64,000 nt of DNA from Rhizobium sp. BT04 (GTDB lineage: Bacteria > Pseudomonadota > Alphaproteobacteria > Rhizobiales > Rhizobiaceae): assembly GCF_030053135.1 (NCBI RefSeq), contig NZ_CP125648.1, forward strand, positions 62,001 to 126,000, in the 5' to 3' direction. How positions within the stretch are numbered: position 1 is the first letter of the stretch; every line of letters begins with the position of its first letter. The notes below the pieces were generated by a model. It had not been told where the DNA came from, ran no database searches, and saw only the letters and a list, made by a program, of their open reading frames with translations. Positions 1 to 64,000 of this stretch are shown piece by piece. Both the position numbers and the translations under genes were made by a program.

Positions 1-606
1 ATCATCATCGACATGCAGACGGATTTCTGTGGCAAGGGCGGCTATGTCGACCACATGGGCTACGACCTGTCGCTGGTGCAGGCGCCGATCGAACCCATCA
101 AACGTGTGCTTGCCGCCATGCGGGCCAAGGGCTACCACATCATCCATACCCGCGAGGGCCATCGCCCCGACCTCGCCGATCTGCCGGCCAACAAACGCTG
201 GCGCTCGCAGCGGATCGGCGCCGGCATCGGTGATGCCGGCCCCTGCGGCCGCATCCTGACGCGTGGCGAACCCGGCTGGGACATCATCCCTGAACTCTAC
301 CCGATCGAAGGCGAGACGATCATCGACAAGCCCGGCAAGGGTTCGTTCTGCGCCACCGACCTCGAACTCATCCTCAACCAGAAGCGCATCGAGAACATGA
401 TCCTCACCGGAATCACCACCGATGTCTGCGTCTCGACGACGATGCGCGAGGCGAACGACCGCGGCTACGAATGCCTGCTGCTGGAGGATTGCTGCGGTGC
501 GACCGACTACGGAAACCATCTCGCCGCCATCAAGATGGTGAAGATGCAGGGCGGCGTCTTCGGCTCCGTCTCCAATTCCGAATCCTTTGTGAGCCAGCTG
601 CCATGA
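1..606 (+). CDS. biuH: Biuret hydrolase, N-terminus outside window
   Basis: Cysteine hydrolase of the isochorismatase-like family, expected to convert biuret to allophanate and ammonia in the cytoplasm. The frame is open from base 1 and starts mid-protein. It matches the R. leguminosarum biuret hydrolase as I remember it: if the first visible residue is residue 33, the catalytic triad falls at D36 (IIIDMQ), K142 (IIDKPGKG) and C175 (TTDVCVST), the numbering known for BiuH. About 32 residues are therefore missing. The stop overlaps the next start (ATGA), so it is the first visible gene of a translationally coupled operon with an ABC ATPase and a second hydrolase. Family assignment is very secure; biuret specificity rests on remembered near-identity. 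Confidence 0.9.
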
Positions 607-2153
607 GCACCGTTCGCGACACGCCCCTCCCCCAGGCCGGCAAGGCGGTCGGCATCGATACGCTTGGCATGACCATGCGCTTCGGCTCGTTCACCGCGCT
701 CGACAACGTTTCGATCGCCGTTCCGGCCGGCTCTTTTCACGCGCTTCTCGGCGAAAACGGCGCCGGCAAGTCGACACTCGTCAAATGCATCATGGGCTTC
801 TATCACGCCACGTCAGGCTCGCTGTCGGTCGACGGCCGCGAGGTGGCGGTCGCCTCACCCAAGGATGCCGCGGCCTATGGGCTCGGCATGGTCTACCAGC
901 ATTTCACACTGGTTCCCTCTCTGACCGGCGCGGAAAACCTGGTCATCAGCCGCACCGAAGTGCCCGCGGTGATCAACTGGGCCAGGGAACGTAAGGATCT
1001 GGCGGATTTCATGGAGCGCATGCCGTTCAAGATCCCGCTCGACAGGCCGGTGAGCGAGCTCGCGGCCGGCGAAAAACAGAAGCTCGAAATCGTCAAGCAG
1101 CTCTATCTCGGCCGCTCCTTCCTCGTGCTCGACGAGCCGACCTCGGTGCTGACGCCCGCCGAAGCCGATGAGATGCTCGGCATCGTCCGCGGAATGACCG
1201 AGCGCGGCGAGCTCACCGTGCTGATGATTTCCCACAAGTTCCACGAGGTGACCAAGTTCGCGGATGCCGTCTCGATTCTGCGGCGCGGCAAGCTGGTCGG
1301 CACCGGCAAAGTCGGCGAGCTCTCCACCGCCGAGATGGCGGGGATGATGATCGGCGACGTCAAGCTCGCCGAGCTCGACAGCCGTCTGCCGGTGGCGGAA
1401 GCGGCAAGACCCGTGCTGACCGTCAGCCAGGTGAAGGCCCCGGATCGCTCCGGCCTGAAGACGATCGAGATCGACGCGCTGACGGTCCACTCCGGCGAGA
1501 TCGTCGGCATTGCCGGCATTTCGGGCAACGGCCAGAAGGAGCTGACGGAAATTCTGGCCGGCCAGCGCCCGACGCATAGCGGCCAGGTCATGGTCAATGG
1601 CGAGGCTTACGGCGCCACCCGCGATGAGACCCGCAAGAACAAGGTACGTTTCATTCCGGAAGAGCCGTTGCAGAATGCCTGTGCCCCCAAGATGACCGTG
1701 AGCGAGAACCTTGCGTTCCGCACCTTCGACTTGAAGCAGGACGGCAAGGACGCGATCTGGCTGAATAAGGGCAGCATGAAGAAGCGTGCCTCGGCGCTGA
1801 TCTCCGACTTCAAGGTCAAGACGGCCTCTTCTTCCTCGCCGATCGCAGCGCTTTCGGGCGGTAACGTGCAGCGTGCGGTGCTCGCCCGCGAACTGACAGG
1901 TGAGGTCGATCTGCTGATCGTCTCGAACCCCTGTTTCGGTCTCGATTTCTCGGCGGTCGCCGAAATCCGCGCCCGCATCATGAAGGCACGCAATTTGGGC
2001 GCCGCCGTGCTGCTGCTTTCCGAAGACCTCGACGAACTGCTCGAGATGTCCGACCGCATCATGGTCATTTCGGAAGGCAAGCTGGTTTACGAAACGCCGG
2101 CGCGCTCGGCCGATATCGGCGTGATCGGCGCCCACATGGCGGGGCATCATTGA
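603..2153 (+). CDS. Double-NBD ABC importer ATPase (nucleoside/BMP type)
   Basis: 516-residue ATPase with two nucleotide-binding domains, of the type that drives sugar or nucleoside (BMP/Nup) importers. NBD1 has Walker [10 protein letters not shown] (about residues 47-55), a variant signature LAAGEKQ and Walker [13 protein letters not shown]2 has the family's usual degenerate Walker A (GISGNGQKE), an LSGGNVQ signature and a weak Walker B ([12 protein letters not shown]). The ATG overlaps the stop of the biuret hydrolase gene and the stop overlaps the next hydrolase start, so all are co-translated. No permease or binding protein lies downstream; they may lie upstream of the window. Import of biuret or a related ureide is inferred from context only. 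Confidence 0.85.
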
Positions 2154-2821
2154 TGGCGAAGATCAAAGCCGAACCTTTCGCCTTTCCGGTGAAGCACGAT
2201 GAACTTGCCCTCATTGTCATCGACATGCAGCGCGATTTCGCCGAGCCCGGCGGCTTCGGTGCAAGCCTCGGCAATGATGTCAGCCGCATCACCAGGATCG
2301 TGCCCGATGTCAAACGCTTGATCCAGGGCTTCCGCAATGCCGGCCTGCCCGTGATCCATACGATGGAGTGCCACCGGCCGGATCTTTCCGACCTGCCGCC
2401 GGCCAAACGCGACCGCGGCAATCCGTCGCTCAGGATCGGCGACGAAGGCCCAATGGGCCGCATCCTGATCTCGGGCGAACCCGGTACGGCAATCCTGCCG
2501 GAACTCGCTCCGGTGAAGGGCGAAGTCGTCATCGAAAAACCCGGCAAGGGCGCTTTCTACGCCACCGAACTCGCCACCGTGTTGCAAGAGAAGGGCATTC
2601 GTCAGCTCGTCTTTGCCGGCGTCACCACCGAAGTCTGCGTGCAGACGACGATGCGCGAAGCAAACGACCGCGGCTATGAATGCCTGCTCGCCGAGGAGGC
2701 GACGGAGAGCTATTTCCCCGAATTCAAAGCCGCAGCCATCGCCATGATCCGCGCCCAGGGCGCGATCGTCGGCTGGACCGCCCATGTCGACGACATTCTG
2801 GAAAGTATCGCCCATGCCTGA
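2153..2821 (+). CDS. Isochorismatase-like cysteine hydrolase, candidate triuret/ureide hydrolase
   Basis: 222-residue paralogue of the upstream biuret hydrolase. The catalytic triad is visible as D24 (VIDMQRDF), K129 (IEKPGKG) and C162 (TTEVCVQT). The ATG overlaps the stop of the ABC ATPase by one base. A second enzyme of this family beside BiuH recalls triuret hydrolase (TrtA), which makes the carboxybiuret/biuret that BiuH then consumes; that role is inferred from the pairing, not from diagnostic residues. Other possibilities are another ureide or carbamoyl amidase. It shares with BiuH the HRPDL and [13 protein letters not shown] blocks, which points to an ancient tandem duplication. Confidence 0.8.
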   Translation: MAKIKAEPFAFPVKHDELALIVIDMQRDFAEPGGFGASLGNDVSRITRIVPDVKRLIQGFRNAGLPVIHTMECHRPDLSDLPPAKRDRGNPSLRIGDEGPMGRILISGEPGTAILPELAPVKGEVVIEKPGKGAFYATELATVLQEKGIRQLVFAGVTTEVCVQTTMREANDRGYECLLAEEATESYFPEFKAAAIAMIRAQGAIVGWTAHVDDILESIAHA

Positions 2822-3167
2822 AACGACCCGCGAACGCCTGACGTCAGGCGGCTGGAAGGCGCTGGAATTCGGCCCTTTCCGCGATGCCGTCACCATTCAC
2901 TGGATCCGCCCCTTCGAGGGTGATCAGCCGGGCGTGGCGCTGCTGAAATATGAGCCTGGCGCCTCCGTTCCCCGCCATCGCCACGAGGGGCTCGAGACCA
3001 TCCTGGTGCTCGACGGCGTTCAATCCGACGAGACGGGCGATTACATCAGCGGCAGTTATATCGTCAATGCGCCGGGCAGCGAACACTCGGTCTGGAGCGA
3101 TACCGGCTGTCTCGTGCTCATCCAGTGGGACCGACCCGTGAAAATGCTCGAAGGGGAAATTGCCTGA
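2814..3167 (+). CDS. Small cupin-domain protein
   Basis: 117-residue single-domain cupin. The metal-binding motif region reads PRHRHEGLETILVLDG (about residues 47-62), and the second cupin motif includes APGSEHSVWS, giving several histidines and a glutamate for a metal site. The start overlaps the preceding stop by 8 bases, so it is the fourth visible gene of the ureide operon. Family members include ChrR-like anti-sigma cupins and small enzymes; nothing here fixes a function. After its stop only about 30 bases separate it from the gene remnant hit by the transposon. Confidence 0.75.
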   Translation: MPETTRERLTSGGWKALEFGPFRDAVTIHWIRPFEGDQPGVALLKYEPGASVPRHRHEGLETILVLDGVQSDETGDYISGSYIVNAPGSEHSVWSDTGCLVLIQWDRPVKMLEGEIA

Positions 3168-3198
3168 ACCCGACATCGCGCGTGCGGCGCGGGGTTAA

Positions 3199-3308
3199 CT
3201 GGGCAAGAGTGCGGTGTTCGGTCCGGATTCCTTTGCCTTTCCGCGTCAGGAATCGGCAATCCCGGGCGAGGAAGGGATTGCCGCGGCAACCGTCGACACC
3301 ACCAATCT
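3199..3308 (+). pseudogene. Gene remnant, left part (carbon-nitrogen hydrolase-like C-terminus)
   Basis: After an in-frame TAA (3196-3198) this frame reads LGKSAVFGPDSFAFPRQE and then PGEEGIAAATVDTTNL, which resembles the C-terminal strands of nitrilase/carbon-nitrogen hydrolases. It runs straight into the transposon's left repeat. Joined in frame to 17585-17672 across one copy of the AATCT target duplication, it gives a continuous stretch of 65 residues and a stop. There is no room upstream for the rest of the enzyme, so the gene was probably already a fragment when the transposon landed. The family name is a judgement by eye. Confidence 0.45.
3304..3308. repeat. Target-site duplication, left copy (AATCT)
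   Basis: AATCT abuts the left inverted repeat and is repeated exactly at 17580-17584 next to the right one. A 5-bp duplication is the hallmark of Tn3-family insertion. Confidence 0.9.
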
Positions 3309-3344
3309 GGCCCAGTCGGCCCGAAGCTGCGATTTTGGCCAACT
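3309..3344. repeat. Left terminal inverted repeat (36 bp)
   Basis: Begins GGCCCAGTCGGCCCG at the outer end and finishes TTTTGGCCAACT inward. It equals the reverse complement of 17544-17579 at all 36 positions. The outermost bases are GGCCC rather than the GGGG usual in Tn3/Tn21 elements. Confidence 0.93.
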
Positions 3345-3369
3345 AAAGAATGGAAAGTGAACGGCGCAA

Positions 3370-3936
3370 TCAGATAGAATCTAACTGCGCGTCTTGACCT
3401 TCCAAAGCGCGGTAAACGGTCATCCTTGAAACATTCAGATCGCGGGCAACTTGAGCCTTGGTTGTACCTGCAGCGATCCGCCTTCGGATTTCGGCATCAT
3501 CGACATTCTTCTTTCGTCCCTTGTAAACGCCCTCAGCTTTTGCCGCGTCAATTCCGGCTCTTTGCCTGTCTTTGATGAACTTGAGTTCCAAGTCAGCAAC
3601 CATGCCGAGGATGGTGACTACCATCTGTCCCATGCTTCCGGCGGTTGTCACTTCTGGTTCAAGGACACGAAGCGATGCACCTTTCTCGTCAAGTTCGTGA
3701 ACGAGATTGAGAACATCGCGAGTAGACCGGCCGAGCCGGTCAAGGCGTAACACCACCAGCTCGTCACCCGCATGTAGAAACTGCATGATGGTGTCCAGCT
3801 CGGACCGGCCTTTTCTTGAAGCCCCCGATCCGGTTTCAGAACGTATGATTTCGCAACCGGCGGCCTTCAGGCGCGCGTTTTGAATATCCAGGTCCTGATC
3901 TGTGGTGCTGACGCGGGCGTATCCGATGCAGGCCAT
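3370..3936 (-). CDS. tnpR: Serine resolvase of the Tn3-family transposon
   Basis: 188-residue small serine recombinase that resolves cointegrates at res. The catalytic domain opens IGYARVSTTDQ with nucleophile S10, followed by the LDRLGRS block (arginines about residue 70) and the family's long E-helix region. The C-terminal helix-turn-helix reads about TKAQVARDLNVSRMTVYRAL (residues 158-177). Length and layout are typical of TnpR. The gene lies 25 bases inside the left repeat and reads toward it. The divergent upstream stretch holds repeated GTCAC/GTAAC half sites suited to a res site. Confidence 0.93.
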   Translation of the reverse strand: MACIGYARVSTTDQDLDIQNARLKAAGCEIIRSETGSGASRKGRSELDTIMQFLHAGDELVVLRLDRLGRSTRDVLNLVHELDEKGASLRVLEPEVTTAGSMGQMVVTILGMVADLELKFIKDRQRAGIDAAKAEGVYKGRKKNVDDAEIRRRIAAGTTKAQVARDLNVSRMTVYRALEGQDAQLDSI

Positions 3937-3942
3937 AGCGAA

Positions 3943-4088
3943 TCTGTAACATTAGGGTGGCTTTGATTGTGTAGCGTCACTTTCATCGAAAATCCACCCA
4001 TTTGTTACGTTCGATTTGCGTCACATCTGGCTGTAGCTCATGGGTGTACCTAAAAGTGACGTTGAGCGAGACGCTGTCGCGAAGTCAC
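3943..4088. other. Candidate res recombination site
   Basis: Non-coding stretch directly upstream of tnpR with repeated half sites. The clearest is a 33-bp dyad at 4056-4088 with GTGAC at one end and GTCAC at the other; other GTAAC/GTCAC words occur around 3948, 3976, 4014 and 4018. Resolvase subsites of about 28-34 bp with inverted ends next to tnpR are expected for this family. The exact subsite I with the crossover dinucleotide was not resolved. Confidence 0.5.
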
Positions 4089-4102
4089 CCACTTCGGGAG
4101 GG

Positions 4103-4296
4103 CGCAGTGAACAGCGCCTCCTTGTTCTCGAAGTGCCAATAGATGCTGAGCTCCCAAAGCTTCGCTCGTTTGACTACCTTGTCCGGGGTCGTAGCCTGAA
4201 AACCCAATTCCACAAAGTCGCACGCGGTGTCGATAATCGTTTGACCAAGTGTTGACGGACCGCCGCGCCGGCCTTGTCGATCTTCGTTCTCGACAT
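4103..4296 (-). pseudogene. Broken 5' end of a second tetR gene
   Basis: The leftward frame reads GQTIIDTACDFVELGFQATT and then HFENKEALF, close to residues 17-56 of the intact TetR at 9670-10353 (GQTIIDTACELFVELGFQATT). The ATG at 4294-4296 is one base out of frame with this homology, one residue is deleted in the first helix region, and the similarity stops after about 55 residues, so no repressor can be made. The upstream promoter/operator is still present and matches the one before the intact tetR. This looks like a diverged duplicate that lost its 3' part when it was joined next to res. Confidence 0.75.
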
Positions 4297-4305
4297 TTTC
4301 AGTCC

Positions 4306-4337
4306 TTGACAGTATCCCAATTACTGCATTATGATAC
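4306..4337 (+). promoter_or_regulatory. Promoter and TetR-type operator of the RND operon
   Basis: TTGACA (4306-4311), an 18-bp spacer and TATGAT (4330-4335) form a good sigma-70 promoter toward the RND genes. An inverted repeat GTATC (4312-4316)...GATAC (4333-4337) lies between and over these elements. The same arrangement occurs before the flavoprotein gene at 10369-10400. Confidence 0.65.
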
Positions 4338-4411
4338 CAGTTAGTATCTATATATGTGCTAGTCAATGGGTGGGTTTCAGCCATGTCCTCTACTCAAGAA
4401 AAGATCGTAAA

Positions 4412-5527
4412 ATGAAACGCAAACATGTCCTGACTTTCGCGGGTCTCGTGGCAGCGGCGGGTGCCGCTGCCTTCATTCTGGTTTTCGAAACGCCAAAAAG
4501 GGAAGCTAAGGCCGCGGACCCAAGGACTGCTTCGCCACTGGTAAGGGTGGCAGAGGCGAAAAGGACTGAAACAGCGGCGCGCTCGTTTACCGGCACGGTC
4601 GCTTCGCGGGTACAGAGCAACCTCGGCTTTCGGGTTCCGGGCAAGATCGTCCAGCGGATGGTCGATGCGGGCCAGCAGGTCAAGCAGGGCCAAGCCCTGA
4701 TGCGGATCGACGAAACCGACCTCCAGCTCGCGCTGACGGCGAAACGCAACGCCGTGACGGCAGCGCGTGCTGTCCTGACCCAGGCGCAAGCGGACGAGAA
4801 ACGTTATGCGGTGCTGGTGAAAAACGGATTAGCCGCCACTCAACAGCGTTATGAACAGGCAAAGGCGGCATTGGATACGGCCGCAGCGCAGCTTGCTGCG
4901 TCCGAAGCAGACGCCGGGGTCGCCGAAAACGCTGCCAACTATACTGTTCTTGTTGCAGACTCGGACGGAACGGTCGTTGATACGCTCGCAGACCCGGGCC
5001 AGGTCGTGGCCGCGGGCCAGACGGTCATTCAACTGGCGCAGGCCGGGCCGCGTGAAGCTGTTATCTGGCTTCCGGAGACCCTGCGGCCGGATATCGGATC
5101 CGAAGCGCAAGCCAGTGCCTATGGCGGAGACGGGCTGAGCGGAGAAGCCCGTTTGCGACAGATTTCCGATTCTGCCGACCCGCAAACACGGACCTACGAA
5201 GCGCGTTATGTTCTCGAAGGCGCGGCTGCCTCTGCTCCGCTCGGCTCGACTGTGACGATCAGTATTCTGGACGCCGACCGACAGTCAGAGGTCGCCGTGC
5301 CCGTCGGTGCCATTCTGGACGACGGTAGCCGGACAGGTGTGTGGACTATCGACAATGCCACATCCACCGTGAACTTCACGCCTGTCGAGATCAAACGGAT
5401 CGGCGACGAGACGGCGTTTGTGACCGGCATCACGATCGGTCAGCAGATCGTCGCGCTCGGCGCACATCTCCTTCAGGACGGCGCGATAGTCAGAACAGGC
5501 GTGAAGCAAGAGGTGGCAAAGCCATGA
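4412..5527 (+). CDS. RND efflux periplasmic adaptor (HlyD/AcrA family)
   Basis: 371-residue membrane-fusion protein linking an RND pump to an outer-membrane channel. It has an N-terminal signal/anchor (MKRKHVLTFAGLVAAAG), a biotinyl-lipoyl-like half (NLGFRVPGKIVQRMVDAGQ, about residues 70-88), an Ala/Gln-rich coiled-coil hairpin (about 115-185) and a beta-barrel region. I chose ATG 4412 because the longer upstream frame has no signal-like start and overlaps the promoter region. Its stop overlaps the start of the transporter gene (ATGA). No TolC-type protein follows, so it probably uses a host channel. Regulation by the intact TetR at 9670 is inferred from the shared operator. Confidence 0.88.
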   Translation: MKRKHVLTFAGLVAAAGAAAFILVFETPKREAKAADPRTASPLVRVAEAKRTETAARSFTGTVASRVQSNLGFRVPGKIVQRMVDAGQQVKQGQALMRIDETDLQLALTAKRNAVTAARAVLTQAQADEKRYAVLVKNGLAATQQRYEQAKAALDTAAAQLAASEADAGVAENAANYTVLVADSDGTVVDTLADPGQVVAAGQTVIQLAQAGPREAVIWLPETLRPDIGSEAQASAYGGDGLSGEARLRQISDSADPQTRTYEARYVLEGAAASAPLGSTVTISILDADRQSEVAVPVGAILDDGSRTGVWTIDNATSTVNFTPVEIKRIGDETAFVTGITIGQQIVALGAHLLQDGAIVRTGVKQEVAKP

Positions 5528-8500
5528 CCTTCAATCTCTCTGCCATCGCGGTTCGCGAGCGCGCCGTCACACTGTTCTTCATCATTCTGTTGGCGGCCGC
5601 CGGCGTCTACGCCTTCGTCAAACTAGGACGCGCCGAGGATCCCTCCTTCACCATCAAGACCCTGACGGTAACCTCAGTTTGGCCGGGCGCCACCGCGCGC
5701 GAAATGCAGGATCTTGTCGCCGAGCCACTCGAGAAGCGCGTCCAGGAACTCACCTGGTACGACCGGGTCGAGACGACCACGCGGCCTGGCTACGCTTTCC
5801 TCACGGTGACACTTAAGGACAATACGCCAGCATCCGCAGTTGAAGAGGAATTCTATCAGGCGCGCAAGAAGCTCGGCGACGAAGCCCGAAATCTTCCTCC
5901 GGGCGTCATGGGTCCGTTCGTCAATGATGAATACTCGGATGTGAGCTTTGGTCTTTACGCGTTGAAGGCGAAGGGGATGCCGATGCGAGACCTCGTTCGG
6001 CAGGCAGAGGTCATCCGTCAGGATCTCCTGCATGTTCCGGGCATCAAGAAAATCAACATCCTCGGGGAACGCCCCGAACAGATCTTTGTCGAGTTCTCCT
6101 TTACCAAGTTGGCGACGCTTGGGATATCGGCGCAGGATATCGCCGCAGCTTTGCAGCGGCAGAACACGGTGACGCCCGCTGGCTCGATCGATACGCGCGG
6201 ACCACAGGTTTTCATCCGTTTCGACGGAGCCTATAACAGCGTAGAGGCCATTGCCGATACGCCAATCGTGGCCGCCGGCCGGACGCTAAAGCTTTCCGAT
6301 GTGGCGGATGTGCGGCGCGGCTACGAAGATCCCGCGACCTACATCATCCGCCATCAGGGTGAGCCAACGATCATGCTGGGCGCGGTCATGCAATCGGGCT
6401 GGAATGGTCTGGAGCTTGGTAAGGCGCTTGAGGCGCGGTCCGCCGCGATCGCGCAGACACTGCCGCTGGGCATGGCGCTCACCAAAGTCAGCGATCAGGC
6501 CGTCAATATCGATGAGGCGGTCGGTGAATTCATGCTGAAGTTCGCCATGGCGCTCGGTGTTGTTCTGTTCGTTAGCCTTGTCGCACTCGGCTGGCGTGTC
6601 GGCATCGTTGTGGCCCTTGCAGTGCCACTGACCCTTGCCGTCGTCTTCCTCATCATGCTGGAAACCGGCCGGTTCTTCGACCGCATCACGCTCGGCGCGC
6701 TCATCCTTGCGCTTGGGCTTCTGGTGGACGACGCCATCATCGCCATCGAGGTGATGGTGGTGAAGATGGAAGAGGGCATGGACCGCATAAAGGCGGCCGC
6801 CTATGCCTGGAGCCACACGGCGGCGCCGATGCTGTCCGGCACACTCGTCACCATCATCGGACTGATGCCCGTGGGTTTCGCCAAGTCCAGCGCCGGGGAA
6901 TATGCCGGCAACATCTTCTGGGTCGTGGGATTTGCCCTGATCGTCTCCTGGTTCGTTGCCGTGATCTTTACGCCATATATGGGCGTGAAAATGCTGCCTG
7001 ATATCAAACCGGTCGAGGGTGGGCACCACGCCATCTATGATACGCCCAACTACCGCCGCCTGCGCTCGCTCATCGAGTTTGCGGTTCGCCATAAGTTCAT
7101 GACCTGCGCGGTTGTTGGCATCACGATGGCCGTCTCGGTTGTCGGGATGGGGGGCGTAAAGCAGCAGTTCTTCCCGACTTCGGACCGGCCTGAAGTTCTT
7201 GTCGAAGTCCGCATGCCTGAAGGCGCGAGCATCGAAAGCACGACGGCCGCAGTGAAGAAAGTCGAAGGCTGGCTGCAAAAGCAGCCGGAAACGAAAATCG
7301 CTACCAGTTACATCGGGCAGGGCGCACCCCGGTTCTTCTTCGCCATGTCACCGGAATTGCCCGATCCCGCTTTCGCCAAAATAGTTGTGCTGACACCTGA
7401 CGCTCATTCACGAGAAGAATTGAAGCATCGCCTTCGCGCCGCTATTTCCGACGGTCTTGCTCCAGAGGCTTCTGTCCGCGTAACGCAGCTTGTGTTCGGG
7501 CCATATACACCGTTCCCGGTCGAGTTTCGGATCATGGGGCCGGATCAGGATGAACTCTATAAGATCTCCGAGCATGCTCTGGCGATCATGAAGACTGTTC
7601 CTGATGTTCGGCAAGCCAACCGCGATTGGGGCAACCGAACGCCTGTCCTGCGCTTTGTCCCGGATCAGGAGCGGCTTAATCTGATCGGTCTTTCGCCTTC
7701 AGAGGCAGCCCAGCAGATGCAATTGCTGCTGAGCGGGATTCCAGTCACGCAGGTGCGCGAAAACATTCGTAACGTTCCCGTGGTGGCACGAAGTGCTGGC
7801 GAGAACCGCCTCGATCCATCACGCCTTGCTGACTTTTCGCTGATGAGCAGGGCTGGCCGCCAGATTCCACTCGACCAGATCGGACATTCCGAGATCCGCC
7901 TGGAGGAACCTATCCTGAAACGTCGCGACAGGACACCGGTCATAACGATCAGGTCCGATATCAACGAGGCGACACAGCCACCGGAAGTTTCGCAACAAGT
8001 GATGGAGGCTCTCCAGCCGCTGATCGCGTCGCTTCCGGTCGGGTATCGTATCGAAATGGGCGGGAACATCGAAGAGTCGCAAAAGGCCAATATCGCACTC
8101 GTCCAGGTCTTCCCGCTGATGATCGCGGCGATGTTGATCGTCATCATCCTGCAGGTTCGCAGTCTATCGACGATGACGATGGTGATGCTGACCGCACCGC
8201 TTGGCCTTGCCGGCGTGGTGCCGGCATTGCTCCTGTTCAATCAACCCTTCGGCTTCAACGCCATTCTCGGCTTGATCGGATTGGCAGGCATCCTGATGCG
8301 CAACACGCTCATTCTGACGGAGCAGATCAAGGAGAACCAGGCGGCTGGTCTTGATGACTATCATGCCGTCATCGAAGCGACCGTGCAGAGGACTCGTCCA
8401 GTTATCCTGACAGCGCTCGCTGCCGTCCTGGCCTTCATACCTCTGACGCATTCGGTGTTCTGGGGATCGATGGCCTATACGCTGATTGGCGGAACGGCAG

Positions 8501-8637
8501 CCGGGACCGTGATGATTCTGCTCTTCCTTCCGGCCCTCTACGCTGTGTGGTTCCGGATCAAGCCTCCAAAGCAAGCGAGCCGGCCCGAGGCGATTATCGA
8601 TGAGCGGCATTCTGCCACTGCACTTGCCGCCGAGTAG
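5524..8637 (+). CDS. RND-family multidrug efflux transporter
   Basis: 1037-residue inner-membrane proton antiporter of the HAE1/AcrB type, the usual full length. The N-terminal helix is followed by the porter domain starting around ITSVWPGA-like LTVTSVWPGATAREMQD. TM4 carries the proton-relay pair D402-D403 (LGLLVDDAIIAIE). The second half repeats the layout, with a closing membrane block (GIVMRN-like GILMRNTLILTEQ). The start overlaps the adaptor stop. It ends convergently with the methyltransferase gene, 172 bases away. As transposon cargo it is likely to export a toxic organic compound; the substrate is unknown. Confidence 0.93.
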   Translation: MTFNLSAIAVRERAVTLFFIILLAAAGVYAFVKLGRAEDPSFTIKTLTVTSVWPGATAREMQDLVAEPLEKRVQELTWYDRVETTTRPGYAFLTVTLKDNTPASAVEEEFYQARKKLGDEARNLPPGVMGPFVNDEYSDVSFGLYALKAKGMPMRDLVRQAEVIRQDLLHVPGIKKINILGERPEQIFVEFSFTKLATLGISAQDIAAALQRQNTVTPAGSIDTRGPQVFIRFDGAYNSVEAIADTPIVAAGRTLKLSDVADVRRGYEDPATYIIRHQGEPTIMLGAVMQSGWNGLELGKALEARSAAIAQTLPLGMALTKVSDQAVNIDEAVGEFMLKFAMALGVVLFVSLVALGWRVGIVVALAVPLTLAVVFLIMLETGRFFDRITLGALILALGLLVDDAIIAIEVMVVKMEEGMDRIKAAAYAWSHTAAPMLSGTLVTIIGLMPVGFAKSSAGEYAGNIFWVVGFALIVSWFVAVIFTPYMGVKMLPDIKPVEGGHHAIYDTPNYRRLRSLIEFAVRHKFMTCAVVGITMAVSVVGMGGVKQQFFPTSDRPEVLVEVRMPEGASIESTTAAVKKVEGWLQKQPETKIATSYIGQGAPRFFFAMSPELPDPAFAKIVVLTPDAHSREELKHRLRAAISDGLAPEASVRVTQLVFGPYTPFPVEFRIMGPDQDELYKISEHALAIMKTVPDVRQANRDWGNRTPVLRFVPDQERLNLIGLSPSEAAQQMQLLLSGIPVTQVRENIRNVPVVARSAGENRLDPSRLADFSLMSRAGRQIPLDQIGHSEIRLEEPILKRRDRTPVITIRSDINEATQPPEVSQQVMEALQPLIASLPVGYRIEMGGNIEESQKANIALVQVFPLMIAAMLIVIILQVRSLSTMTMVMLTAPLGLAGVVPALLLFNQPFGFNAILGLIGLAGILMRNTLILTEQIKENQAAGLDDYHAVIEATVQRTRPVILTALAAVLAFIPLTHSVFWGSMAYTLIGGTAAGTVMILLFLPALYAVWFRIKPPKQASRPEAIIDERHSATALAAE

Positions 8638-8809
8638 AGCTGTCTTTGCGCAAGGGAGACGCCGCAACGATATCGGCCGTGCCCAAGCATGGCCGCCTTC
8701 ATGCCAGATCCACAAACCTTATTTATCGTCCTCGCGCCAATTGCGTTCGAGAGACGCGCGCCACGTTGCTAGCCAATGCGAAACGAGGCGTCTGTCCTGT
8801 TAATCCCTG

Positions 8810-9673
8810 TCAATATGCCGGATTACGCGCGGTGACGATCCACGTCGCGCCGTTGATCATCACCGACCGCTCACCGGGGCACCCTGCAAAAGCGGCACGA
8901 ACCGCAGCCGAGGCGCGGGCGCGAATATCGTCAGTCTGATCAGCAAGTGCGCGCGCCAGCGGGCCGACCTCGAGTGTCATCGCCACCGCTTCGTCGAGCG
9001 CCGCATCCCGCGTTTCCCCCGTGCCAAACGGAATGGAGGCATCGAACGGTTCGATAGCAACGTCAGTGAAGCCAGCTGCCATCAGGATACGCTCTACCCG
9101 CGTCTGGTCGCCAAATGAGAACGCACCGGGGGCTTCGGGATGGGGCGGCGTCATCGGCGGGAGGATACTTTTGATCGCACCCATCGGCAGGCGCACCCAA
9201 TCATTCTCGGCCATGCTGCGCCAGCAGACGAAAGCGACCCGCGCGCCCGGCTTGAGCGCACGGCGCATGTGAGCGAACGCCGCAGCAGGATCGTCAAAGA
9301 ACATCACTCCGAAGCGCGAGTACAGGATGTCGAACGTACCCTCGGGCAAGTCTGCGCTGCTGGCGTCGGCCACCTGGAACATAGCCAGCGTATCCTGCGG
9401 TGCTAGCGAACGCGCTCTGCCGATCAGCGGCTCGGATATGTCCACGCCTAGCACATGGCCCCCCGCGCCGACGTGCCCGGCTAGATCCAGACTGGATGCG
9501 CCCGCGCCGCAACCGACGTCCAGCACGCGTTCGCCTGTAGCGGGCGCGGCGGCTTCGATCGCGGCCTGGCCGAACACCGCCATCATGGCATCGAGCCGGG
9601 CCTGATAAGCCAACCAACGCTCTCCGCTTTGGCCTTTCCAGTTGGCTACCTGATAAACATTTTCCTCTGTCAT
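8810..9673 (-). CDS. Class I SAM-dependent methyltransferase
   Basis: 287-residue soluble methyltransferase with motif I VLDVGCGAG (residues 50-58), an acidic motif II (VLGVDIS), and a post-motif region DILYSRFGVMFFDDP. The C-terminal half is typical of UbiE/small-molecule enzymes. It is translated from an ATG that overlaps the stop of tetR (ATGA), so repressor and enzyme are co-expressed leftward. Inside the transposon it may modify a drug or reactive metabolite, for example by O-, N- or S-methylation; the sequence alone does not say which. Confidence 0.88.
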   Translation of the reverse strand: MTEENVYQVANWKGQSGERWLAYQARLDAMMAVFGQAAIEAAAPATGERVLDVGCGAGASSLDLAGHVGAGGHVLGVDISEPLIGRARSLAPQDTLAMFQVADASSADLPEGTFDILYSRFGVMFFDDPAAAFAHMRRALKPGARVAFVCWRSMAENDWVRLPMGAIKSILPPMTPPHPEAPGAFSFGDQTRVERILMAAGFTDVAIEPFDASIPFGTGETRDAALDEAVAMTLEVGPLARALADQTDDIRARASAAVRAAFAGCPGERSVMINGATWIVTARNPAY

Positions 9674-10353
9674 GCCATATCCTTGTTCTGATCCGACCTA
9701 ACCAGGTTCTCCGTCCCAGTATTGTGGCCACCGTGCGCGGCGATGAACATTGTGACGGCCGACCGGCAATAGGATTCGATTTCGTTATCGTCCTCTGCTT
9801 TTGCCTCATCGAAGCGCGCGATAAGCAGGAGATCGGAGCCTTTGATAAGCGCACCGAACAAGCGGGCGGACTGGTGAGGATCGGGCACGTTTAGTACTGA
9901 CTTCGCGTGTAGCCGACGCAGAAGGGTCTCGATCTGTGCCGTGACGTGCGCAGGGCCGGCTTCGTAAAAACGCTTGGCTAACGATTTTTGGTTGGTCTTG
10001 TCGGCCATGACCATGGCTTCCACACCGCGAACGTCCGGGCTCATCAGCGTGCGGAGGAGGCCTGACCCAACCGCCATGAGCTGCTCTTCAGCCGTACCTT
10101 CAACGCCCTCGAAAAGGGCCTCTGCTGTAAGCTGATGGCAGCGCGCGGTGATGGCGGCGCTGAACAGCGCCTCCTTGTTCTCGAAGTGCCGATAAATGCT
10201 GAGCTTGGAAATCTTCGCACGCTGGGCGACTTTGTCCAATGTCGTCGCCTGAAAACCCAATTCAACAAACAGTTCGCACGCCGTGTCGATAATGGTTTGG
10301 CCAAGCGCTTCGTTCGCGGGTCGGCCGCGCCGGGCCTGTTTATTTTCGGTCAT
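9670..10353 (-). CDS. TetR-family repressor of the transposon cargo
   Basis: 227 residues with an N-terminal TetR helix-turn-helix (about residues 17-60: GQTIIDTACELFVELGF, then LDKVAQRAKISKLSIYRHF) and an AefR-like C-terminal ligand domain. It is transcribed divergently from the flavoprotein operon and co-translated with the methyltransferase. The 104-base divergent gap carries a spaced GTATCG...CGATAC repeat, which recurs before the RND genes 6 kb away, where only a broken tetR remains. I infer that this protein controls both promoters. Confidence 0.9.
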   Translation of the reverse strand: MTENKQARRGRPANEALGQTIIDTACELFVELGFQATTLDKVAQRAKISKLSIYRHFENKEALFSAAITARCHQLTAEALFEGVEGTAEEQLMAVGSGLLRTLMSPDVRGVEAMVMADKTNQKSLAKRFYEAGPAHVTAQIETLLRRLHAKSVLNVPDPHQSARLFGALIKGSDLLLIARFDEAKAEDDNEIESYCRSAVTMFIAAHGGHNTGTENLVRSDQNKDMA

Positions 10354-10368
10354 GGTGAAATCCAGTCC

Positions 10369-10400
10369 TTGACAGTATCGTTATTCTTGAATTACGATAC
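10369..10400 (+). promoter_or_regulatory. Divergent promoter and TetR-type operator of the enzyme operon
   Basis: TTGACA (10369-10374), an 18-bp spacer and TACGAT (10393-10398) point toward the flavoprotein gene. GTATCG (10375-10380) and CGATAC (10395-10400) form an inverted repeat that a TetR dimer could cover, blocking RNA polymerase. Layout and surrounding bases parallel 4306-4337. Confidence 0.6.
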
Positions 10401-10457
10401 CATTCAGTTTCACAAATATGCAAGCCAAAATACGCCGACCTACAACACGAGGGTGCC

Positions 10458-11468
10458 ATGCAACGACGAACACTGCTGAAGCTGGCCGCGCTTTCCACCA
10501 TCGGCGTCCCCCGTGCCCAGGCCGCGGCCACGCCCAACTCAACGGACTCGATCCCCAACCCGGAGCCCATCACAATGAATGACGTCATCATCATCGGCGG
10601 CAGCTTTGCCGGCCTCGCCGCCGCCCTTCAACTCGGCCGTGCCCGCCGCAAAGTAATCGTTCTCGATACCGGCCTGCCACGCAATCGCTTCGCCGGCCGC
10701 TCGCACGGCGTGCTCGGCCACGATCACAAGCCACCGTCCGAAATCCTGGCCCAGGCGCGGCAGCAACTGGAGCGCTATCCCGCAATCAGGCTGGTCAATG
10801 CCCGCGCCGAAAACATCTCCGGTAGCATCAACAATTTCTCAGTCCTCACTGGCGATGGCGAAAGCCTTGGCGCGCGCCGCCTGATCATGAGCTATGGCGT
10901 TGTTGACCAGATGCCGGCTGTTCCAGGCTTCGCGGAAAGCTGGGGTACATCCGTCATCCCATGCCCCTACTGCGACGGCTTCGAGGTCGCCGGCCAGCAT
11001 TGGGGCCTCGTCTGGTCTGGTCCACAGTCGATGAATCAGGTCAGGCTGTTTCACGATTGGACCGACACATTGACGGTCTTCGCCGATGGTCACGACATCA
11101 CACCCGAGATCAGGGCCGATCTGGCGGGCCGAAAGGTACCTGTCGTTGATGGTCGGATCACCGGGATCGCCCGTCACGGGGACCACAATGCCACTATCAA
11201 GCTCAATACCGGCCCCGATGTCGCAGTCGATATCCTGTTCGCGCATCCGCGCAACAAGCCGTCCGCAAGCCTGCATGAAACACTCGGGCTCGACACGGTC
11301 AATACGCCAACCGGCATCGCTATCAAGACCGACGAGCGCCGTGAAACCAGCATACCCGGCATCTATGCCGCCGGCGACCTCGCCAACCCCGGAATCCCCT
11401 CGGTCACCACGGCAACGTGGCAAGGAGCGATGGCGGGCATCTTCGCGCAGCAGTCGATGCTGGCTTGA
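10458..11468 (+). CDS. Thioredoxin-reductase-like FAD oxidoreductase with CPYC motif
   Basis: 336 residues. An FAD-binding GGSFAG motif (residues 47-52) follows a 40-residue N-terminal extension that begins MQRRTLLKLAALSTIG, like a Tat signal. The redox motif is C169-P-Y-C172 and the C-terminal FAD motif is GIYAAGDLA. The expected NAD(P)H GxGxxA motif after the CPYC is degraded (GLVWSGPQSMNQ). Dithiol oxidases of the GliT/HlmI/DepH group have this fold and use oxygen instead of NADPH, so a disulfide-forming role is plausible but inferred. An internal start at 10575 (MNDVIIIGG) with a GGAG upstream would give a cytosolic enzyme of usual length. First gene of the rightward cargo operon. Confidence 0.82.
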   Translation: MQRRTLLKLAALSTIGVPRAQAAATPNSTDSIPNPEPITMNDVIIIGGSFAGLAAALQLGRARRKVIVLDTGLPRNRFAGRSHGVLGHDHKPPSEILAQARQQLERYPAIRLVNARAENISGSINNFSVLTGDGESLGARRLIMSYGVVDQMPAVPGFAESWGTSVIPCPYCDGFEVAGQHWGLVWSGPQSMNQVRLFHDWTDTLTVFADGHDITPEIRADLAGRKVPVVDGRITGIARHGDHNATIKLNTGPDVAVDILFAHPRNKPSASLHETLGLDTVNTPTGIAIKTDERRETSIPGIYAAGDLANPGIPSVTTATWQGAMAGIFAQQSMLA

Positions 11469-11525
11469 GAGCCGACAGCGTCGATCACGTCAGTTTCGTC
11501 TTCACACCAGACGGGAGTATTCCAC

Positions 11526-11903
11526 ATGGAAGTCATCAAGAAGTTCAAGCCGCTAGACGAAAGATTCCCGCTTGAGCGCCAGCTCGACATCTCGGCCGCG
11601 CCAATCGTGCTCATCAACATTTTCACGGTCGATGCCGCTGACGAAGCGGCCTTCCTGGAAAACTTTAAGGCAGCTGGCACTGTGTTCACCAAGCAACCTG
11701 GGTATATTTCTTCCCAACTGCACCGAGCGATCGGAGATAGCCCCACTTATCTAAACTACGTGGTTTGGGAATCCACCGAGACGCTCCGCGAAGCCTTCTC
11801 CCGTCCCGAATTCTTCGAGAAGGTTTCGGCCTATCCGGCATCCGTGGTAGCCACCCCGCACCTGTTTCAGAAGATCGCGGCCCCCGGCCATGGCGCGGCC
11901 TGA
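11526..11903 (+). CDS. ABM-domain protein (antibiotic biosynthesis monooxygenase-like)
   Basis: 125 residues with the ferredoxin-like dimeric barrel of the ABM family: a first strand IVLINIFTV (about residues 27-35), then FLENFKAAGTVFTKQPGYIS and NYVVWEST. Members oxidise quinone-type aromatics without cofactor or degrade haem, and many are unassigned. It lies 57 bases after the flavoprotein gene in the same direction. A role in oxidising or breaking down the compound handled by the cargo is inference. Confidence 0.75.
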   Translation: MEVIKKFKPLDERFPLERQLDISAAPIVLINIFTVDAADEAAFLENFKAAGTVFTKQPGYISSQLHRAIGDSPTYLNYVVWESTETLREAFSRPEFFEKVSAYPASVVATPHLFQKIAAPGHGAA

Positions 11904-11941
11904 CCCCAGCCGATTTTACAGCACAGATCGGAGGGACGAGC

Positions 11942-12415
11942 ATGGCGGTCGAACCAGATAGCGCGGGTGTGCGCTTCCCTCCGCCACTCATTTATCTGGG
12001 AGCGCTGCTGCTGGGACTGTTGGCGGAGCGGTTCTTCAGCCTGCGCTCTTTCGGCATCGACTGGCGGTTGCTGGCCACGACGGGCGTGCTGCTTTTCGTT
12101 GCCGGCGTGGCGATGATGCTTGCGGCGGCCGGTTTGTTCCGGCGGCTTGGCACCAACGCTCCACCGACGCAGCCGACGACCCTAATCGTAACGACAGGTC
12201 CCTATCGCTGGACTCGCAATCCCATGTATCTAGCAATGGCGCTCATCTATGCCGGCCTTGCGATCGGCTTCGACGGGCCGATCGCCCTGACCTTGCTCCC
12301 GTTGGTGCTGATCATCATCCAGACGCAGGTGATCGCGCGCGAAGAGCGCTATCTCGAAGCAAAGTTTGGCGACGAATACCGCCGCTACAAGGTGGAGGTT
12401 CGCCGCTGGCTCTGA
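11942..12415 (+). CDS. ICMT/PEMT-like membrane methyltransferase
   Basis: 157-residue membrane protein with about four hydrophobic helices and the isoprenylcysteine-carboxyl/phospholipid methyltransferase core: GPYRWTRNPMYLAM (about residues 86-99) and, near the end, the EERYLEAKFGDEYRRYK block that binds SAM and substrate. A GGAGG seven bases before ATG 11942 fixes this start over the longer frame upstream. Bacterial relatives methylate small membrane-active substrates; the substrate here is unknown. It is the second methyltransferase of the transposon cargo. Confidence 0.82.
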   Translation: MAVEPDSAGVRFPPPLIYLGALLLGLLAERFFSLRSFGIDWRLLATTGVLLFVAGVAMMLAAAGLFRRLGTNAPPTQPTTLIVTTGPYRWTRNPMYLAMALIYAGLAIGFDGPIALTLLPLVLIIIQTQVIAREERYLEAKFGDEYRRYKVEVRRWL

Positions 12416-12559
12416 CTATTCCGCCGCTCCCTTGGAGGCTTTTGACAAACCAGCGTTGGCTTACTTGCCGCGAGATATCAATCACGGAAGGTCGCGGGCC
12501 GGTGTCAAAGACCGACTGGTCGCCTGCCCGCCCGACTGCTCCTGAAAAGGCTGACACAT

Positions 12560-13405
12560 ATGGATTTTGAACACGTCACCTTCGATCTGCCACACGGCAC
12601 CTTCCACGCGTTGCAGGGGGGCGACCCCGATGGCCAGCCGACGATTGTCTTGCACGGCTTCCCGGACCATCCGCCGACCGCGAAGCCCTTCCTTGCCGAG
12701 CTCGGCCGCCGGGGGCGTCACGTCGTTGCACCCTGGCTTCGCGGTTATGCGCCGTCCCCGACCGCGGGGCCGTTCGACTTTGCAGCCCTCACCAGCGACG
12801 TGCTCGCGCTGATCGACCGCTGGTCTCCGGGGCGACCCGTGGAGCTGATTGGCCACGATTGGGGCGCCCTGATCACATATGATACCTGCGTCACTGCGCC
12901 GGAGCGAATTGCTCGCGCGGTCGCGCTCTCGATCCCTCACCCGCTCACTTTCATGAGCAGACTGACGCACCCTGCTCAGTTGCGCCGGAGCTGGTACATG
13001 GGGCTTTTTCAACTGCCGGGAAGCGGCTGGCTGGCTACCGCCCGCGATCTCGCCCTCATCGACCGCCTCTGGCGTCAGTGGTCGCCCGGCCTCTCGCTTG
13101 ATCCTGCTCTCAAGGCGGAACTACACGAGCACCTGCGGGCGAGTATGCCCGCGCCTCTAAAATACTACCGGGCGATGATGCGACCCGGCATGCTTGGGGC
13201 GACACGCCGCATGTCTCACCCGATCGCGGTGCCCATGTTGCAGCTTCACGGTGCCAACGACGGCTGCATCCTCCCAGCGGAGGTTGATGACCAACATCGG
13301 TTCGCGGCGCAGCGCACGAGGGAGGTCGTCCCCGACGTCGGTCACTTCCTGCACATCGAGGCCCCCGAGGCGATTGCGGAACGGATTGCGGCATGGGCCA
13401 AGTAG
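12560..13405 (+). CDS. Alpha/beta hydrolase (epoxide hydrolase/dehalogenase-like)
   Basis: 281 residues with an oxyanion-region HGFPDHP (about 32-38), nucleophile elbow GHDWGA with D100 as probable nucleophile, a cap domain, and the catalytic histidine in VGHFLHIEAPE near residue 262. An Asp nucleophile in HDWG fits epoxide hydrolases or haloalkane dehalogenases rather than serine esterases. It follows the ICMT-like gene after 144 bases that show no gene. Its last 60 bases recur in damaged form after the SDR gene (14354-14417). Confidence 0.85.
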   Translation: MDFEHVTFDLPHGTFHALQGGDPDGQPTIVLHGFPDHPPTAKPFLAELGRRGRHVVAPWLRGYAPSPTAGPFDFAALTSDVLALIDRWSPGRPVELIGHDWGALITYDTCVTAPERIARAVALSIPHPLTFMSRLTHPAQLRRSWYMGLFQLPGSGWLATARDLALIDRLWRQWSPGLSLDPALKAELHEHLRASMPAPLKYYRAMMRPGMLGATRRMSHPIAVPMLQLHGANDGCILPAEVDDQHRFAAQRTREVVPDVGHFLHIEAPEAIAERIAAWAK

Positions 13406-13529
13406 GGGCCTTTCAGCCCTGCAAAAACACTCGAACGAAGCTCCTCGACGACGGGAACTGACCGGACTGGCGCACGGGGCACAAAAGGAACGTCCATGCC
13501 TCTGAAGAGAAAAAAAGGAAGTGATCCTC

Positions 13530-14345
13530 ATGAATACAACTAATCCTCGCGTCGCCTTGGTGACCGGCGCGTCCTCTGGCATCGGCCTCGCCACAGCAAA
13601 ATCCCTACGGATGGCGGGCTTTCGGGTGTTTGGAACCAGCCGCCGCGCCGTGGCGGAGAGTTTAGACGGTATCACTATGCTGACCTGTGACGTTACCGAC
13701 GATGAGTCGGTGGCAAAATTGGCCGAGCGGGTCCTGGCTGAGGCCGGCCGCATCGATCTCCTTGTCAACAATGCCGGCAGTGGTCTGTTCGGCGCCGCAG
13801 AGGAGTCCTCGACGGTCCAGGCGCAGGCGCTGTTCGACGTGAATGTCTTCGGCGTTCTACGCATGACCAGGGCGGTGCTACCGGCCATGCGCCATCAGAG
13901 GACAGGCAGAATCATCAATGTGAGTTCAGTGCTGGGCTTGATCCCGGCTCCCTATTCCGCCCTTTATGCGTCGACCAAGCATGCCATTGAAGGCTATTCC
14001 GAATCGCTTGACCACGAGCTTCGCACCTTTGGGATTCGCGTTGTGTTGGTCGAGCCCGCCTTTACAAGGACGGCATTTGAAGAAAACCTTGCTAGACCGG
14101 ACCAATTGCTTGACGTCTATGACGCCGCGCGCGCCAGCATGAATATAATCAACAAAAAAGCGATAGAAACCGGCGACGCCCCGGACGTCGTCGCCAGGAC
14201 GATTGTCGAAGCGGCGAGCGCAGTCGTTCCAAAGAGGCGCTACGCGGCGGGAAAAATGGCGCGACGGATCAGTCTCCTGCGCCGTTTCGTCCCCGAATCC
14301 GCCTTCGACAAGAGCCTGCGAAAACAGTTCGGGTTGCCGATCTGA
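13530..14345 (+). CDS. Short-chain dehydrogenase/reductase
   Basis: 271-residue NAD(P)-dependent SDR. The nucleotide motif TGASSGIG is at residues 12-19, NNAG at 80-83, and the catalytic set is S132/S133, Y146 and K150 (YASTK). ATG 13530 is preceded by AGGAAG eight bases upstream; the GTG at 13521 overlaps that site and is less likely. Last intact gene of the rightward cargo operon. The substrate, perhaps a carbonyl or alcohol made by the hydrolase or ABM protein, is unknown. Confidence 0.88.
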   Translation: MNTTNPRVALVTGASSGIGLATAKSLRMAGFRVFGTSRRAVAESLDGITMLTCDVTDDESVAKLAERVLAEAGRIDLLVNNAGSGLFGAAEESSTVQAQALFDVNVFGVLRMTRAVLPAMRHQRTGRIINVSSVLGLIPAPYSALYASTKHAIEGYSESLDHELRTFGIRVVLVEPAFTRTAFEENLARPDQLLDVYDAARASMNIINKKAIETGDAPDVVARTIVEAASAVVPKRRYAAGKMARRISLLRRFVPESAFDKSLRKQFGLPI

Positions 14346-14353
14346 CGACGATA

Positions 14354-14417
14354 AACATCCTGCACATCGAGGCCCGCCGAGGCGCTTTCCGAACGGATTG
14401 CGGCATGGGCCGACTAG
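14354..14417 (+). pseudogene. Remnant of a second alpha/beta hydrolase 3' end
   Basis: Bases CCTGCACATCGAGGCCC and CGGATTGCGGCATGGGCC occur here and at 13347-13400 in the hydrolase gene, with the same spacing apart from a one-base insertion that shifts the frame. Only about 60 bases of similarity remain, ending at a TAG in both places. It is a scar of an earlier tandem copy or of recombination that brought in the SDR gene. Confidence 0.75.
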
Positions 14418-14482
14418 CGGATCGCTCGTCCAGGCCGAAGTCAGTACCGTCCCCAAAGTCAGCCTACTCCGTAGCTTTCGCA

Positions 14483-14508
14483 AAAATCCCAACAAAAGTT
14501 GGAATTTT
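14483..14508 (-). terminator. Hairpin after tnpA
   Basis: AAAATCCCAAC, a loop of AAAA, then GTTGGAATTTT form an 11-bp stem with one mismatch, 39 bases beyond the tnpA stop. Its AT-rich ends could stop transcription from either side. Confidence 0.4.
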
Positions 14509-14546
14509 ACGCCTGAGTTTTGCATCGCGCATTTCTGCGCCGCTAC

Positions 14547-17456
14547 TCACGCGGCGATTTTGCTGAAATCTATCCGGCTGTCCAGATCAAGGTCGAACCG
14601 GCCGTAAGGGTTGACGTGGGCATAGATCAGCGGCGTGAGGCCGCGATGATCTTCCGAGGTCATGCGGCCGTGCCAAGCTGGTTCGGCAAGTACGGTTTGC
14701 AGCATGCGCGTGTTCACATAGACGAGCGAGGCTTGAAGTAGATGCAGTGCCAGTGCCGAAACCTCCTGCTCGTCAATGCTGTTGGTCGCCATTTCTCCGC
14801 CCTTGCCGAAGAAGACAAAGCCGTTGGCGCTATTCCAGTTTTCGACGACGTTTAGGCCTTCATGAATTTCCCGGCGGAACGCTTCCTGCCGCAGATACCG
14901 GCACAAAAAGATCGTTTTGACCGCACGGCCGAGTTCGCTCAGAGCCTTGTAGGTTGGGTGCATCACTTCGGCCCGTGAGAAGCGGCGCAGGATCGCTTCC
15001 GGATCGGCAGTGCGCGTCTGCATGGCAGCGGCATACTTGACCATCTCGTCATACTGCTGCTCGATCTCCTCCCAGTCGATCGGGTTAGAAAGGATTGGAA
15101 GCAGGTTCGGCAATCTTGCCCGGAAGCTCGTATCCGGTAACGCCAGCTTCTGCCGGGCAATCGCCTTCAGGCGTGGGGCAAGTTCAAAGCCGAGCAAGCG
15201 GCAGAAGGCAAAACCAACGGCGCTCTGCCCATGGCTGTCGACATATTGCCGCTGTATTTCCAGATCAGTGCAATGGCGAAGAACGCCTTCGATCATCGAT
15301 GCAACTTCCGAAGACGAGCACCGCTTGAGCTGTGAATAGACGCAAGTGGCTCGCTTTTCGACATGCCAGTATATCATGACGCCGCGCCCGCCATAACGGG
15401 CATGCCATTCCGTCATGAGGTTGCGATCCCAGGCTCCGAACTTCGTGGAATCTGAAGCGCAGGCGGTTCCGGCATCACCCCAGACCGCCGCATTGCGAAT
15501 TGCAAGTGTAGCATTGGCGACCCGAGCGCAGGCTTCCCGCAATGCGCCCGAGTGAATGAAGCGGCGATGCACATGCAAAAGCTCCTCATAACTGGCATCG
15601 GTGGTGGCACCGGCGACCCGCTTCAGCCCGGCATTGGTGCCGAGACCATAGAGGCAAAGTAGCAATCGTTGATCCAGAACGGGCTTGGGAAGGGCGACAC
15701 GGGACGCCGAGGTTTCGAACGCGTCGAGAAGCCCGGTGTCGAGGGCTGCTTCCTTCAGAACGTCGAGGAGGCCCGTCATCGGCCAGCGCTGCCCAATTTC
15801 CGATTTGATGGCTGCCAGCCCTTTCGGTTCCGGCGCTGGCTTGAACGGCGTGATCGATATCCGGTTTTCGCCGCGCCAAAGGATTCTCACCTTCTCGTTT
15901 CGCGGGATTGTTTCGTTCAGGAGCAGCAACTCGTGTTCCAGCTCCTTGCGAACCAACGCAACAAACTCGTGAGGCTCCTGTGTCAGGTTCAGCCGGGAAT
16001 AATAAGATGAGCGGCGGACAGCGAAATCCTTCGGCAGATCGTCGTCAGGATTGCGGTAACGGTCAGCATCAGCAACCCAGATTTCCTTGGACCGGATGCA
16101 CTCGCGCAATTGGGTCAGGACGCAGAGTTCATAGCTGATGCGGTTGACGCGACCGTTTCCGTCAATGACCGAACTGCGCCATTTCGCCGGGATTACGCCG
16201 TCTATTGGCACATCCTGTTGGGGCACGAACCGGCATCCATCGTCCAGCCGCGCTGTGATCCAGTCGAGAGCGGCCAAGACGGGCCGCCAGACCGCATTGT
16301 TCGACCGGAATTCCAGCACTGAGAGCAGGCTCGGCAGCATTCGGCGATAATGATTGGCCCATGAATTGCGCATCACCGCGTAAATACGGCGGTCGAGCGC
16401 GCCCTTGGCGTTGCTTTCCTTGATGATCGCCGCCAACTTGTCCTTGCCCACGATTGGAAAGATGACATCACAAATGCGGCCGTCAGGGTCGTCAATCGAT
16501 GCCGTGGCAATATCGACAAGCAACCGTTCCTTGCCATAGACCCGTTCGACGTCCCTGGCGATATCGCCCACGACTTTCCGTTTCGACCGGGTTCCGATCT
16601 TGTGTACCGTCTCCACCAGAAGATCGACCATGGCGTCGGTCATCGCCGTTTCGCGCGCCATCAGATACACCGCATACAGTGCAAGCTGGCGAGCCGGTGT
16701 ATGGCGTCGCATCTCTGACGCCTTTTCGCCGGAAACGCGGCGGGCAACATGCTCGATCCACGCCGGGTTGATGTTTGAATACATATTCCGTGGGAGGTTC
16801 AGTTTCCGGATGAACGCCAGCCGGGCGGTCACCTCCAGAATGTTGTCCAGGGTTGCTCGCCCCGCGTCGGCCTTCATCGTATTGAAGCCCGTCGGCCCTT
16901 CCGCGTCAGCCAGGGAGCTTTCCATCGCTGCAACAGTCTCAGGCGGAAGCGCGGCGCTCACCTCATGAAGCCAGCCGTCCAGATATTGTTGCCGTTGCGA
17001 ACGAACAAGTCGTTCAAGCTCCTTGGCAGACGGACCATAGATATTGCGATCCCGGCACCAAAGAAACACCACCTCAAGCATGGCGCTGACGGATTGTCCG
17101 GTAGGGCAAAGCTCGCCGATGATCCAGCGAGAAAGCGCCTCCCGATCTCCTCGCGTCATGCGGCGAAAGCCGAGATACTGTAAAATCTCGGCGCAATGCC
17201 GACGGGCTGTTCTCCCGCCGAAATCATAACCGGACAGTTCGTCGGCTGGGACGCCGATTTGCTCGGCCAGGTATTCGGCAGCATCGTGCGGGATCAATGT
17301 GCCATCGTCAGCGAAGAAACCGCGACCGCTGAAAAACTTTAACTGCGCGGCCAAGCCGAGCCTCGTAGCGGCCGGTTTGGAATTGATGAAATCAATGTCG
17401 GCGAAGCTCAGGCTCCATTGGGCGACAAAATCCGAACTCGAAATACCCGTACTCAT
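14547..17456 (-). CDS. tnpA: Tn3-family transposase
   Basis: 969-residue DDE transposase of normal Tn3 length. The N-terminal DUF4158-like domain is followed by the catalytic core: first Asp in [11 protein letters not shown] (about residue 668), second in [11 protein letters not shown] (about 739) and Glu in [20 protein letters not shown] (about 872). ATG 17456 is chosen because GAGGAG lies seven bases upstream; a start 11 codons earlier has no such site. It begins 88 bases inside the right repeat and reads inward. No internal stop or frameshift was seen, so the element should be able to transpose. Confidence 0.95.
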
Positions 17457-17543
17457 CACTACGCTCCTCAAATTGGAGCGCAATGTCATGAGCGGGCGCT
17501 TCTCAGGTCAATCCCGCAAGCCATGTTCCCACAACGTTCTTCG

Positions 17544-17579
17544 AGTTGGCCAAAATCGCAGCTTCGGGCCGACTGGGCC
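17544..17579. repeat. Right terminal inverted repeat (36 bp)
   Basis: Exact reverse complement of 3309-3344. Its outer end (17579) abuts the second AATCT copy. Confidence 0.93.
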
Positions 17580-17584
17580 AATCT
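17580..17584. repeat. Target-site duplication, right copy (AATCT)
   Basis: Identical to 3304-3308, confirming transposition rather than recombination as the origin of the junctions. Confidence 0.9.
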
Positions 17585-17672
17585 CGATACGCCGTATCCG
17601 ACGATCATTGTCCGGCGAAAGGATCTTGTTGTCATACGGCAGCCGCATCACGATCAGCCGCTCGTCAAATGA
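17585..17672 (+). pseudogene. Gene remnant, right part, split by the transposon
   Basis: Continues the frame of 3199-3308: after N-L it reads DTPYPTIIVRRKDLVVIRQP and stops at 17670-17672. The reading frame is exactly restored when the transposon and one AATCT are removed. Confidence 0.5.
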
Positions 17673-17930
17673 CATCAGTGAGAGGCCGGTACGAAGTCCA
17701 CATTCAGATACACGACCGTCCCGCAGATCGTCGCGGGGCCGGGCTGCATCGCCGAAGCCCATGGGATGAAGGGTGCCGAGGAATCGCGGCGCTTGGCGGC
17801 TGGCGCAACTATATCAGCGCCAAGCTGGCAAGCTGAGGGGAGCCTTCGATGACAGCAAAACTCATCCGGCGCCTGATCGATCTGCTGCGGGACGGTCTGA
17901 CCCGCGGCCAAGCGATCGGCAGCGCCTGTG
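17673..17930. other. Degenerate stretch with possible gene scraps
   Basis: No intact gene. On the plus strand one frame reads TKSTFRYTTVPQIVAGPGC, like the start of iron-containing alcohol dehydrogenase/maleylacetate reductases, then loses similarity and stops near 17839. From 17849 another short frame reads MTAKLIRRLIDLLRDGLTRG and runs into the VOC gene's 3' end. Together with the split remnant this marks a patch of decayed genes beside the insertion. Confidence 0.35.
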
Positions 17931-18341
17931 TCACCCCTGGCGGCTCTGAGAGCGTTCGGCAAGCTCGACGACGATGCCGTCGGGATCGCGAATGAAGGCG
18001 ATCTTGTTCAGCATCTCGGAGTGGACGGCGAGGCGCGGCCGCTCCTTGATCTCGACGCCCGCCTGTTCAAGACGGCCGAAGGTCTCGTCGACATTATCGA
18101 AATGGAAGGTAAGGTGCCGCATACCGGCCGTATCTTCAGGCACGTCGACCGCCCTCGATGCACCGCCGGGCGGAGCAAAGACTTCCAGCATGCCGCCGCC
18201 TGCATCGAGGAACGCCACCTGCATGCCATTTGCCATCGTCTTGCGCAGCACGAGGCTGAGGCCGAGCAGGCCGCAGTAAAAATCAATGGCGCGGTCCATG
18301 TCGCTGACGGTCATGCCGATATGCTCGAAGGATTTCAGCAT
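17931..18341 (-). CDS. VOC/glyoxalase-family protein
   Basis: 136-residue vicinal-oxygen-chelate protein with two beta-alpha-beta-beta-beta modules: FEHIGMTVSDMDRAIDFY at the start and HLTFHFDNVDETFGRL in the middle, with metal ligands plausibly H8, E54-region (MLEVF) and E near the end (GIVVELAE). It is the promoter-distal gene of a leftward set with two Gfo/Idh/MocA oxidoreductases (gap 16 bases), so it may isomerise or cleave a sugar-acid intermediate. Exact reaction unknown. Confidence 0.8.
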   Translation of the reverse strand: MLKSFEHIGMTVSDMDRAIDFYCGLLGLSLVLRKTMANGMQVAFLDAGGGMLEVFAPPGGASRAVDVPEDTAGMRHLTFHFDNVDETFGRLEQAGVEIKERPRLAVHSEMLNKIAFIRDPDGIVVELAERSQSRQG

Positions 18342-18357
18342 AGGAGCCCTCCCCTGC

Positions 18358-19443
18358 TCAGACGCTGCGTTCTTCTTCGGGGAGCCAGGAGCGATAGAGC
18401 GGATGATCGGCGGCGATCGGCATCGCCGTCGGCCGGCCGGTGCGCTGCGAGAAATAGGCTGCGGTCACCAACTCCAGCGAGTTGCGGGCATCCTGCAAAG
18501 TCACCGGCGGGTCGGTGTCCTCGACGATTGCCTTGTGGAAAAGCTCGAACTGACGGGTGTAGCCATCCTCGCCGGGCACATAGGTGGCAAGTGCTGCGTC
18601 GACCCGTGCCTGATGTTCCTCTGTCCCGGCGACGAAAGTCCACGGATCACGGCCCATCGTATAGGGTTCTATGATGCTTTCGGCGACGAGATCGTTGAAG
18701 CAGAAGCGCAGCCGCGAGATCTCCTTACGCGAGCCGAGCGTCATCGACAGTGTTGCCAGCGAGCCGTTCTGCATCTTCACCGAAAGGGCTGCGGTATCTT
18801 CGACCTCGATCGGATTGACCAGCGTGGCGCCATAGGAAAACACCTCGGCGCAGGGGCCATGCACATAGTTCAGCATGTCGTGGGCGTGGATGGCATGGCC
18901 GAGAAGGCCGCCGCCCAGTTCGCTTGCCCACTTGCCGCGCCACGGAACGGCATAATAATCCGGACCGCGCCACCAATGGGTTTCGATCGTTGTCAGGAAC
19001 GGCTTGCCGGCGAGGCCGCTTTCGATCAGCAGCTTCAACTTCTGCAGGCCGGAGCCGTAGCGATACTGGAAGATCGGCATCAGCTTCCTGCCGGGGAAGC
19101 GCGCAAGGATGCGCCCCATCTCGTCGACCTCGGCGATCGAGCCGAAAAGCGGCTTTTCGCAGATCACATGCTTGCCTGACACAATGCCCTTGCGGCAGAG
19201 CTCGAAATGCGAACTCGGCGGCGTCGAAATGTCGATGATATCGAGATCGTCGCGGGCAAACAGCGAATCCGTATTCTGCGTATATTCGGCAATGCCGTAT
19301 TCCTCGCACAGCGCCCTGCCGCGCTCCTCATCGAGCGAGCAGAGCACGGGAACCTCGAAGAGATCCTTGTTCCAGCCGAAGCCGGCCAGATGCCGCGCGG
19401 CAATGCCTGCGCCGATGACGCCGACGCGCAATTTCCTGGTCAT
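18358..19443 (-). CDS. Gfo/Idh/MocA-family oxidoreductase
   Basis: 361 residues. The Rossmann motif VGVIGAGIAARHLAG (residues 7-21) binds NAD(P), the conserved Lys is in CEKPLFG (about 95-101), and the C-terminal GFO/IDH/MocA domain carries the GGGLLGHAIHAHDML block with the usual H-x-x-D. It acts on a cyclic polyol or sugar. It is the middle gene of a leftward operon, 10 bases after another member of the family, which suggests sequential or heteromeric action on one substrate. Confidence 0.88.
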   Translation of the reverse strand: MTRKLRVGVIGAGIAARHLAGFGWNKDLFEVPVLCSLDEERGRALCEEYGIAEYTQNTDSLFARDDLDIIDISTPPSSHFELCRKGIVSGKHVICEKPLFGSIAEVDEMGRILARFPGRKLMPIFQYRYGSGLQKLKLLIESGLAGKPFLTTIETHWWRGPDYYAVPWRGKWASELGGGLLGHAIHAHDMLNYVHGPCAEVFSYGATLVNPIEVEDTAALSVKMQNGSLATLSMTLGSRKEISRLRFCFNDLVAESIIEPYTMGRDPWTFVAGTEEHQARVDAALATYVPGEDGYTRQFELFHKAIVEDTDPPVTLQDARNSLELVTAAYFSQRTGRPTAMPIAADHPLYRSWLPEEERSV

Positions 19444-19453
19444 GATATCCTCC

Positions 19454-20464
19454 TCAGCGAGCGCCGATGCGCGCGGCTTTCACCTGGGCTTCGAGCGAAA
19501 GACGGCAGACTTCGAAAACGTGATCCTGCGTCATCGCCGTCTGCGTGCGGTTGCCGACATCGGCGGTGAAAGCGTCGAAATAATCGAGCTTTTCCCCGCT
19601 GCAATCGATATGGGTCATTTCCTTGCCGTTGACCAGGAAGAGGTGATCCTTGCCCGGCCGGCCGGCGATGTCGATATATTTGCGCAGTTCGATGTAGCCT
19701 TCGGTGCCGAGAATGGTCAGGCGCCCGTCACCCCAGGTCGGCAGCGCCTCTGGCGTAAACCAGTCGACGCGGACATAACCCGCCGCCTTTTCCGAGCGAA
19801 GAAGCACTTCGCCGAAATCCTGGAAGGCGGGTTTGTCGGGCATGCCGAAATTGCCGATCGAGCTTGCGACGACCTCGCCTGTGGTCGAGCCGGTATAGAA
19901 CAGAAACTGGTCGATCTGGTGCGAGGCGATATCGACGATGATGCCGCCGAAGGCTTCGGGATCGAAAAACCAGTCGGGCCGTGTCGGCAGTTGGAGCCGG
20001 TGGGGGCCGACGCCGAGCGTCTGGATCACCTTGCCGATCGCACCCTCGGCGACGAGTTTGCCGGCCTTGACGGCTGAGCGCACGCAATGGCGCTCGGAAA
20101 AGCAGATCGAGAAGATCTTGCCGGTCTTGGCAACGGTCTTCTTGACCTCCTCGAGCTGGGCGAAGGTCGTCACGCCAGGCTTGTCAGTCATCACGTCCTT
20201 GCCCGCCTCCATCGCGCGGATGGCAAGCCCGGCGCGGTCGCGCGGGATTGCGGCAATGCAGATGACATCGATCGACGGATCGGCGAACAGCTTCTCCCGG
20301 TCGATCTGCGGCGCGTCGGGATAGGTCTTCTCGAAGGCCTCGCGCAATGCAGGCACCGACGTCTGCGGGCAATAGCCGACGAACTCGCCGCCTGACGCAA
20401 GCAGTCCTTTCACGTGATCGAACGTATGCCCATGGTCGATTCCGACGACGGCAAATCTCAACAT
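19454..20464 (-). CDS. Gfo/Idh/MocA-family oxidoreductase
   Basis: 336 residues beginning MLRFAVVGIDHGHTFDHV. The nucleotide-binding start is VVGIDHGH rather than the textbook GxGxxG, a variant seen in some family branches. DKPGVT (about residue 99) replaces the usual EKP, keeping the key Lys, and GGIIVDIASHQIDQFL supplies the C-terminal histidine/aspartate. GGAGG nine bases before ATG 20464 fixes the start; longer frames lack a ribosome site. First gene of a leftward operon, divergent from an FAH-family gene. Confidence 0.86.
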   Translation of the reverse strand: MLRFAVVGIDHGHTFDHVKGLLASGGEFVGYCPQTSVPALREAFEKTYPDAPQIDREKLFADPSIDVICIAAIPRDRAGLAIRAMEAGKDVMTDKPGVTTFAQLEEVKKTVAKTGKIFSICFSERHCVRSAVKAGKLVAEGAIGKVIQTLGVGPHRLQLPTRPDWFFDPEAFGGIIVDIASHQIDQFLFYTGSTTGEVVASSIGNFGMPDKPAFQDFGEVLLRSEKAAGYVRVDWFTPEALPTWGDGRLTILGTEGYIELRKYIDIAGRPGKDHLFLVNGKEMTHIDCSGEKLDYFDAFTADVGNRTQTAMTQDHVFEVCRLSLEAQVKAARIGAR

Positions 20465-20832
20465 CGCTACAATATCCTCCCGGGATTTTCGTAAGCCCGG
20501 CTGACGCCGGCACGTCCATGTCGGGCAAAACAGATAACGAAAGCTGGCGCCTGTCAAGGCAAGATCAGGGGTCAATTTTCCCGTTTTGCAAATTAAATAT
20601 TTGAAATATAACGATTATTTTGTATCTAAATAGTTATTTTGCAGGCTTTTCGGCGATTGGAATTTCCCAGATGGCGGCGGCTCGATCCGATCGGGCGAAA
20701 GTCTTTTTCCCCAGCGTGTCTTGCCCCATCCCGATGAATGTGATCGATTTCGGCGGCCGCCGGGCTGGAGGGCGGCAACACCCCGCAATTTTTAAAAGAG
20801 CGCTCCCCGCTCGCCTGTGACGGAAGATCGCC
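20465..20832. promoter_or_regulatory. Divergent control region, partly AT-rich
   Basis: 368 bases without a gene between divergent operons. The part at about 20580-20642 is strikingly AT-rich for this genome (TTAAATATTTGAAATATAAC) and probably holds promoters for one or both sides. No clear operator repeat was resolved. Confidence 0.45.
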
Positions 20833-21993
20833 ATGTCTCATCCCCTTCTCGATGCCGCCGCTTCGGGTGGTCTTTTTGTCGGTCGCGTCTGGAATCCTGG
20901 GGTTGCCGGGCCGAGCGTCGTGACGCTTCGGGAGGGGGCCCTGGTCGACATTACCTCACGCGAGGCGCCGACACTGAGCGCCCTGCTCGAGCGGCAGGAT
21001 CCCGCCGGCTTCGTCCGCGCGGCAAGCGGCAAGGTGATCGGCTCACTGGAGGAGATTGCCGCCAACAGCACCGGCACACCCGACGAAGCACACCCCTATC
21101 TGCTTGCGCCCGCCGACCTGCAGGCGGTCAAGGCCTGCGGCGTCACCTTCGCCCAGTCGATGATCGAGCGCGTCATCGAGGAGAAGGCTGCCGGCAATCC
21201 GGAGCGTGCCGCCTCGATCCGCGAGCGCGTCAGCACGCTGATCGGCGGCAGCCTTACCAATCTCAAGGCCGGCTCGCCGGAGGCCGCCAAGGTCAAGCAG
21301 GCGCTGATCGACGAGGGCATGTGGTCGCAATATCTCGAGGTCGGCATCGGCCCCGATGCCGAAGTCTTCACCAAGGCGCCGGTGCTCTCCTCGGTCGGCT
21401 GGGGTGCGGATGTCGGCCTGCATCCGATCTCGACTTGGAACAATCCCGAGCCGGAAATCGTGCTCGCCGTCAACAGCCGCGGCGAGATCAAGGGTGCGAC
21501 GCTCGGCAACGACGTCAATCTGCGCGACGTCGAGGGCCGCTCGGCACTGCTGCTCGGCAAGGCCAAGGACAACAACGCCTCCTGCTCGATCGGCCCCTTC
21601 ATCCGCCTGTTCGATGCCGGTTACGGCCTCGATGATGTGCGCAGGGCTGAACTCGACCTGAAAGTGACCGGGCAGGACGGATTCGTGTTGCACGGCAAGA
21701 GTTCGATGGCGCAGATCAGCCGCGACCCGACCGATCTCGTCAAGCAGACGCTGGGCGCCCATCATCAGTATCCCGATGGTTTCATGCTCTTTCTCGGCAC
21801 GCTGTTTGCGCCGACTAAGGATCGAGACGCGCCGAAGCAGGGGTTCACCCACAAGATCGGCGATGTCGTCGAGATCTCCTCGGCGGGGCTCGGCGCGCTC
21901 GTCAACACCGTGCGGCTCTCCACCGAATGCCCGCCCTGGACCTTCGGCATTTCGGCGCTGATGCGCAACCTCGCGAAGCGCGGTCTTCTCTAA
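20833..21993 (+). CDS. FAH-family sugar-acid dehydratase/hydrolase
   Basis: 386-residue fumarylacetoacetate hydrolase-fold enzyme. The core has EVFTKAPVLSSVGWGADVG, NNPEPEIVLAVNSRG (metal-binding glutamates) and LGNDVNLRDVEGRS. The length and the N-terminal domain fit 2-keto-3-deoxy-pentonate dehydratases (XylX/KdaD type) better than short FAH enzymes; this is inferred. It faces two Gfo/Idh/MocA genes and a VOC gene, which would make a small sugar-acid catabolic cluster. The start is ATG 20833 with GGAAG upstream. It converges with methylmalonyl-CoA mutase, ending one base apart. Confidence 0.82.
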   Translation: MSHPLLDAAASGGLFVGRVWNPGVAGPSVVTLREGALVDITSREAPTLSALLERQDPAGFVRAASGKVIGSLEEIAANSTGTPDEAHPYLLAPADLQAVKACGVTFAQSMIERVIEEKAAGNPERAASIRERVSTLIGGSLTNLKAGSPEAAKVKQALIDEGMWSQYLEVGIGPDAEVFTKAPVLSSVGWGADVGLHPISTWNNPEPEIVLAVNSRGEIKGATLGNDVNLRDVEGRSALLLGKAKDNNASCSIGPFIRLFDAGYGLDDVRRAELDLKVTGQDGFVLHGKSSMAQISRDPTDLVKQTLGAHHQYPDGFMLFLGTLFAPTKDRDAPKQGFTHKIGDVVEISSAGLGALVNTVRLSTECPPWTFGISALMRNLAKRGLL

Positions 21994-21994
21994 G

Positions 21995-24133
21995 CTACTG
22001 ATTTCGCCGCCTGCCCTGCAATAGATCGAGAACGGAGTTTGCCGCCTCGAGAACGTTTGTACCGGGGCCGAACACGGCGGCAACGCCGTGTTCGTGCAGG
22101 AAGTCATAGTCCTGCCGGGGAATAACGCCGCCGCAAACGACGATGATCTCGTCACCGCCCTTTTCCCTCAGCCTGTCGATCAGCTGCGGCAGCAGCGTCC
22201 TGTGGCCTGCGGCCAACGACGAGACGCCGACGACATTGACCTTTTCGCTGAGTGCCATCTCGACAGCCTCGTCAGGCGTCTGGAACAGCGGACCGGCGAG
22301 CACATCGAAGCCGATATCCCCGAAAGCCGAGGCGATCACCTTGGCGCCCCGGTCGTGCCCATCCTGGCCGAGCTTGGCGACCATGATTTTCGGCCGCTGC
22401 CCCATCGCTTCCGTCACCTCCGTCATGCGTCCCTTGAGGACGGCGAGTTCCGGCTCGTTGTCATAGGCCTCGCCATAGACGCCGGTGATGACCTCAGGTG
22501 TCGCGGCATGATCGCCGAAGGCCGCGCGCATGGCATCCGATATCTCGCCGACGGTGGCGCGGCCTCGCGCCGCCTCGATCGCGGCTTCGAGCAGGTTGCC
22601 CCTGCCGCTCCGGGCGATTTCCGCCAGGGCTGCCAACGTCTCGCGTACGACGTTGCCGTCGCGGCGCCGTTTGGTTTCCTCGATCCGTTTGATCTGCGCG
22701 GTACGCACCGCGCTGTTGTCGATCTCCAGAATGTCGATCGGCTGTTCGTTGTCGAGCCTATAGCGGTTGACGCCGACGATGACCTCCTCGCCCTTGTCGA
22801 CGGCCGCCTGACGGCGCGCGGCCGCTTCCTCGATCAGCCGTTTCGGCAGGCCGTCATTGACGGCCTTCGTCATGCCGCCGAGCGCTTCCACCTCCTCGAT
22901 CAGCGCCCAGGCCTTGTCGGCAAGCTCCTTCGTCAGGCTTTCGACGTAATAGGAGCCGGCGAGCGGATCGACCACCTTGGTGACGCCAGTCTCATGCTGG
23001 AGGATCAGCTGGGTGTTGCGGGCGATGCGGGCGGAAAATTCCGTCGGCAGCGCCATTGCCTCGTCGAAGGAGTTGGTGTGCAGCGACTGCGTGCCGCCGA
23101 GCACGGCCGACATCGCCTCGAAGGCGGTGCGGATAATGTTGTTATAGGGGTCCTGTTCCTGCAGCGAGACGCCGGAGGTCTGGCAATGGGTGCGCAGCAT
23201 CAGCGAGGAAGCCTTCTTCGGCTGGAACTCGTCCATGATCCGGCTCCACAGCAGCCGTGCGGCGCGAAGCTTGGCCGCCTCCATGAAGAAATTCATGCCG
23301 ATCGCGAAGAAGAAGGAGAGCCTTCCGGCGAAATCATCGACATTGAGGCCCTTGGCGATCGCCGCCCTGACATATTCGCGGCCGTCGGCCAGCGTGAAGG
23401 CGAGTTCCTGCGTGAGCGTCGCGCCGGCCTCCTGCATGTGATAGCCGGAGATCGAGATCGAGTTGAATTTCGGCATCTCCCTTGCGGTATATTCGATGAT
23501 GTCGGCAACGATCCGCATCGAGGGTTCCGGCGGATAGATATAGGTGTTGCGGACCATGAACTCCTTGAGGATGTCGTTCTGGATGGTCCCCGACAGCTCG
23601 GCCCGCGCCACGCCCTGCTCCTCGCCGGCGACGATGAAGGAAGCGAGGATCGGGATGACGGCGCCGTTCATGGTCATCGACACCGACATGTCGCCGAGCG
23701 GAATGCCGTCGAACAGGATCTTCATGTCCTCGACGCTGTCGATCGCCACACCCGCCTTGCCGACATCGCCTTCGACGCGGGGATGGTCGCTGTCATAACC
23801 GCGATGGGTGGCAAGATCGAAGGCCACCGACAGGCCCTTCTGGCCGGCGGCCAGGTTGCGGCGATAAAAGGCGTTTGATTCCTCTGCCGTCGAGAAGCCG
23901 GCATATTGGCGGATCGTCCAGGGCCGGCCGGCATACATCGTCGCCCGCGGGCCGCGGGTAAAGGGTGAAAAACCGGGAAGCGAGCCAAGGTGCTCGGCGC
24001 TTTCGATATCCTCGGCCGTATAGAGCGGCTTGACGGCAATGCCTTCCGGCGTTTGCCAGGTCAGCGTTTCGGACGAGGCGCGCAATTCCTTCTGCGCCAG
24101 TTCCGCCCAATCCGACAGCGTCTTTTTCGTCAT
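21995..24133 (-). CDS. scpA: Methylmalonyl-CoA mutase
   Basis: 712-residue adenosylcobalamin enzyme interconverting methylmalonyl-CoA and succinyl-CoA. The N-terminal TIM barrel includes [20 protein letters not shown] and [13 protein letters not shown], both acyl-CoA-binding signatures. The C-terminal B12 domain has the base-off motif DGHDRGAK (about residue 595) and [11 protein letters not shown]. The single-chain length is that of bacterial ScpA/BhbA. In rhizobia it links propionyl-CoA and polyhydroxybutyrate metabolism to the TCA cycle. No MeaB/ArgK chaperone or epimerase is adjacent. Confidence 0.95.
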
Positions 24134-24231
24134 GCCTTTCCTCCGGCTTATTTCATCCGCACCCTACCATTTCACAGGATCGCCGTGCGATACAAATCCT
24201 TGATTTTTATTCCCAGCTCTGGACCCGTCCG

Positions 24232-25590
24232 ATGAAGACAATACAGATCTATGCCTTCGACATGAATTGCGTCGGGCATATCAACCACGGCCTGTGGACG
24301 CATCCGCGCGACCGGTCGATGCATTATACCGATCTCGATTATTGGACGGAGTTTGCCGAGACCGCCGAGCGCGGCAAGCTGGACGGTATCTTCCTCGCCG
24401 ATATCGTCGGCGTCTATGACGTTTACAGGGGCAGTCCGGCGCCGGTGATCGCAACGGCGGCGCAGATTCCCGTCAATGATCCGCTGATCCCGATTTCGGC
24501 GATGGCTTACGTCACCAAACACTTAGGTTTCGGCGTCACCGTCAACACCACCTACGAGCCGCCCTTCCTGCTGGCGCGGCGTATGTCGACACTCGATCAC
24601 CTGACCAAGGGGCGGATCGGCTGGAACATCGTCACCGGCTATCTCGATAGTGCTGCCCGCAGCATGGGTTTCGACAGGCTGCCGGATCATGATGCGCGTT
24701 ATGACGCAGCCGAGGAATATCTCGAAATCGTCTACAAGCTCTGGGAAGGCAGCTGGGACGACGATGCGGTGTTGCGCGACAAGGCGGGCGGCGTCTATGC
24801 CGATCCCTCCAAAGTGCGGACTGTCCGTCACGACGGTAAATATTACCGGATGGAGGGTATCCATCTCTCCGAACCTTCTCCGCAGCGCACGCCCCTGCTC
24901 TTCCAGGCCGGCGCCTCCGCACGCGGTCAGGACTTTGCCGCCCGCCACGCTGAATGCGTCTTTCTCGCGGGCCCGAACCCCCGGGTGGTGAGGCCGACCG
25001 TCGATGCGCTGCGGGCGAAGGCGGCGGAATTCGGCCGCGGCGCCGATGCATTGAAGATCCTGAGCCTGATCACTGTCGTCGTCGGGCGGACGGAGACGCA
25101 AGCGCAGGAGAAGCTGGAGGATTATCGCCGCCATGCCAGCGTCGAGGCCTCGCTTGCGCATTATTCGGCTTCCGTCGGTATCGATTTTTCGAAGTATGAC
25201 CTGGATGACGTCATCGATCAGAGTTCGACGAATGCCAATCAGTCGGCGCTTGCTGCCATCACCAGGCAAGCGGCAAAGCCTGTGACGAAGCGGGAGATCA
25301 TCGACCAGATGGTTCTCGGCAGCCGGATGAAGCCGATGGTGGGCGCACCGGAGCAGATCGCCGATCATCTCCAGACATGGATCGAAGAGGGCGATATCGA
25401 CGGTTTCAACCTGGCGCGGACGGTGGCGCCGGAGAGCCTGCGTGATTTCGTCGACTTGGTGGTGCCGGTGCTGCAGGAGCGCGGCCTCTTCAAGGCGGAC
25501 TATGCGGAAGGGCCGCTGCGGCGGAAGCTCTTCGGCGGCGGGAACGGCAGGTTGCCCGCCGCTCATCCCGCCGCGCGCTTCCGCTGCTGA
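24232..25590 (+). CDS. FMN-dependent monooxygenase, NtaA/SnaA/DszA family
   Basis: 452 residues of the flavin-utilising monooxygenase superfamily (bacterial luciferase-like barrel). Family blocks include DLDYWTEFAETAERGKLDG, GFGVTVNTTYEPPFLLARR and KGRIGWNIVTGYLDSAARS. Members oxidise nitrilotriacetate, dibenzothiophene sulfone or dimethyl sulfide with FMNH2 from a partner reductase. Here a MetQNI importer and an NADPH-FMN reductase lie downstream on the other strand, which suggests release of sulfur from an organosulfur compound. It converges with metI, two bases apart. Substrate not known. Confidence 0.88.
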   Translation: MKTIQIYAFDMNCVGHINHGLWTHPRDRSMHYTDLDYWTEFAETAERGKLDGIFLADIVGVYDVYRGSPAPVIATAAQIPVNDPLIPISAMAYVTKHLGFGVTVNTTYEPPFLLARRMSTLDHLTKGRIGWNIVTGYLDSAARSMGFDRLPDHDARYDAAEEYLEIVYKLWEGSWDDDAVLRDKAGGVYADPSKVRTVRHDGKYYRMEGIHLSEPSPQRTPLLFQAGASARGQDFAARHAECVFLAGPNPRVVRPTVDALRAKAAEFGRGADALKILSLITVVVGRTETQAQEKLEDYRRHASVEASLAHYSASVGIDFSKYDLDDVIDQSSTNANQSALAAITRQAAKPVTKREIIDQMVLGSRMKPMVGAPEQIADHLQTWIEEGDIDGFNLARTVAPESLRDFVDLVVPVLQERGLFKADYAEGPLRRKLFGGGNGRLPAAHPAARFRC

Positions 25591-25591
25591 C

Positions 25592-26245
25592 TTATCTCCG
25601 GTCCAGTTTGGCGACGAGCCGGTCGCCAAACCACTGAATGCCGCAGACGAGGACGATGAGCACTGCCACCACCGCGATCATCACGCTGGTTTCGAAGCGC
25701 TGATAGCCATAGCGGATGGCGAGATCCCCGAGGCCGCCGGCGCCGATTGCGCCGGCCATCGCCGAAGCGCCGATCAACGTCACCAGCGTGACGGTGAAAC
25801 CGGCGACGATGCCGGCCAGCGCTTCGGGCACCAGCACCTCGCGGATGATCGTCCACCGGTTGCCGCCCATGGCGCGTACCGCATCGATCAGCCCGCGGTC
25901 GACCTCACGCAGCGACACTTCGGCGATGCGGGCGTAATAGGGGGTCGCGGCGATGGCGAGCGGCACGATGGCCGCCCAGGTGCCGAGCGCCGTACCGACG
26001 ATCAGCCGCGTCAGCGGGATCAGCGCCACGAGCAGGATAATAAAGGGTACCGAGCGGAAGCCGTTGATGACGGCGCCGAGCCCGCGGTTGATCCAGAGGT
26101 TTTCAGCGATGCCGCCGCGTGCCGTGACAACAAGGGCAAGGCCGAGCGGCAGGCCGGCGACGAGCGAGATCACTCCCGAGGCGAAGGTCATCAGGATCGT
26201 CTCCCAGAGGGAGCGGACCAGCAGTTCAAGCATGATCGGTGTCAT
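25592..26245 (-). CDS. metI: Methionine ABC transporter permease
   Basis: 217-residue inner-membrane permease with five or six helices and the EAA coupling loop around EVLVPEALAGIVAGFT. The ATG at 26245 overlaps the end of metN by 20 bases and has GGAGG upstream on its strand, so it is co-translated with the ATPase. MetI pairs with MetN and MetQ to import D/L-methionine. Confidence 0.92.
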   Translation of the reverse strand: MTPIMLELLVRSLWETILMTFASGVISLVAGLPLGLALVVTARGGIAENLWINRGLGAVINGFRSVPFIILLVALIPLTRLIVGTALGTWAAIVPLAIAATPYYARIAEVSLREVDRGLIDAVRAMGGNRWTIIREVLVPEALAGIVAGFTVTLVTLIGASAMAGAIGAGGLGDLAIRYGYQRFETSVMIAVVAVLIVLVCGIQWFGDRLVAKLDRR

Positions 26246-27311
26246 AACCAAGCACCTCCACCCGGGCGGACCGGGCCGTCAGGAATTGTTCGACCTTTCC
26301 GGCAAGCGCGGGATCGCGCGTGGGAACGGCGATGAAGAACCTTGCCACCGGCTGGTTCTGGATGTGGTCGATGCCGCCGTGCACGAGGCGGAAGGAATGC
26401 GGCAGCGCCGCCGAGAGCTCGGCAAACAGCGCGCCTTGCGCTTCAGGTCCGGCGAGATCGACACTGAGGATCGCCTCGCTTCCTGTCGTTACCGACAGCC
26501 GTCGGGCGATGTGATCGGGAAGCTGCGGGCGGATGCTGCCGAGCAGGCTCCCGGTGATGTCAGCCTGCGGGTTGGCGAAGACCGACCAGACCTGTCCTTC
26601 CTCGGCGATCCGCCCGGCATCGATGACGGCGACGCGATCGGCAATGCCGCGCACCACTTCCATCTCGTGGGTGATCAGCAGAATGGTCAGGCCGAGCTTG
26701 CGGTTGATATCCCTAAGCAGCGCCAGGATCGACCGGGTCGTTTCCGGATCGAGCGCCGATGTCGCCTCGTCGGACAACAGCAGTGCCGGGCGTGCCGCCA
26801 GCGCCCGGGCGATACCAACGCGCTGTTTCTGGCCGCCGGATAGCGATGAGGGATAGGCTTTCGCCTTGTCGGCAAGGCCGACGAGATCGAGCAGCTCATG
26901 CGCTCGTTTCAAGCGCTCGTTCTTGGCAACGCCCTCGATCTTCAGCGGCAGCGCGACATTCTCCTCGACGGTCTTGGCGGAAAGCAGGTTGAAATGCTGG
27001 AAGATCATGCCGATGCGGCGACGCAACGGCTGCAAATCCTGTTCCTGAAGTCTGGTGATATCGCGGCCTTCGATCAGGATCTCGCCGCTGTCGGCGCGCT
27101 CCAGGCCGTTCAGGCAGCGGATAAGCGTCGATTTGCCGGCGCCGCTGCGGCCAATGATGCCGAGGATCTCACCCCTCTTCACCGTCAGCGAAATACCGTC
27201 GAGTGCCGGCGTGGCTCCGAACCGCCGCTTTACGTCGGTCAGCTTCACCACCTCTTCGGCCGCCGCTTGCGGCTGCGTCTCGATCGCTGTGGCGGAAACA
27301 AGGGAATTCAT
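26226..27311 (-). CDS. metN: Methionine ABC transporter ATPase
   Basis: 361 residues. Walker A GRSGAGKST (about 56-64), signature LSGGQKQRVGIARAL, and Walker B ALLLSDEATSALD are all present. The C-terminal NIL/ACT-like domain (about 275-350) is where intracellular methionine binds to inhibit transport in the family. The second gene of metQ-metN-metI; an 88-base gap with a strong hairpin separates it from metQ. Confidence 0.94.
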   Translation of the reverse strand: MNSLVSATAIETQPQAAAEEVVKLTDVKRRFGATPALDGISLTVKRGEILGIIGRSGAGKSTLIRCLNGLERADSGEILIEGRDITRLQEQDLQPLRRRIGMIFQHFNLLSAKTVEENVALPLKIEGVAKNERLKRAHELLDLVGLADKAKAYPSSLSGGQKQRVGIARALAARPALLLSDEATSALDPETTRSILALLRDINRKLGLTILLITHEMEVVRGIADRVAVIDAGRIAEEGQVWSVFANPQADITGSLLGSIRPQLPDHIARRLSVTTGSEAILSVDLAGPEAQGALFAELSAALPHSFRLVHGGIDHIQNQPVARFFIAVPTRDPALAGKVEQFLTARSARVEVLGYDTDHA

Positions 27312-27334
27312 ATGCTTTTCCTTACAAACACTGA

Positions 27335-27367
27335 AGGCGGTCCGGGCAAGGAACGCCCGGACCGCCT
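27335..27367 (-). repeat. 13-bp perfect stem-loop between metQ and metN
   Basis: AGGCGGTCCGGGC, a 7-base loop and its exact complement lie in the metQ-metN gap. There is no T-run after it, so it may act as an mRNA stabiliser or partial terminator that raises binding-protein level over the ATPase, as often seen in importer operons. Role inferred. Confidence 0.6.
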
Positions 27368-27399
27368 CTCGCAGGCCTTAACCCCGGCCCTCTCTCGGA

Positions 27400-28239
27400 T
27401 CAATAGGCGCTGAGACCCGTCCCCTTGTAGACCTTGTCGAATTCGGCCTTGACGGTGTCGTTCTGATAGGAAGACACAAGCGTCTTGACCCAGTCGGCAT
27501 CCTTGTTGTCGTCCTTGACGGCGATGAAGTTGCGGTACGGATTGTCGGCGATCGGCTCCTGCGCGATGCGCTCGGCCGGCGAAAGACCGCTCTTCAGCGC
27601 CCAGTCGGTATTGACGACACCGGCATCCAGATCGTCGATCGACCGGCCGACGATACCGGCATCGAGCTCCTTGATTTCGATCTTCTTCGGATTGTCGGTG
27701 ACGTCGGCGACGGTCGCGAGAATGCCGGTGCCGCCCTTCAATTTGATCAGGCCTTCGTTCTGGAGAACACGCAGCGCCCGGCCTTCATTCGAGGGATCGT
27801 TCGGCACGCCGATGACAGCGCCTTCGGGGATCTCGGCGACGGACTTGTATTTCTTGGTATAGAGGCCGATCGGCCAGACGCCGGTATAGCCGACGCGGGT
27901 GATATGGTAGCCATGCTGTTTGATCTGGTTGTCGAGATAGGGCTGATGCTGGAAGGCATTGGCGTCAACCTCACCGCGCTCCAGCGCTTCATTCGGCTGC
28001 GTATAATCGTTGAAAATAACGGTCTCGATCTTGAGACCCTTCTTGGCCGCCTCGCTGGCGACCACGCGCCAGATGTCCTCTTCCTCGCCGGCCATGATGC
28101 CGACCTTGATCGACTTGTCCTCGGCAAAGGAAGGAGCGGGTGCTGCGAAGGCAAAGAGTGTAGCAGCGGAAACGGCGACGGCGGCAAGAGCCGCGCGGCG
28201 CGAAAGGTGGAAGCCGTGAAGATTTTTGTTCTTGGTCAT
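27400..28239 (-). CDS. metQ: Methionine-binding protein
   Basis: 279-residue periplasmic binding protein of the NLPA/MetQ family. The N-terminal signal peptide (about residues 1-39, ending PAPSFAED) has an RR pair but no lipobox cysteine, so it is probably soluble. The mature part opens KVGIMAGEEEDIWRVV and contains the family block VDANAFQHQPYLDNQ. First gene of the leftward metQNI operon. No SAM riboswitch was recognised upstream. Confidence 0.93.
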   Translation of the reverse strand: MTKNKNLHGFHLSRRAALAAVAVSAATLFAFAAPAPSFAEDKSIKVGIMAGEEEDIWRVVASEAAKKGLKIETVIFNDYTQPNEALERGEVDANAFQHQPYLDNQIKQHGYHITRVGYTGVWPIGLYTKKYKSVAEIPEGAVIGVPNDPSNEGRALRVLQNEGLIKLKGGTGILATVADVTDNPKKIEIKELDAGIVGRSIDDLDAGVVNTDWALKSGLSPAERIAQEPIADNPYRNFIAVKDDNKDADWVKTLVSSYQNDTVKAEFDKVYKGTGLSAY

Positions 28240-28428
28240 TTTTTATCCCGTCTGACTGAGTGGGGCCATACCCCGACCAGGCTGATCATCGCAAATGCGC
28301 GCATCGGTAGCGAAGCACGAATGTCCGATGTGGACGAAGGGTCGGAAAAACTCTTGCCCTGCCATTGATATCGGCAGGATAAATTTCCATCAAATTTGTG
28401 AACTATGACGACGAGAGAAGGGTGGTCC

Positions 28429-28461
28429 AAAAACGAAAACGGCGCCTCCGCGGCGCCGTTT
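28429..28461 (-). terminator. Rho-independent terminator of the FMN reductase gene
   Basis: AACGGCGCC (28439-28447), a 5-base loop and GGCGCCGTT (28453-28461), followed on the minus strand by TTTTCGTTTTTGG. It lies 18 bases after the reductase stop and insulates metQ. Confidence 0.8.
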
Positions 28462-28479
28462 CAAGCTATTGCGAACTCT

Positions 28480-29040
28480 TCATTCGGCAGCGATAAGCGC
28501 TTGATTCCGGCTGGGAAAGAAGGCTGAGAGCTCGCCGATGACTTCCCCGATCCGCTTGGAAAGCTGTTCGGATGAGACACGGTAATCGGTGAAGTCGCGA
28601 TCGGAAGCGTAGACGGCCGTCGGCAGCGTGTGCGACATGAAGAAGCCGAAGAGCGGGCGCAGTTGATGCTCGACCATCAGCGCGTGCCGGTCGCCGCCGC
28701 CGGTTGCGGTGATGATGATCGGCTTGGCGCGCAGCTCATGCGGGTCGATCAGGTCGATCAGATGCTTGAAGAGGCCGGGATAGCTGCCCTTATAGGTCGG
28801 TGCGCCGATGACCAGCACATCGGCATTGACGATGTCGTCGATGACGTCCTTGGCGCGGCTGTCGAGGTCGTCACGTCGCAGCGCCTGGCCAAGCGAGGGG
28901 CCGACATCGGTCAGGTCGTAGATGGTGTTGTCGAAGCCGTATCTCTCGCCGGCGAGACCGGCGACGTTTTCGACGAGCGCGAAGGTCTTCGAGGGGCGGT
29001 TGAAGCTACCCGCAAGGCCGACCAGTTTGTGAGCAGACAT
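28480..29040 (-). CDS. NADPH-dependent FMN reductase (MsuE-like)
   Basis: 186-residue flavodoxin-fold reductase. It opens LVGLAGSFNRPSKTFALV (phosphate-binding loop) and has the family motif GAPTYKGSYPGLFKHLID near residue 80. MsuE/SsuE-type enzymes feed FMNH2 to two-component monooxygenases that desulfonate organosulfur compounds. The nearest such partner is the NtaA/DszA-like enzyme at 24232. ATG 29040 is preceded by GGAAGG; a TTG five codons earlier overlaps this site. Confidence 0.85.
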   Translation of the reverse strand: MSAHKLVGLAGSFNRPSKTFALVENVAGLAGERYGFDNTIYDLTDVGPSLGQALRRDDLDSRAKDVIDDIVNADVLVIGAPTYKGSYPGLFKHLIDLIDPHELRAKPIIITATGGGDRHALMVEHQLRPLFGFFMSHTLPTAVYASDRDFTDYRVSSEQLSKRIGEVIGELSAFFPSRNQALIAAE

Positions 29041-29258
29041 GCCATTTCCTTCCAATATCGTGCCGAAACCGATGTCATTCTCCGACGAATATTATCTATA
29101 AAAATAGTGGATTAAAGGAATGGTGATCCCTCTTCCCCATATGAGGAGAAAAATACGTTCGTGCCTGTCGCGCTAGCGACGTACGAAACCGCATGATGCG
29201 TCGAGCCGGAATTTCCCAGGGATATCCGGGCTCGATGCATCATCTGCAGGCGACCGAC

Positions 29259-30461
29259 CTAGACCGATTTATGCTTGGGGATGCGCGGCAGGAAGACCGT
29301 CAGGAGACCGAGCAGCGGCAGGTAGGAGCAGATGCGATAAACGAAATCGATGCCGTGGGTGTCGGCGAAATCGCCGAGCAGCGCTGCGCCCAGCCCCCCT
29401 GCCCCGAACGCAAAGCCGAAAAAGACGCCGGCAATCAGCCCGACGCGCCCGGGCACCAGTTCCTGCGCGAAGACGACGATCGCCGAGAAGGCGGAAGCGA
29501 AGATCAGGCCGATGACGACGCTGAGCACGCCCGTCCAGAAGAGGTTGGCATAGGGCAGCAGCAAGGCGAAAGGAATGACGCCGAGGATCGAGAACCAGAT
29601 GACGAAACGGGCACCGAAGCGATCGCCGATCGGCCCGCCGAGGAAAGTGCCGACGGCGACCGAGCCGAGGAAGAGGAAGAGCATCAGCTGTGCCTGCTGC
29701 ACGCCGAGCTCGAACTTGTCGATGACATAGAAGGTGAAATAACTCGAAACGCTCGCCATGTAGACGTTCTTCGTCGCTGTCAGCAGCACGAGGATGGCGA
29801 GCGCCCAGACAACCCTGTTCTGCGGCAGCGGCAGGGTCCGGCTCACGACCGGCTTGCTGGCATTTTCACGCCTGTGGCTGATGTACCAATTGCCCACCCA
29901 GCTCAAGACGACCATGCCGACCATGGCGATGGCGGCGAACCAGGAGACACTGTGCTGGCCGAGCGGCAGCACGATGAAGGCGGCGAGCAACGGACCGATC
30001 GCCTGGCCGGCATTGCCGCCCACCTGGAAAAACGATTGCGCGAAACCGTGGCGGCCACCGGAGGCAAGGCGGGCGACGCGCGAGGATTCCGGATGGAAGA
30101 CGGCCGAACCGAAGCCGATCAGGCTGGCGGCAACGAGCAGCAGCTCGAAACTGCCGGCATTGCCGAGCAGGATCAGGCCGCAGAAGGTGCTCGCCATGCC
30201 GACCGGCAGTGAATAGGGCATCGGCCAGCGGTCGGTGACGACGCCGACCAGCGGCTGCAACAGCGAAGCGGTGACCTGGAACGTCATGGTCAGAAGGCCG
30301 ATTTGCACGAAATCGAGATCGTAATTCGCCTTGAAGAGCGGATAGAGCGAGGCGAGCAGCGACTGCATGATGTCATTCAGCATGTGGCAGAAGCTCACCG
30401 CCATCAGGATGGACATCGTTGTTTTTTCGAAACGGGGCGCGCGCTCGGCAACGGTTGCCAT
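29259..30461 (-). CDS. MFS exporter, fosmidomycin-resistance (Fsr) type
   Basis: 400 residues with 12 predicted membrane segments. The family block FHPESSRVARLASGGRHGFAQ (positions about 125-145) followed by FFQVGGNAGQAIGPLLAA is characteristic of Fsr-like exporters. ATG 30461 sits seven bases after AGGAGG, which decides it over an ATG six bases earlier. It stands alone between two long non-coding stretches. Fosmidomycin itself is only a family label. Confidence 0.88.
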   Translation of the reverse strand: MATVAERAPRFEKTTMSILMAVSFCHMLNDIMQSLLASLYPLFKANYDLDFVQIGLLTMTFQVTASLLQPLVGVVTDRWPMPYSLPVGMASTFCGLILLGNAGSFELLLVAASLIGFGSAVFHPESSRVARLASGGRHGFAQSFFQVGGNAGQAIGPLLAAFIVLPLGQHSVSWFAAIAMVGMVVLSWVGNWYISHRRENASKPVVSRTLPLPQNRVVWALAILVLLTATKNVYMASVSSYFTFYVIDKFELGVQQAQLMLFLFLGSVAVGTFLGGPIGDRFGARFVIWFSILGVIPFALLLPYANLFWTGVLSVVIGLIFASAFSAIVVFAQELVPGRVGLIAGVFFGFAFGAGGLGAALLGDFADTHGIDFVYRICSYLPLLGLLTVFLPRIPKHKSV

Positions 30462-30819
30462 GGACATTCCTCCTGGACGGCCCGGTTGGTTGCCGTGCCG
30501 CGTCGCTTTTGTTCGATGGATTTCGGGCGATCGGGGCTGGGGAGATGATCAAGCGACGGTCGCTGAAATGCATTTAGCTTAAGCCGGCGGGCAATCACAG
30601 CCCAGTTTCATCAGGATCGGTACGGCTTTTGTTCGATTTGCCCCTTTTTGCCGCTGATTCCTGCCTGGCTTGGCCGCTTGCCGGACGGGGGTTTTCATAC
30701 CACAGTCAGCCGCGATCACTGCACATATAGTATGACATGTGAAAACAACCATGGAAAACCGGGGCGGGTGATACTACAGCTGCGCTGATTGAAAATGCGA
30801 TCGAGGCTGAAAACACGCG
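30462..30819. other. Non-coding stretch between divergent genes
   Basis: 358 bases between the MFS exporter and the XRE regulator. Apart from the AGGAGG site of the exporter I see no gene and no convincing operator; some AT-richer sequence near 30715-30750 may be the XRE promoter. Confidence 0.4.
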
Positions 30820-31278
30820 ATGAATGTCAAGACACCGAATGCAATAGACGGCTATGTCGGAGCGCGCATAAGAATGCGTCGGCAGCTGCTCGGAATGAGC
30901 CAGGAACGGCTTGCCGAGCAAATCGGCGTGACCTTTCAGCAGGTTCAGAAATACGAGAAGGGCATCAACCGCATCGGCGCGAGCCGTCTGCAGCGAATCG
31001 CCGATGTGCTTCACACGTCGCCAAGCTTTTTCTTTGAGCAGGAAAATTCCGAGCCGTTGACGTTGCAAGGGCTGGATCTGCCCGCAAATACCGATCCGGT
31101 CGCCGAATTCCTGCGAACGAAAGAGGGATTGGTGCTCAATCGCGCCTTTCTGAAGATCGCCGACCGGAATGTCCGTGAAACGATCATCGCACTGGTGAAT
31201 GCGATGGCGCAGGCGGAAAGCCGCGGTGTAACATGGGGCGCCCCCGTTGCGGATATCACTGTTCCGCTCGGAGAATAG
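30820..31278 (+). CDS. XRE-family regulator (PraR-like)
   Basis: 152 residues with an N-terminal Cro/CI helix-turn-helix: IRMRRQLLGMSQERLAEQIG, then FQQVQKYEKGINRIGASRLQRIA (about residues 17-62). The layout is that of the PraR/SinR-like regulators common in Rhizobiales, with a helical C-terminal half. It lies 26 bases before the BTAD/TPR regulator gene and probably shares its transcript. Target genes unknown. Confidence 0.88.
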   Translation: MNVKTPNAIDGYVGARIRMRRQLLGMSQERLAEQIGVTFQQVQKYEKGINRIGASRLQRIADVLHTSPSFFFEQENSEPLTLQGLDLPANTDPVAEFLRTKEGLVLNRAFLKIADRNVRETIIALVNAMAQAESRGVTWGAPVADITVPLGE

Positions 31279-31304
31279 TCAGGCAGTCGGCAGGCAATAT
31301 CCGC

Positions 31305-33254
31305 ATGAAGCTGAGGCTCGAGTCATTTGGTGAGTTGCGGTTGATCGATCCGGCTGGGCAACCAGCGGCGTTCCCGGAAAAGGGCCTGTTGGCAATTTGT
31401 TATCTGCTGGACCGTGATCTGCGAGATGGGGCCGGGAGTGAATATCCGCGCTCGGCGCTGGCGCGGTTCTTGTGGGACAGCCATGACAATTCTGACATCA
31501 TGGCCAACCTGCGCAAGACCATATCGCGCATTCAGGCGCGTCAGGCCGAGCTCGGCACCGAGCTTCTGGTCTTCACGACGACCGGTGTGCGGGTCAGGCC
31601 GGATGCATTTGTCGATGACCTCTCCGAACTCGCCAACCCCGGCGGCGAAGGCGCACTTGGCAAGCTGCGGCGGCTGGTTGCGATCCTTAGCCAGGATTTC
31701 CTGGCGGGGCTCGCCGACCAAAGCGTCAGTACGCGGCAATGGATCGCCAGCCAGCGCGACAGGCACATGGCAGTTCTGGTGGATGCGCTGAAGACGGCGC
31801 TGCCGACGGCCCGGTCGCGAGAAGATGTGAGCCTGATCAAGGAGGCGGCGCTCAGGATTTTCCGCGAGGCACCGGATGACGAAAACATTCGGCGTATCCT
31901 TCTCGAGGCCTATGAGTCCGAAGGACAGCTGGAGAAAGCGCGCCGGCTTTTCGAGACGAACAAGAATGAGCTGGAAAGCGCATTCGATATCGGCCTTGAC
32001 GTCCAGGCGCTGGGAGAGATCCGCAAAATCTTTGCCGGCGGTCCACCACCGCAAAGCGCGGCGGTGCCGCTGAGCGACGGCGTCGTTCGAGTTCCCGGTC
32101 CCCTGCCCCGTCTGGTTCTGCTGCCGCCGGGCGGGACGCATGCGGTCGGTGCCCTGCCGATGCTCTCCGGAGCGCTGATCGAGGACGTGACCATCGGGCT
32201 TTGCGCACTGAATACGGTTTCGGTGGTGGCGCCCCATACGGCCGATCGGATCGCACGCAATGCCGACAAGGCTGAGCTGATCCAGCGTCATTCGATTTCT
32301 TATGTTCTCGACACGAGGCTGACCGACAATACGGGCGTCCCCGCGCTCTTTGTCCAGCTGATCCACACGGGCAGCGATGAGGTCATCTGGGCCGAGCGTT
32401 TCAGCCTCGAGAAATACGAATTGATAAGCCACCGGCGCGACATCGCCAGGCAGATCGCCAGGGAGCTTGCCGGGCAGGTCCGCCGGCATGAAACCATGCG
32501 CGATTCCTTCGAGGGTAATTCGGCCGCCTATCACAGCTACCTTCTCGGTCTGAGGGATGTGAAGCGGCTTGCCCTCCCCGATGTGCGCCGCTCCCGAAAG
32601 GCCTTCCGCGAGGCGCTTCAACACAGCGCCCATTTCGCTCCTGCGCTCAGCGGATTGTCGCGCACGTTTCTCGTCGAGTGGCTGCTGACGGCCCGCGGCG
32701 ACAGCGAGTTGCTCGGACTTGCGGAGGACTATGCTAACCGGGCAATCGTCGCCGATCCTTCGTTTGCTGCCGGCTTTCGTGAGCTCGGCGTTGCCAAACT
32801 TTATCTCGGGGAGATTGATGAAAGCGTCCTGGCGTTGAAGCTCGCGGAAGAGCTGAGCCCGCATTATGCCGACGGAATTGCGAGTTATGCCGATACGCTC
32901 GTCCATGCGTCGCGTCCTGCCGATGCATTGACCAAGATCGAGCGGGCCATCTCGCTCAACCCGCTGAGCCCGACCGACTATCTCTGGACGGCAGCCGGCG
33001 CGAATTTCGCCCTCGGCCATTATGCCGAGGCGCTCGAGCAGATTTCCCTGATGGACGACCGCACGCCGGCCGACCGGCTTTCGGCTGCGTGCTGGGCCAT
33101 GCTCGGCGATATGAAAAACGCGCGTATCTATATGCGCAAGGTGCGCGAGATCTATCCGGATTTCGATGTCGACAAATGGCTTTCCGTCGTTCCCTTCAAG
33201 GAGCAATGGCAGAAGGAACAGTATCGCGAGGCGTTGCGCCGGGCAGGTTTCTGA
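31305..33254 (+). CDS. BTAD/TPR transcriptional regulator (SARP-like)
   Basis: 649 residues. The N-terminus (about 1-90) resembles an OmpR/SARP winged helix (LRLESFGELRLIDPAGQPA), and about 100-240 forms a bacterial transcriptional activation domain with helical repeats (LLEAYESEGQLEKARRLFET). The middle (about 280-400) is like the adenylate-cyclase/TolB-associated domain of CadC-type regulators (LVLLPPGGTHAVGALP, then IGLCALNTVSVVAPH). The C-terminus holds TPR units. No membrane segment is evident. Such proteins integrate metabolic or stress signals; target unknown. ATG 31305 matches the domain start. Confidence 0.78.
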   Translation: MKLRLESFGELRLIDPAGQPAAFPEKGLLAICYLLDRDLRDGAGSEYPRSALARFLWDSHDNSDIMANLRKTISRIQARQAELGTELLVFTTTGVRVRPDAFVDDLSELANPGGEGALGKLRRLVAILSQDFLAGLADQSVSTRQWIASQRDRHMAVLVDALKTALPTARSREDVSLIKEAALRIFREAPDDENIRRILLEAYESEGQLEKARRLFETNKNELESAFDIGLDVQALGEIRKIFAGGPPPQSAAVPLSDGVVRVPGPLPRLVLLPPGGTHAVGALPMLSGALIEDVTIGLCALNTVSVVAPHTADRIARNADKAELIQRHSISYVLDTRLTDNTGVPALFVQLIHTGSDEVIWAERFSLEKYELISHRRDIARQIARELAGQVRRHETMRDSFEGNSAAYHSYLLGLRDVKRLALPDVRRSRKAFREALQHSAHFAPALSGLSRTFLVEWLLTARGDSELLGLAEDYANRAIVADPSFAAGFRELGVAKLYLGEIDESVLALKLAEELSPHYADGIASYADTLVHASRPADALTKIERAISLNPLSPTDYLWTAAGANFALGHYAEALEQISLMDDRTPADRLSAACWAMLGDMKNARIYMRKVREIYPDFDVDKWLSVVPFKEQWQKEQYREALRRAGF

Positions 33255-33383
33255 AGTCTGACGCCGACAAGTGTAAGCCGACAGATCCTGTCACGCCTCT
33301 GTCACGCGCGTCTTTCGTTCAAGAGGATTAAGCTGCCTTTGCTCTGTCGGCATGCGCCGGCATGAGAAGCTGGGGAATTCTCA

Positions 33384-33623
33384 ATGCACGACGCCGCCGA
33401 AGCAACGCTCGCGCCGAAAAGTGAAGAAGAGCTCAAGGAGCTGGTATCGCTCGCCAGGCTCGTCGCCTATGCCAGAGAAAACGCCAGAGACCTGAACGCC
33501 GAATTTTCTGCCTATTGCCTGGACCTTGCGCTCGGCGCCTTGCTGCAGGACCTCGACAGACGCGGCGTGTCCTTTTCTCAAGAAAACGGCCAGGACGGTT
33601 ATCTGCTCGGCACACGGCACTGA
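33384..33623 (+). CDS. Small hypothetical protein (79 aa)
   Basis: Acidic, helix-rich soluble protein, opening MHDAAEATLAPKSEEELKEL. A GGGG-GAA Shine-Dalgarno-like sequence precedes ATG 33384 and codon use matches neighbours. No known domain recognised. It lies between the BTAD/TPR regulator and the replication block and may belong to neither. Confidence 0.6.
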   Translation: MHDAAEATLAPKSEEELKELVSLARLVAYARENARDLNAEFSAYCLDLALGALLQDLDRRGVSFSQENGQDGYLLGTRH

Positions 33624-33933
33624 ACGGCCGTCACTGTCGACGCCTCGCCGTCGCCGCTCTACCGCAAACAACCGGCACGCATCGATATTTCGATTCCAGC
33701 TTTTTCCGATCGGCTATGATGCCGATGCGGTCCTTGTTCCGCCGATTCGGCCCAAAAATCGCGGTTTGCTGCGCCGACAGCACCATTGGGTGGATGTCCA
33801 AGCCCTTGAAAAAGATTGGACAAGCCGGCGGTAGGGTCTTGTTAACCCTATTTGCCTTGCCACTCTTCCAGAATCGGCGCTAAATGCGCTTTCAAAGCTC
33901 GCAGGGCTTTTAAATCGCATTTTCGAGATTTCC
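33624..33933. promoter_or_regulatory. repA leader region
   Basis: 310 bases with no gene. It should contain the repABC promoter(s). A short hairpin AAAGCTC-GCA-GGGCTTT (33894-33910) followed by an AT-rich stretch lies 24 bases before repA and could attenuate it. No third parS-like palindrome is present here. Confidence 0.45.
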
Positions 33934-35148
33934 ATGAATATGGCACCGCAGATAGAAAAAGCAATTTCCGATGTCGACCAGTTGATCATTGGTCAGGCAC
34001 AGGAACTCTCCGACAAGCTGAAGCAGCATCGGCTCGAAATGTTCCCGCCGCGCGCGCTGAAGGGACTGCGGGAGTTTCAGCTTGCCGAAGTGGCGCGGTT
34101 TCTCGGCGTTACCAGCGGCTATCTTCGCAATCTGTCACTGGAAGGCAAGGGTGTCCTTCCTCAGGTCACACCATCGGGCCGCCGATCCTATACGGCGGAG
34201 CAGATGGAAGAGATGCGCAGCTTTCTGGAGCACAATGCCCGCGCCGGAACACATTACGTGCGTCATCGCCGCGGCAACGAGCATCTGCAGGTCGTCGCCG
34301 TCGTCAATTTCAAGGGGGGTAGCGGCAAGACAACGAGTGCCGCGCATCTTGCCCAGCACCTTGCCCTGACCGGTCACCGTGTTCTTGCCGTCGACCTCGA
34401 CCCGCAGGCGTCCCTCTCTGCCATCCACGGCTTTCAGCCAGAGTTCGACGTCAACGAGAATGAGACGCTCTACGCCGCCATCCGCTATGACGATCAGCGG
34501 CGGCCACTCCGAGAGATCATCCGGCCGACGAATTTCCCGAACCTGCATCTGGTGCCGGGCAATCTCGAGCTGATGGAATTCGAACATGAGACGCCGCGCG
34601 TGCTTGCTCAAGGCAAGGCAGGCGACTATGGGCGCGTCTTCTTCGCGCGGCTGGACGAGGCGCTGTCCTCGGTCGCCGACGATTACGACGTCGTTATCAT
34701 CGACTGCCCTCCCCAACTCGGCTTTTTGACGATGAGCGCCATTTGCGGCGCAACGGCGGTTCTGATCACCGTTCATCCCCAGATGCTCGATGTCATGTCG
34801 ATGTGCCAGTTCCTGCAGATGCTCGGCGAGGTGCTGAATACGCTGAAAGGCGCCGGCGGCGACATGAACCTCGACTGGCTGCGTTATCTCGTGACCCGTT
34901 ACGATCCGCAGGACGGGCCGCAGACGCAGATGGTCGCCTTCATGCGTTCGATGTTCAAGAACCATGTGCTGACCAATCCGATGTTGCGCAGTGTCGCGAT
35001 CTCCGATGCGGCGATGACCAATCAGACGCTTTACGAGGTCGAGCGGAGCCAGTTTACCCGCGCCACCTATGACCGTGCCATGGAGGCGATGGATGCCGTC
35101 AACAATGAGATCGGCGATCTCATTCACAAGGCCTGGGGGCGGAAATGA
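33934..35148 (+). CDS. repA: Plasmid partition ATPase RepA (ParA family)
   Basis: 404 residues. An N-terminal winged helix (LAEVARFLGVTSGYLRNLS, about 50-68) lets RepA bind and repress its own operator. The ParA fold has deviant Walker A NFKGGSGKTT (about 123-132) and Walker B-type DVVIIDCPPQLGFLT. RepA with RepB partitions the plasmid and represses repABC. It is the first gene of the classical repABC operon; 42 bases carrying a parS-like site separate it from repB. Confidence 0.96.
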   Translation: MNMAPQIEKAISDVDQLIIGQAQELSDKLKQHRLEMFPPRALKGLREFQLAEVARFLGVTSGYLRNLSLEGKGVLPQVTPSGRRSYTAEQMEEMRSFLEHNARAGTHYVRHRRGNEHLQVVAVVNFKGGSGKTTSAAHLAQHLALTGHRVLAVDLDPQASLSAIHGFQPEFDVNENETLYAAIRYDDQRRPLREIIRPTNFPNLHLVPGNLELMEFEHETPRVLAQGKAGDYGRVFFARLDEALSSVADDYDVVIIDCPPQLGFLTMSAICGATAVLITVHPQMLDVMSMCQFLQMLGEVLNTLKGAGGDMNLDWLRYLVTRYDPQDGPQTQMVAFMRSMFKNHVLTNPMLRSVAISDAAMTNQTLYEVERSQFTRATYDRAMEAMDAVNNEIGDLIHKAWGRK

Positions 35149-35155
35149 CCGAGAA

Positions 35156-35171
35156 GTTTACTGCGGTAAAC
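35156..35171. other. parS-like partition site 1
   Basis: GTTTACTGCGGTAAAC fits the rhizobial repABC centromere consensus GTTNNCNGCNGNNAAC, with one break in dyad symmetry. It lies in the repA-repB gap. Confidence 0.8.
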
Positions 35172-35190
35172 CGAGGCAAGGAGTGGGCTG

Positions 35191-36243
35191 ATGGCGCGTA
35201 AGAATCTCCTTTCCGGCCTGATGGACGATTCCAAGAAGTTTACCGCGGTAAACAGTGAGGACGAAGCCGTCCATAGGGATGAGAAACAGCAGATCACCTA
35301 TAAAGGGATCGGCGCTCTTGGTGCCGTCACACGCAGTATCGATGCGCTGGCTGCCAAGGCCGATGCGGCCAAAGCGATCGAGGAGAAGCTGGCGACCGGT
35401 GAGACGGTGATTGATCTCGACCCTGCCCTGATCGAAGATTCCTTCGTGATGGACCGGCTGGCCCATACCGACGAACAGTTTCGCGAATTGGTCGAGGCGA
35501 TCCGCCTGCGTGGCCAGGATTCGCCGATCCTCGTTCGCCCGCATCCTGAGAAGGACGGCCGATATCAGATCGCCTTCGGCCACCGTCGCGCCCGCGCCGC
35601 CAAGGAACTCGGCAGATCTGTCCGCGCCGTGGTCAAAAAGCTCGACGATCGCGACCACGTCATCGCGCAGGGCCAGGAGAATTCGGCGCGCGCCGATCTC
35701 TCTTTCATCGAGAGGACGATGTTCGCCGACAAACTCGACAGGTTGGGTTTCGACCGGGAAACGATCATGTCGGCGCTCAGCGCCGACAAGACGACGGTTT
35801 CCAAGATGCTGTCCGTCACCAAGCGGATCCCCGCCGAAGTCCTGACGGCGATCGGTGCGGCAAAGACCACCGGTCGTGACCGTTGGCACGATCTGTCGGT
35901 AAAATTCGAGACCGAAAACATTTCCGCTCGGGCGATCGAGTTCAGCAGATCGGCGGAATTCGAGACGGCGGAGCCGGATGCCCGCTTCGATATGCTGGTC
36001 GCCTTCATCGGCAGGAGGCAACAGCCGGCGTCATCCCCAGCGGCGCTTCGGCCGGCAGCTCGCGCTTGGCAGCGCAAGGACGGCGCGGTCAAGGCGAAGA
36101 TCAAGGACGACGGGAAACAGTTCACCATCGCGCTGAAGGCGGAAAAGGCGTCTGCCTTTGGAGCCTATATCGCCAGCAATCTGGATCGCCTCTACGAGGC
36201 GTTCGAGAAGACACAGGATTTGACGAAGAACGGAGATCAATAA
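35191..36243 (+). CDS. repB: Plasmid partition protein RepB (ParB family)
   Basis: 350 residues. The ParB N-terminal domain contains the RGQDSPILVRPHP and FGHRRARAAKELG boxes (about 107-150), followed by the helix-turn-helix region (LGFDRETIMSALSADKTTVS, about 188-207). RepB binds parS and cooperates with RepA. Its 5' coding region itself contains a perfect parS-like palindrome. It ends 149 bases before repC, a gap holding the antisense RNA. Confidence 0.95.
   Translation: MARKNLLSGLMDDSKKFTAVNSEDEAVHRDEKQQITYKGIGALGAVTRSIDALAAKADAAKAIEEKLATGETVIDLDPALIEDSFVMDRLAHTDEQFRELVEAIRLRGQDSPILVRPHPEKDGRYQIAFGHRRARAAKELGRSVRAVVKKLDDRDHVIAQGQENSARADLSFIERTMFADKLDRLGFDRETIMSALSADKTTVSKMLSVTKRIPAEVLTAIGAAKTTGRDRWHDLSVKFETENISARAIEFSRSAEFETAEPDARFDMLVAFIGRRQQPASSPAALRPAARAWQRKDGAVKAKIKDDGKQFTIALKAEKASAFGAYIASNLDRLYEAFEKTQDLTKNGDQ
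35238..35253. other. parS-like partition site 2, inside repB
   Basis: GTTTACCGCGGTAAAC is a perfect 16-bp palindrome and a full match to GTTNNCNGCNGNNAAC. It encodes residues 16-21 of RepB. Its distance from site 1 is 82 bases start to start. Confidence 0.85.
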
Positions 36244-36246
36244 GCA

Positions 36247-36298
36247 AAAGAAAAGGCCCCCGAACGTTGCCGTCGCGGAAGCCCTCTCTGATCTAGAC
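36247..36298 (-). ncRNA. Antisense RNA (ctRNA/incA) controlling repC
   Basis: The repB-repC gap of repABC plasmids encodes a small RNA opposite to the repC leader that limits replication. Here the minus strand has a promoter at 36305-36333 and a hairpin GGCTTCCG...CGGGGGCC (36255-36283) followed by TTTTCTTTT, a terminator. The predicted size, about 52 nt, agrees with known ctRNAs. Ends are estimated. Confidence 0.75.
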
Positions 36299-36304
36299 AC
36301 CCAG

Positions 36305-36333
36305 AGAATCACATTTCCGCGAATCATAGTCAA
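36305..36333 (-). promoter_or_regulatory. Promoter of the repC antisense RNA
   Basis: On the minus strand TTGACT (36333-36328), a 17-bp spacer and GATTCT preceded by TGT (36310-36305, an extended -10 form). It should start near 36298. Confidence 0.6.
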
Positions 36334-36392
36334 GAGTCTTTGGCGCCGAATTTGGTGAGCCGTGATCTTTTGCCTTGAAGAAGGCGAAGAAA

Positions 36393-37685
36393 ATGGAAAG
36401 CGGAAGTGTGACGACGCCCTTTGGGCGGCGGCCGATGACGTTTGGCATGTTGGCAAGCCAAGCGGCGGCTCGAAAAATCGAGCCCGGCCAATCAATTGAC
36501 AAATGGAAGCTCTACCGTGCCCTGTGCGAGGCTAGGCCGCTACTCGGCGTCACCGACCGGGCGCTCGCCATCTTGAACGCCTTGCTGAGCTTTTATCCGA
36601 AGGGGGAGATCTCCGAAGACAATGGGCTTGTGGTGTATCCTTCTAACGCACAGCTCTCCTTGCGCGCCCATGGAATGGCAGAACAGACGATCCGCCGCCA
36701 CCTCGCGACCCTGATCGAAGTGGGGCTGCTGATCCGCAAGGACAGCCCGAACGGCAAGCGTTATGCCCGTAAGGAGCAGGGTGGCGAACTCCGCGAGGCA
36801 TTCGGTTTCTCGCTGGCGCCGCTGCTTGCGCGTGCCGAGGAGATCGAACGGCTGGCAGCGGGAGTGGCAGCGGAACGATTGCATCTGCAGCGGCTCAGAG
36901 AGCGCCTGACGCTTTGCCGGCGCGACGTCGCCAAGCTCATCGAGATGGCATTGGAGGAGGGGGCCGCGGGCGATTGGAACCGGGTCCACCTGCATTTCCG
37001 CGATGTTGTCGAGCGGTTGCCGCGGTCACCGTCCGCCGAACAGGTCGCCGCCGTGCTTGAGGAATTGGAGATGCTGCGCGAGGAGATCATCAATCAATTG
37101 GAAATGCAGGTTAAAACTCAAAATCAAAGCGGCAATGCCCAACATTCTGAGCGGCACATACAGAATTCAAACCCAGACTCCATCTCTGAACTTGAACCAA
37201 GCTTCGAACCGAAGCAGGGCGCAACGGCGGATGATCGATCCGCAGGTCAAGTCGAGCCGATCGGTCGAAGAGGGAAAAATGGAGAGGGGAACGGCCATGT
37301 CGCAGCCGCAAGATCTGCCTCCGCTGCCAATGGCGCGCTGAAATCCTTCCCGCTGGGGCTGGTGCTGCAGGCCTGCCCTGAGATCGCTGCCTATGGACCC
37401 CAGGGCTCGGTCGGCACTTGGCGTGATCTCATGGCGGCGGCCGTGGTCGTTCGTTCGATGCTCGGCGTCAGCCCGTCGGCCTACGAGCAGGCCTGCGAGG
37501 TCATGGGGCCCGAAAATGCTGCCACTGTCATCGCCTGTGTTCTCGAAAGGGCAGGGCACATCAACTCCGCCGGCGGTTATCTCCGCGATCTGACACGCCG
37601 TGCCGAAAGAGGAGAATTCGCCATTGGTCCGATGCTGATGGCCCTTGCCCGGATCAATGTGCCGCACAGAGGAAAGACAGGATGA
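36393..37685 (+). CDS. repC: Replication initiator RepC
   Basis: 430 residues, beginning MESGSVTTPFGRRPMTFGML, the usual start of rhizobial RepC; a TTG six codons upstream is less likely. The N-terminal winged-helix DNA-binding part (about 40-130) has QLSLRAHGMAEQTIRRHLATL. A variable, Gln/Asn-rich linker follows (about 235-310), then the conserved C-terminal domain (ALKSFPLGLVLQACPEI to MALARIN). RepC opens the origin, which lies within its own gene in this family. Translation is limited by the antisense RNA upstream. Confidence 0.95.
   Translation: MESGSVTTPFGRRPMTFGMLASQAAARKIEPGQSIDKWKLYRALCEARPLLGVTDRALAILNALLSFYPKGEISEDNGLVVYPSNAQLSLRAHGMAEQTIRRHLATLIEVGLLIRKDSPNGKRYARKEQGGELREAFGFSLAPLLARAEEIERLAAGVAAERLHLQRLRERLTLCRRDVAKLIEMALEEGAAGDWNRVHLHFRDVVERLPRSPSAEQVAAVLEELEMLREEIINQLEMQVKTQNQSGNAQHSERHIQNSNPDSISELEPSFEPKQGATADDRSAGQVEPIGRRGKNGEGNGHVAAARSASAANGALKSFPLGLVLQACPEIAAYGPQGSVGTWRDLMAAAVVVRSMLGVSPSAYEQACEVMGPENAATVIACVLERAGHINSAGGYLRDLTRRAERGEFAIGPMLMALARINVPHRGKTG
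37087..37200. other. AT-rich stretch inside repC, candidate origin
   Basis: The only clearly AT-rich part of repC (for example TTAAAACTCAAAATCAAAG). In repABC plasmids oriV maps to an AT-rich region in the middle of repC, so this is the likely unwinding site. Position is by analogy. Confidence 0.5.
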
Positions 37686-37937
37686 AGGTACGCTTCACGA
37701 CCTTCTCAACGAGACTGTTATGGTTAACGAAATGTGACGGAAATGAAGGTCGAGATGACTTCTGATTGGGAGCTTATCGCTTTGAGATCATGGAGTTACA
37801 TAGCCGCGCCAAGGCCGACCAAAGAGAAATCACGATATCATCCTGCAGTTGACGCGAAACGCCTTTTGACGATACGGCAGGGCAACGACGCAAATGGCGG
37901 GAAGACCGCCGGTGAGGCAAGGGAAGAGCTGCGGAAG

Positions 37938-38504
37938 ATGGGTTTGAAACGGGCGGTGGATTTTTTTCTGGCTGTCGTTGCGTCGGTAATCCTGCTCGCT
38001 CCCATCCTTATTGTCGCTCTTTGTGTTCGTCTTACCTCGCCGGGACCGATACTCTATTGGTCAAAACGTGTCGGCCGTTTCAACCAGATCTTCCTGATGC
38101 CGAAATTCCGCAGCATGCGCGTCGACACGCCGACAGTTGCCACGCATCTGCTCGAAAATCCGGATCGGTTTTTGACCCCCATCGGCTCGTTTCTGCGCAA
38201 ATCCAGCCTCGACGAACTGCCGCAACTCTGGTGTATCCTCAAGGGGAAAATGAGTTTCGTCGGCCCCCGGCCAGCGCTCTACAATCAGGATGATCTGATA
38301 GAGTTGCGGACAGCCCATGGCGTCGATACGCTCCTGCCCGGATTGACGGGGTGGGCGCAGATCAACGGCCGCGACGAGTTGCCGATTCCGGAGAAGGTGA
38401 AATTCGACGTCGAATATCTTGAGCGGCGTTCATTCGATTTCGACATGCGCATCCTGTTTCTGACCGCAGAGAAGGTCATACGCCGTAAGGGAATACGGCA
38501 TTAA
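37938..38504 (+). CDS. Sugar-1-phosphate transferase (monotopic PGT, polysaccharide initiation)
   Basis: 188 residues from MGLKRAVDFFLAV. One N-terminal membrane helix (about 7-30) is followed by the bacterial sugar transferase domain. Its KFRSMR motif (about 56-61), catalytic Asp-Glu pair in SSLDELPQLW and FVGPRPAL block mark it as a PglC/WcaJ-type enzyme that loads a sugar phosphate on undecaprenyl phosphate. The frame stays open upstream to 37734, so a longer N-terminus is possible, but no homology is evident there. It starts a polysaccharide gene set immediately after repC. Confidence 0.85.
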   Translation: MGLKRAVDFFLAVVASVILLAPILIVALCVRLTSPGPILYWSKRVGRFNQIFLMPKFRSMRVDTPTVATHLLENPDRFLTPIGSFLRKSSLDELPQLWCILKGKMSFVGPRPALYNQDDLIELRTAHGVDTLLPGLTGWAQINGRDELPIPEKVKFDVEYLERRSFDFDMRILFLTAEKVIRRKGIRH

Positions 38505-38626
38505 GCTACCTACTTCTGATAGATAAGCGGTGCGGAAGACCTTGATTTCCGATTATTTCAGTTGCGCTCATTGCAGAAAGCGACAAGAAGGTGGTTGTCT
38601 GTTGATCTGCGAGACGCTGGTAAGCA

Positions 38627-40621
38627 ATGCCTGAAAATTCTCCCTCTGAGATACGGCGCTCAGGACGGTTCTTAGTGCCGATGCAAGCGCTCGTCGCCCC
38701 TCTGCTGGCGATGCCGAGGTTTGCCAAACGTGCTCTGGCTTTGCTGGTGGATTCCAGCTTTTGTGTTCTGACGATCTGGCTGGCCTATTGCTTCCGCTTG
38801 AACGAATGGACGGTGCTGACCGGCGTCCAGTGGCTGCCGGTCTTCGTTTCGCTCTGTATGGCCCTTCCCATCTTCATCGTCATGGGCATGTATCGGGCGA
38901 TCTTCCGCTATGCCAATATGGCTGCTTTCATTACTGTTCTGAAGGCGATTGCGATCTACGGCTTCGCCTTCATGACGATATTTACGGCGCTCAGCGTCCC
39001 GGGTGTTCCGAGAACCGTCGGCATCCTCCAGCCCTTTCTGCTGTTGATTGCGATCGGGCTGTCGAGGTTGAGTATCCGCTACTGGCTCGGGGATGCCTAC
39101 CAGCGCATCCTTCACAAGAATATGCTCGCCAAGGTGCTGATCTATGGGGCAGGGACGGCCGGGCGGCAACTGGCCGGCGCCTTGATCAACAGTGCCGAAC
39201 TCAATGTCGTCGGCTATCTGGATGATGATCCACGCCTCAAGGGCGGTGTCATGGGTGGCTTGCCGATCTACGACCCCTCGGATCTTCCGGTGCTCGCCGA
39301 GGCTCTTGGCGTGCACAATGTGCTGCTTGCTCTTCCATCGGTATCGCGGCAGCGGCGCAACGAAATCCTGGAACATATCCGCAAAGCCAGGGTGAATGTT
39401 CGCACATTGCCGGATCTCACGGCGCTCGCTCAGGGACGTGTCGCCGTTTCCGACATTCGTGAGCTGGAGATTGAAGATCTGCTGGGCAGGGAAGCGGTCG
39501 CGCCGCGGCAGGAGCTGCTCGACAAGGCAATGCGCAACAAGGTGGTGATGGTCACAGGTGCCGGCGGTTCGATCGGCGGCGAGTTATGCCGGCAGATTCT
39601 GCGCAACGAGCCTTCCAGTCTGATCCTCCTCGATCAGAACGAGTTTGCGCTTTACAATATCCATGCCGAATTGCGGAAGCTCGCCGAACTGTACGAACAT
39701 GAAAATCTGCAGATCGTACCGATCCTCTGTTCCGTCCGCGATCAGGATCGCATGGAGCATATCATGCAGAGCTGGCGACCGCAGACGCTCTATCATGCCG
39801 CCGCCTACAAGCATGTGCCCCTTGTTGAACATAATGCCGTGGAAGGCATCAAGAACAATGTCATGGGTACGCTGGTCACCGCCCGCGCGGCGCATAAATG
39901 CGGCGTCTCGAATTTCGTGCTGATCAGCACGGACAAGGCTGTGCGACCGACGAATGTGATGGGCGCCAGCAAGAGGCTGGCGGAGATGGTTCTGCAGGCG
40001 CTCGCAGCAGAACTGACGACCGACAGAATGCGAACGAATTTTTCCATGGTCCGCTTCGGAAACGTCCTCGGCTCCTCCGGATCCGTCGTGCCGCTTTTCA
40101 GGCAACAGATCAAGGATGGTGGCCCCGTTACGCTGACGCATCCTGACATAACCCGCTATTTCATGACCATTTCGGAAGCCTCGCAGCTCGTCATACAGGC
40201 CGGCGCGATGGCCGAGGGCGGCGATGTTTTCCTGCTCGACATGGGAGAACCCGTTCGCATCGCAGATCTCGCCCGCAAGATGGTCGAGCTTTCCGGGTTG
40301 GCCGTCCGCGATGACAACAATCCCGACGGCGATATAGAGCTTTCCGTCACCGGTCTGAGGCCCGGCGAGAAGCTCTATGAAGAACTGCTGATCGGAGACA
40401 ATCCGGAAACAACCGAACATCCCCGGATCATGAAGGCGCGTGAGGATTTCCTGTTCTGGCCGGAGCTTTTGAAAAAGCTCAACGCTCTCAATGCGGCATT
40501 GGACCGGAACGATATGATCGCCGCACGTGCGACGTTGGCGGAGCTTGTTTCCGGCTATTCGTCAACGGGTGAGGTCTCGGATCTGGCTTTCACCGGCGCC
40601 GAAACCAATACGGCCGCTTGA
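38627..40621 (+). CDS. CapD/FlaA1-type UDP-sugar 4,6-dehydratase/epimerase
   Basis: 664 residues. About four N-terminal membrane helices (30-150) precede a CoA-binding-like domain (KVLIYGAGTAGRQLAGALI, about 168) and the catalytic Rossmann domain (MVTGAGGSIGGELCRQIL, about 308). The active site has the family's Met in place of Tyr: NVMGASK, after ISTDKAVRPT. PglF/WbpM relatives make UDP-4-keto-6-deoxy-HexNAc for glycans. It follows the PGT gene and may supply its substrate. Confidence 0.92.
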   Translation: MPENSPSEIRRSGRFLVPMQALVAPLLAMPRFAKRALALLVDSSFCVLTIWLAYCFRLNEWTVLTGVQWLPVFVSLCMALPIFIVMGMYRAIFRYANMAAFITVLKAIAIYGFAFMTIFTALSVPGVPRTVGILQPFLLLIAIGLSRLSIRYWLGDAYQRILHKNMLAKVLIYGAGTAGRQLAGALINSAELNVVGYLDDDPRLKGGVMGGLPIYDPSDLPVLAEALGVHNVLLALPSVSRQRRNEILEHIRKARVNVRTLPDLTALAQGRVAVSDIRELEIEDLLGREAVAPRQELLDKAMRNKVVMVTGAGGSIGGELCRQILRNEPSSLILLDQNEFALYNIHAELRKLAELYEHENLQIVPILCSVRDQDRMEHIMQSWRPQTLYHAAAYKHVPLVEHNAVEGIKNNVMGTLVTARAAHKCGVSNFVLISTDKAVRPTNVMGASKRLAEMVLQALAAELTTDRMRTNFSMVRFGNVLGSSGSVVPLFRQQIKDGGPVTLTHPDITRYFMTISEASQLVIQAGAMAEGGDVFLLDMGEPVRIADLARKMVELSGLAVRDDNNPDGDIELSVTGLRPGEKLYEELLIGDNPETTEHPRIMKAREDFLFWPELLKKLNALNAALDRNDMIAARATLAELVSGYSSTGEVSDLAFTGAETNTAA

Positions 40622-40697
40622 GACACCAATCATCCTGCTCTGAATTCAATAGACCAGGATCGCGTTCGAAAACCGCTCACAACTTTGGTGCCAAACG

Positions 40698-41972
40698 TCA
40701 GTTGTGAACAACGGGCGCAAAGCCTGTGCTGCCGCGATCCACGCAAATAAGGGCGACGAGATAGGCGAAGATCGGATCCAAGGCCTTCTGATTGAACATG
40801 ATGCCAAAGCTGCCCGTTATGACATAGCTGCTGACGAGCAGAAGAGCGAGCGCAATGGCCAAGTCCCGGCCCGGCCCAGCTTCCTTTCTCCACGCGCCGA
40901 TCACGGGTGTCGCCAGCATTAGCGAAAGCGCTGCAATGCCGAAGATGCCGGCGTCGATCCCTGCAGTGAGAAAACCATTGTGGACATGCGAATAGGTCAG
41001 TTGTGGCCTTATGCTATCGGGCAGCTCTGCCAGCACCGAAGCCATCCGGTTTTGCGGGCCATAACCGGTCAATGGGTCCTTGCTGATCGCTGATACCGCA
41101 CCCTTGTACAGAGCGAACCGTGCACTCAGCGACGTGACTTCGCCGTCGCTGCGTTCGAGCGATGCCATATTTTCCTGCAGCGCCTCGATGCGGTGGAGGA
41201 TTTGGCCGCTGCCGAGGGCAATCAGCCCCGCAAACAGCAAAGAGCCGGTAATGGCGAGGCTGCGTAAACTCAGATGGAAGCTGTGTTTGCGGAAGTACCA
41301 GAGAAAGATGACGATATGAATGGGTATCACCAGCCAGGCCGAGCGCGTTCCGGAAAGCAGGACGCAGCCCAGACCGGCGGCATATCCCAATATGGCAATT
41401 CTTTGCTCGACACTCTTGGGTGATTGAACGTTAAGAAGCGCAATACCGCCGAAAAGAACGCCTATCACGCCCAGCAGCGCAGCGTTCGAAGTTCCGGCCT
41501 CTGCCCTCTCCATCAGAAACATGATCTGCAGCAGACTAAAGAGGAAGGTAATGATCATGCCGATACCGGCGCCGAGGATAAACAGCGGCACCAGGCTGCC
41601 ATCGGGAGATTGGCGCATTCGCGGCAATATCAGCCAGACCGAAAGGAACGGCAGCAGCCGGAATATCCAGTCCAGTTCTTCGGAGTAGGGCGGATTGATG
41701 AATATGCTTGCGATCATCACCAGCGGGTAGATAGACATGCCGATGGCAACCAGCCGGTCGGATCTCGACAGGTTTAAGGCAAGCCGGCCCGTCGCCAGAC
41801 AGTAGATGCCCCACACCATCGATGCCAGAAGGATGAACGAATTAAAGTTCGGCGAAAGTCCGGGAAGGATTGCAAAGGAAAAGACCGCTATGCGGTTGTT
41901 TCGATCGAGTGCGCTTCCCGCCCCACTATCGGGATAAAGCACCGCCATCTTCAGTTGTCTGAGGTATTTCAC
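40698..41972 (-). CDS. O-antigen ligase/polymerase-like membrane protein (Wzy_C)
   Basis: 424 residues with ten or more membrane helices. A large periplasmic loop (about 230-340) carries the motif region LTGYGPQNRM and SHVHNGFLTAGIDAGIFG, typical of the O-antigen ligase/Wzy family. The GTG at 41972 has AGGA eight bases upstream; an ATG at 41948 is the alternative. It converges with the CapD-like gene, 76 bases apart. It may polymerise or attach the polysaccharide made with the two preceding enzymes. Confidence 0.82.
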   Translation of the reverse strand: MKYLRQLKMAVLYPDSGAGSALDRNNRIAVFSFAILPGLSPNFNSFILLASMVWGIYCLATGRLALNLSRSDRLVAIGMSIYPLVMIASIFINPPYSEELDWIFRLLPFLSVWLILPRMRQSPDGSLVPLFILGAGIGMIITFLFSLLQIMFLMERAEAGTSNAALLGVIGVLFGGIALLNVQSPKSVEQRIAILGYAAGLGCVLLSGTRSAWLVIPIHIVIFLWYFRKHSFHLSLRSLAITGSLLFAGLIALGSGQILHRIEALQENMASLERSDGEVTSLSARFALYKGAVSAISKDPLTGYGPQNRMASVLAELPDSIRPQLTYSHVHNGFLTAGIDAGIFGIAALSLMLATPVIGAWRKEAGPGRDLAIALALLLVSSYVITGSFGIMFNQKALDPIFAYLVALICVDRGSTGFAPVVHN

Positions 41973-42335
41973 TTGCCGATCCTGACCATGCCGATGCCGT
42001 CTCGCTAAGGATCGTGGTCACGGCTGTCAAGCCGAGGATTGCGTGCAATCTAAGGCTTTATTCGTCGTGGTATTCCAGCAACAGGATCTAGGATCTACAG
42101 ACGGATGTTGTTTCACGAAAGGACGGGATGCGACACAAGGCCAGCTTCGGCAGTAAACACGTCTGAGGTGCAGGTCGGCTCGAAGGTTTGATCGTCACGC
42201 AAGTGTTTTTAACACACGCGCGGGGATGGAAGGGCGGGTGCGAAGCACTGACGAAATGATGCGATAGGCTGCGTCGAGACGCGGACTGGGATTTCGCTAC
42301 AGATGTTTGATCCGGCGAGCCCACTCCTTGTCACC
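41973..42335. other. Non-coding stretch
   Basis: 363 bases with no supported gene, RNA or repeat. It should contain the promoter of the leftward O-antigen ligase-like gene. Confidence 0.35.
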
Positions 42336-42587
42336 CTATCGCCAATATCGGCCTGTCATACTTTCGGTCGATGATCGACCGACGAGATAGCCGAGGCCGA
42401 ACGCCAGAATGCCGGTGCCGAGCAACAATGCGCTTGCAGTGTGCGGGTGAGCGCGAACGCCGGAGGCAACTGCGTAGACCTCACGCGTCACCCCGTCGGC
42501 CGCCGACTTCGCAGCTTTGGTCAATCCCTCCGGCTGCTCAGCCGGTGTTCCGGTAAATCCGGCGTTCAACTTTTGTTTGTCTACCAT
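42336..42587 (-). CDS. Small single-helix membrane protein (83 aa)
   Basis: It has a polar N-terminal half (TKAAKSAADGVTREVYAVAS) and one membrane helix near the end (ALLLGTGILAFGLGYLVGR), resembling DUF883/ElaB-like envelope proteins common in rhizobia. AGGTCCC precedes ATG 42587. Role unknown; often such proteins are stress-induced. It lies 36 bases after the DUF2934 gene, probably on the same transcript. Confidence 0.72.
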   Translation of the reverse strand: MVDKQKLNAGFTGTPAEQPEGLTKAAKSAADGVTREVYAVASGVRAHPHTASALLLGTGILAFGLGYLVGRSSTESMTGRYWR

Positions 42588-42623
42588 GTCGGGACCTTTC
42601 CTGAGATCGGCTCGGGCGGAAGT

Positions 42624-43037
42624 TCAACGCTGCTCGCGCCCGCCCGGGGAGGCTTCGCGTTGATCGGCATCTTCAAGATCCGTTTTGACGAGGAATGCAT
42701 CGGCATGTTGGCGCGAGGCTTCTCGCAGTGCCGCGAGATTTGGAGCATTGCCGGTGTCGCGTGAATCGCGTTCTTGCGCATCGAGTTCCTGCTCAGCCAA
42801 GGTCCAATGATGCCGGTGCTGGCCTTCTGGCTTACCTTCCTTTTCCCATAGGGAATATGCTCTTTTCCGGATCTCCTCCTCGCGGGGGGCTGCCGGCGAT
42901 GCGCCGTTCTGTCTGTCGATTTCGTTTGCGGCTTGCCGAGCCGTCTTCTGTCCGCGCCCGTCGGCGGCAGATGAAAATTCCGGCCGGGCGGCGTCGGCCG
43001 TGGTTTCGTTTGTCTTGCGTCGTGCTGGGTTTTTCAT
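42624..43037 (-). CDS. DUF2934-domain protein
   Basis: 137 residues, hydrophilic. The central block EEEIRKRAYSLWEKEGKPEG then HHWTLAEQEL (about 54-86) is the DUF2934 signature; the flanks are low-complexity. AAGGAG lies six bases before ATG 43037. Function unknown, abundant in Rhizobiales plasmids, often near stress genes. Confidence 0.8.
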   Translation of the reverse strand: MKNPARRKTNETTADAARPEFSSAADGRGQKTARQAANEIDRQNGASPAAPREEEIRKRAYSLWEKEGKPEGQHRHHWTLAEQELDAQERDSRDTGNAPNLAALREASRQHADAFLVKTDLEDADQREASPGGREQR

Positions 43038-43248
43038 GAACGTCTCCTTGGGATTTCAACCAACACGGCCGGTCTAAGTTCCAAACAAAGAGTGCCTTGA
43101 TGCGAAGATCTGGCCTCCCGCATATCGCTGCATTCGATCTGGGGGCCTGCAGGCGACGGTCGAAACGATCGATTTGCGGAGGGCTGAACCTGCGGATGCA
43201 TTGTCATACGTCGCTTCCGGCGGCATGTGTTGGCAAGGTGAAATAACT

Positions 43249-43264
43249 GGTATACTAGTATGCC
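43249..43264. promoter_or_regulatory. Candidate GntR (FCD) operator at the regulator's own promoter
   Basis: GGTATAC-TA-GTATGCC is a near-perfect inverted repeat of the TGGTNNACCA kind bound by FadR/UxuR-type regulators. It overlaps a possible -10 (TATACT, 43251-43256), so it suggests autoregulation. Confidence 0.55.
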
Positions 43265-43280
43265 GCAAAGTCGCTCTGTG

Positions 43281-44009
43281 ATGGTCTTTATGCGGCAGGC
43301 ATCAGAAACCGAAGTTTTGGCCGTCCCGGCCGCGCCAGAGATTGGCAGGCTGCGTCGTATCACCACGGCCGGCGCCATCTATGAACGCCTGCATGCCAAT
43401 ATCGTGTCGCTGCGGATGCCGCCTGGCATGTTGCTGCAGGAAAAGCGTATCGCCGACGATTTCGGCGTCAGCCGCACGCCGGTGCGTGAGGCGCTGCTGA
43501 GGCTTTCCGAAGGCGGTCTGGTCGACATTTACCCGCAGTCGGGCACCGTCGTGTCGCGTGTGCCGGTTTCTGCGATCCCCGAGGCGGTCGTCGTGCGCAA
43601 AGCGCTCGAAGGCACGACCGTCGAGACTGCAGCTCTGATCGCCACCGCTGCAGATATTGCGCGTCTCGATGCCATCATCGCCCGCCAGCGGTCGTATGCC
43701 GCGACCGGCAATACCTCGAGCTTCCATGAGGAAGACGAGGCCTTTCACGAGGCGATCGCACAGATATCGGGCTATCCCGGAATCTGGACGATTCTGAAAA
43801 CGGTCAAGGTGCAGATCGACCGGGCGCGGCGGCTGACGCTGCCGGTGCTGGCGCGGATGGACAATGTGGTGCACGAACACCTGATCATCCGCGATGCGCT
43901 CGCCGCCCATGATGCGTCGGCAGCCCGTAACGCGATGATCCATCACTTGAGCGCCGTCATTCCCGATGTCGACGAGCTGCGCTCGCGCTACCCCGATTAT
44001 TTCTGCTGA
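43281..44009 (+). CDS. GntR-family (FCD) regulator of hexuronate catabolism
   Basis: About 242 residues. The winged helix is seen in IYERLHANIVSLRMPPGMLL and FGVSRTPVREALLRLSEGGL; the all-helical FCD ligand domain follows, with metal-ligand-like residues in FHEEDEAFHEAIAQ and HEHLIIRDAL. The start is uncertain: ATG 43260 lies inside the operator and probably upstream of the transcript, so 43281 or 43290 is preferred. It lies 45 bases before mannonate dehydratase and is presumably its UxuR-like regulator. Confidence 0.85.
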   Translation: MVFMRQASETEVLAVPAAPEIGRLRRITTAGAIYERLHANIVSLRMPPGMLLQEKRIADDFGVSRTPVREALLRLSEGGLVDIYPQSGTVVSRVPVSAIPEAVVVRKALEGTTVETAALIATAADIARLDAIIARQRSYAATGNTSSFHEEDEAFHEAIAQISGYPGIWTILKTVKVQIDRARRLTLPVLARMDNVVHEHLIIRDALAAHDASAARNAMIHHLSAVIPDVDELRSRYPDYFC

Positions 44010-44054
44010 CGGCAGGACCGAACACGAAACGAAGAGGCGAGAGAAGGAAGAAGA

Positions 44055-45242
44055 ATGCGGCAAGGTTGGAGATGGTTCGGGCCGGAAGCGCCGGTGACGC
44101 TGGATGATGTCCGTCAGACGGGCGCGACCAATATCGTCTCTTCGCTGCATCAGGTGCCAATCGGCAGGGCCTGGACGGAAACGGAAGTGCGCGAACGTCA
44201 GTCGCTGATCGAGACGACACCCGGCGACCGTTCTGCCCTCGTCTGGTCGGTGGTCGAGAGCATCCCGATTCCCGATGCCGTCAAGCGCAAGGGCGGGGAG
44301 GCGAAGGCCGAAATCGAGGCGTGGATCGCCAGTCTCGAAGCGGTCGCCGCCTGCGGCATCCCCATCGTCTGCTATAATTTCATGCCTGTTGTCGACTGGA
44401 CCCGCACCGAACTCGATTTCGTGACGCCGACGGGTGCAACCGCCATGCGCTTCGATCATGAGCGTTTCGCAGCCTTCGACCTCTTCATTCTGGAGCGGCC
44501 GGATGCGGCACAGCACTATTCTGCGGAAGACCGCGAACGCGCGCGTATCGTCTTCGAAGCCATGTCGGACGACGAGATCGCCGACATCACCCGGATCATC
44601 ACTTCGGCTCTGCCCGGCTCGACCACTGAACCTCTGACCATTCCGGCCTTCCGGGAGAAACTGGTCGCCTATAGCGGCATCGATGCAGCAAGGCTGCGCC
44701 GGCATCTGATCGAGTTCCTGGAGGCGGTGACGCCGGCTGCCGAAGCGCGCGGTGTCAAGCTGACGCTGCATCCCGACGATCCGCCGCGTTCGTTGTTCGG
44801 CCTGCCGCGCATCGCCTCGACGGCCGATGATTATGCCGCTCTCTTCGATGCGGTGCCGTCGGAGGCGAACGGCATGTGTTATTGCACCGGCAGCCTCGGC
44901 GTGCGCGCCGACAACGACCTGCCGGCGATCGCCCGGCGCTTCGCCTCGCGCATCCACTTCGCCCATCTGCGCGCCACGACGCGTGAAGGCGATGGCCGGA
45001 CGTTCCATGAAAGCGCGCATCTCGAAGGCGACGTCGATATGGTTGCCGTTCTAAGCGAGCTGGTTGCCGAAGACCGCCGCCGCGGCCCCGAAGACACGAT
45101 CGTCTTCCGCTCGGACCATGGCCACCGCATGCTCGACGATCTCGACAAGGTTGTCACCCCAGGCTACCCGGCCATCGGCCGCATGCGTGGTCTCGCCGAA
45201 CTCCGCGGCATCCTGCATGCGCTGGGCGCCCCGCCGACCTGA
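44055..45242 (+). CDS. uxuA: D-mannonate dehydratase
   Basis: 395 residues of the xylose-isomerase-like UxuA family. It dehydrates D-mannonate to 2-keto-3-deoxygluconate in glucuronate catabolism. Signature blocks are CYNFMPVVDWTRT, LTLHPDDPPRSLFGLPRI and CYCTGSLGVRADND, with metal ligands H, C and D in the last part (HLRAT, FRSDHG). Length equals that of E. coli UxuA. It follows its likely GntR regulator; aldolase and kinase genes for the pathway are not in the window. Confidence 0.95.
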   Translation: MRQGWRWFGPEAPVTLDDVRQTGATNIVSSLHQVPIGRAWTETEVRERQSLIETTPGDRSALVWSVVESIPIPDAVKRKGGEAKAEIEAWIASLEAVAACGIPIVCYNFMPVVDWTRTELDFVTPTGATAMRFDHERFAAFDLFILERPDAAQHYSAEDRERARIVFEAMSDDEIADITRIITSALPGSTTEPLTIPAFREKLVAYSGIDAARLRRHLIEFLEAVTPAAEARGVKLTLHPDDPPRSLFGLPRIASTADDYAALFDAVPSEANGMCYCTGSLGVRADNDLPAIARRFASRIHFAHLRATTREGDGRTFHESAHLEGDVDMVAVLSELVAEDRRRGPEDTIVFRSDHGHRMLDDLDKVVTPGYPAIGRMRGLAELRGILHALGAPPT

Positions 45243-45354
45243 GGTGTTGTCTCTGGCTGAGGAGGGGCAAGGCGCTGCCACTTGTCTTTTCTCCCCGCCG
45301 GGGAGAAGAGGGGAACAAGCCGCGCCCGCACCGGTTGCCCGTAAACGAAACCAT

Positions 45355-45389
45355 CGCACTCTGAAGCCCGAGCGATGCTTCAGAGTGCG
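45355..45389 (-). terminator. 13-bp perfect hairpin at the tetR stop codon
   Basis: CGCACTCTGAAGC, a 9-base loop and its exact complement. The stop codon of the leftward tetR gene lies within the stem. There is little T-run, as often in rhizobia; it may serve both tetR and uxuA. Confidence 0.6.
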
Positions 45390-46027
45390 CAACCCTTCAG
45401 GAAAAGATTGGCGCACATCTTCGCCCGCGCCTGGATCACCTCGATCGTCGGCGGCGGCTCCTGGCGCAGGATCGCCGCGCGCTGCGGCTCCATGGCCATC
45501 ATGCCGCGCAGCATGCCGCAGGCTTGATGCGGATCGTCGAGCGCAATGAGGCCGCGCTCGACCTGCCGGCGCAGCCAGTCCTCCATCAGGTCATTGGTGC
45601 GCAGGATCGCCTGTTCGTAGAAGGACGTGGCGATCTCCGGAAAGCGGTCTGATTCGCCGATGACGAGGCGCATGATGGTGACCGTATCCTCCGACAGCGA
45701 CAGCATGCCGTAGGCCATCAGCATGCGCTCCAATCCTTCCCTGAGATCGGCAGTGGCGAGCGTTGCCGGGTCGAGTGCAAGCAGGAAACCGACGATACGT
45801 TCGGAAATCACGCTGGCGAAGAGGTCGGCCTTGGTCGGGAACAGCCGGTAGAGGGTCTTTGTGGAAACACCAGCCTCCTGAGCGATCGTGGCGATGCTTG
45901 CCGCCGCGTAGCCATTCTCGTGAAACTGGGTGTTCGCAGCCTTGACGATCAGGCCCCTGGTGTCGTCGTCACAGCGTATCTGCGGCCTGCCTCTCGGCCT
46001 CTTCTCGATTTGTTGATTTTGGACCAT
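45380..46027 (-). CDS. TetR-family repressor of the EmrAB-type pump
   Basis: 215 residues. The N-terminal helix-turn-helix reads AASIATIAQEAGVSTKTLYR (about 42-61), preceded by a basic arm (KRPRGRPQIR); the C-terminal domain resembles TetR_C_7 (AefR-like). It is divergent from the efflux pair across a 133-base gap holding palindromes around the promoter. Such local repressors respond to the pump's substrates. Confidence 0.9.
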   Translation of the reverse strand: MVQNQQIEKRPRGRPQIRCDDDTRGLIVKAANTQFHENGYAAASIATIAQEAGVSTKTLYRLFPTKADLFASVISERIVGFLLALDPATLATADLREGLERMLMAYGMLSLSEDTVTIMRLVIGESDRFPEIATSFYEQAILRTNDLMEDWLRRQVERGLIALDDPHQACGMLRGMMAMEPQRAAILRQEPPPTIEVIQARAKMCANLFLKGCAL

Positions 46028-46047
46028 CGTTATTTTCCAAATTCCTA

Positions 46048-46084
46048 TTGACTTTCGTTTTGTAGAACATATTTTGGAAAATAT
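46048..46084 (+). promoter_or_regulatory. emrA promoter with overlapping palindrome
   Basis: TTGACT (46048-46053), a 16-bp spacer and TATTTT (46070-46075). The palindrome ATATTTT-GG-AAAATAT (46069-46084) covers the -10, and a related ATTTTCCAAAT word lies at 46032-46042, so a TetR dimer could block both directions. Confidence 0.6.
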
Positions 46085-46160
46085 CAAGTTTCCTAAATAT
46101 GAATTACCGAACACAGAGGCCGCAGCCCAAGTGACGGCGACCGTCATCCGGAGAGAGACA

Positions 46161-47345
46161 ATGACCATCAAGAAGCTGCAAGCCTTGAACAATAATACCG
46201 CCGTCGAGACCGTTGCCGAAGCCGCCCCGGCAAGCCTGGATGCCGGCAAGGCGCCGCGCATCGTCGAAGCTGCCGCCCCCGCCCTCGAGGAAAAGCCCGC
46301 CCGCAAGCGCGGCGGCCGCTCCCTGCTTCTCGGCGCCACCGCGCTCGTGCTGATCGCCGCCGGCGCCTATTACGGCCATGATTACTGGACGGTCGGCCGC
46401 TTCCATATCTCGACCGACGATGCCTATGTGAAGGCTGACAACAGCACGATTGCGCCCAAGGTCTCCGGCTATCTCGCCGAGGTCCTCGTCATGGACAACG
46501 AGACCGTCAAGGCCGGTCAGCCGCTTGCCCGCATTGATGACCGCGATTTCAAGGCGGCCCTCGATCAGGCCAAGGCCGATGTCGCCGCCGCGGAAGCCAT
46601 CGTCAACGCCAAGCAGGCTTCGCTCGATATCCAGCAGTCGACGATTGCCGCCGCTCGCGCGACCCTCGACGTCGATCGCGCCAACGAGACTTTCGCCGAG
46701 CAGAACAACAAGCGCTATTCGAACCTTGCCACCAGCGGTTATGCCCCGGTCCAGACCGCGCAACAGGCCGCCTCGCAGATCGCCGCCGCCCAGGCCGCGA
46801 TCGTCCGCGACAGCGCCTCGCTCGATGCCGCCATCAAGCAGGTCGATCTTCTCAACGCCGAGCTCGCCCAGGCAAAGGCGGCTCTTGCGCGCAGCCAGGC
46901 CGTCCAGCACCAGGCCGAGCTCAACCTCTCCTATGCGACGATCACAGCCCCCGTCGACGGCACCGTCGGCAACCGGACGCTGCGCGTCGGTCAATATGTT
47001 CAGGCCGGCACCCAGCTGATGTCGGTCGTGCCGACGACATCAGCCTATGTCATCGCCAACTACAAGGAAACCCAGCTGACCGACGTCCGTGCCGGCCAGC
47101 CTGTTGATATCGAGGTCGATATGTTCCCCGGCCGCACCTATCACGGCCATGTCGACAGCCTCGCTCCGGCAAGCGGCCAGGAATTCGCGCTGCTGCCGCC
47201 CGACAACGCCACCGGCAACTTCACCAAGGTCGTCCAGCGCATCCCGGTCAGGATCGTGCTCGACGGCGACGCCGCCGCAAACGGCGATCTGCGCCCCGGC
47301 ATGTCGGTCCAGCCGAGCATCGACACCAAGAACGACCGCAGCTAG
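46161..47345 (+). CDS. emrA: EmrA-type membrane-fusion protein
   Basis: 394 residues. A cytoplasmic N-terminal tail is followed by one membrane helix (SLLLGATALVLIAAGAYYG, about 54-72). The HlyD core follows: RFHISTDDAYVKADN at the first lipoyl half, a long Ala/Gln coiled coil (about 125-245), and LSYATITAPVDGTVGNRTL at the second half. It bridges the inner-membrane transporter to an outer channel. GGAGAG before ATG 46161 decides against the longer frame from 46074, which overlaps the promoter. Confidence 0.92.
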   Translation: MTIKKLQALNNNTAVETVAEAAPASLDAGKAPRIVEAAAPALEEKPARKRGGRSLLLGATALVLIAAGAYYGHDYWTVGRFHISTDDAYVKADNSTIAPKVSGYLAEVLVMDNETVKAGQPLARIDDRDFKAALDQAKADVAAAEAIVNAKQASLDIQQSTIAAARATLDVDRANETFAEQNNKRYSNLATSGYAPVQTAQQAASQIAAAQAAIVRDSASLDAAIKQVDLLNAELAQAKAALARSQAVQHQAELNLSYATITAPVDGTVGNRTLRVGQYVQAGTQLMSVVPTTSAYVIANYKETQLTDVRAGQPVDIEVDMFPGRTYHGHVDSLAPASGQEFALLPPDNATGNFTKVVQRIPVRIVLDGDAAANGDLRPGMSVQPSIDTKNDRS

Positions 47346-47369
47346 GCCGGGGGACGAGGAGTTCGTGTC

Positions 47370-48959
47370 ATGTCCACCATCGCAGCAACCGCCGTCGCCG
47401 TTCCGCAGCCAAGGGCAGGGGCCAGCACCAGGGACTGGATCGCCGTTCTCGCCGGCATGATCGGCGCCTTTATGGCGATCCTCAACATCCAGATCACCAA
47501 CGCCTCGCTCCTCGACATCGAGGGCGGCATCGGAACCGGCGTCGACAACGGCGCCTGGATCTCGACGTCCTACCTGATCGGCGAGATTGTCGTCATTCCG
47601 CTGACGGCCTATTTCAGCAACGTCTTCTCGTTCCGCCGCTATATCCTGGTCAACTCAGTGCTCTTTCCGCTGTTTTCGATCGCCTGCGCCTTCGCCCATG
47701 ATCTCGGCACGATGATCGTGCTGCGCGGCCTGCAGGGTTTTGCCGGCGGCGTGCTGATCCCGATGGCCTTCACCATGGTGCTGACCAAGCTGCCGAAGCC
47801 GCAGCAGCCGCTCGGCCTGGCGATCTTCGCGCTCTCGGTGACCTTCGCCCCGGCGATCGGCCCGACCATCGGCGGTTATCTCACCGAGAACTACGGTTGG
47901 CAGACGATCTTCTTCATCAACGCCGTGCCGAGCGCCATCATGGTCGTCGCCCTCGCCCTGACGCTCGACAAGCAGCCGATGCAGCTCCGCCTCCTGAGAG
48001 AAGGAGACTGGGCTGGTATCGTCACCATGGCGATCGGCCTCTCGGCATTGCAGACCGTGCTCGAAGAAGGCAACAAGGAGGACTGGTTCTCCTCACCCTT
48101 CATCGTCAAGCTCAGCATCCTCGCCGTCGTTTTCCTTGTCGCCTTCATCTGGATCGAGCTGACGGTGGAGAAGCCGCTGGTCAAGCTCCGGCTGCTGAAG
48201 CAGCGCAATTTCGGCATCGGCGTTGCGGTCAACGTGCTGGTCGGCGTCGCCCTCTTCGGCACCGTCTATATCCTGCCGCAATATCTCGGTCAGGTGCAGC
48301 GCTACAATGCCGAGCAGATCGGCAACGTGCTGGCCTGGACCGGCCTGCCGCAACTGCTGCTGATCCCGCTCGTACCGATGATGATGAAGCGCTTCGATGC
48401 GCGTTACATCGGTTTCCTCGGCATCTCGATCTTTGCGATCAGCTGCTTCATGAACATCATGCTGTCGGCCGATAATGCAGGCGACCAGTTCTGGATTCCG
48501 AACATCGTCCGCGCCATCGGCCAGGCTCTGGTGCTGACGCCGATCACCGCCATCACCACGGCCGGCATCGCACCTTCGGATGCGGCCGCTGCCTCAGGCC
48601 TCACCAACATGCTGCGCAATCTCGGCGGCGCCGTCGGCACTGCAACGCTCGGCACGGTGCTGACCAAACGCGAGCAGTTCCATTCCAACATCATCGGTCA
48701 GTCGGTGACGCTCGGCCGCGACGAAGTCCGCAACCGCCTCGACCAGCTGACCGGCTACTTCCTGTCGCACGGCGTCTCCGACCATGCCGTCGCAGCCCAG
48801 AAGGCCGTCGTAGCGTTGGGTCAGGTCGTCAAACGCCAGGCTCTGATCATGGGCTTCAGCGATACGTTCGCCGTGATCGGCATGGTTCTTGCCATTGCAG
48901 CCGTCGCCCTGCTGCTCACCCAGAAGCCGCGGGCCGGGGGAGGCGCCGGCGCCCACTAA
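47370..48959 (+). CDS. emrB: EmrB-type drug:proton antiporter (DHA2, 14 TM)
   Basis: 529 residues with 14 predicted helices. Motif A region and the DHA2 motif C (LAIFALSVTFAPAIGPTIGG, about 149-168) are clear, and TM1 contains FMAILNIQITNASL, the D-less variant common in EmrB proteins. It follows emrA by 24 bases. Together with EmrA and a TolC-type protein it expels hydrophobic compounds such as uncouplers or plant phenolics. Terminator at 48965. Confidence 0.93.
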   Translation: MSTIAATAVAVPQPRAGASTRDWIAVLAGMIGAFMAILNIQITNASLLDIEGGIGTGVDNGAWISTSYLIGEIVVIPLTAYFSNVFSFRRYILVNSVLFPLFSIACAFAHDLGTMIVLRGLQGFAGGVLIPMAFTMVLTKLPKPQQPLGLAIFALSVTFAPAIGPTIGGYLTENYGWQTIFFINAVPSAIMVVALALTLDKQPMQLRLLREGDWAGIVTMAIGLSALQTVLEEGNKEDWFSSPFIVKLSILAVVFLVAFIWIELTVEKPLVKLRLLKQRNFGIGVAVNVLVGVALFGTVYILPQYLGQVQRYNAEQIGNVLAWTGLPQLLLIPLVPMMMKRFDARYIGFLGISIFAISCFMNIMLSADNAGDQFWIPNIVRAIGQALVLTPITAITTAGIAPSDAAAASGLTNMLRNLGGAVGTATLGTVLTKREQFHSNIIGQSVTLGRDEVRNRLDQLTGYFLSHGVSDHAVAAQKAVVALGQVVKRQALIMGFSDTFAVIGMVLAIAAVALLLTQKPRAGGGAGAH

Positions 48960-48964
48960 AACAG

Positions 48965-48998
48965 AAGCGCTCGCCTGGCTTCCCGGCGAGCGCTTTCT
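48965..48998 (+). terminator. Terminator between emrB and the aldose epimerase gene
   Basis: AAGCGCTCGCC (48965-48975), a 9-base loop and GGCGAGCGCTT (48985-48995), then TCTATT. It sits just after the emrB stop and, reversed, just after the convergent gene. Confidence 0.75.
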
Positions 48999-49866
48999 AT
49001 TGCGGAATTTCGACCGTAAAGGCGAAGCGGGCCACAGCGCCCGGCGCCAGGATCGTGGTCGATGGCCGCGCCGACAGCTCGCTCGACCTTCCAGCTTCCG
49101 CAGCCGTTCCATGCCAGGGCTCGATGCAGAGGAAGGGCGCACCCGGCTTGGTCCAGAGCGCAAGATTGGGCAGGTTTTCGAAACGGAACTGCATGGCCGG
49201 CCCGCCTTCGGCGCCATAACTTAAACCTTCGCCCGCACCCTTCGGGAAAATCATCGCATCCTGTTCGAACATCGTGTGATCCAGCACCAGACGGCCAGCA
49301 TCAAACGGTGAGGGCAGAGGCACCGGGTTGATCAGGCCGCCCGTCAGCCGCACAAGCGCCGGCTCGCCTTCATTGGCGAGCGTCACGATATGGTCGCGCC
49401 CGGCAGCACCGGGCAGTGGCCAGGCGAAAGCCGAATGGAAGCCGAGGCCGAACGGTATCGGCTTCTGATCGCGATTGGTGACCTCCGCCGTCACCGTCAA
49501 GGCACGGTCCTCGACCGCATGCACTACAGCCAGCTGAAATTCGAACGGATAGACCGCACGGGTCGCCTCCGAAGCGGTCAGTTCGAACCGGCACATCGTC
49601 TCGGTGGATGCGGCAAGGGCGAATTCGCTGCGGCGGGCAAAACCATGCTGGGCCATCGGGTAGACCGTGCCGTCGATCGCTATCTTGTCGTCGGGCGCCT
49701 TGCCGACGATCGGAAACAGGATCGGCGACCGGCCGGTCCAGAAGGCTGCGTCGCCCGTCCACAACCAGGAGCGTCCGTCGCTTGATGTCAGCGCCTGCAT
49801 CTCGGCGCCGAGGGGAGAGATATCGACGGTGAGGTCCTGATTGCCGATCCGGATTAAGGTTGGCAT
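48997..49866 (-). CDS. Aldose 1-epimerase-like protein
   Basis: 289 residues of the galactose-mutarotase fold. Key residues are the histidine in FGLGFHSAFAWPL (about 148-160) and the glutamate in FLCIEPWHGTA near residue 248. The branch is that of LacX/YeaD-like epimerases, acting on free or phosphorylated hexoses. It is monocistronic and convergent with emrB; physiological substrate unknown. Confidence 0.86.
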   Translation of the reverse strand: MPTLIRIGNQDLTVDISPLGAEMQALTSSDGRSWLWTGDAAFWTGRSPILFPIVGKAPDDKIAIDGTVYPMAQHGFARRSEFALAASTETMCRFELTASEATRAVYPFEFQLAVVHAVEDRALTVTAEVTNRDQKPIPFGLGFHSAFAWPLPGAAGRDHIVTLANEGEPALVRLTGGLINPVPLPSPFDAGRLVLDHTMFEQDAMIFPKGAGEGLSYGAEGGPAMQFRFENLPNLALWTKPGAPFLCIEPWHGTAAEAGRSSELSARPSTTILAPGAVARFAFTVEIPQ

Positions 49867-49960
49867 CGCAATTCCCTTTCGCACTGGTTGGTATCAAGCC
49901 ATACCTTTCCGCGCCGGGGATTTCCAGCCAATAGGTGGAAGGGCCTCGCTCGGGCGGAGG

Positions 49961-50290
49961 CTATTTTCGGACCGCGCCCAATCTTGCGATCACTTCATTC
50001 GGGATGCCGTAGCGCTGGATGGCGTCGCGATTGTTGCGCAGCCCGCAGATCTCGCGCTGGATGAAGAATGCCCAGACGGCGTCGGATGCTTCATTGAGAA
50101 GCCTCTCGCGCTCCTCGGCACTCTGGCGCTCGGGAGTCCAGGTCTTCAGGCCGGCGAGCGCTGCCTCCACCTTCAGCCCGTGACGCCCGAGTGAATCGGC
50201 GCGTTCAGACATCAGCTCGTATTCGAGGACGTTGAAGCCGTTTCTATCCTGCTGGGATTGTCTGAAGGACTGCGGCGGACGAACGCTCAT
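49961..50290 (-). CDS. DUF6665-like small protein
   Basis: 109 soluble residues opening MSVRPPQSFRQSQQDRNG, with an Arg/Glu-rich helical middle (WTPERQSAEERERLLNEASD) and a conserved-looking end (REICGLRNNRDAIQRYGIP). Similar small proteins are widespread in rhizobia with no assigned role. ATG 50290 preferred over upstream frames. The DUF name is from memory. Confidence 0.65.
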   Translation of the reverse strand: MSVRPPQSFRQSQQDRNGFNVLEYELMSERADSLGRHGLKVEAALAGLKTWTPERQSAEERERLLNEASDAVWAFFIQREICGLRNNRDAIQRYGIPNEVIARLGAVRK

Positions 50291-50434
50291 TGGCACGAAT
50301 TCCTTGTCAGCGTAGGCCACGATCTTAGCCAATCCGGCTCGACAGATCGAGAGGGTTCGAAACAGGCCTATCCCGGCGTTTCGACGCGTGGCATAAGGGC
50401 GCCGAAACCTTTCCCCCTAGACCCAGCGCGCATC

Positions 50435-52057
50435 ATGATTCGTATCGAAAATATCAGCAAGCAGCTCAGCCACAGGATCCTCTTCATCGAGGCATCAGCA
50501 GCCCTTAACAGAGGCGAGAAGATCGGTCTTGTCGGCCCGAACGGCGCCGGCAAGACGACGATCTTCCGGATGATCAATGGCGAGGAGCAGCCCGACGAGG
50601 GTCAGGTCTCCTGCGAAAAGGGCGTTACCATCGGCTACTTCAACCAGGACGTCGGCGAGATGGCGGGCCACAGCGCCGTTGCCGAGGTGATGAATGGCGC
50701 CGGTCCGGTCAGCATCGTTGCCGCCGAACTGCGGGAGCTGGAAGCCGCTATGGCTGACCCCGAGAGGGCCGGCGAGATGGAGGAGATCATCGAGCGCTAC
50801 GGCGAAGTGCAGGCGCGCTACGAGGAGCTGGACGGCTATGCGCTCGAAGGCCGCGCCCGCGAAGTGCTCGCGGGCTTAAGCTTCAGCCAGGAGATGATGG
50901 ACGGCGACGTCGGAGCGCTGTCGGGCGGCTGGAAGATGCGTGTGGCGCTCGCCCGCATTCTGCTGGCGCGTCCCGACGTCATGCTGCTCGACGAACCGAG
51001 CAACCATCTGGATCTCGAAAGCCTGATCTGGCTGGAGGAGTTCCTGAAGGGCTATGAAGGCGCGCTGCTGATGACCTCGCACGACCGCGAATTCATGAAC
51101 CGCATCGTCAACAAGATCATCGAGATCGATGCCGGCACGCTGACGGCCTATTCCGGCGACTACGAATTTTATGAGCAACAGCGGGCGCAAAACGAAAAGC
51201 AGCAGCTGGCCCAGTTCGAGCGTCAGCAAGCGATGCTCGCCAAGGAAATCAAGTTCATCGAGCGGTTCAAGGCGCGCGCCTCACATGCCTCGCAGGTGCA
51301 GAGCCGCGTGAAGAAATTGGAGAAGATCGACCGGGTCGAGCCGCCCAAGCGCCGGCAGTCGGTCGCCTTCGAATTCCAGCCGGCGCCGCGCTCCGGCGAG
51401 GATGTGGTCAGCCTGAAGAACGTGCACAAGAAATACGGCAGCCGAAGCATCTATGAGGGGCTGGACTTCATGGTGCGGCGCCGGGAGCGCTGGTGCATTA
51501 TGGGTATCAACGGCGCCGGCAAGTCGACGCTGCTGAAGCTGGTGACCGGCACCGCCGAGCCTGACGAAGGCAGTGTCGCGCTCGGCGCCAGCGTCAAGAT
51601 GGGTTACTTCGCCCAGCACGCCATGGATATTCTCGACGGTGAGCACACCGTCTTCCAATCGCTGGAAGACCGGTTTCCCCAGGCGGGGCAGGGGCCGTTG
51701 CGGGCGCTCGCCGGATGTTTCGGCTTTTCCGGCGACGATGTCGAAAAGCGGTGCCGTGTGCTTTCGGGCGGCGAGAAGGCGCGCCTCGTCATGGCGATGA
51801 TGCTGTTCGACCCGCCGAACCTGCTCGTGCTCGACGAACCGACGAACCATCTCGACCTCGACACCAAGGAGATGCTGATCAAGGCGCTGTCGCAATATGA
51901 GGGCACCATGCTGTTCGTCTCGCACGACCGGCATTTCCTGGCGGCACTTTCCAACCGGGTGCTGGAACTGACGCCCGACGGCATCCATCAATATGGCGGC
52001 GGCTATACCGAATATGTGGCGCGCACCGGCCAGGAGGCGCCCGGCCTGCGAAGCTGA
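50435..52057 (+). CDS. ABC-F family ATPase (ribosome-associated type)
   Basis: 540 residues, two ABC domains and no membrane segment. NBD1: GPNGAGKTT (about 33-41), LSGGWKMRVALARIL and VMLLDEPSNHLDLE. The interdomain linker is about residues 240-310, basic and helical (EKQQLAQFERQQAMLAKE). NBD2: [13 protein letters not shown] and LSGGEKARLVMAM. ABC-F proteins act on translating ribosomes; this one resembles the YbiT/Uup-like housekeeping branches. ATG 50435 begins MIRIENISKQL, the usual family start. Confidence 0.93.
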   Translation: MIRIENISKQLSHRILFIEASAALNRGEKIGLVGPNGAGKTTIFRMINGEEQPDEGQVSCEKGVTIGYFNQDVGEMAGHSAVAEVMNGAGPVSIVAAELRELEAAMADPERAGEMEEIIERYGEVQARYEELDGYALEGRAREVLAGLSFSQEMMDGDVGALSGGWKMRVALARILLARPDVMLLDEPSNHLDLESLIWLEEFLKGYEGALLMTSHDREFMNRIVNKIIEIDAGTLTAYSGDYEFYEQQRAQNEKQQLAQFERQQAMLAKEIKFIERFKARASHASQVQSRVKKLEKIDRVEPPKRRQSVAFEFQPAPRSGEDVVSLKNVHKKYGSRSIYEGLDFMVRRRERWCIMGINGAGKSTLLKLVTGTAEPDEGSVALGASVKMGYFAQHAMDILDGEHTVFQSLEDRFPQAGQGPLRALAGCFGFSGDDVEKRCRVLSGGEKARLVMAMMLFDPPNLLVLDEPTNHLDLDTKEMLIKALSQYEGTMLFVSHDRHFLAALSNRVLELTPDGIHQYGGGYTEYVARTGQEAPGLRS

Positions 52058-52164
52058 CCGGTATTTTTTGCCCGGCATGTCGAAACCGTCAGCGTCGAAA
52101 CGACCAGTGAAGAACCGGCCAGCGATATCGGTTGGCCGCTCGAAGCAACGGAGGAGGAATGCCC

Positions 52165-52551
52165 ATGCAGTTGGATCGGATCGAAGTCGTCACCCTGTTC
52201 GTCGATGATATCGACGAGGCCAAAGCGTTCTACCGAAAGGTCTTTGCGCCTGACGTCGTCTATCAGGACGCGGTATCCTCTGTCCTGAAATTCTCGGGAA
52301 CGATGGTCAACCTGCTGGATGCGGCGCAGGCGGCTCAGCTGGTCGAGCCATCCGCGGTGTCATCCCCCGGTGCGGGCGCACGCGTCCTGCTGACGATCAA
52401 GGTCGATGACGTCGATGCGGTTTGCACCGAACTGCGCACACTCGGGGTCACGCTGCTCAATGGTCCGGTCGATCGTCCATGGGGCCGCCGCACGGCAGCC
52501 TTTGCGGATCCGTCGGGCCATGTCTGGGAGGTCGCGGAGGAATTACGCTAA
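52165..52551 (+). CDS. VOC/glyoxalase-family protein
   Basis: 128 residues of one glyoxalase/bleomycin-resistance module pair: LDRIEVVTLFVDDIDEAKAF at the start and RTAAFADPSGHVWEVAEEL at the end, the last holding the metal-ligand glutamate. AGGAGG ends seven bases before ATG 52165, which favours it over ATG 52159. Unknown substrate. Confidence 0.85.
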   Translation: MQLDRIEVVTLFVDDIDEAKAFYRKVFAPDVVYQDAVSSVLKFSGTMVNLLDAAQAAQLVEPSAVSSPGAGARVLLTIKVDDVDAVCTELRTLGVTLLNGPVDRPWGRRTAAFADPSGHVWEVAEELR

Positions 52552-52633
52552 GCTGGTGTCGCCGGGTTCTGAGGTCGCCTCCAGATTTTGCGATCGTGAC
52601 GCGCCTCGGCAAGCCGTTTCGTCCATGCGATAA

Positions 52634-53248
52634 ATGGATTCGGCGGTCATCGCCACGATGATGACCAATTTCCGTGGTGTTCGGAGCCCTCTTCATGCAA
52701 TTGGGGACGGGCGCATCGGCATGGACTGGATCAATCGCTATATCGATCAGCCGCTGCTGCATGGCGCGGCGGGCTTGCTGCGGGGCTGGCACATCCGCAC
52801 GCGGCAACCGCCGGAGCTGCTGGAGCCGACATGGAATCTCGTCGTGCTCTCCTTTCTGTTGATCTTGAGCGGGCAGGTCATGGCCGACAAGCCTTTCGCG
52901 CTCAGTATTACCGCGCTGGTCATGCTGGCGCTGCCGTCAGCACGAAAGCTGCTTTCAGCGGTAAAGGCGGGGGGAGGCGGTTACGGCGCACGGGAATACA
53001 AGTCGCTGAGAGCGCGCGCCATGGCCAAACGTGAGGCGGAGTGGTCGGTGCGGATCATCGTCCTGTTCGCCTCCGCCTGCCTTCCCTTCATCGCCCGCAT
53101 CGACGATCCGGTCGGAGCCTATTTCATGCTGGGAGCAAGCATCTGGTTCGTATTGACCGGGCCGCTCAAGGCCTATCTCGATGCGGCCGAACCTCCTGAG
53201 CCGAATGAAGGCGACCAGATGTATAACGGCGTCTTGCACTTCGGCTGA
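52634..53248 (+). CDS. Hypothetical membrane protein
   Basis: 204 residues if it starts at 52634. An ATG at 52721 (MDWINRYIDQPLL) is a plausible alternative giving 175 residues. Three or four hydrophobic helices are visible (VVLSFLLILSGQVMA; ALSITALVMLALPSA; IIVLFASACLPFIA; YFMLGASIWFVLTG). No family recognised. It lies 98 bases before a DUF1328 gene. Confidence 0.65.
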   Translation: MDSAVIATMMTNFRGVRSPLHAIGDGRIGMDWINRYIDQPLLHGAAGLLRGWHIRTRQPPELLEPTWNLVVLSFLLILSGQVMADKPFALSITALVMLALPSARKLLSAVKAGGGGYGAREYKSLRARAMAKREAEWSVRIIVLFASACLPFIARIDDPVGAYFMLGASIWFVLTGPLKAYLDAAEPPEPNEGDQMYNGVLHFG

Positions 53249-53346
53249 ATGGAACCGATGCGATGTTGCATGCGCCTGCCGTCAGGCCGGCGGAACCAAA
53301 TGGGGCGGCCTCCGTTATCTCCGCAGCAACGTAAAAGGAGATTGCG

Positions 53347-53511
53347 ATGCTTTATTACGCTCTGGTGTTTCTCGTTGTGGCCTTGATTGCCGGTGTCCTC
53401 GGATTTGGCGGCATCGCAGGGGCTTCAGCTTCCATCGCCCAGGTTCTGTTCTTCATTTTCCTGGTGCTGTTCGTCGTGTCGCTCGTCATGAGACTGATGC
53501 GAAAAGTATAG
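53347..53511 (+). CDS. DUF1328 (YtjA-like) membrane peptide, 54 aa
   Basis: Two hydrophobic helices: [20 protein letters not shown] and [20 protein letters not shown]. The [13 protein letters not shown] link is the DUF1328 signature. AAAGGAG lies upstream of ATG 53347, and a strong terminator follows. Typical envelope-stress small protein of Proteobacteria; function unknown. Confidence 0.88.
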
Positions 53512-53532
53512 TTCGGACAGATCGAGTATAAG

Positions 53533-53559
53533 CCCGGCGAAATACATCGCCGGGTTTTT
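53533..53559 (+). terminator. Terminator of the DUF1328 gene
   Basis: CCCGGCGA, loop AATACA, TCGCCGGG, then TTTTT. Textbook intrinsic terminator. Confidence 0.88.
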
Positions 53560-53889
53560 CTTTGCTGGATATCAGGCAAAGCGCCATTACCGGCGGCTAA
53601 ACTCACTCCGGATAATGCGGTCGATCGAGATCAATGTGCCTTTCTGGCAACCATTCCGGATAAGATCATGAAATAATCGAATGCCGCGAAAAGGTGCCTT
53701 CGAAATGTCCCAATAGAGGCTGAACCGTAGGCTTGTTTGTCGCGTGCGCCCTCCCCTGCGCTTTGACATGCGATGCGTAAATGATGCCGGTTCGGGATCG
53801 TTTTGCGGTTCCGTCCGTTATCTGTAGCCGAATCAGGTGGCGAGTAGCCGGGTATTTTGCTCCCGTCACGATTTGAGAAGGAGACACTT
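53560..53889. other. Non-coding stretch before the DUF992 gene
   Basis: 330 bases with no supported gene. It presumably contains the DUF992 gene promoter; GAAGGAG at its end is that gene's ribosome site. Confidence 0.4.
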
Positions 53890-54411
53890 ATGAATAAGAC
53901 TTTTGCGACCGCATTTGCCGCGGTATCGTTGAGCCTCATCGGCGCGGGGGCGGTCAATGCCGCCGACCCCGTCACCAGGACATATGAAGAGCCGGACCTG
54001 CGCAATGGCGTGAAGATCGGCTACCTCACCTGCGATATCGGCGGCGGCACGGGTTACGTGCTCGGTTCCTCCAAAGAGGCCGACTGCATCTTCCAGTCGA
54101 CCGTCGGCAACGAACTTTCGGATCGTTATACGGGCGAAGTGAGAAAGCTCGGCATCGACCTTGGCTTCACCACGCGCAGCCGGCTGATCTGGGCGGTGTT
54201 CGCGCCGACCGCTGGCTATCACCGCGGCTCGCTCGCCGGTCTCTATGTCGGCGCTACCGCTGAAGCGACGCTCGGCGCCGGTGTCGGCGCCAATCTCCTG
54301 GTTGGCGGCACCTCCGGCTCGATCCATCTGCAGACGGTCAGCCTGACCGGTCAACTCGGCCTCAACGTTGCGGCCGGTAGCGCCTCGATGACGCTCACGG
54401 CAGCGAATTGA
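53890..54411 (+). CDS. DUF992 secreted protein
   Basis: 173 residues. A cleavable signal peptide (MNKTFATAFAAVSLSLIGAG, cut near VNAADP) leads to a glycine-rich beta domain: VKIGYLTCDIGGGTGYVLGS near the start and two cysteines (in LTCDI and ADCIF) that may pair. This is the DUF992 pattern of Rhizobiales periplasmic proteins of unknown function. Confidence 0.85.
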   Translation: MNKTFATAFAAVSLSLIGAGAVNAADPVTRTYEEPDLRNGVKIGYLTCDIGGGTGYVLGSSKEADCIFQSTVGNELSDRYTGEVRKLGIDLGFTTRSRLIWAVFAPTAGYHRGSLAGLYVGATAEATLGAGVGANLLVGGTSGSIHLQTVSLTGQLGLNVAAGSASMTLTAAN

Positions 54412-54488
54412 TATGACCTTTTGGTGGTTCCCTGCCGCGTCGAGGCAGGGGACGCCACCTCGTCTGAGGAGCGATTTCGCGCCCTCGT

Positions 54489-54980
54489 ATGCCCAAGCCG
54501 GATCACGACATGATGGATATTCGAATGGCAACGCCCAGCGAGGACGAGATCCTGGTTGGGCACTATCTGAAAATCTGGGACAGCTACGGCACACCACCGG
54601 GACACTACAGGCCTGATGCGGCGGCGCAGATCTTGTCTTTCATCAGAAGCGGTCGCGAAGAGCGCCGCTTGGCTTCGTTCCTTGCCATCGTCGACGGGGA
54701 CATCGCCGGTTCCGCATCCTGCCAACTGCACCAATCGCCGTTTCCGGAGGTCATCCAGCCGGAACAGCGGCTGCACGGTTACATCTGGTCCGTCTATGTT
54801 GCCGACGCCTTCCGCCGGCGCGGCATCGCACTGAAGTTGACCAACAAGGCTGTCGACTATCTGAAATCAATCGGCTGTACGACTGCTGTCATTCATGCCT
54901 CCGATGCCGGCGAACACGTCTATCTGGCCGCTGGTTTCGAACTGGCGAAGGAAATGCGCCTGAAGTTTTCGGCGGAGTAG
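54489..54980 (+). CDS. GNAT-family N-acetyltransferase
   Basis: 163 residues. The acetyl-CoA-binding motif A is IWSVYVADAFRRRGIALKLT (about 98-117), with the R-R-x-G-I loop. The start is uncertain (54489 or 54510/54513; none has a clear ribosome site). It lies 77 bases after the DUF992 gene and is convergent with a LysR gene. Substrate unknown. Confidence 0.82.
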   Translation: MPKPDHDMMDIRMATPSEDEILVGHYLKIWDSYGTPPGHYRPDAAAQILSFIRSGREERRLASFLAIVDGDIAGSASCQLHQSPFPEVIQPEQRLHGYIWSVYVADAFRRRGIALKLTNKAVDYLKSIGCTTAVIHASDAGEHVYLAAGFELAKEMRLKFSAE

Positions 54981-55016
54981 CGACCGGCGATCGCCGGAGC
55001 CGCCGCCAGCTTTCCA

Positions 55017-55946
55017 CTACGCTTTCGCTCGGCCGGGTGCTATAAAAGTAGCGATCGTCGCCTCGTCATGGCCGGCTTCGCGCAGGAAGCGGCTGGCGAA
55101 TTCGATGGCAGGGCTTCTGAGGGCCTCGTCCGGTCTAATCAGGTGAAAGGCCACATGGTAATCGAGCGTCCGCTCCGATACAGCGACAACGCGTCCGGTG
55201 GCCATCGCGGCATCCGATAGCGGCGGTCGCGCAAGTGCGATCCCAAGGCCCTGGGCGCAGGCATCGATCACCAGATTGTAGTCTTCGAAGCGCCGATCGT
55301 GGCCGCGCGGTATATAGTCGACGCCCTCACCGGAGAGCCAGCGCCGCCAGCCTTCAATATTCGAATCGTGCAGGATCGGCAGATCGAGCAGCGACAAGGC
55401 ATCGGAACGCTGCCCGAGCCGCTCCGCCAGCGCAGGGGCGGCGATCGGAAACGACTTCTCCTGCCAGAGCGGCAGGGCGCGCACGCCGGCCCATGGTCCC
55501 TTGCCGCAGCGAATGGCAAGATCCGTGCCTTCGCCGAAATCCGCCAGCCGGTGTTCGAGCGTCAGCTCGACATGCAGCTCGTTTCCTTCGAGCTTCGGCA
55601 GGCGTTGAAACAGCCATAGAGAGGCGACAGAGGGCGTCACCGAAAGGCGCACCACCGCCTTGTTGCGGCGAGGCAGCCAGCGTTCGCCGCTATTGCCGAG
55701 CAGCGTAAGTGCTTCTTCCGCCCGCGCGAAAAACCGCATGCCTTCCGGCGTCAGGCGCACGCCTCGGGCTTCGCGCGCAAACAGGCGCACGCCCATCCAG
55801 CGCTCCAAGCGCGAGACCTGCCGCGACACTGCGCCGTGGGTGATGCCGCTTTCCTCGGCCGCGGCGGAAAATGATCCCAGCCGGGCGGCGCGGGCAAAGG
55901 TCTCGAGCGTATCGAGCGGCGGAAGAACTGGCGAGCTGTGAACCAT
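55017..55946 (-). CDS. LysR-family regulator (GcvA-like)
   Basis: 309 residues. The N-terminal winged helix contains ETFARAARLGSFSAAAEESG and HGAVSRQVSRLERWMGVRLF (about 17-60); the C-terminal periplasmic-binding-like domain senses an effector. Sequence style (LRLSVTPS, LADFGEGTDLAIRCG) is that of the GcvA/TrpI group. It is divergent from the EamA exporter gene with an 84-base gap and probably regulates it. Confidence 0.9.
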   Translation of the reverse strand: MVHSSPVLPPLDTLETFARAARLGSFSAAAEESGITHGAVSRQVSRLERWMGVRLFAREARGVRLTPEGMRFFARAEEALTLLGNSGERWLPRRNKAVVRLSVTPSVASLWLFQRLPKLEGNELHVELTLEHRLADFGEGTDLAIRCGKGPWAGVRALPLWQEKSFPIAAPALAERLGQRSDALSLLDLPILHDSNIEGWRRWLSGEGVDYIPRGHDRRFEDYNLVIDACAQGLGIALARPPLSDAAMATGRVVAVSERTLDYHVAFHLIRPDEALRSPAIEFASRFLREAGHDEATIATFIAPGRAKA

Positions 55947-56030
55947 ACGCACATTTGATCATCGATTGCGATGCTTTTCAAGCACGCATCGAAGGCCTAA
56001 TCACTGTCGCAGGAACATATGGAGGCGAAA

Positions 56031-56936
56031 ATGAGCATGGCGGCAAGCGTACCGGTTTCGAGGAAACAGCAAGGCGGGTTCGATTTGGTGGCCTTTGGGG
56101 CGATCGTCGTCACCATCCTCTCCTGGGCTTCCTCCTTCGTGGTGATCCGCATCTGTCTCGGACCACTGACGCCGATCGAGTTGGCGACGGCGCGCTATGT
56201 GGCAGCCGGCGCCATCGCCCTCGTCTATCTCGTCATCTATCGGCCGATGCCGGAAAAACGCGATTTTTTCCGCCTCTCCGTTGCCGCCGTGCTCTTCATC
56301 GCCGCCTATGCGGTTCTGCTGAACACCGGCGAGCAGACCGTAGCGGCAGGACCGGCGAGCTTCATCATCAACACCATGCCCGTCTTCACCGCCCTCATTG
56401 CCACATTCGCGCTCGGCGAGCGCTTCGGCCGCTGGGGCTGGGTGGGCACCGCGGTTTCCTTCGGCGGCGTGGCGCTGATTGCGGTCGCCTCCGACGGCGG
56501 CTTCAAGCTCGATCCGAATGCCGTCCTCATCCTTGGCGCAGCGCTCTGCTCGGCGATCGCCAGCGTGCTGCAGAAGCCGCTGCTCGGACGGTTGCCGGCG
56601 CTTGCCGTCACTGCCTGGATCCTGCTCATCGGTTCCGTGCCACTGTTTCCGGCCGTCCCGGCGACGATTCAGGCGCTGGCCGCCGCACCGGCGGAGGTCA
56701 ACTGGGGCGTTGCCTATCTCGTTATCTTCCCGACCGCGATCGGCTACCTCACCTGGGCGATCGCCCTGAAGCGGCTGACGGCCGCCCGCGCCTCGAATTT
56801 CCTCTATGGCGTTCCGCCGGTCGCTACGCTGATCGGGTTCGTCTGGCTGGGCGAAACGCCGACGGCGCTCGGCGCAATCGGTGGCGTCATGGCAATCCTC
56901 GGCGTGCTGTTCGTCAACGTCATGCGGAATCGGTAG
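56031..56936 (+). CDS. EamA/DMT-family exporter
   Basis: 301 residues with ten predicted helices in two EamA repeats (about 15-145 and 155-295), including SWASSFVVIRICLGPLTPIE and the second-repeat end LGAIGGVMAILGVLFV. Members export amino acids or other metabolites. GGAGG five bases before ATG 56031 fixes the start. Likely target of the divergent LysR protein. Confidence 0.9.
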   Translation: MSMAASVPVSRKQQGGFDLVAFGAIVVTILSWASSFVVIRICLGPLTPIELATARYVAAGAIALVYLVIYRPMPEKRDFFRLSVAAVLFIAAYAVLLNTGEQTVAAGPASFIINTMPVFTALIATFALGERFGRWGWVGTAVSFGGVALIAVASDGGFKLDPNAVLILGAALCSAIASVLQKPLLGRLPALAVTAWILLIGSVPLFPAVPATIQALAAAPAEVNWGVAYLVIFPTAIGYLTWAIALKRLTAARASNFLYGVPPVATLIGFVWLGETPTALGAIGGVMAILGVLFVNVMRNR

Positions 56937-57000
56937 CGTCAAATTCGGGCCGTGAAGGCGGCCTGGCAACAGTTAGGCATTGCGCCGCCGTTCGCTTTCT

Positions 57001-57012
57001 TTAAAACGAAAG
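57001..57012 (-). promoter_or_regulatory. Candidate GlpR box upstream of glpR
   Basis: Read on the minus strand, CTTTCGTTTTAA is the same 12 bases that occur on the plus strand in the glpD promoter (57844-57855). It lies 19 bases before glpR, suggesting autoregulation. Confidence 0.5.
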
Positions 57013-57030
57013 TAGATCGAAAGGCGCCCC

Positions 57031-57804
57031 ATGTTCTTGACCGACCGGCAAATTGAAATCGTCGCGATTGCGAAATCGAGCGGCAGGGTTCTGGTCGAGG
57101 AGCTCGCCTCCCGCTTTTCGGTGACGCCGCAGACAATCCGCAAGGACCTGAACGATCTCTGCGATGCGCAGGTACTGACACGCATCCATGGCGGCGCAAC
57201 ATTTCCGAGCGGGACGGAGAACGTCAAATACGAGGCGCGCCGCCAGATCGCCGCTTCCGAGAAACAGGCAATCGGCATTGCGGCCGTCGAGCTCATCCCG
57301 AGCGGTGCCTCGCTCTTCATCAATATCGGAACGACGACCGAGGCGGTGGGCGAGGCGCTCGCCAACCATCACGAGCTGATGGTGATTACCAACAATATAA
57401 ATGTTGCCAATAGGTTGCGTCTTTTTCCGGCAATCGAGGTCGTCATTGCCGGCGGCGTCGTGCGCGGTTCGGACGGCGGGATCGTCGGCGAGGCGGCCGT
57501 CGATTTCATCCGCCAGTTCAAGGTCGATTACGCTGTGATCGGCGCTTCGGCTATCGACATCGACGGCGCGCTTCTCGATTATGATTTTCGCGAAGTGAAG
57601 GTCGCTCAAGCAATCATCGCCAATGCGCGACATGTCATTCTCGTTGCCGATTCGACAAAGTTCGAACGTACCGCACCGGTCAGGATCGGCCAGCTTTCCC
57701 AGGTTCATACCTTCATCACCGACCACTGTCCGGTGTCGTCGATCCGCAATCTCTGCCTCGAAAACAATGTGAAACTGATCGAAACGAATGGCCGATCCCG
57801 TTAG
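57031..57804 (+). CDS. glpR: DeoR-family repressor of the glp operon
   Basis: 257 residues. The DeoR helix-turn-helix is at about 4-55 (RQIEIVAIAKSSGRVLVEEL, then SVTPQTIRKDLNDLC), and the sugar-phosphate-sensing domain has FINIGTTTEAVGEAL and the D-x-x-K block ADSTKFERTAPV. GlpR normally binds glycerol-3-phosphate and releases the operon. It is directly followed, 119 bases on, by glpD in the same direction. Confidence 0.93.
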   Translation: MFLTDRQIEIVAIAKSSGRVLVEELASRFSVTPQTIRKDLNDLCDAQVLTRIHGGATFPSGTENVKYEARRQIAASEKQAIGIAAVELIPSGASLFINIGTTTEAVGEALANHHELMVITNNINVANRLRLFPAIEVVIAGGVVRGSDGGIVGEAAVDFIRQFKVDYAVIGASAIDIDGALLDYDFREVKVAQAIIANARHVILVADSTKFERTAPVRIGQLSQVHTFITDHCPVSSIRNLCLENNVKLIETNGRSR

Positions 57805-57828
57805 ATGGCGATCTGCGGAAACATTCGT

Positions 57829-57856
57829 TTGACATTCGGATCTCTTTCGTTTTAAC
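57829..57856 (+). promoter_or_regulatory. glpD promoter with candidate GlpR box
   Basis: TTGACA (57829-57834), a 17-bp spacer and a weak TTAACT (57852-57857). The 12-base word CTTTCGTTTTAA (57844-57855) overlaps the spacer and -10; TTTCG repeats flank it (57824, 57866). This arrangement fits repression by GlpR. Confidence 0.55.
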
Positions 57857-57923
57857 TGATGCTACTTTCGCAATTGCGCAAGTTTTGTGCGATGCGAAAT
57901 CGACAGTGGGCTCGGAGGGGATA

Positions 57924-59438
57924 TTGGGCCGGGAGATTCACGACATATTCGTCATCGGCGGCGGCATCAACGGCTGCGGCATTGCGCGCGATGCCGTTGG
58001 GCGCGGTTATTCCGTCGCGCTGGCGGAGATGAACGATTTTGCCTCGGGCACCTCGTCGGGCGCCACCAAGCTGATCCATGGCGGCCTGCGTTATCTCGAG
58101 CATTACGAGTTCCGCCTGGTGCGTGAATCGCTGATGGAGCGCGAGATCCTCTGGGCGATGGCGCCGCACATCATCTGGCCGCTGCGCTTCGTGCTGCCTT
58201 ACCATAAGGGCGGCATCCGCCCGGCCTGGCTGATCCGGCTCGGCCTCTTCCTCTACGACCATCTCGGCGGCCGCAAGCTGCTGCCGGCGACATCGGTGCT
58301 CGACATGCGCCGCGATCCGGCCGGAAAGCCGCTAAAGGCGCTGTTTGCCAAGGCTTTCGAATATTCCGACGGCTGGGTCGACGATGCGCGCATGGTGGTG
58401 CTGAACGCCCGCGACGCTGCCGACAAGGGGGCGACCATCCTGCCGCGCACCAAGGTGGTAGCGGCACGGCGCGAGAATGGTCTGTGGCATATCGAAACCA
58501 CCGATACGGTCACCGGCCGCAATGACAGCCATCAGGCCCGCATGCTGGTGAATGCCGCCGGCCCCTGGGTCGACCATGTCATCCGTTCCGCTTTCGGCCA
58601 GAACGAAGCCCACCATGTCCGCCTCGTCCAGGGCAGCCATATCGTCGTCAAGAAGAAGTTCGACGATCCCAGAGCTTATTTCTTCCAGAATCCCGACAAT
58701 CGCATCATCTTCGCCATCCCCTATGAGAGCGACTTCACCCTGATCGGCACCACCGACCGCGACTACACCGCCGATCCCAAGGATGTCCGGATTTCCGAGG
58801 AGGAGACCGTCTATCTCTGCAATGCGGCGTCGGAATATTTCAAGGAGCCGGTCAAGCCGGAAGATATCGTCTGGACCTATTCGGCGGTCAGGCCGCTTTA
58901 TGACGACGGCGCCTCCAAGGCGCAGGAAGCGACGCGCGATTACGTGCTGAAGCTGGAAGGCGAGGGTGAGGCGGCACCGCTGCTCAACGTCTTCGGCGGC
59001 AAGCTCACGACCTATCGCCGGCTTTCCGAACATGCGCTGGAAAAGATCGGCGCTGCGATCGGCGTCAAGGGCGCGCCGTGGACGGCAAAGAGCCACCTGC
59101 CGGGCGGCGATTTTCCGGTCAAGGGTTATGAGGCCGAGGTCGCCAAACTGAAACGGCGCTATCCGTTCCTGACCGATCCGCACGCCCGCAGGCTGGTGCG
59201 CCGCTATGGCACGAAGGCCGAGGTGCTGCTTGGCGATGCTCGCGGGATCGACGATCTCGGACGGCTGTTCGGCGGCGATCTCTACGAGGCAGAAGTCAAA
59301 TACCTCGCCGAACATGAATGGGCCCGGCACGGCGAAGACGTGCTGTGGAGGAGAACAAAGGATGGCCTGCGCCTTTCCAAGGAGCAGGCTCAGTCACTGG
59401 AGGAGTACATGGCTGCCATACCGGCAATGGCCGGATAA
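57924..59438 (+). CDS. glpD: Glycerol-3-phosphate dehydrogenase
   Basis: 504 residues. FAD-dependent membrane-associated enzyme converting glycerol-3-phosphate to dihydroxyacetone phosphate and passing electrons to quinone. FAD motif FVIGGGINGCGIARDAVGRG (about 8-27), the ATKLIHGGLRYLEHYEF block and FGGKLTTYRRL near residue 370 are diagnostic. The start is TTG 57924: GGAGGGG ends three bases before it, and the upstream GTG lacks any site. First structural gene of the glp operon. Confidence 0.95.
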   Translation: MGREIHDIFVIGGGINGCGIARDAVGRGYSVALAEMNDFASGTSSGATKLIHGGLRYLEHYEFRLVRESLMEREILWAMAPHIIWPLRFVLPYHKGGIRPAWLIRLGLFLYDHLGGRKLLPATSVLDMRRDPAGKPLKALFAKAFEYSDGWVDDARMVVLNARDAADKGATILPRTKVVAARRENGLWHIETTDTVTGRNDSHQARMLVNAAGPWVDHVIRSAFGQNEAHHVRLVQGSHIVVKKKFDDPRAYFFQNPDNRIIFAIPYESDFTLIGTTDRDYTADPKDVRISEEETVYLCNAASEYFKEPVKPEDIVWTYSAVRPLYDDGASKAQEATRDYVLKLEGEGEAAPLLNVFGGKLTTYRRLSEHALEKIGAAIGVKGAPWTAKSHLPGGDFPVKGYEAEVAKLKRRYPFLTDPHARRLVRRYGTKAEVLLGDARGIDDLGRLFGGDLYEAEVKYLAEHEWARHGEDVLWRRTKDGLRLSKEQAQSLEEYMAAIPAMAG

Positions 59439-59481
59439 AGGCGGCGTGTGGTCCCCGCTGCGTGGAGGCACGGGAATCGGA

Positions 59482-60561
59482 ATGCTGGAACTGCGAAACG
59501 CCGCCAAGATGGTGGGGGCGGACTATCATATCTATCCGACCGATCTGGTTCTCGAGCGCGGCACGCTGAACGTCCTGCTCGGGCCGACGCTGTCTGGCAA
59601 GACGTCGCTGATGCGGCTGATGGCCGGCCTTGATCGTCCCACAGGCGGCTCCGTTCATTTCGACGGCGCCGATGTCACCGGCATGCCGGTGCAGAAGCGC
59701 AACGTCGCCATGGTCTACCAGCAGTTCATCAATTATCCGGCGCTGACCGTGTATGAGAACATCGCCTCGCCGATGCGCATATCGGGCAAGGATGCCGCGA
59801 CGATCGACCGTGACGTGCGCAAGGCGGCCGAGCTTCTGAAGCTCACGCCCTATCTCGACCGCACGCCGCTCAATCTGTCCGGCGGCCAGCAGCAGCGCAC
59901 GGCACTGGCCCGCGCCCTCGTCAAGAATGCCAGCCTGGTGCTGATGGACGAGCCGCTCGCCAATCTCGACTACAAGCTGCGCGAGGAACTGCGGCAGGAA
60001 TTGCCGCGCATCTTCGCCCAGTCCGGCGCGATCTTCGTCTATGCCACGACGGAACCCTCCGAAGCCTTGTTGCTGGGCGGCAATACGGCGACGCTCAACG
60101 AGGGCCGGATCACGCAGTTCGGCCCGACGATCGAGGTCTATCGCAAACCGCTCGATCTGACGACGGCGAAAACCTTTGCCGATCCGCCGCTGAATTTTAT
60201 TGATCTCATCAAATCGGCAGGCAATTTCCTGCGCGACGGCGCTTTGATTTTTGCCGTGCCGCCGCATCTTCAGAACGTGCCGGACGGGCCGGCAACGATC
60301 GCGTTTCACCCGCATCATCTTGCACCAACCCCCCAGACGGCTGATTCGGCGCGGCTGACAGCTCGGACACAGATTTCGGAGATCACGGGGTCGGAAAGTT
60401 TCGTGCATCTGCAATTTGCCGACACCCGCTGGGTGATGCTTGCGCACGGCATCCACAATATCGACCCGGACACGGATCTCTCCGTTTTCATCGATACGCG
60501 CCACCTGATGGCGTTCGGCGCGGACGGCCGGGCGATCACCACTGCCAGGCAGAGGGGCTAG
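59482..60561 (+). CDS. glpS: Glycerol ABC transporter ATPase GlpS
   Basis: 359 residues. Walker A is the unusual GPTLSGKTS (about 35-43), the signature LSGGQQQRTALARAL and Walker B LVLMDEPLANLD are normal, and a TOBE-like C-terminal domain follows. In R. leguminosarum the glp transporter uses two different ATPases, GlpS and GlpT. It follows glpD by 43 bases. Confidence 0.93.
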   Translation: MLELRNAAKMVGADYHIYPTDLVLERGTLNVLLGPTLSGKTSLMRLMAGLDRPTGGSVHFDGADVTGMPVQKRNVAMVYQQFINYPALTVYENIASPMRISGKDAATIDRDVRKAAELLKLTPYLDRTPLNLSGGQQQRTALARALVKNASLVLMDEPLANLDYKLREELRQELPRIFAQSGAIFVYATTEPSEALLLGGNTATLNEGRITQFGPTIEVYRKPLDLTTAKTFADPPLNFIDLIKSAGNFLRDGALIFAVPPHLQNVPDGPATIAFHPHHLAPTPQTADSARLTARTQISEITGSESFVHLQFADTRWVMLAHGIHNIDPDTDLSVFIDTRHLMAFGADGRAITTARQRG

Positions 60562-60570
60562 GAGAAGATC

Positions 60571-61641
60571 ATGGCACGTATCACCCTCGATCATATCAGA
60601 CATGCCTATGGACCGAACCCGAAGAGCGAGAAGGACTACGCTCTCAAGGAAGTGCACCACGAGTGGAACGATGGCGGCGCCTATGCGCTGCTCGGGCCTT
60701 CAGGCTGCGGAAAGACCTCGCTGCTCAATATCATTTCCGGCCTTATTCAGCCGTCCGAAGGGCGAATTCTCTTCGACGGACAGGATGTTACGCACCTGCC
60801 GACGCAGCAGCGAAATATTGCGCAGGTATTCCAGTTTCCGGTGATCTACGACACGATGACCGTCTATGACAATCTGGCTTTCCCCTTGCGCAACCGCGGA
60901 GTCGCGGAGCCTGATGTTGATCGTCGTGTCCGCGAAATATTGGAGATGATCGATCTTGCAGACTGGGCTAAGCGTCGCGCGCGCGGTTTGACGGCGGACC
61001 AAAAGCAGAAGATTTCGCTTGGCCGCGGCCTCGTGCGCTCGGATGTGAACGCGATTCTCTTCGACGAGCCGCTCACCGTTATCGACCCGCATATGAAATG
61101 GGTGCTGCGATCGCAGCTGAAGCGGCTGCATAAGCAGTTCGGTTTTACGATGGTCTATGTCACGCATGACCAGACGGAGGCGCTGACCTTCGCCGACAAA
61201 GTCGTGGTGATGTACGATGGCGAGATCGTGCAGATCGGCACGCCGGCCGAGCTCTTCGAGCGTCCGAGCCATACCTTCGTCGGCTACTTCATCGGGTCTC
61301 CAGGCATGAACTTCATGCCAGCCAAGGTGGAAGGCCGCACGGTTCGGGTCGGCGAGCACGCTCTGACGCTCGACTATGCGCCAAAGACTTCGGCAGCGGC
61401 CAAGGTAGAGCTAGGAATCCGGCCCGAGTTTATCCGGGTCGGCCGCGAGGGCATGCCTGTGACCGTCAGCAAGGTGGAAGATATCGGCCGGCAGAAGATC
61501 GTCCGCGCGCAGTTTGCCGGCCAGCCGATCGCGATCGTCGTCCCTGAAGACGGGGACATTCCGGCTGATCCCCGGGTGACCTTCGAGCCATCGGGTATCA
61601 GTATCTATGCCGACTCTTGGCGCGCCGGACCGGAGGCTTGA
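60571..61641 (+). CDS. glpT: Glycerol ABC transporter ATPase GlpT
   Basis: 356 residues. Walker A GPSGCGKTS (about 39-47) and Walker B NAILFDEPLTVIDPH are clear, but the signature is altered: the LSGGQ position reads LTADQK. The partner GlpS carries an intact LSGGQ, so the heterodimer should have one canonical and one degenerate ATP site. A C-terminal regulatory domain (about 240-350) is present. Nine bases after glpS; overlaps nothing but is followed by glpP after 2 bases. Confidence 0.93.
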   Translation: MARITLDHIRHAYGPNPKSEKDYALKEVHHEWNDGGAYALLGPSGCGKTSLLNIISGLIQPSEGRILFDGQDVTHLPTQQRNIAQVFQFPVIYDTMTVYDNLAFPLRNRGVAEPDVDRRVREILEMIDLADWAKRRARGLTADQKQKISLGRGLVRSDVNAILFDEPLTVIDPHMKWVLRSQLKRLHKQFGFTMVYVTHDQTEALTFADKVVVMYDGEIVQIGTPAELFERPSHTFVGYFIGSPGMNFMPAKVEGRTVRVGEHALTLDYAPKTSAAAKVELGIRPEFIRVGREGMPVTVSKVEDIGRQKIVRAQFAGQPIAIVVPEDGDIPADPRVTFEPSGISIYADSWRAGPEA

Positions 61642-61643
61642 TC

Positions 61644-62510
61644 ATGGAAAAAACCTGGAACAACAAAGCGTGGTTTCTGGTCCTGCCGGTCCTCGTGCTG
61701 GTGGCATTCTCGGCCGTCATTCCCTTGATGACGGTTGTGAACTATTCCGTTCAGGACACTTTCGGAAACAACCAGTTCTTCTGGAACGGAACGGACTGGT
61801 TTACCGAAATCCTGCATTCCGACCGTTTCTGGGCCGCCCTGCAGCGAAATCTAATTTTTTCGTTGATCATTCTCGCTCTTGAGATCCCGCTCGGTATCTT
61901 CATTGCGCTCAACATGCCGAAATCGGGCATCGGCGTGCCGGTGTGCCTGGTTCTGATGGCGCTACCACTGCTGATCCCGTGGAACGTTGTCGGCACGATC
62001 TGGCAGGTGTTCGGCCGCAACGACATTGGTTTGTTCGGCTACTCCCTCAATGCCATCGGCATCGATTACAACTATGTGCAGGATCCGCTCGACGCCTGGG
62101 TGACGATCATCATCATGGACGTTTGGCACTGGACGAGCCTAGTCGTCTTGCTCTGCTATGCAGGCCTCGTTTCCATTCCGGATGCTTTCTATCAGGCAGC
62201 CAAGATCGACGGTGCGTCTCGTTGGGCCGTATTCCGCTATATCCAGCTGCCAAAGATGAAACGCGTTCTGCTGATCGCCGTGCTGCTGCGTTTCATGGAT
62301 AGTTTCATGATCTACACCGAACCGTTTGTCGTCACGGGCGGCGGTCCCGGCAACGCGACCACCTTCCTGTCGATCGATCTGGTCAAGACCGCCCTCGGAC
62401 AGTTTGACCTCGGTCCGGCCGCTGCCATGTCGCTGATCTATTTCCTGATCATCCTGCTGCTTTCGTGGGTGTTCTACACCGTCATGACAAGCCACGACGC
62501 GGAGAATTGA
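61644..62510 (+). CDS. glpP: Glycerol ABC transporter permease GlpP
   Basis: 288 residues with six predicted helices and the MalF-type EAA loop (YQAAKIDGASRWAVFRYIQLP, about 182-202). Pairs with GlpQ. It starts two bases after glpT ends. Confidence 0.93.
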   Translation: MEKTWNNKAWFLVLPVLVLVAFSAVIPLMTVVNYSVQDTFGNNQFFWNGTDWFTEILHSDRFWAALQRNLIFSLIILALEIPLGIFIALNMPKSGIGVPVCLVLMALPLLIPWNVVGTIWQVFGRNDIGLFGYSLNAIGIDYNYVQDPLDAWVTIIIMDVWHWTSLVVLLCYAGLVSIPDAFYQAAKIDGASRWAVFRYIQLPKMKRVLLIAVLLRFMDSFMIYTEPFVVTGGGPGNATTFLSIDLVKTALGQFDLGPAAAMSLIYFLIILLLSWVFYTVMTSHDAEN

Positions 62511-62511
62511 A

Positions 62512-63423
62512 ATGAGCGCCTCCAACGAAACGACAGCGAGCCGAAAAATCTCAGCCGTTACCAGTGTCGCAAGCGGTCTCTCCTCCGATGAAGTCAGCCA
62601 TCTGATGCGCCGGCGCGGCGAGGAATCGCGCTGGTGGTGGCTGGTTCCGACGATCTATATCATCGTGCTCCTGCTGCCGATCTACTGGCTCGTCAATATG
62701 AGCTTCAAGACCAATGCGGAAATCGTCAATTCTCTGACGCTTTATCCTCATAACCCGACGATCGCCAATTACGTGACGATCTTCACGGAGAAGGCCTGGT
62801 ATTCCGGCTACATCAATTCAATCACCTATGTCGTGATCAACATGGTGATCTCGGTGGCAGCCGCGCTGCCGGCGGCCTATGCCTTTTCTCGTTATCGGTT
62901 CCTTGGTGACAAGCATCTTTTCTTCTGGTTGCTGACGAACCGGATGGCGCCGCCGGCGGTTTTTGCCCTGCCGTTCTTCCAGCTCTACTCAGCCTTTGGA
63001 CTGATCGATACGCACATCGCCGTGGCATTGGCGCATTGCCTCTTCAACGTGCCGCTTGCGGTCTGGATCCTTGAAGGCTTCATGTCCGGCGTGCCGAAGG
63101 AAATCGACGAAACGGCCTATATCGATGGCTATTCGTTCCCACGATTTTTCCTGAAGATCTTCACGCCGCTGATTGCGAGCGGCATAGGCGTCGCCTGCTT
63201 CTTCTGCTTCATGTTCTCTTGGGTCGAGTTGCTGATCGCACGAACGCTGACGACGACCGACGCGAAGCCGATCGCTGCCACCATGACCCGTACCGTCTCC
63301 GCATCCGGCATGGATTGGGGCTTGCTCGCCGCCGCGGGTGTTCTGACCTTGATCCCAGGGGCGCTGGTGATCTGGTTTGTGCGCAATTACATCGCCAAGG
63401 GCTTCGCCCTGGGGAGGGTTTGA
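62512..63423 (+). CDS. glpQ: Glycerol ABC transporter permease GlpQ
   Basis: 303 residues. A cytoplasmic N-terminal tail of about 40 residues precedes six helices; the MalG-type EAA loop reads KEIDETAYIDGYSFPRFFLK (about 200-219). Starts one base after the glpP stop and overlaps the start of glpU by one base. Confidence 0.93.
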   Translation: MSASNETTASRKISAVTSVASGLSSDEVSHLMRRRGEESRWWWLVPTIYIIVLLLPIYWLVNMSFKTNAEIVNSLTLYPHNPTIANYVTIFTEKAWYSGYINSITYVVINMVISVAAALPAAYAFSRYRFLGDKHLFFWLLTNRMAPPAVFALPFFQLYSAFGLIDTHIAVALAHCLFNVPLAVWILEGFMSGVPKEIDETAYIDGYSFPRFFLKIFTPLIASGIGVACFFCFMFSWVELLIARTLTTTDAKPIAATMTRTVSASGMDWGLLAAAGVLTLIPGALVIWFVRNYIAKGFALGRV

Positions 63424-63719
63424 TGGGCTTTTCGCTTCCCGATTTTTCATGGATGGCATGGACCTGGCCGACGGCCGCGTTCTTCATCGTTATCGCATTG
63501 CTGCTGATCGGCATGGGGGTCTGGGAGTATGCCGTGCCGGGCGGCAACCCGCGGATCGGAATCCTGCGCTTCGAGACGACGCGCGGTGATCGGCTTTTCC
63601 TTTCGCTGCTCGGCAGCGCCTTTATCCATCTTGCCTGGCTTGGTCTCGCTGGATCAAGCCTCTGGTGGGCTCTCGCTCTCTCCGTTGTCTACGCCGTCGG
63701 CGTATTCCGTTACGTGTGA
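63423..63719 (+). CDS. glpU: Small integral membrane protein GlpU (DUF2160)
   Basis: 98 residues with three helices (TAAFFIVIALLLIGMGVWEY; LFLSLLGSAFIHLAWLG; SLWWALALSVVYAVGVF). DUF2160 proteins occur almost only in glycerol ABC operons between permease and binding-protein genes; their task is unknown. Its ATG overlaps the glpQ stop (TGATG). Confidence 0.9.
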   Translation: MGFSLPDFSWMAWTWPTAAFFIVIALLLIGMGVWEYAVPGGNPRIGILRFETTRGDRLFLSLLGSAFIHLAWLGLAGSSLWWALALSVVYAVGVFRYV

Positions 63720-63799
63720 GGCAAGTTGATGCAGACGGCCGGGTTTTTTCTGGTCGCCTGAGACGTGAAGACTGCAATCGCAAACCCTGGGAGGATATC

Positions 63800-64000
63800 A
63801 TGCGAAGGCATTTATTGACGACGACAGCAGCGGTGCTGCTGGCCATGACCGGGTCGGCCTATGCCGGCATGGACGAGGCAAAGACTTTTCTGGACAAAGA
63901 GATCGGCGGCGTGTCGACGCTCTCTCGCGCCGACCAGGAAAAGGAAATGCAATGGTTCGTCGATGCGGCGAAGCCTTTCCAGGGTATGGACATCAAGGTT
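63800..64000 (+). CDS. glpV: Glycerol ABC transporter binding protein GlpV, cut by window end
   Basis: First 67 residues only. Signal peptide MRRHLLTTTAAVLLAMTGSA cut near AYAGMD, then DEAKTFLDKEIGGVSTLSRA, as in glycerol-binding proteins. GGGAGGA precedes ATG 63800. Last gene of the known operon order. Confidence 0.9.
   Translation, partial: MRRHLLTTTAAVLLAMTGSAYAGMDEAKTFLDKEIGGVSTLSRADQEKEMQWFVDAAKPFQGMDIKV

Follow-up and report, generated by a model that had tools for sequence, protein, structure and literature searches.

A unit transposon of 14,271 bp occupies positions 3309–17579 of the window (the whole 64-kb stretch of Rhizobium sp. BT04 DNA that was analyzed). We put the probability at roughly 0.85 that this unit is a complete member of the Tn3 family, with a TnpA of a distinct lineage found mainly in alphaproteobacteria, and that the gap between tnpA and res works as a cargo bay. 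Many alphaproteobacteria share this tnpA-res-tnpR skeleton, either bare or with a different cargo; in Rhizobiaceae and their kin, the cargos are mutually unrelated and occupy a single position, flanked by tnpA and res site I.

Boundaries and insertion site of the transposon

Members of the Tn3 family are characterized by a DDE transposase of about 1,000 aa, related terminal repeats of about 38 bp, a 5-bp target-site duplication (TSD), a resolvase/res system and a replicative cointegrate route, in which TnpA copies the unit from end to end into the target and thereby generates the 5-bp duplications, after which the cointegrate is resolved at res by TnpR. The original prediction of a complete element of this family with exact ends is borne out by the repeats, the TSD, the intact tnpA and tnpR genes and an empty site. 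The unit is delimited by perfect 36-bp inverted repeats, as predicted: 3309–3344 (plus strand) is the exact reverse complement of 17544–17579 (minus strand), both by direct reading and by script. The ends start with GGCCC, not GGGG, again as described, and are flanked by the two predicted copies of AATCT, at 3304–3308 and 17580–17584 (direct reading and script). Through a flanking T/A, the repeat pair grows to 37 bp, the extra base belonging to the AATCT duplication. This 37-bp pair is the sole perfect inverted pair of at least 20 bp in the 64-kb window and the source of all 18 such 20-mers, so a chance origin of the repeats is excluded.

The proposed check for strains with an empty AATCT site was successful. 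Both flanks were tested at five of the 20 loci returned by the search (L121–L125, of which L121 is the left flank in the host itself), and both were present only at L122, in genome G340 of the same genus. There, the flanks (left, 94.7% identity; right, 90.8%; 1,000 bp each) adjoin without a gap and share exactly five bases, one copy of AATCT. The repeats are thus the true insertion boundaries. A composite element or island is ruled out because a single pair of TSD-flanked ends bounds the unit and because the empty site exists. The host genome contains one copy of the element.

Transposition genes and the TnpA lineage

The genes tnpA and tnpR are 10.6 kb apart, one near each end of the element, because the cargo is placed between tnpA and res. 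As predicted, both are intact, with open reading frames and matches to the Tn3 transposase and resolvase families. The tnpA gene (14547–17489, minus strand) encodes a 980-aa DDE transposase (NF033527, 1.7e-250) that retains the DDE residues, D680, D751 and E883 in the alignment with Tn4430. The tnpR gene (3370–3936, minus strand) encodes a 188-aa serine resolvase (Pfam Resolvase, 4.5e-37; matches to the Tn3 and gamma-delta resolvase structures). Both proteins are presumably active. The element thus combines a transposase of the DDE type with 36-bp terminal repeats and a 5-bp target duplication; as for the resolution system, TnpR matches resolvases, and res was placed from a dyad and alignments. 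The presumed res region (3937–4059, minus strand), next to the left end, was assigned by position and by alignment with relatives, and a 26-bp dyad at 4034–4059 is taken as the putative site I.

TnpA is only 21–24% identical to representatives of the Tn3, Tn21, Tn163, IS1071, Tn3000 and Tn4651 subgroups (one or two each, covering six of the seven published Tn3 subgroups) and forms a separate clade with 100/100 support, the deep branching being unsure in this tree, which does not include Tn4430. The latter was compared by pairwise alignment only (246 bits); it carries TnpI instead of TnpR (PMC7157771). Membership in the Tn163/Tn5393 subgroup is ruled out by the TnpA identity of 24%, and the transposases of Acidiphilium plasmid pACMV4 (TnAmu2 record), at 25–26%, are too distant to be near kin. 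According to PMC3281130, Tn5393 (Tn163 subgroup), Tn3434 and Tn6122 are likewise alphaproteobacterial elements with TnpA, TnpR, long ends and short AT-rich TSDs. In Tn5393, however, unlike in the window element, tnpA and tnpR diverge and strA/strB follow downstream of tnpR; the cryptic Tn3434 and Tn6122 are compared here by description, not by sequence (PMC3281130). Neither a name for the lineage nor the first 11 letters of the element end were found in the literature searched, which covered few subscription papers.

Shared skeleton and differing cargo among relatives

In all 12 relatives whose tnpA shows an identity of 85% or more, the tnpA module ends at element positions 3097–3103, that is, within 7 bp. 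As L010 and L011 share a cargo, and so do L007 and L068, these 12 relatives hold 10 different cargos besides that of the window. Nine close relatives besides the window element could be followed from inverted repeat to inverted repeat, with different cargo at one border. An all-against-all comparison of 14 cargos revealed no shared DNA, and the translated comparison (seven lines of output, within a limit of 20) detected only ABC-transporter-like similarity, between L005 and L181 and between L055 and L181. By contrast, the skeletons are 85–97% identical. No element combining a close tnpA with an empty bay was found. Some genes in the relatives' cargo received ArsN-like and ArsK-like names; these matches are below the NCBIfam cut-off and indicate family likeness only.

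The element of agrocin plasmid pAgK84 (L005) resembles that of the window in TnpA (93% identity), cargo position and borders, but its cargo differs (a methyltransferase, an ABC transporter and two NUDIX genes), its left repeat has five mismatches, and it has no TSD and another resolvase type. Compared with the P. polonicum elements, it is 97.0% identical over a stretch of 3,103 bp that stops at the border, beyond which the cargo is unrelated, whereas the res-tnpR part is only 76% identical. In P. polonicum itself, two copies of 8,774 bp are identical in sequence but have different TSDs, ATTCT for one and TTGTT for the other. L015 is a chimera in which the sequence switches inside the presumed res site I. 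The bare 4.1-kb tnpA-res-tnpR element (L021 and others), common in sphingomonads, encodes TnpA and TnpR 80% and 87% identical to those of the window and has the same gene order and ends with two mismatches, but lacks both the cargo and the two borders.

An exact TSD is kept in three of the 13 close-group copies (the window element, L010 and L011) and in 11 of the 61 pairings overall, 16 of the 61 being without a flank. As the low number of kept TSDs shows, many copies have been rearranged. In A. vitis, tnpA is annotated as two pieces. These observations count against the proposed reading, as do the diverged left repeat and missing TSD of pAgK84, the erosion of the res-side border (see below) and the failure to find an empty bay beside a close tnpA.

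Cargo of the window element

The original prediction of a large metabolic and efflux cargo is confirmed: the block of about 10 kb, made up of efflux and detoxification-type genes, consists of an RND efflux module joined to a methyltransferase/dithiol-oxidase-like module, both of which have other homes. The first module starts with a cut-off tetR (4085–4384, minus strand; Pfam TetR_N) running into the res-side border; a repeat that matches the full tetR at 84% ends at 4108. It is followed on the plus strand by the RND periplasmic adaptor (4421–5527; TIGR01730, 3.7e-58, above the cut-off; the frame is also open from 4331) and the RND efflux permease (5527–8637; Pfam ACR_tran, 2e-139).

The second module (8757–14460) is 97.8% identical over 5,704 bp to a segment of A. 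tumefaciens AF1/95 plasmid L004, where it stands without the transposon's ends. On the minus strand, it encodes a class I SAM methyltransferase (8810–9673; Pfam Methyltransf_11) and a TetR/AefR-like regulator (9670–10353; Pfam TetR_N, TetR_C_7). The plus strand encodes a DepH/GliT-like FAD-dependent oxidoreductase with a CPYC motif (10458–11468), an antibiotic-biosynthesis-monooxygenase-domain protein (11526–11903; Pfam ABM), a PEMT/ICMT-type membrane methyltransferase with an uncertain start (11903–12415), an alpha/beta hydrolase (12560–13405), a short-chain dehydrogenase (13521–14345; Pfam adh_short; NF004823, above the cut-off) and the leftover 3' end of a second alpha/beta hydrolase (14355–14420; direct repeats D3 and D5). 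Family scans assigned the window cargo to efflux, enzymes and regulators and detected no toxin-antitoxin (TA) pair beside res site I.

Cargo borders and possible routes of cargo exchange

On the tnpA side, the cargo ends at border A (14478–14530, minus strand), a hairpin ending TTTTTGCGA, followed by a T run; it is the conserved end of the tnpA module. On the res side, border B is palindromic. Several members have it in eroded form or not at all; in the window element, which is one of these, a candidate remnant (4071–4098, minus strand) was recognized by a weak profile match (E 0.42) at the aligned position. In four elements chosen by hand, the border arms are complementary at 9–11 of 14 bases, a comparison made without a control. 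A palindromic repeat dispersed in Rhizobiaceae (R1) resembles both borders; it was modeled from seven sites, six of which are borders A or B; its count (52/297) includes weak matches and many palindromes counted on both strands. Among 30 R1 loci fetched, the end of this transposon was nearby in one and a tnpR-like gene in six. Because similar sites stand free of the transposon, the notion that A and B are plain res subsites is not supported. An IS1182-type element in L154 was considered as the parent of the repeat, but further comparison suggests that it lies inside one copy. Inspection by eye revealed no clear target duplication around the repeat.

We propose that the bay extends from the 3' end of tnpA to res site I, that the two borders bracket whatever DNA is placed in it and that modules are also reassorted at site I, for which the action of TnpR on a pair of elements would be the simplest explanation. 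The window bay holds two joined modules, the first cut through tetR at the res-side border.

Alternatively, homologous recombination between co-resident skeletons might swap whole halves, the borders being passive transcription terminators by which tnpA and tnpR are insulated from the cargo; we give this possibility slightly less than an even chance. Skeleton identity is high enough for recombination, border A with its T run is terminator-like, and the border folds are more stable than shuffled sequences in three of the four sequences tested (z, -3.3 to -4.3). However, border A of the window element has an ordinary fold (z, -1.5; 14 of 200 shuffles as good), a plain terminator leaves the outer TGTCGC/GCGACA arms and the free-standing copies unexplained, and the switch in L015 falls in the presumed res core.

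Transposons of the Tn402/Tn5053 type are known as 'res hunters'. It is unlikely that a transposon of this or another kind brought the cargo beside res, or that the cargo arrived as integron cassettes, with the borders being decayed ends of the vehicle. The border tips, TGTCGC...GCGACA, do look like transposon ends, and Tn3 passengers often arrived in these ways, according to PMC7157771, but the tips face the cargo, which would therefore lie outside such ends. Moreover, no transposase, integrase or tni gene was detected among the window cargo genes scanned, and no sequence common to the inner edges of the different cargos was visible by eye. On these grounds, integron cassettes are rejected. 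Least likely, the element is a dead passenger, truly inserted in the past but no longer mobile, as its single copy and the distance between tnpA and tnpR might indicate, against which stand the perfect ends, the open genes with aligned DDE residues and the identical pair occupying two sites in a close relative.

A stronger version of the cargo-bay proposal, which we regard as unlikely, is that the borders belong to a device dedicated to cargo exchange. The near-palindrome expected without cargo, with GCGACA meeting TGTCGC, would serve as a target for insertion or a site of recombination through which host DNA is admitted time and again; combined with crossover by TnpR at res site I, this would yield a modular carrier, a cassette platform without an integron integrase.

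Comparison with known passenger systems and implications

In published work, the site between tnpA and res site I is reserved for TA pairs, which, like the window cargo, are passengers next to site I, and the TA-bearing Tn5501 and TnTsp1 show signs of exchange at site I, as does the window lineage (PMC7157771). The passengers of this lineage are not TA pairs but modules of about 0.5 to 10 kb for efflux, metabolism and regulation; such genes are generally located away from the transposition module, and the entry of res-adjacent TA genes into Tn3 transposons is called unclear (PMC7157771). What is new here is a TnpA clade apart from six subgroups, cargo at the tnpA-res position, a constant tnpA-side border and a site I chimera.

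The bare 4.1-kb form, the nine relatives followed between inverted repeats, the clean empty site and the chimera in the presumed res core form a natural series that makes cargo capture testable in harmless rhizobia. Because relatives hold quite different genes in the same slot, the lineage, little described so far, seems to act as a carrier of exchangeable genes in bacteria of soil and plants, a Tn3 lineage that moves efflux, detoxification-type and metabolic modules among these organisms, as well as part of the agrocin plasmid pAgK84.

Insertion of the transposon at an AATCT site

The transposon is 14,271 bp long (positions 3309-17579 of the window), with a perfect 36-bp inverted repeat at both termini and AATCT flanking it on either side; the original prediction of this unit, its repeats and its duplication was right to the base. 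Besides the transposon ends, the 64-kb window contains no other perfect inverted pair of at least 20 bp. The host genome has one copy of tnpA, and the only ends of this type in it are the element's own two.

It had been proposed to look for an empty AATCT site in another strain, and such a site was found in genome G340 (locus L122), where the left and right flanks (1,000 bp each) directly adjoin and overlap by exactly five bases, a single AATCT. This configuration proves that the transposon inserted at AATCT. The left flank is matched at least in part by 49 of 60 same-genus genomes (the host counted), the full 605 bases of the query by G340 alone, host aside. Both flanks were checked in 5 of the 20 loci listed, one of these being the host's own locus, and were present in L122 alone. 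The right flank is about 90% identical to plasmids of R. anhuiense, R. indicum and R. leguminosarum. The final 122 bases of the left flank (3183-3304) match elsewhere in genomes G321 and G333, away from the remaining flank, which we read as a sign of an older rearrangement adjoining the insertion site.

Transposition proteins and place in the Tn3 family

Both tnpR and tnpA are intact, as predicted. The tnpA gene (14547-17489, minus strand), oriented inward from the right end, encodes a 980-aa protein with DUF4158 and Tn3 DDE domains, in which D680, D751 and E883, taken here as the catalytic residues, align with D679, D751 and E881 of the Tn4430 transposase, the structure of which is solved. 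The tnpR gene (3370-3936, minus strand), separated from tnpA by 10.6 kb and oriented outward toward the left end, encodes a 188-aa protein nearest to the Tn3 and gamma-delta resolvases.

A phylogeny of 15 TnpA proteins groups the lineage with its Klebsiella-plasmid and Vibrio relatives in one clade (support 100/100). The clade extends to Gammaproteobacteria with Tn3 transposases (L185 and L186) of Klebsiella plasmids, at 47% identity, and of Vibrio anguillarum, at 45%. The TnpA of the window is 21-24% identical to those of Tn3, Tn21, Tn4653, Tn5393, Tn4651, IS1071 and Tn4662a. The lineage is a variant within the Tn3 family; it is not put forward as a new subgroup because long branches leave the deep branching order unsure and the tree left out Tn4430.

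Distribution of the lineage

A search of plasmids with the tnpA end yielded 167 records, 14 of them with query coverage of at least 80%. A genome scan for relatives confirmed 417 stretches, of which the best 80 were retained. When element ends were paired around a tnpA in the loci retrieved, 61 pairings resulted; two are alternatives for a single copy (L005, the pAgK84 element). An exact 5-bp duplication is present in 11 pairings, and one or both flanks are absent in 16, where the contig ends (counted by hand from the table). Thirty-five pairings span at most 4.2 kb and mostly represent the sphingomonad element in its bare tnpA-res-tnpR form (no tnpR match was found in two of them, L056 and L060); the other 26 are longer. 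Among the 13 copies of the close group, defined by TnpA identity of at least 89%, just 3 retain the duplication, so copies are commonly rearranged after they insert. Within the host's family the lineage is rare, with TnpA matches at E 1e-100 in 12 of 394 genomes and identity above 90% in one genome besides the host.

P. polonicum has two identical copies of the element, each with a different duplication. The pAgK84 copy (L005:6269-14425) lacks a duplication and has two end-like sequences at the left, one with 10 mismatches and the other with 5. In several sphingomonad assemblies, the bare element makes up a whole contig, end to end (L021-L023, L041-L049); the contig title of L022 gives a coverage of 434, which suggests many copies per genome.

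Variable cargo at a fixed position

In all 12 relatives with tnpA at least 85% identical at the DNA level, similarity ends at element positions 3097-3103, about 70 bp past the tnpA stop. It returns near res in 11 of these relatives, the exception being L055, a locus with no right end. Because L010 and L011 have a common cargo, as do L007 and L068, there are ten different cargos besides that of the window. By annotation, these include GlxA, cysteine hydrolase and MBL genes (L003); methyltransferase, ABC and NUDIX genes (L005, pAgK84); MFS, peptidase and TetR genes (L006); glyoxalase and hydrolase genes (L007); and a carbon-nitrogen hydrolase gene (L008). L009, more distantly related and different in resolvase and layout, has chromate-resistance genes and a TATTC duplication. 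An all-against-all comparison of 14 cargos, including those of L009, L055 and two loci with truncated tnpA (L175 and L181), detected no DNA match between any two. Between the pAgK84 and P. polonicum elements, identity is 97.0% as far as the border and 76% in the res-tnpR part, and their cargos are unrelated.

According to the excerpted text of PMC7157771, passengers of Tn3 elements generally sit away from the transposition module, and toxin-antitoxin pairs adjoin res, beside site I; here, in contrast, the res-adjacent slot holds long cargo without toxin-antitoxin genes. In the excerpt of PMC3281130, Tn3434 and Tn6122 are cryptic, unlike the cargo-bearing element described here, and the Tn5393 genes are carried downstream of tnpR, whereas here the cargo lies between tnpA and res.

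Plasmids of R. leguminosarum and R. ruizarguesonis carry clusters of amino-acid transporter genes next to a remnant of border and res, where tnpA is truncated or absent (L181:3035-8985 and L178:5001-5144). These relics look as if former cargo had turned resident.

Probable exchange at res

The res site is presumed to lie next to tnpR (3937-4059), with a 26-bp dyad (4034-4059) taken as site I. To the left of the presumed site I, the cargo-less element of Afipia birgiae (L015:1128-4929) resembles L016 (93.1% identity, against 74.8% for L010), and to the right it resembles L010 (94.6%, against 75.7% for L016). The switch is confined to seven bases immediately preceding the dyad centre. This element is a chimera, its tnpA half drawn from one lineage and its tnpR half from another, with the changeover within the presumed site I, a pattern that fits resolvase crossover between two elements. 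A similar switch point is reported for Tn5501/TnTsp1 (excerpt of PMC7157771).

Cargo borders and a dispersed palindromic repeat

The tnpA-side border (14478-14530) is a hairpin that ends in TTTTTGCGAC(A), or near that, in most members and in TTTTTGCGAA in the window. The intact res-side border begins at the same point with TGTCGCGGAAATCCTGA and continues into a palindrome of 12-bp motifs. This start is exact in L144, L175 and L176 and has base changes in L005, L006, L010, L145, L177, L178 and L181; the first part of the border is lost in L007, L012 and L013, and more of it in L003, L008, L014 and the window, where a tetR gene extends into what is left of it (4071-4098). Single-strand folds were more stable than those of shuffled sequences for three of the four borders tested, the exception being the tnpA-side border of the window.

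A model trained on seven palindromes of this kind finds matches in 52 of 297 genomes from the family. Among 30 palindrome loci fetched, a transposon end was nearby in one and a tnpR-like gene in six, and the neighbouring genes at 11 loci inspected are mostly ordinary. Some of the copies belong to a repeat about 175 bp long, and the transposon borders thus resemble a dispersed repeat. In Rhizobiaceae, this repeat (L091-L120, L141-L160) consists of direct and inverted copies of the 12-bp motif GTCGCAAAAGTC, and the tips of the 175-bp unit are TGTCGC...GCGACA. One copy apparently contains an IS1182-like transposase gene (L154:7214-9052).

Cargo of the Rhizobium sp. BT04 element

Module 1 comprises an RND pump and a truncated tetR and shares about 86% identity with loci of R. 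leguminosarum. Module 2 (8757-14460) matches a segment of an A. tumefaciens AF1/95 plasmid at 97.8% identity; in the 23.7-kb stretch of that plasmid around the match, no Tn3 ends of the element's type were found. The cargo has two related tetR genes 6.05 kb apart (4085-4384, cut off, and 9670-10353), which are the regulators of two once-separate modules. The FAD enzyme of module 2 retains a CPYC pair, and among solved structures it comes closest to an uncharacterised oxidoreductase (3fbs), DepH, 4ntd (which we take to be HlmI), a putative thioredoxin reductase and GliT. DepH, HlmI and GliT make disulfides in natural products. Given that a methyltransferase and a pump accompany the FAD enzyme, it is possible, if rather unlikely, that the cargo protects the host against a thiol or redox-active compound.
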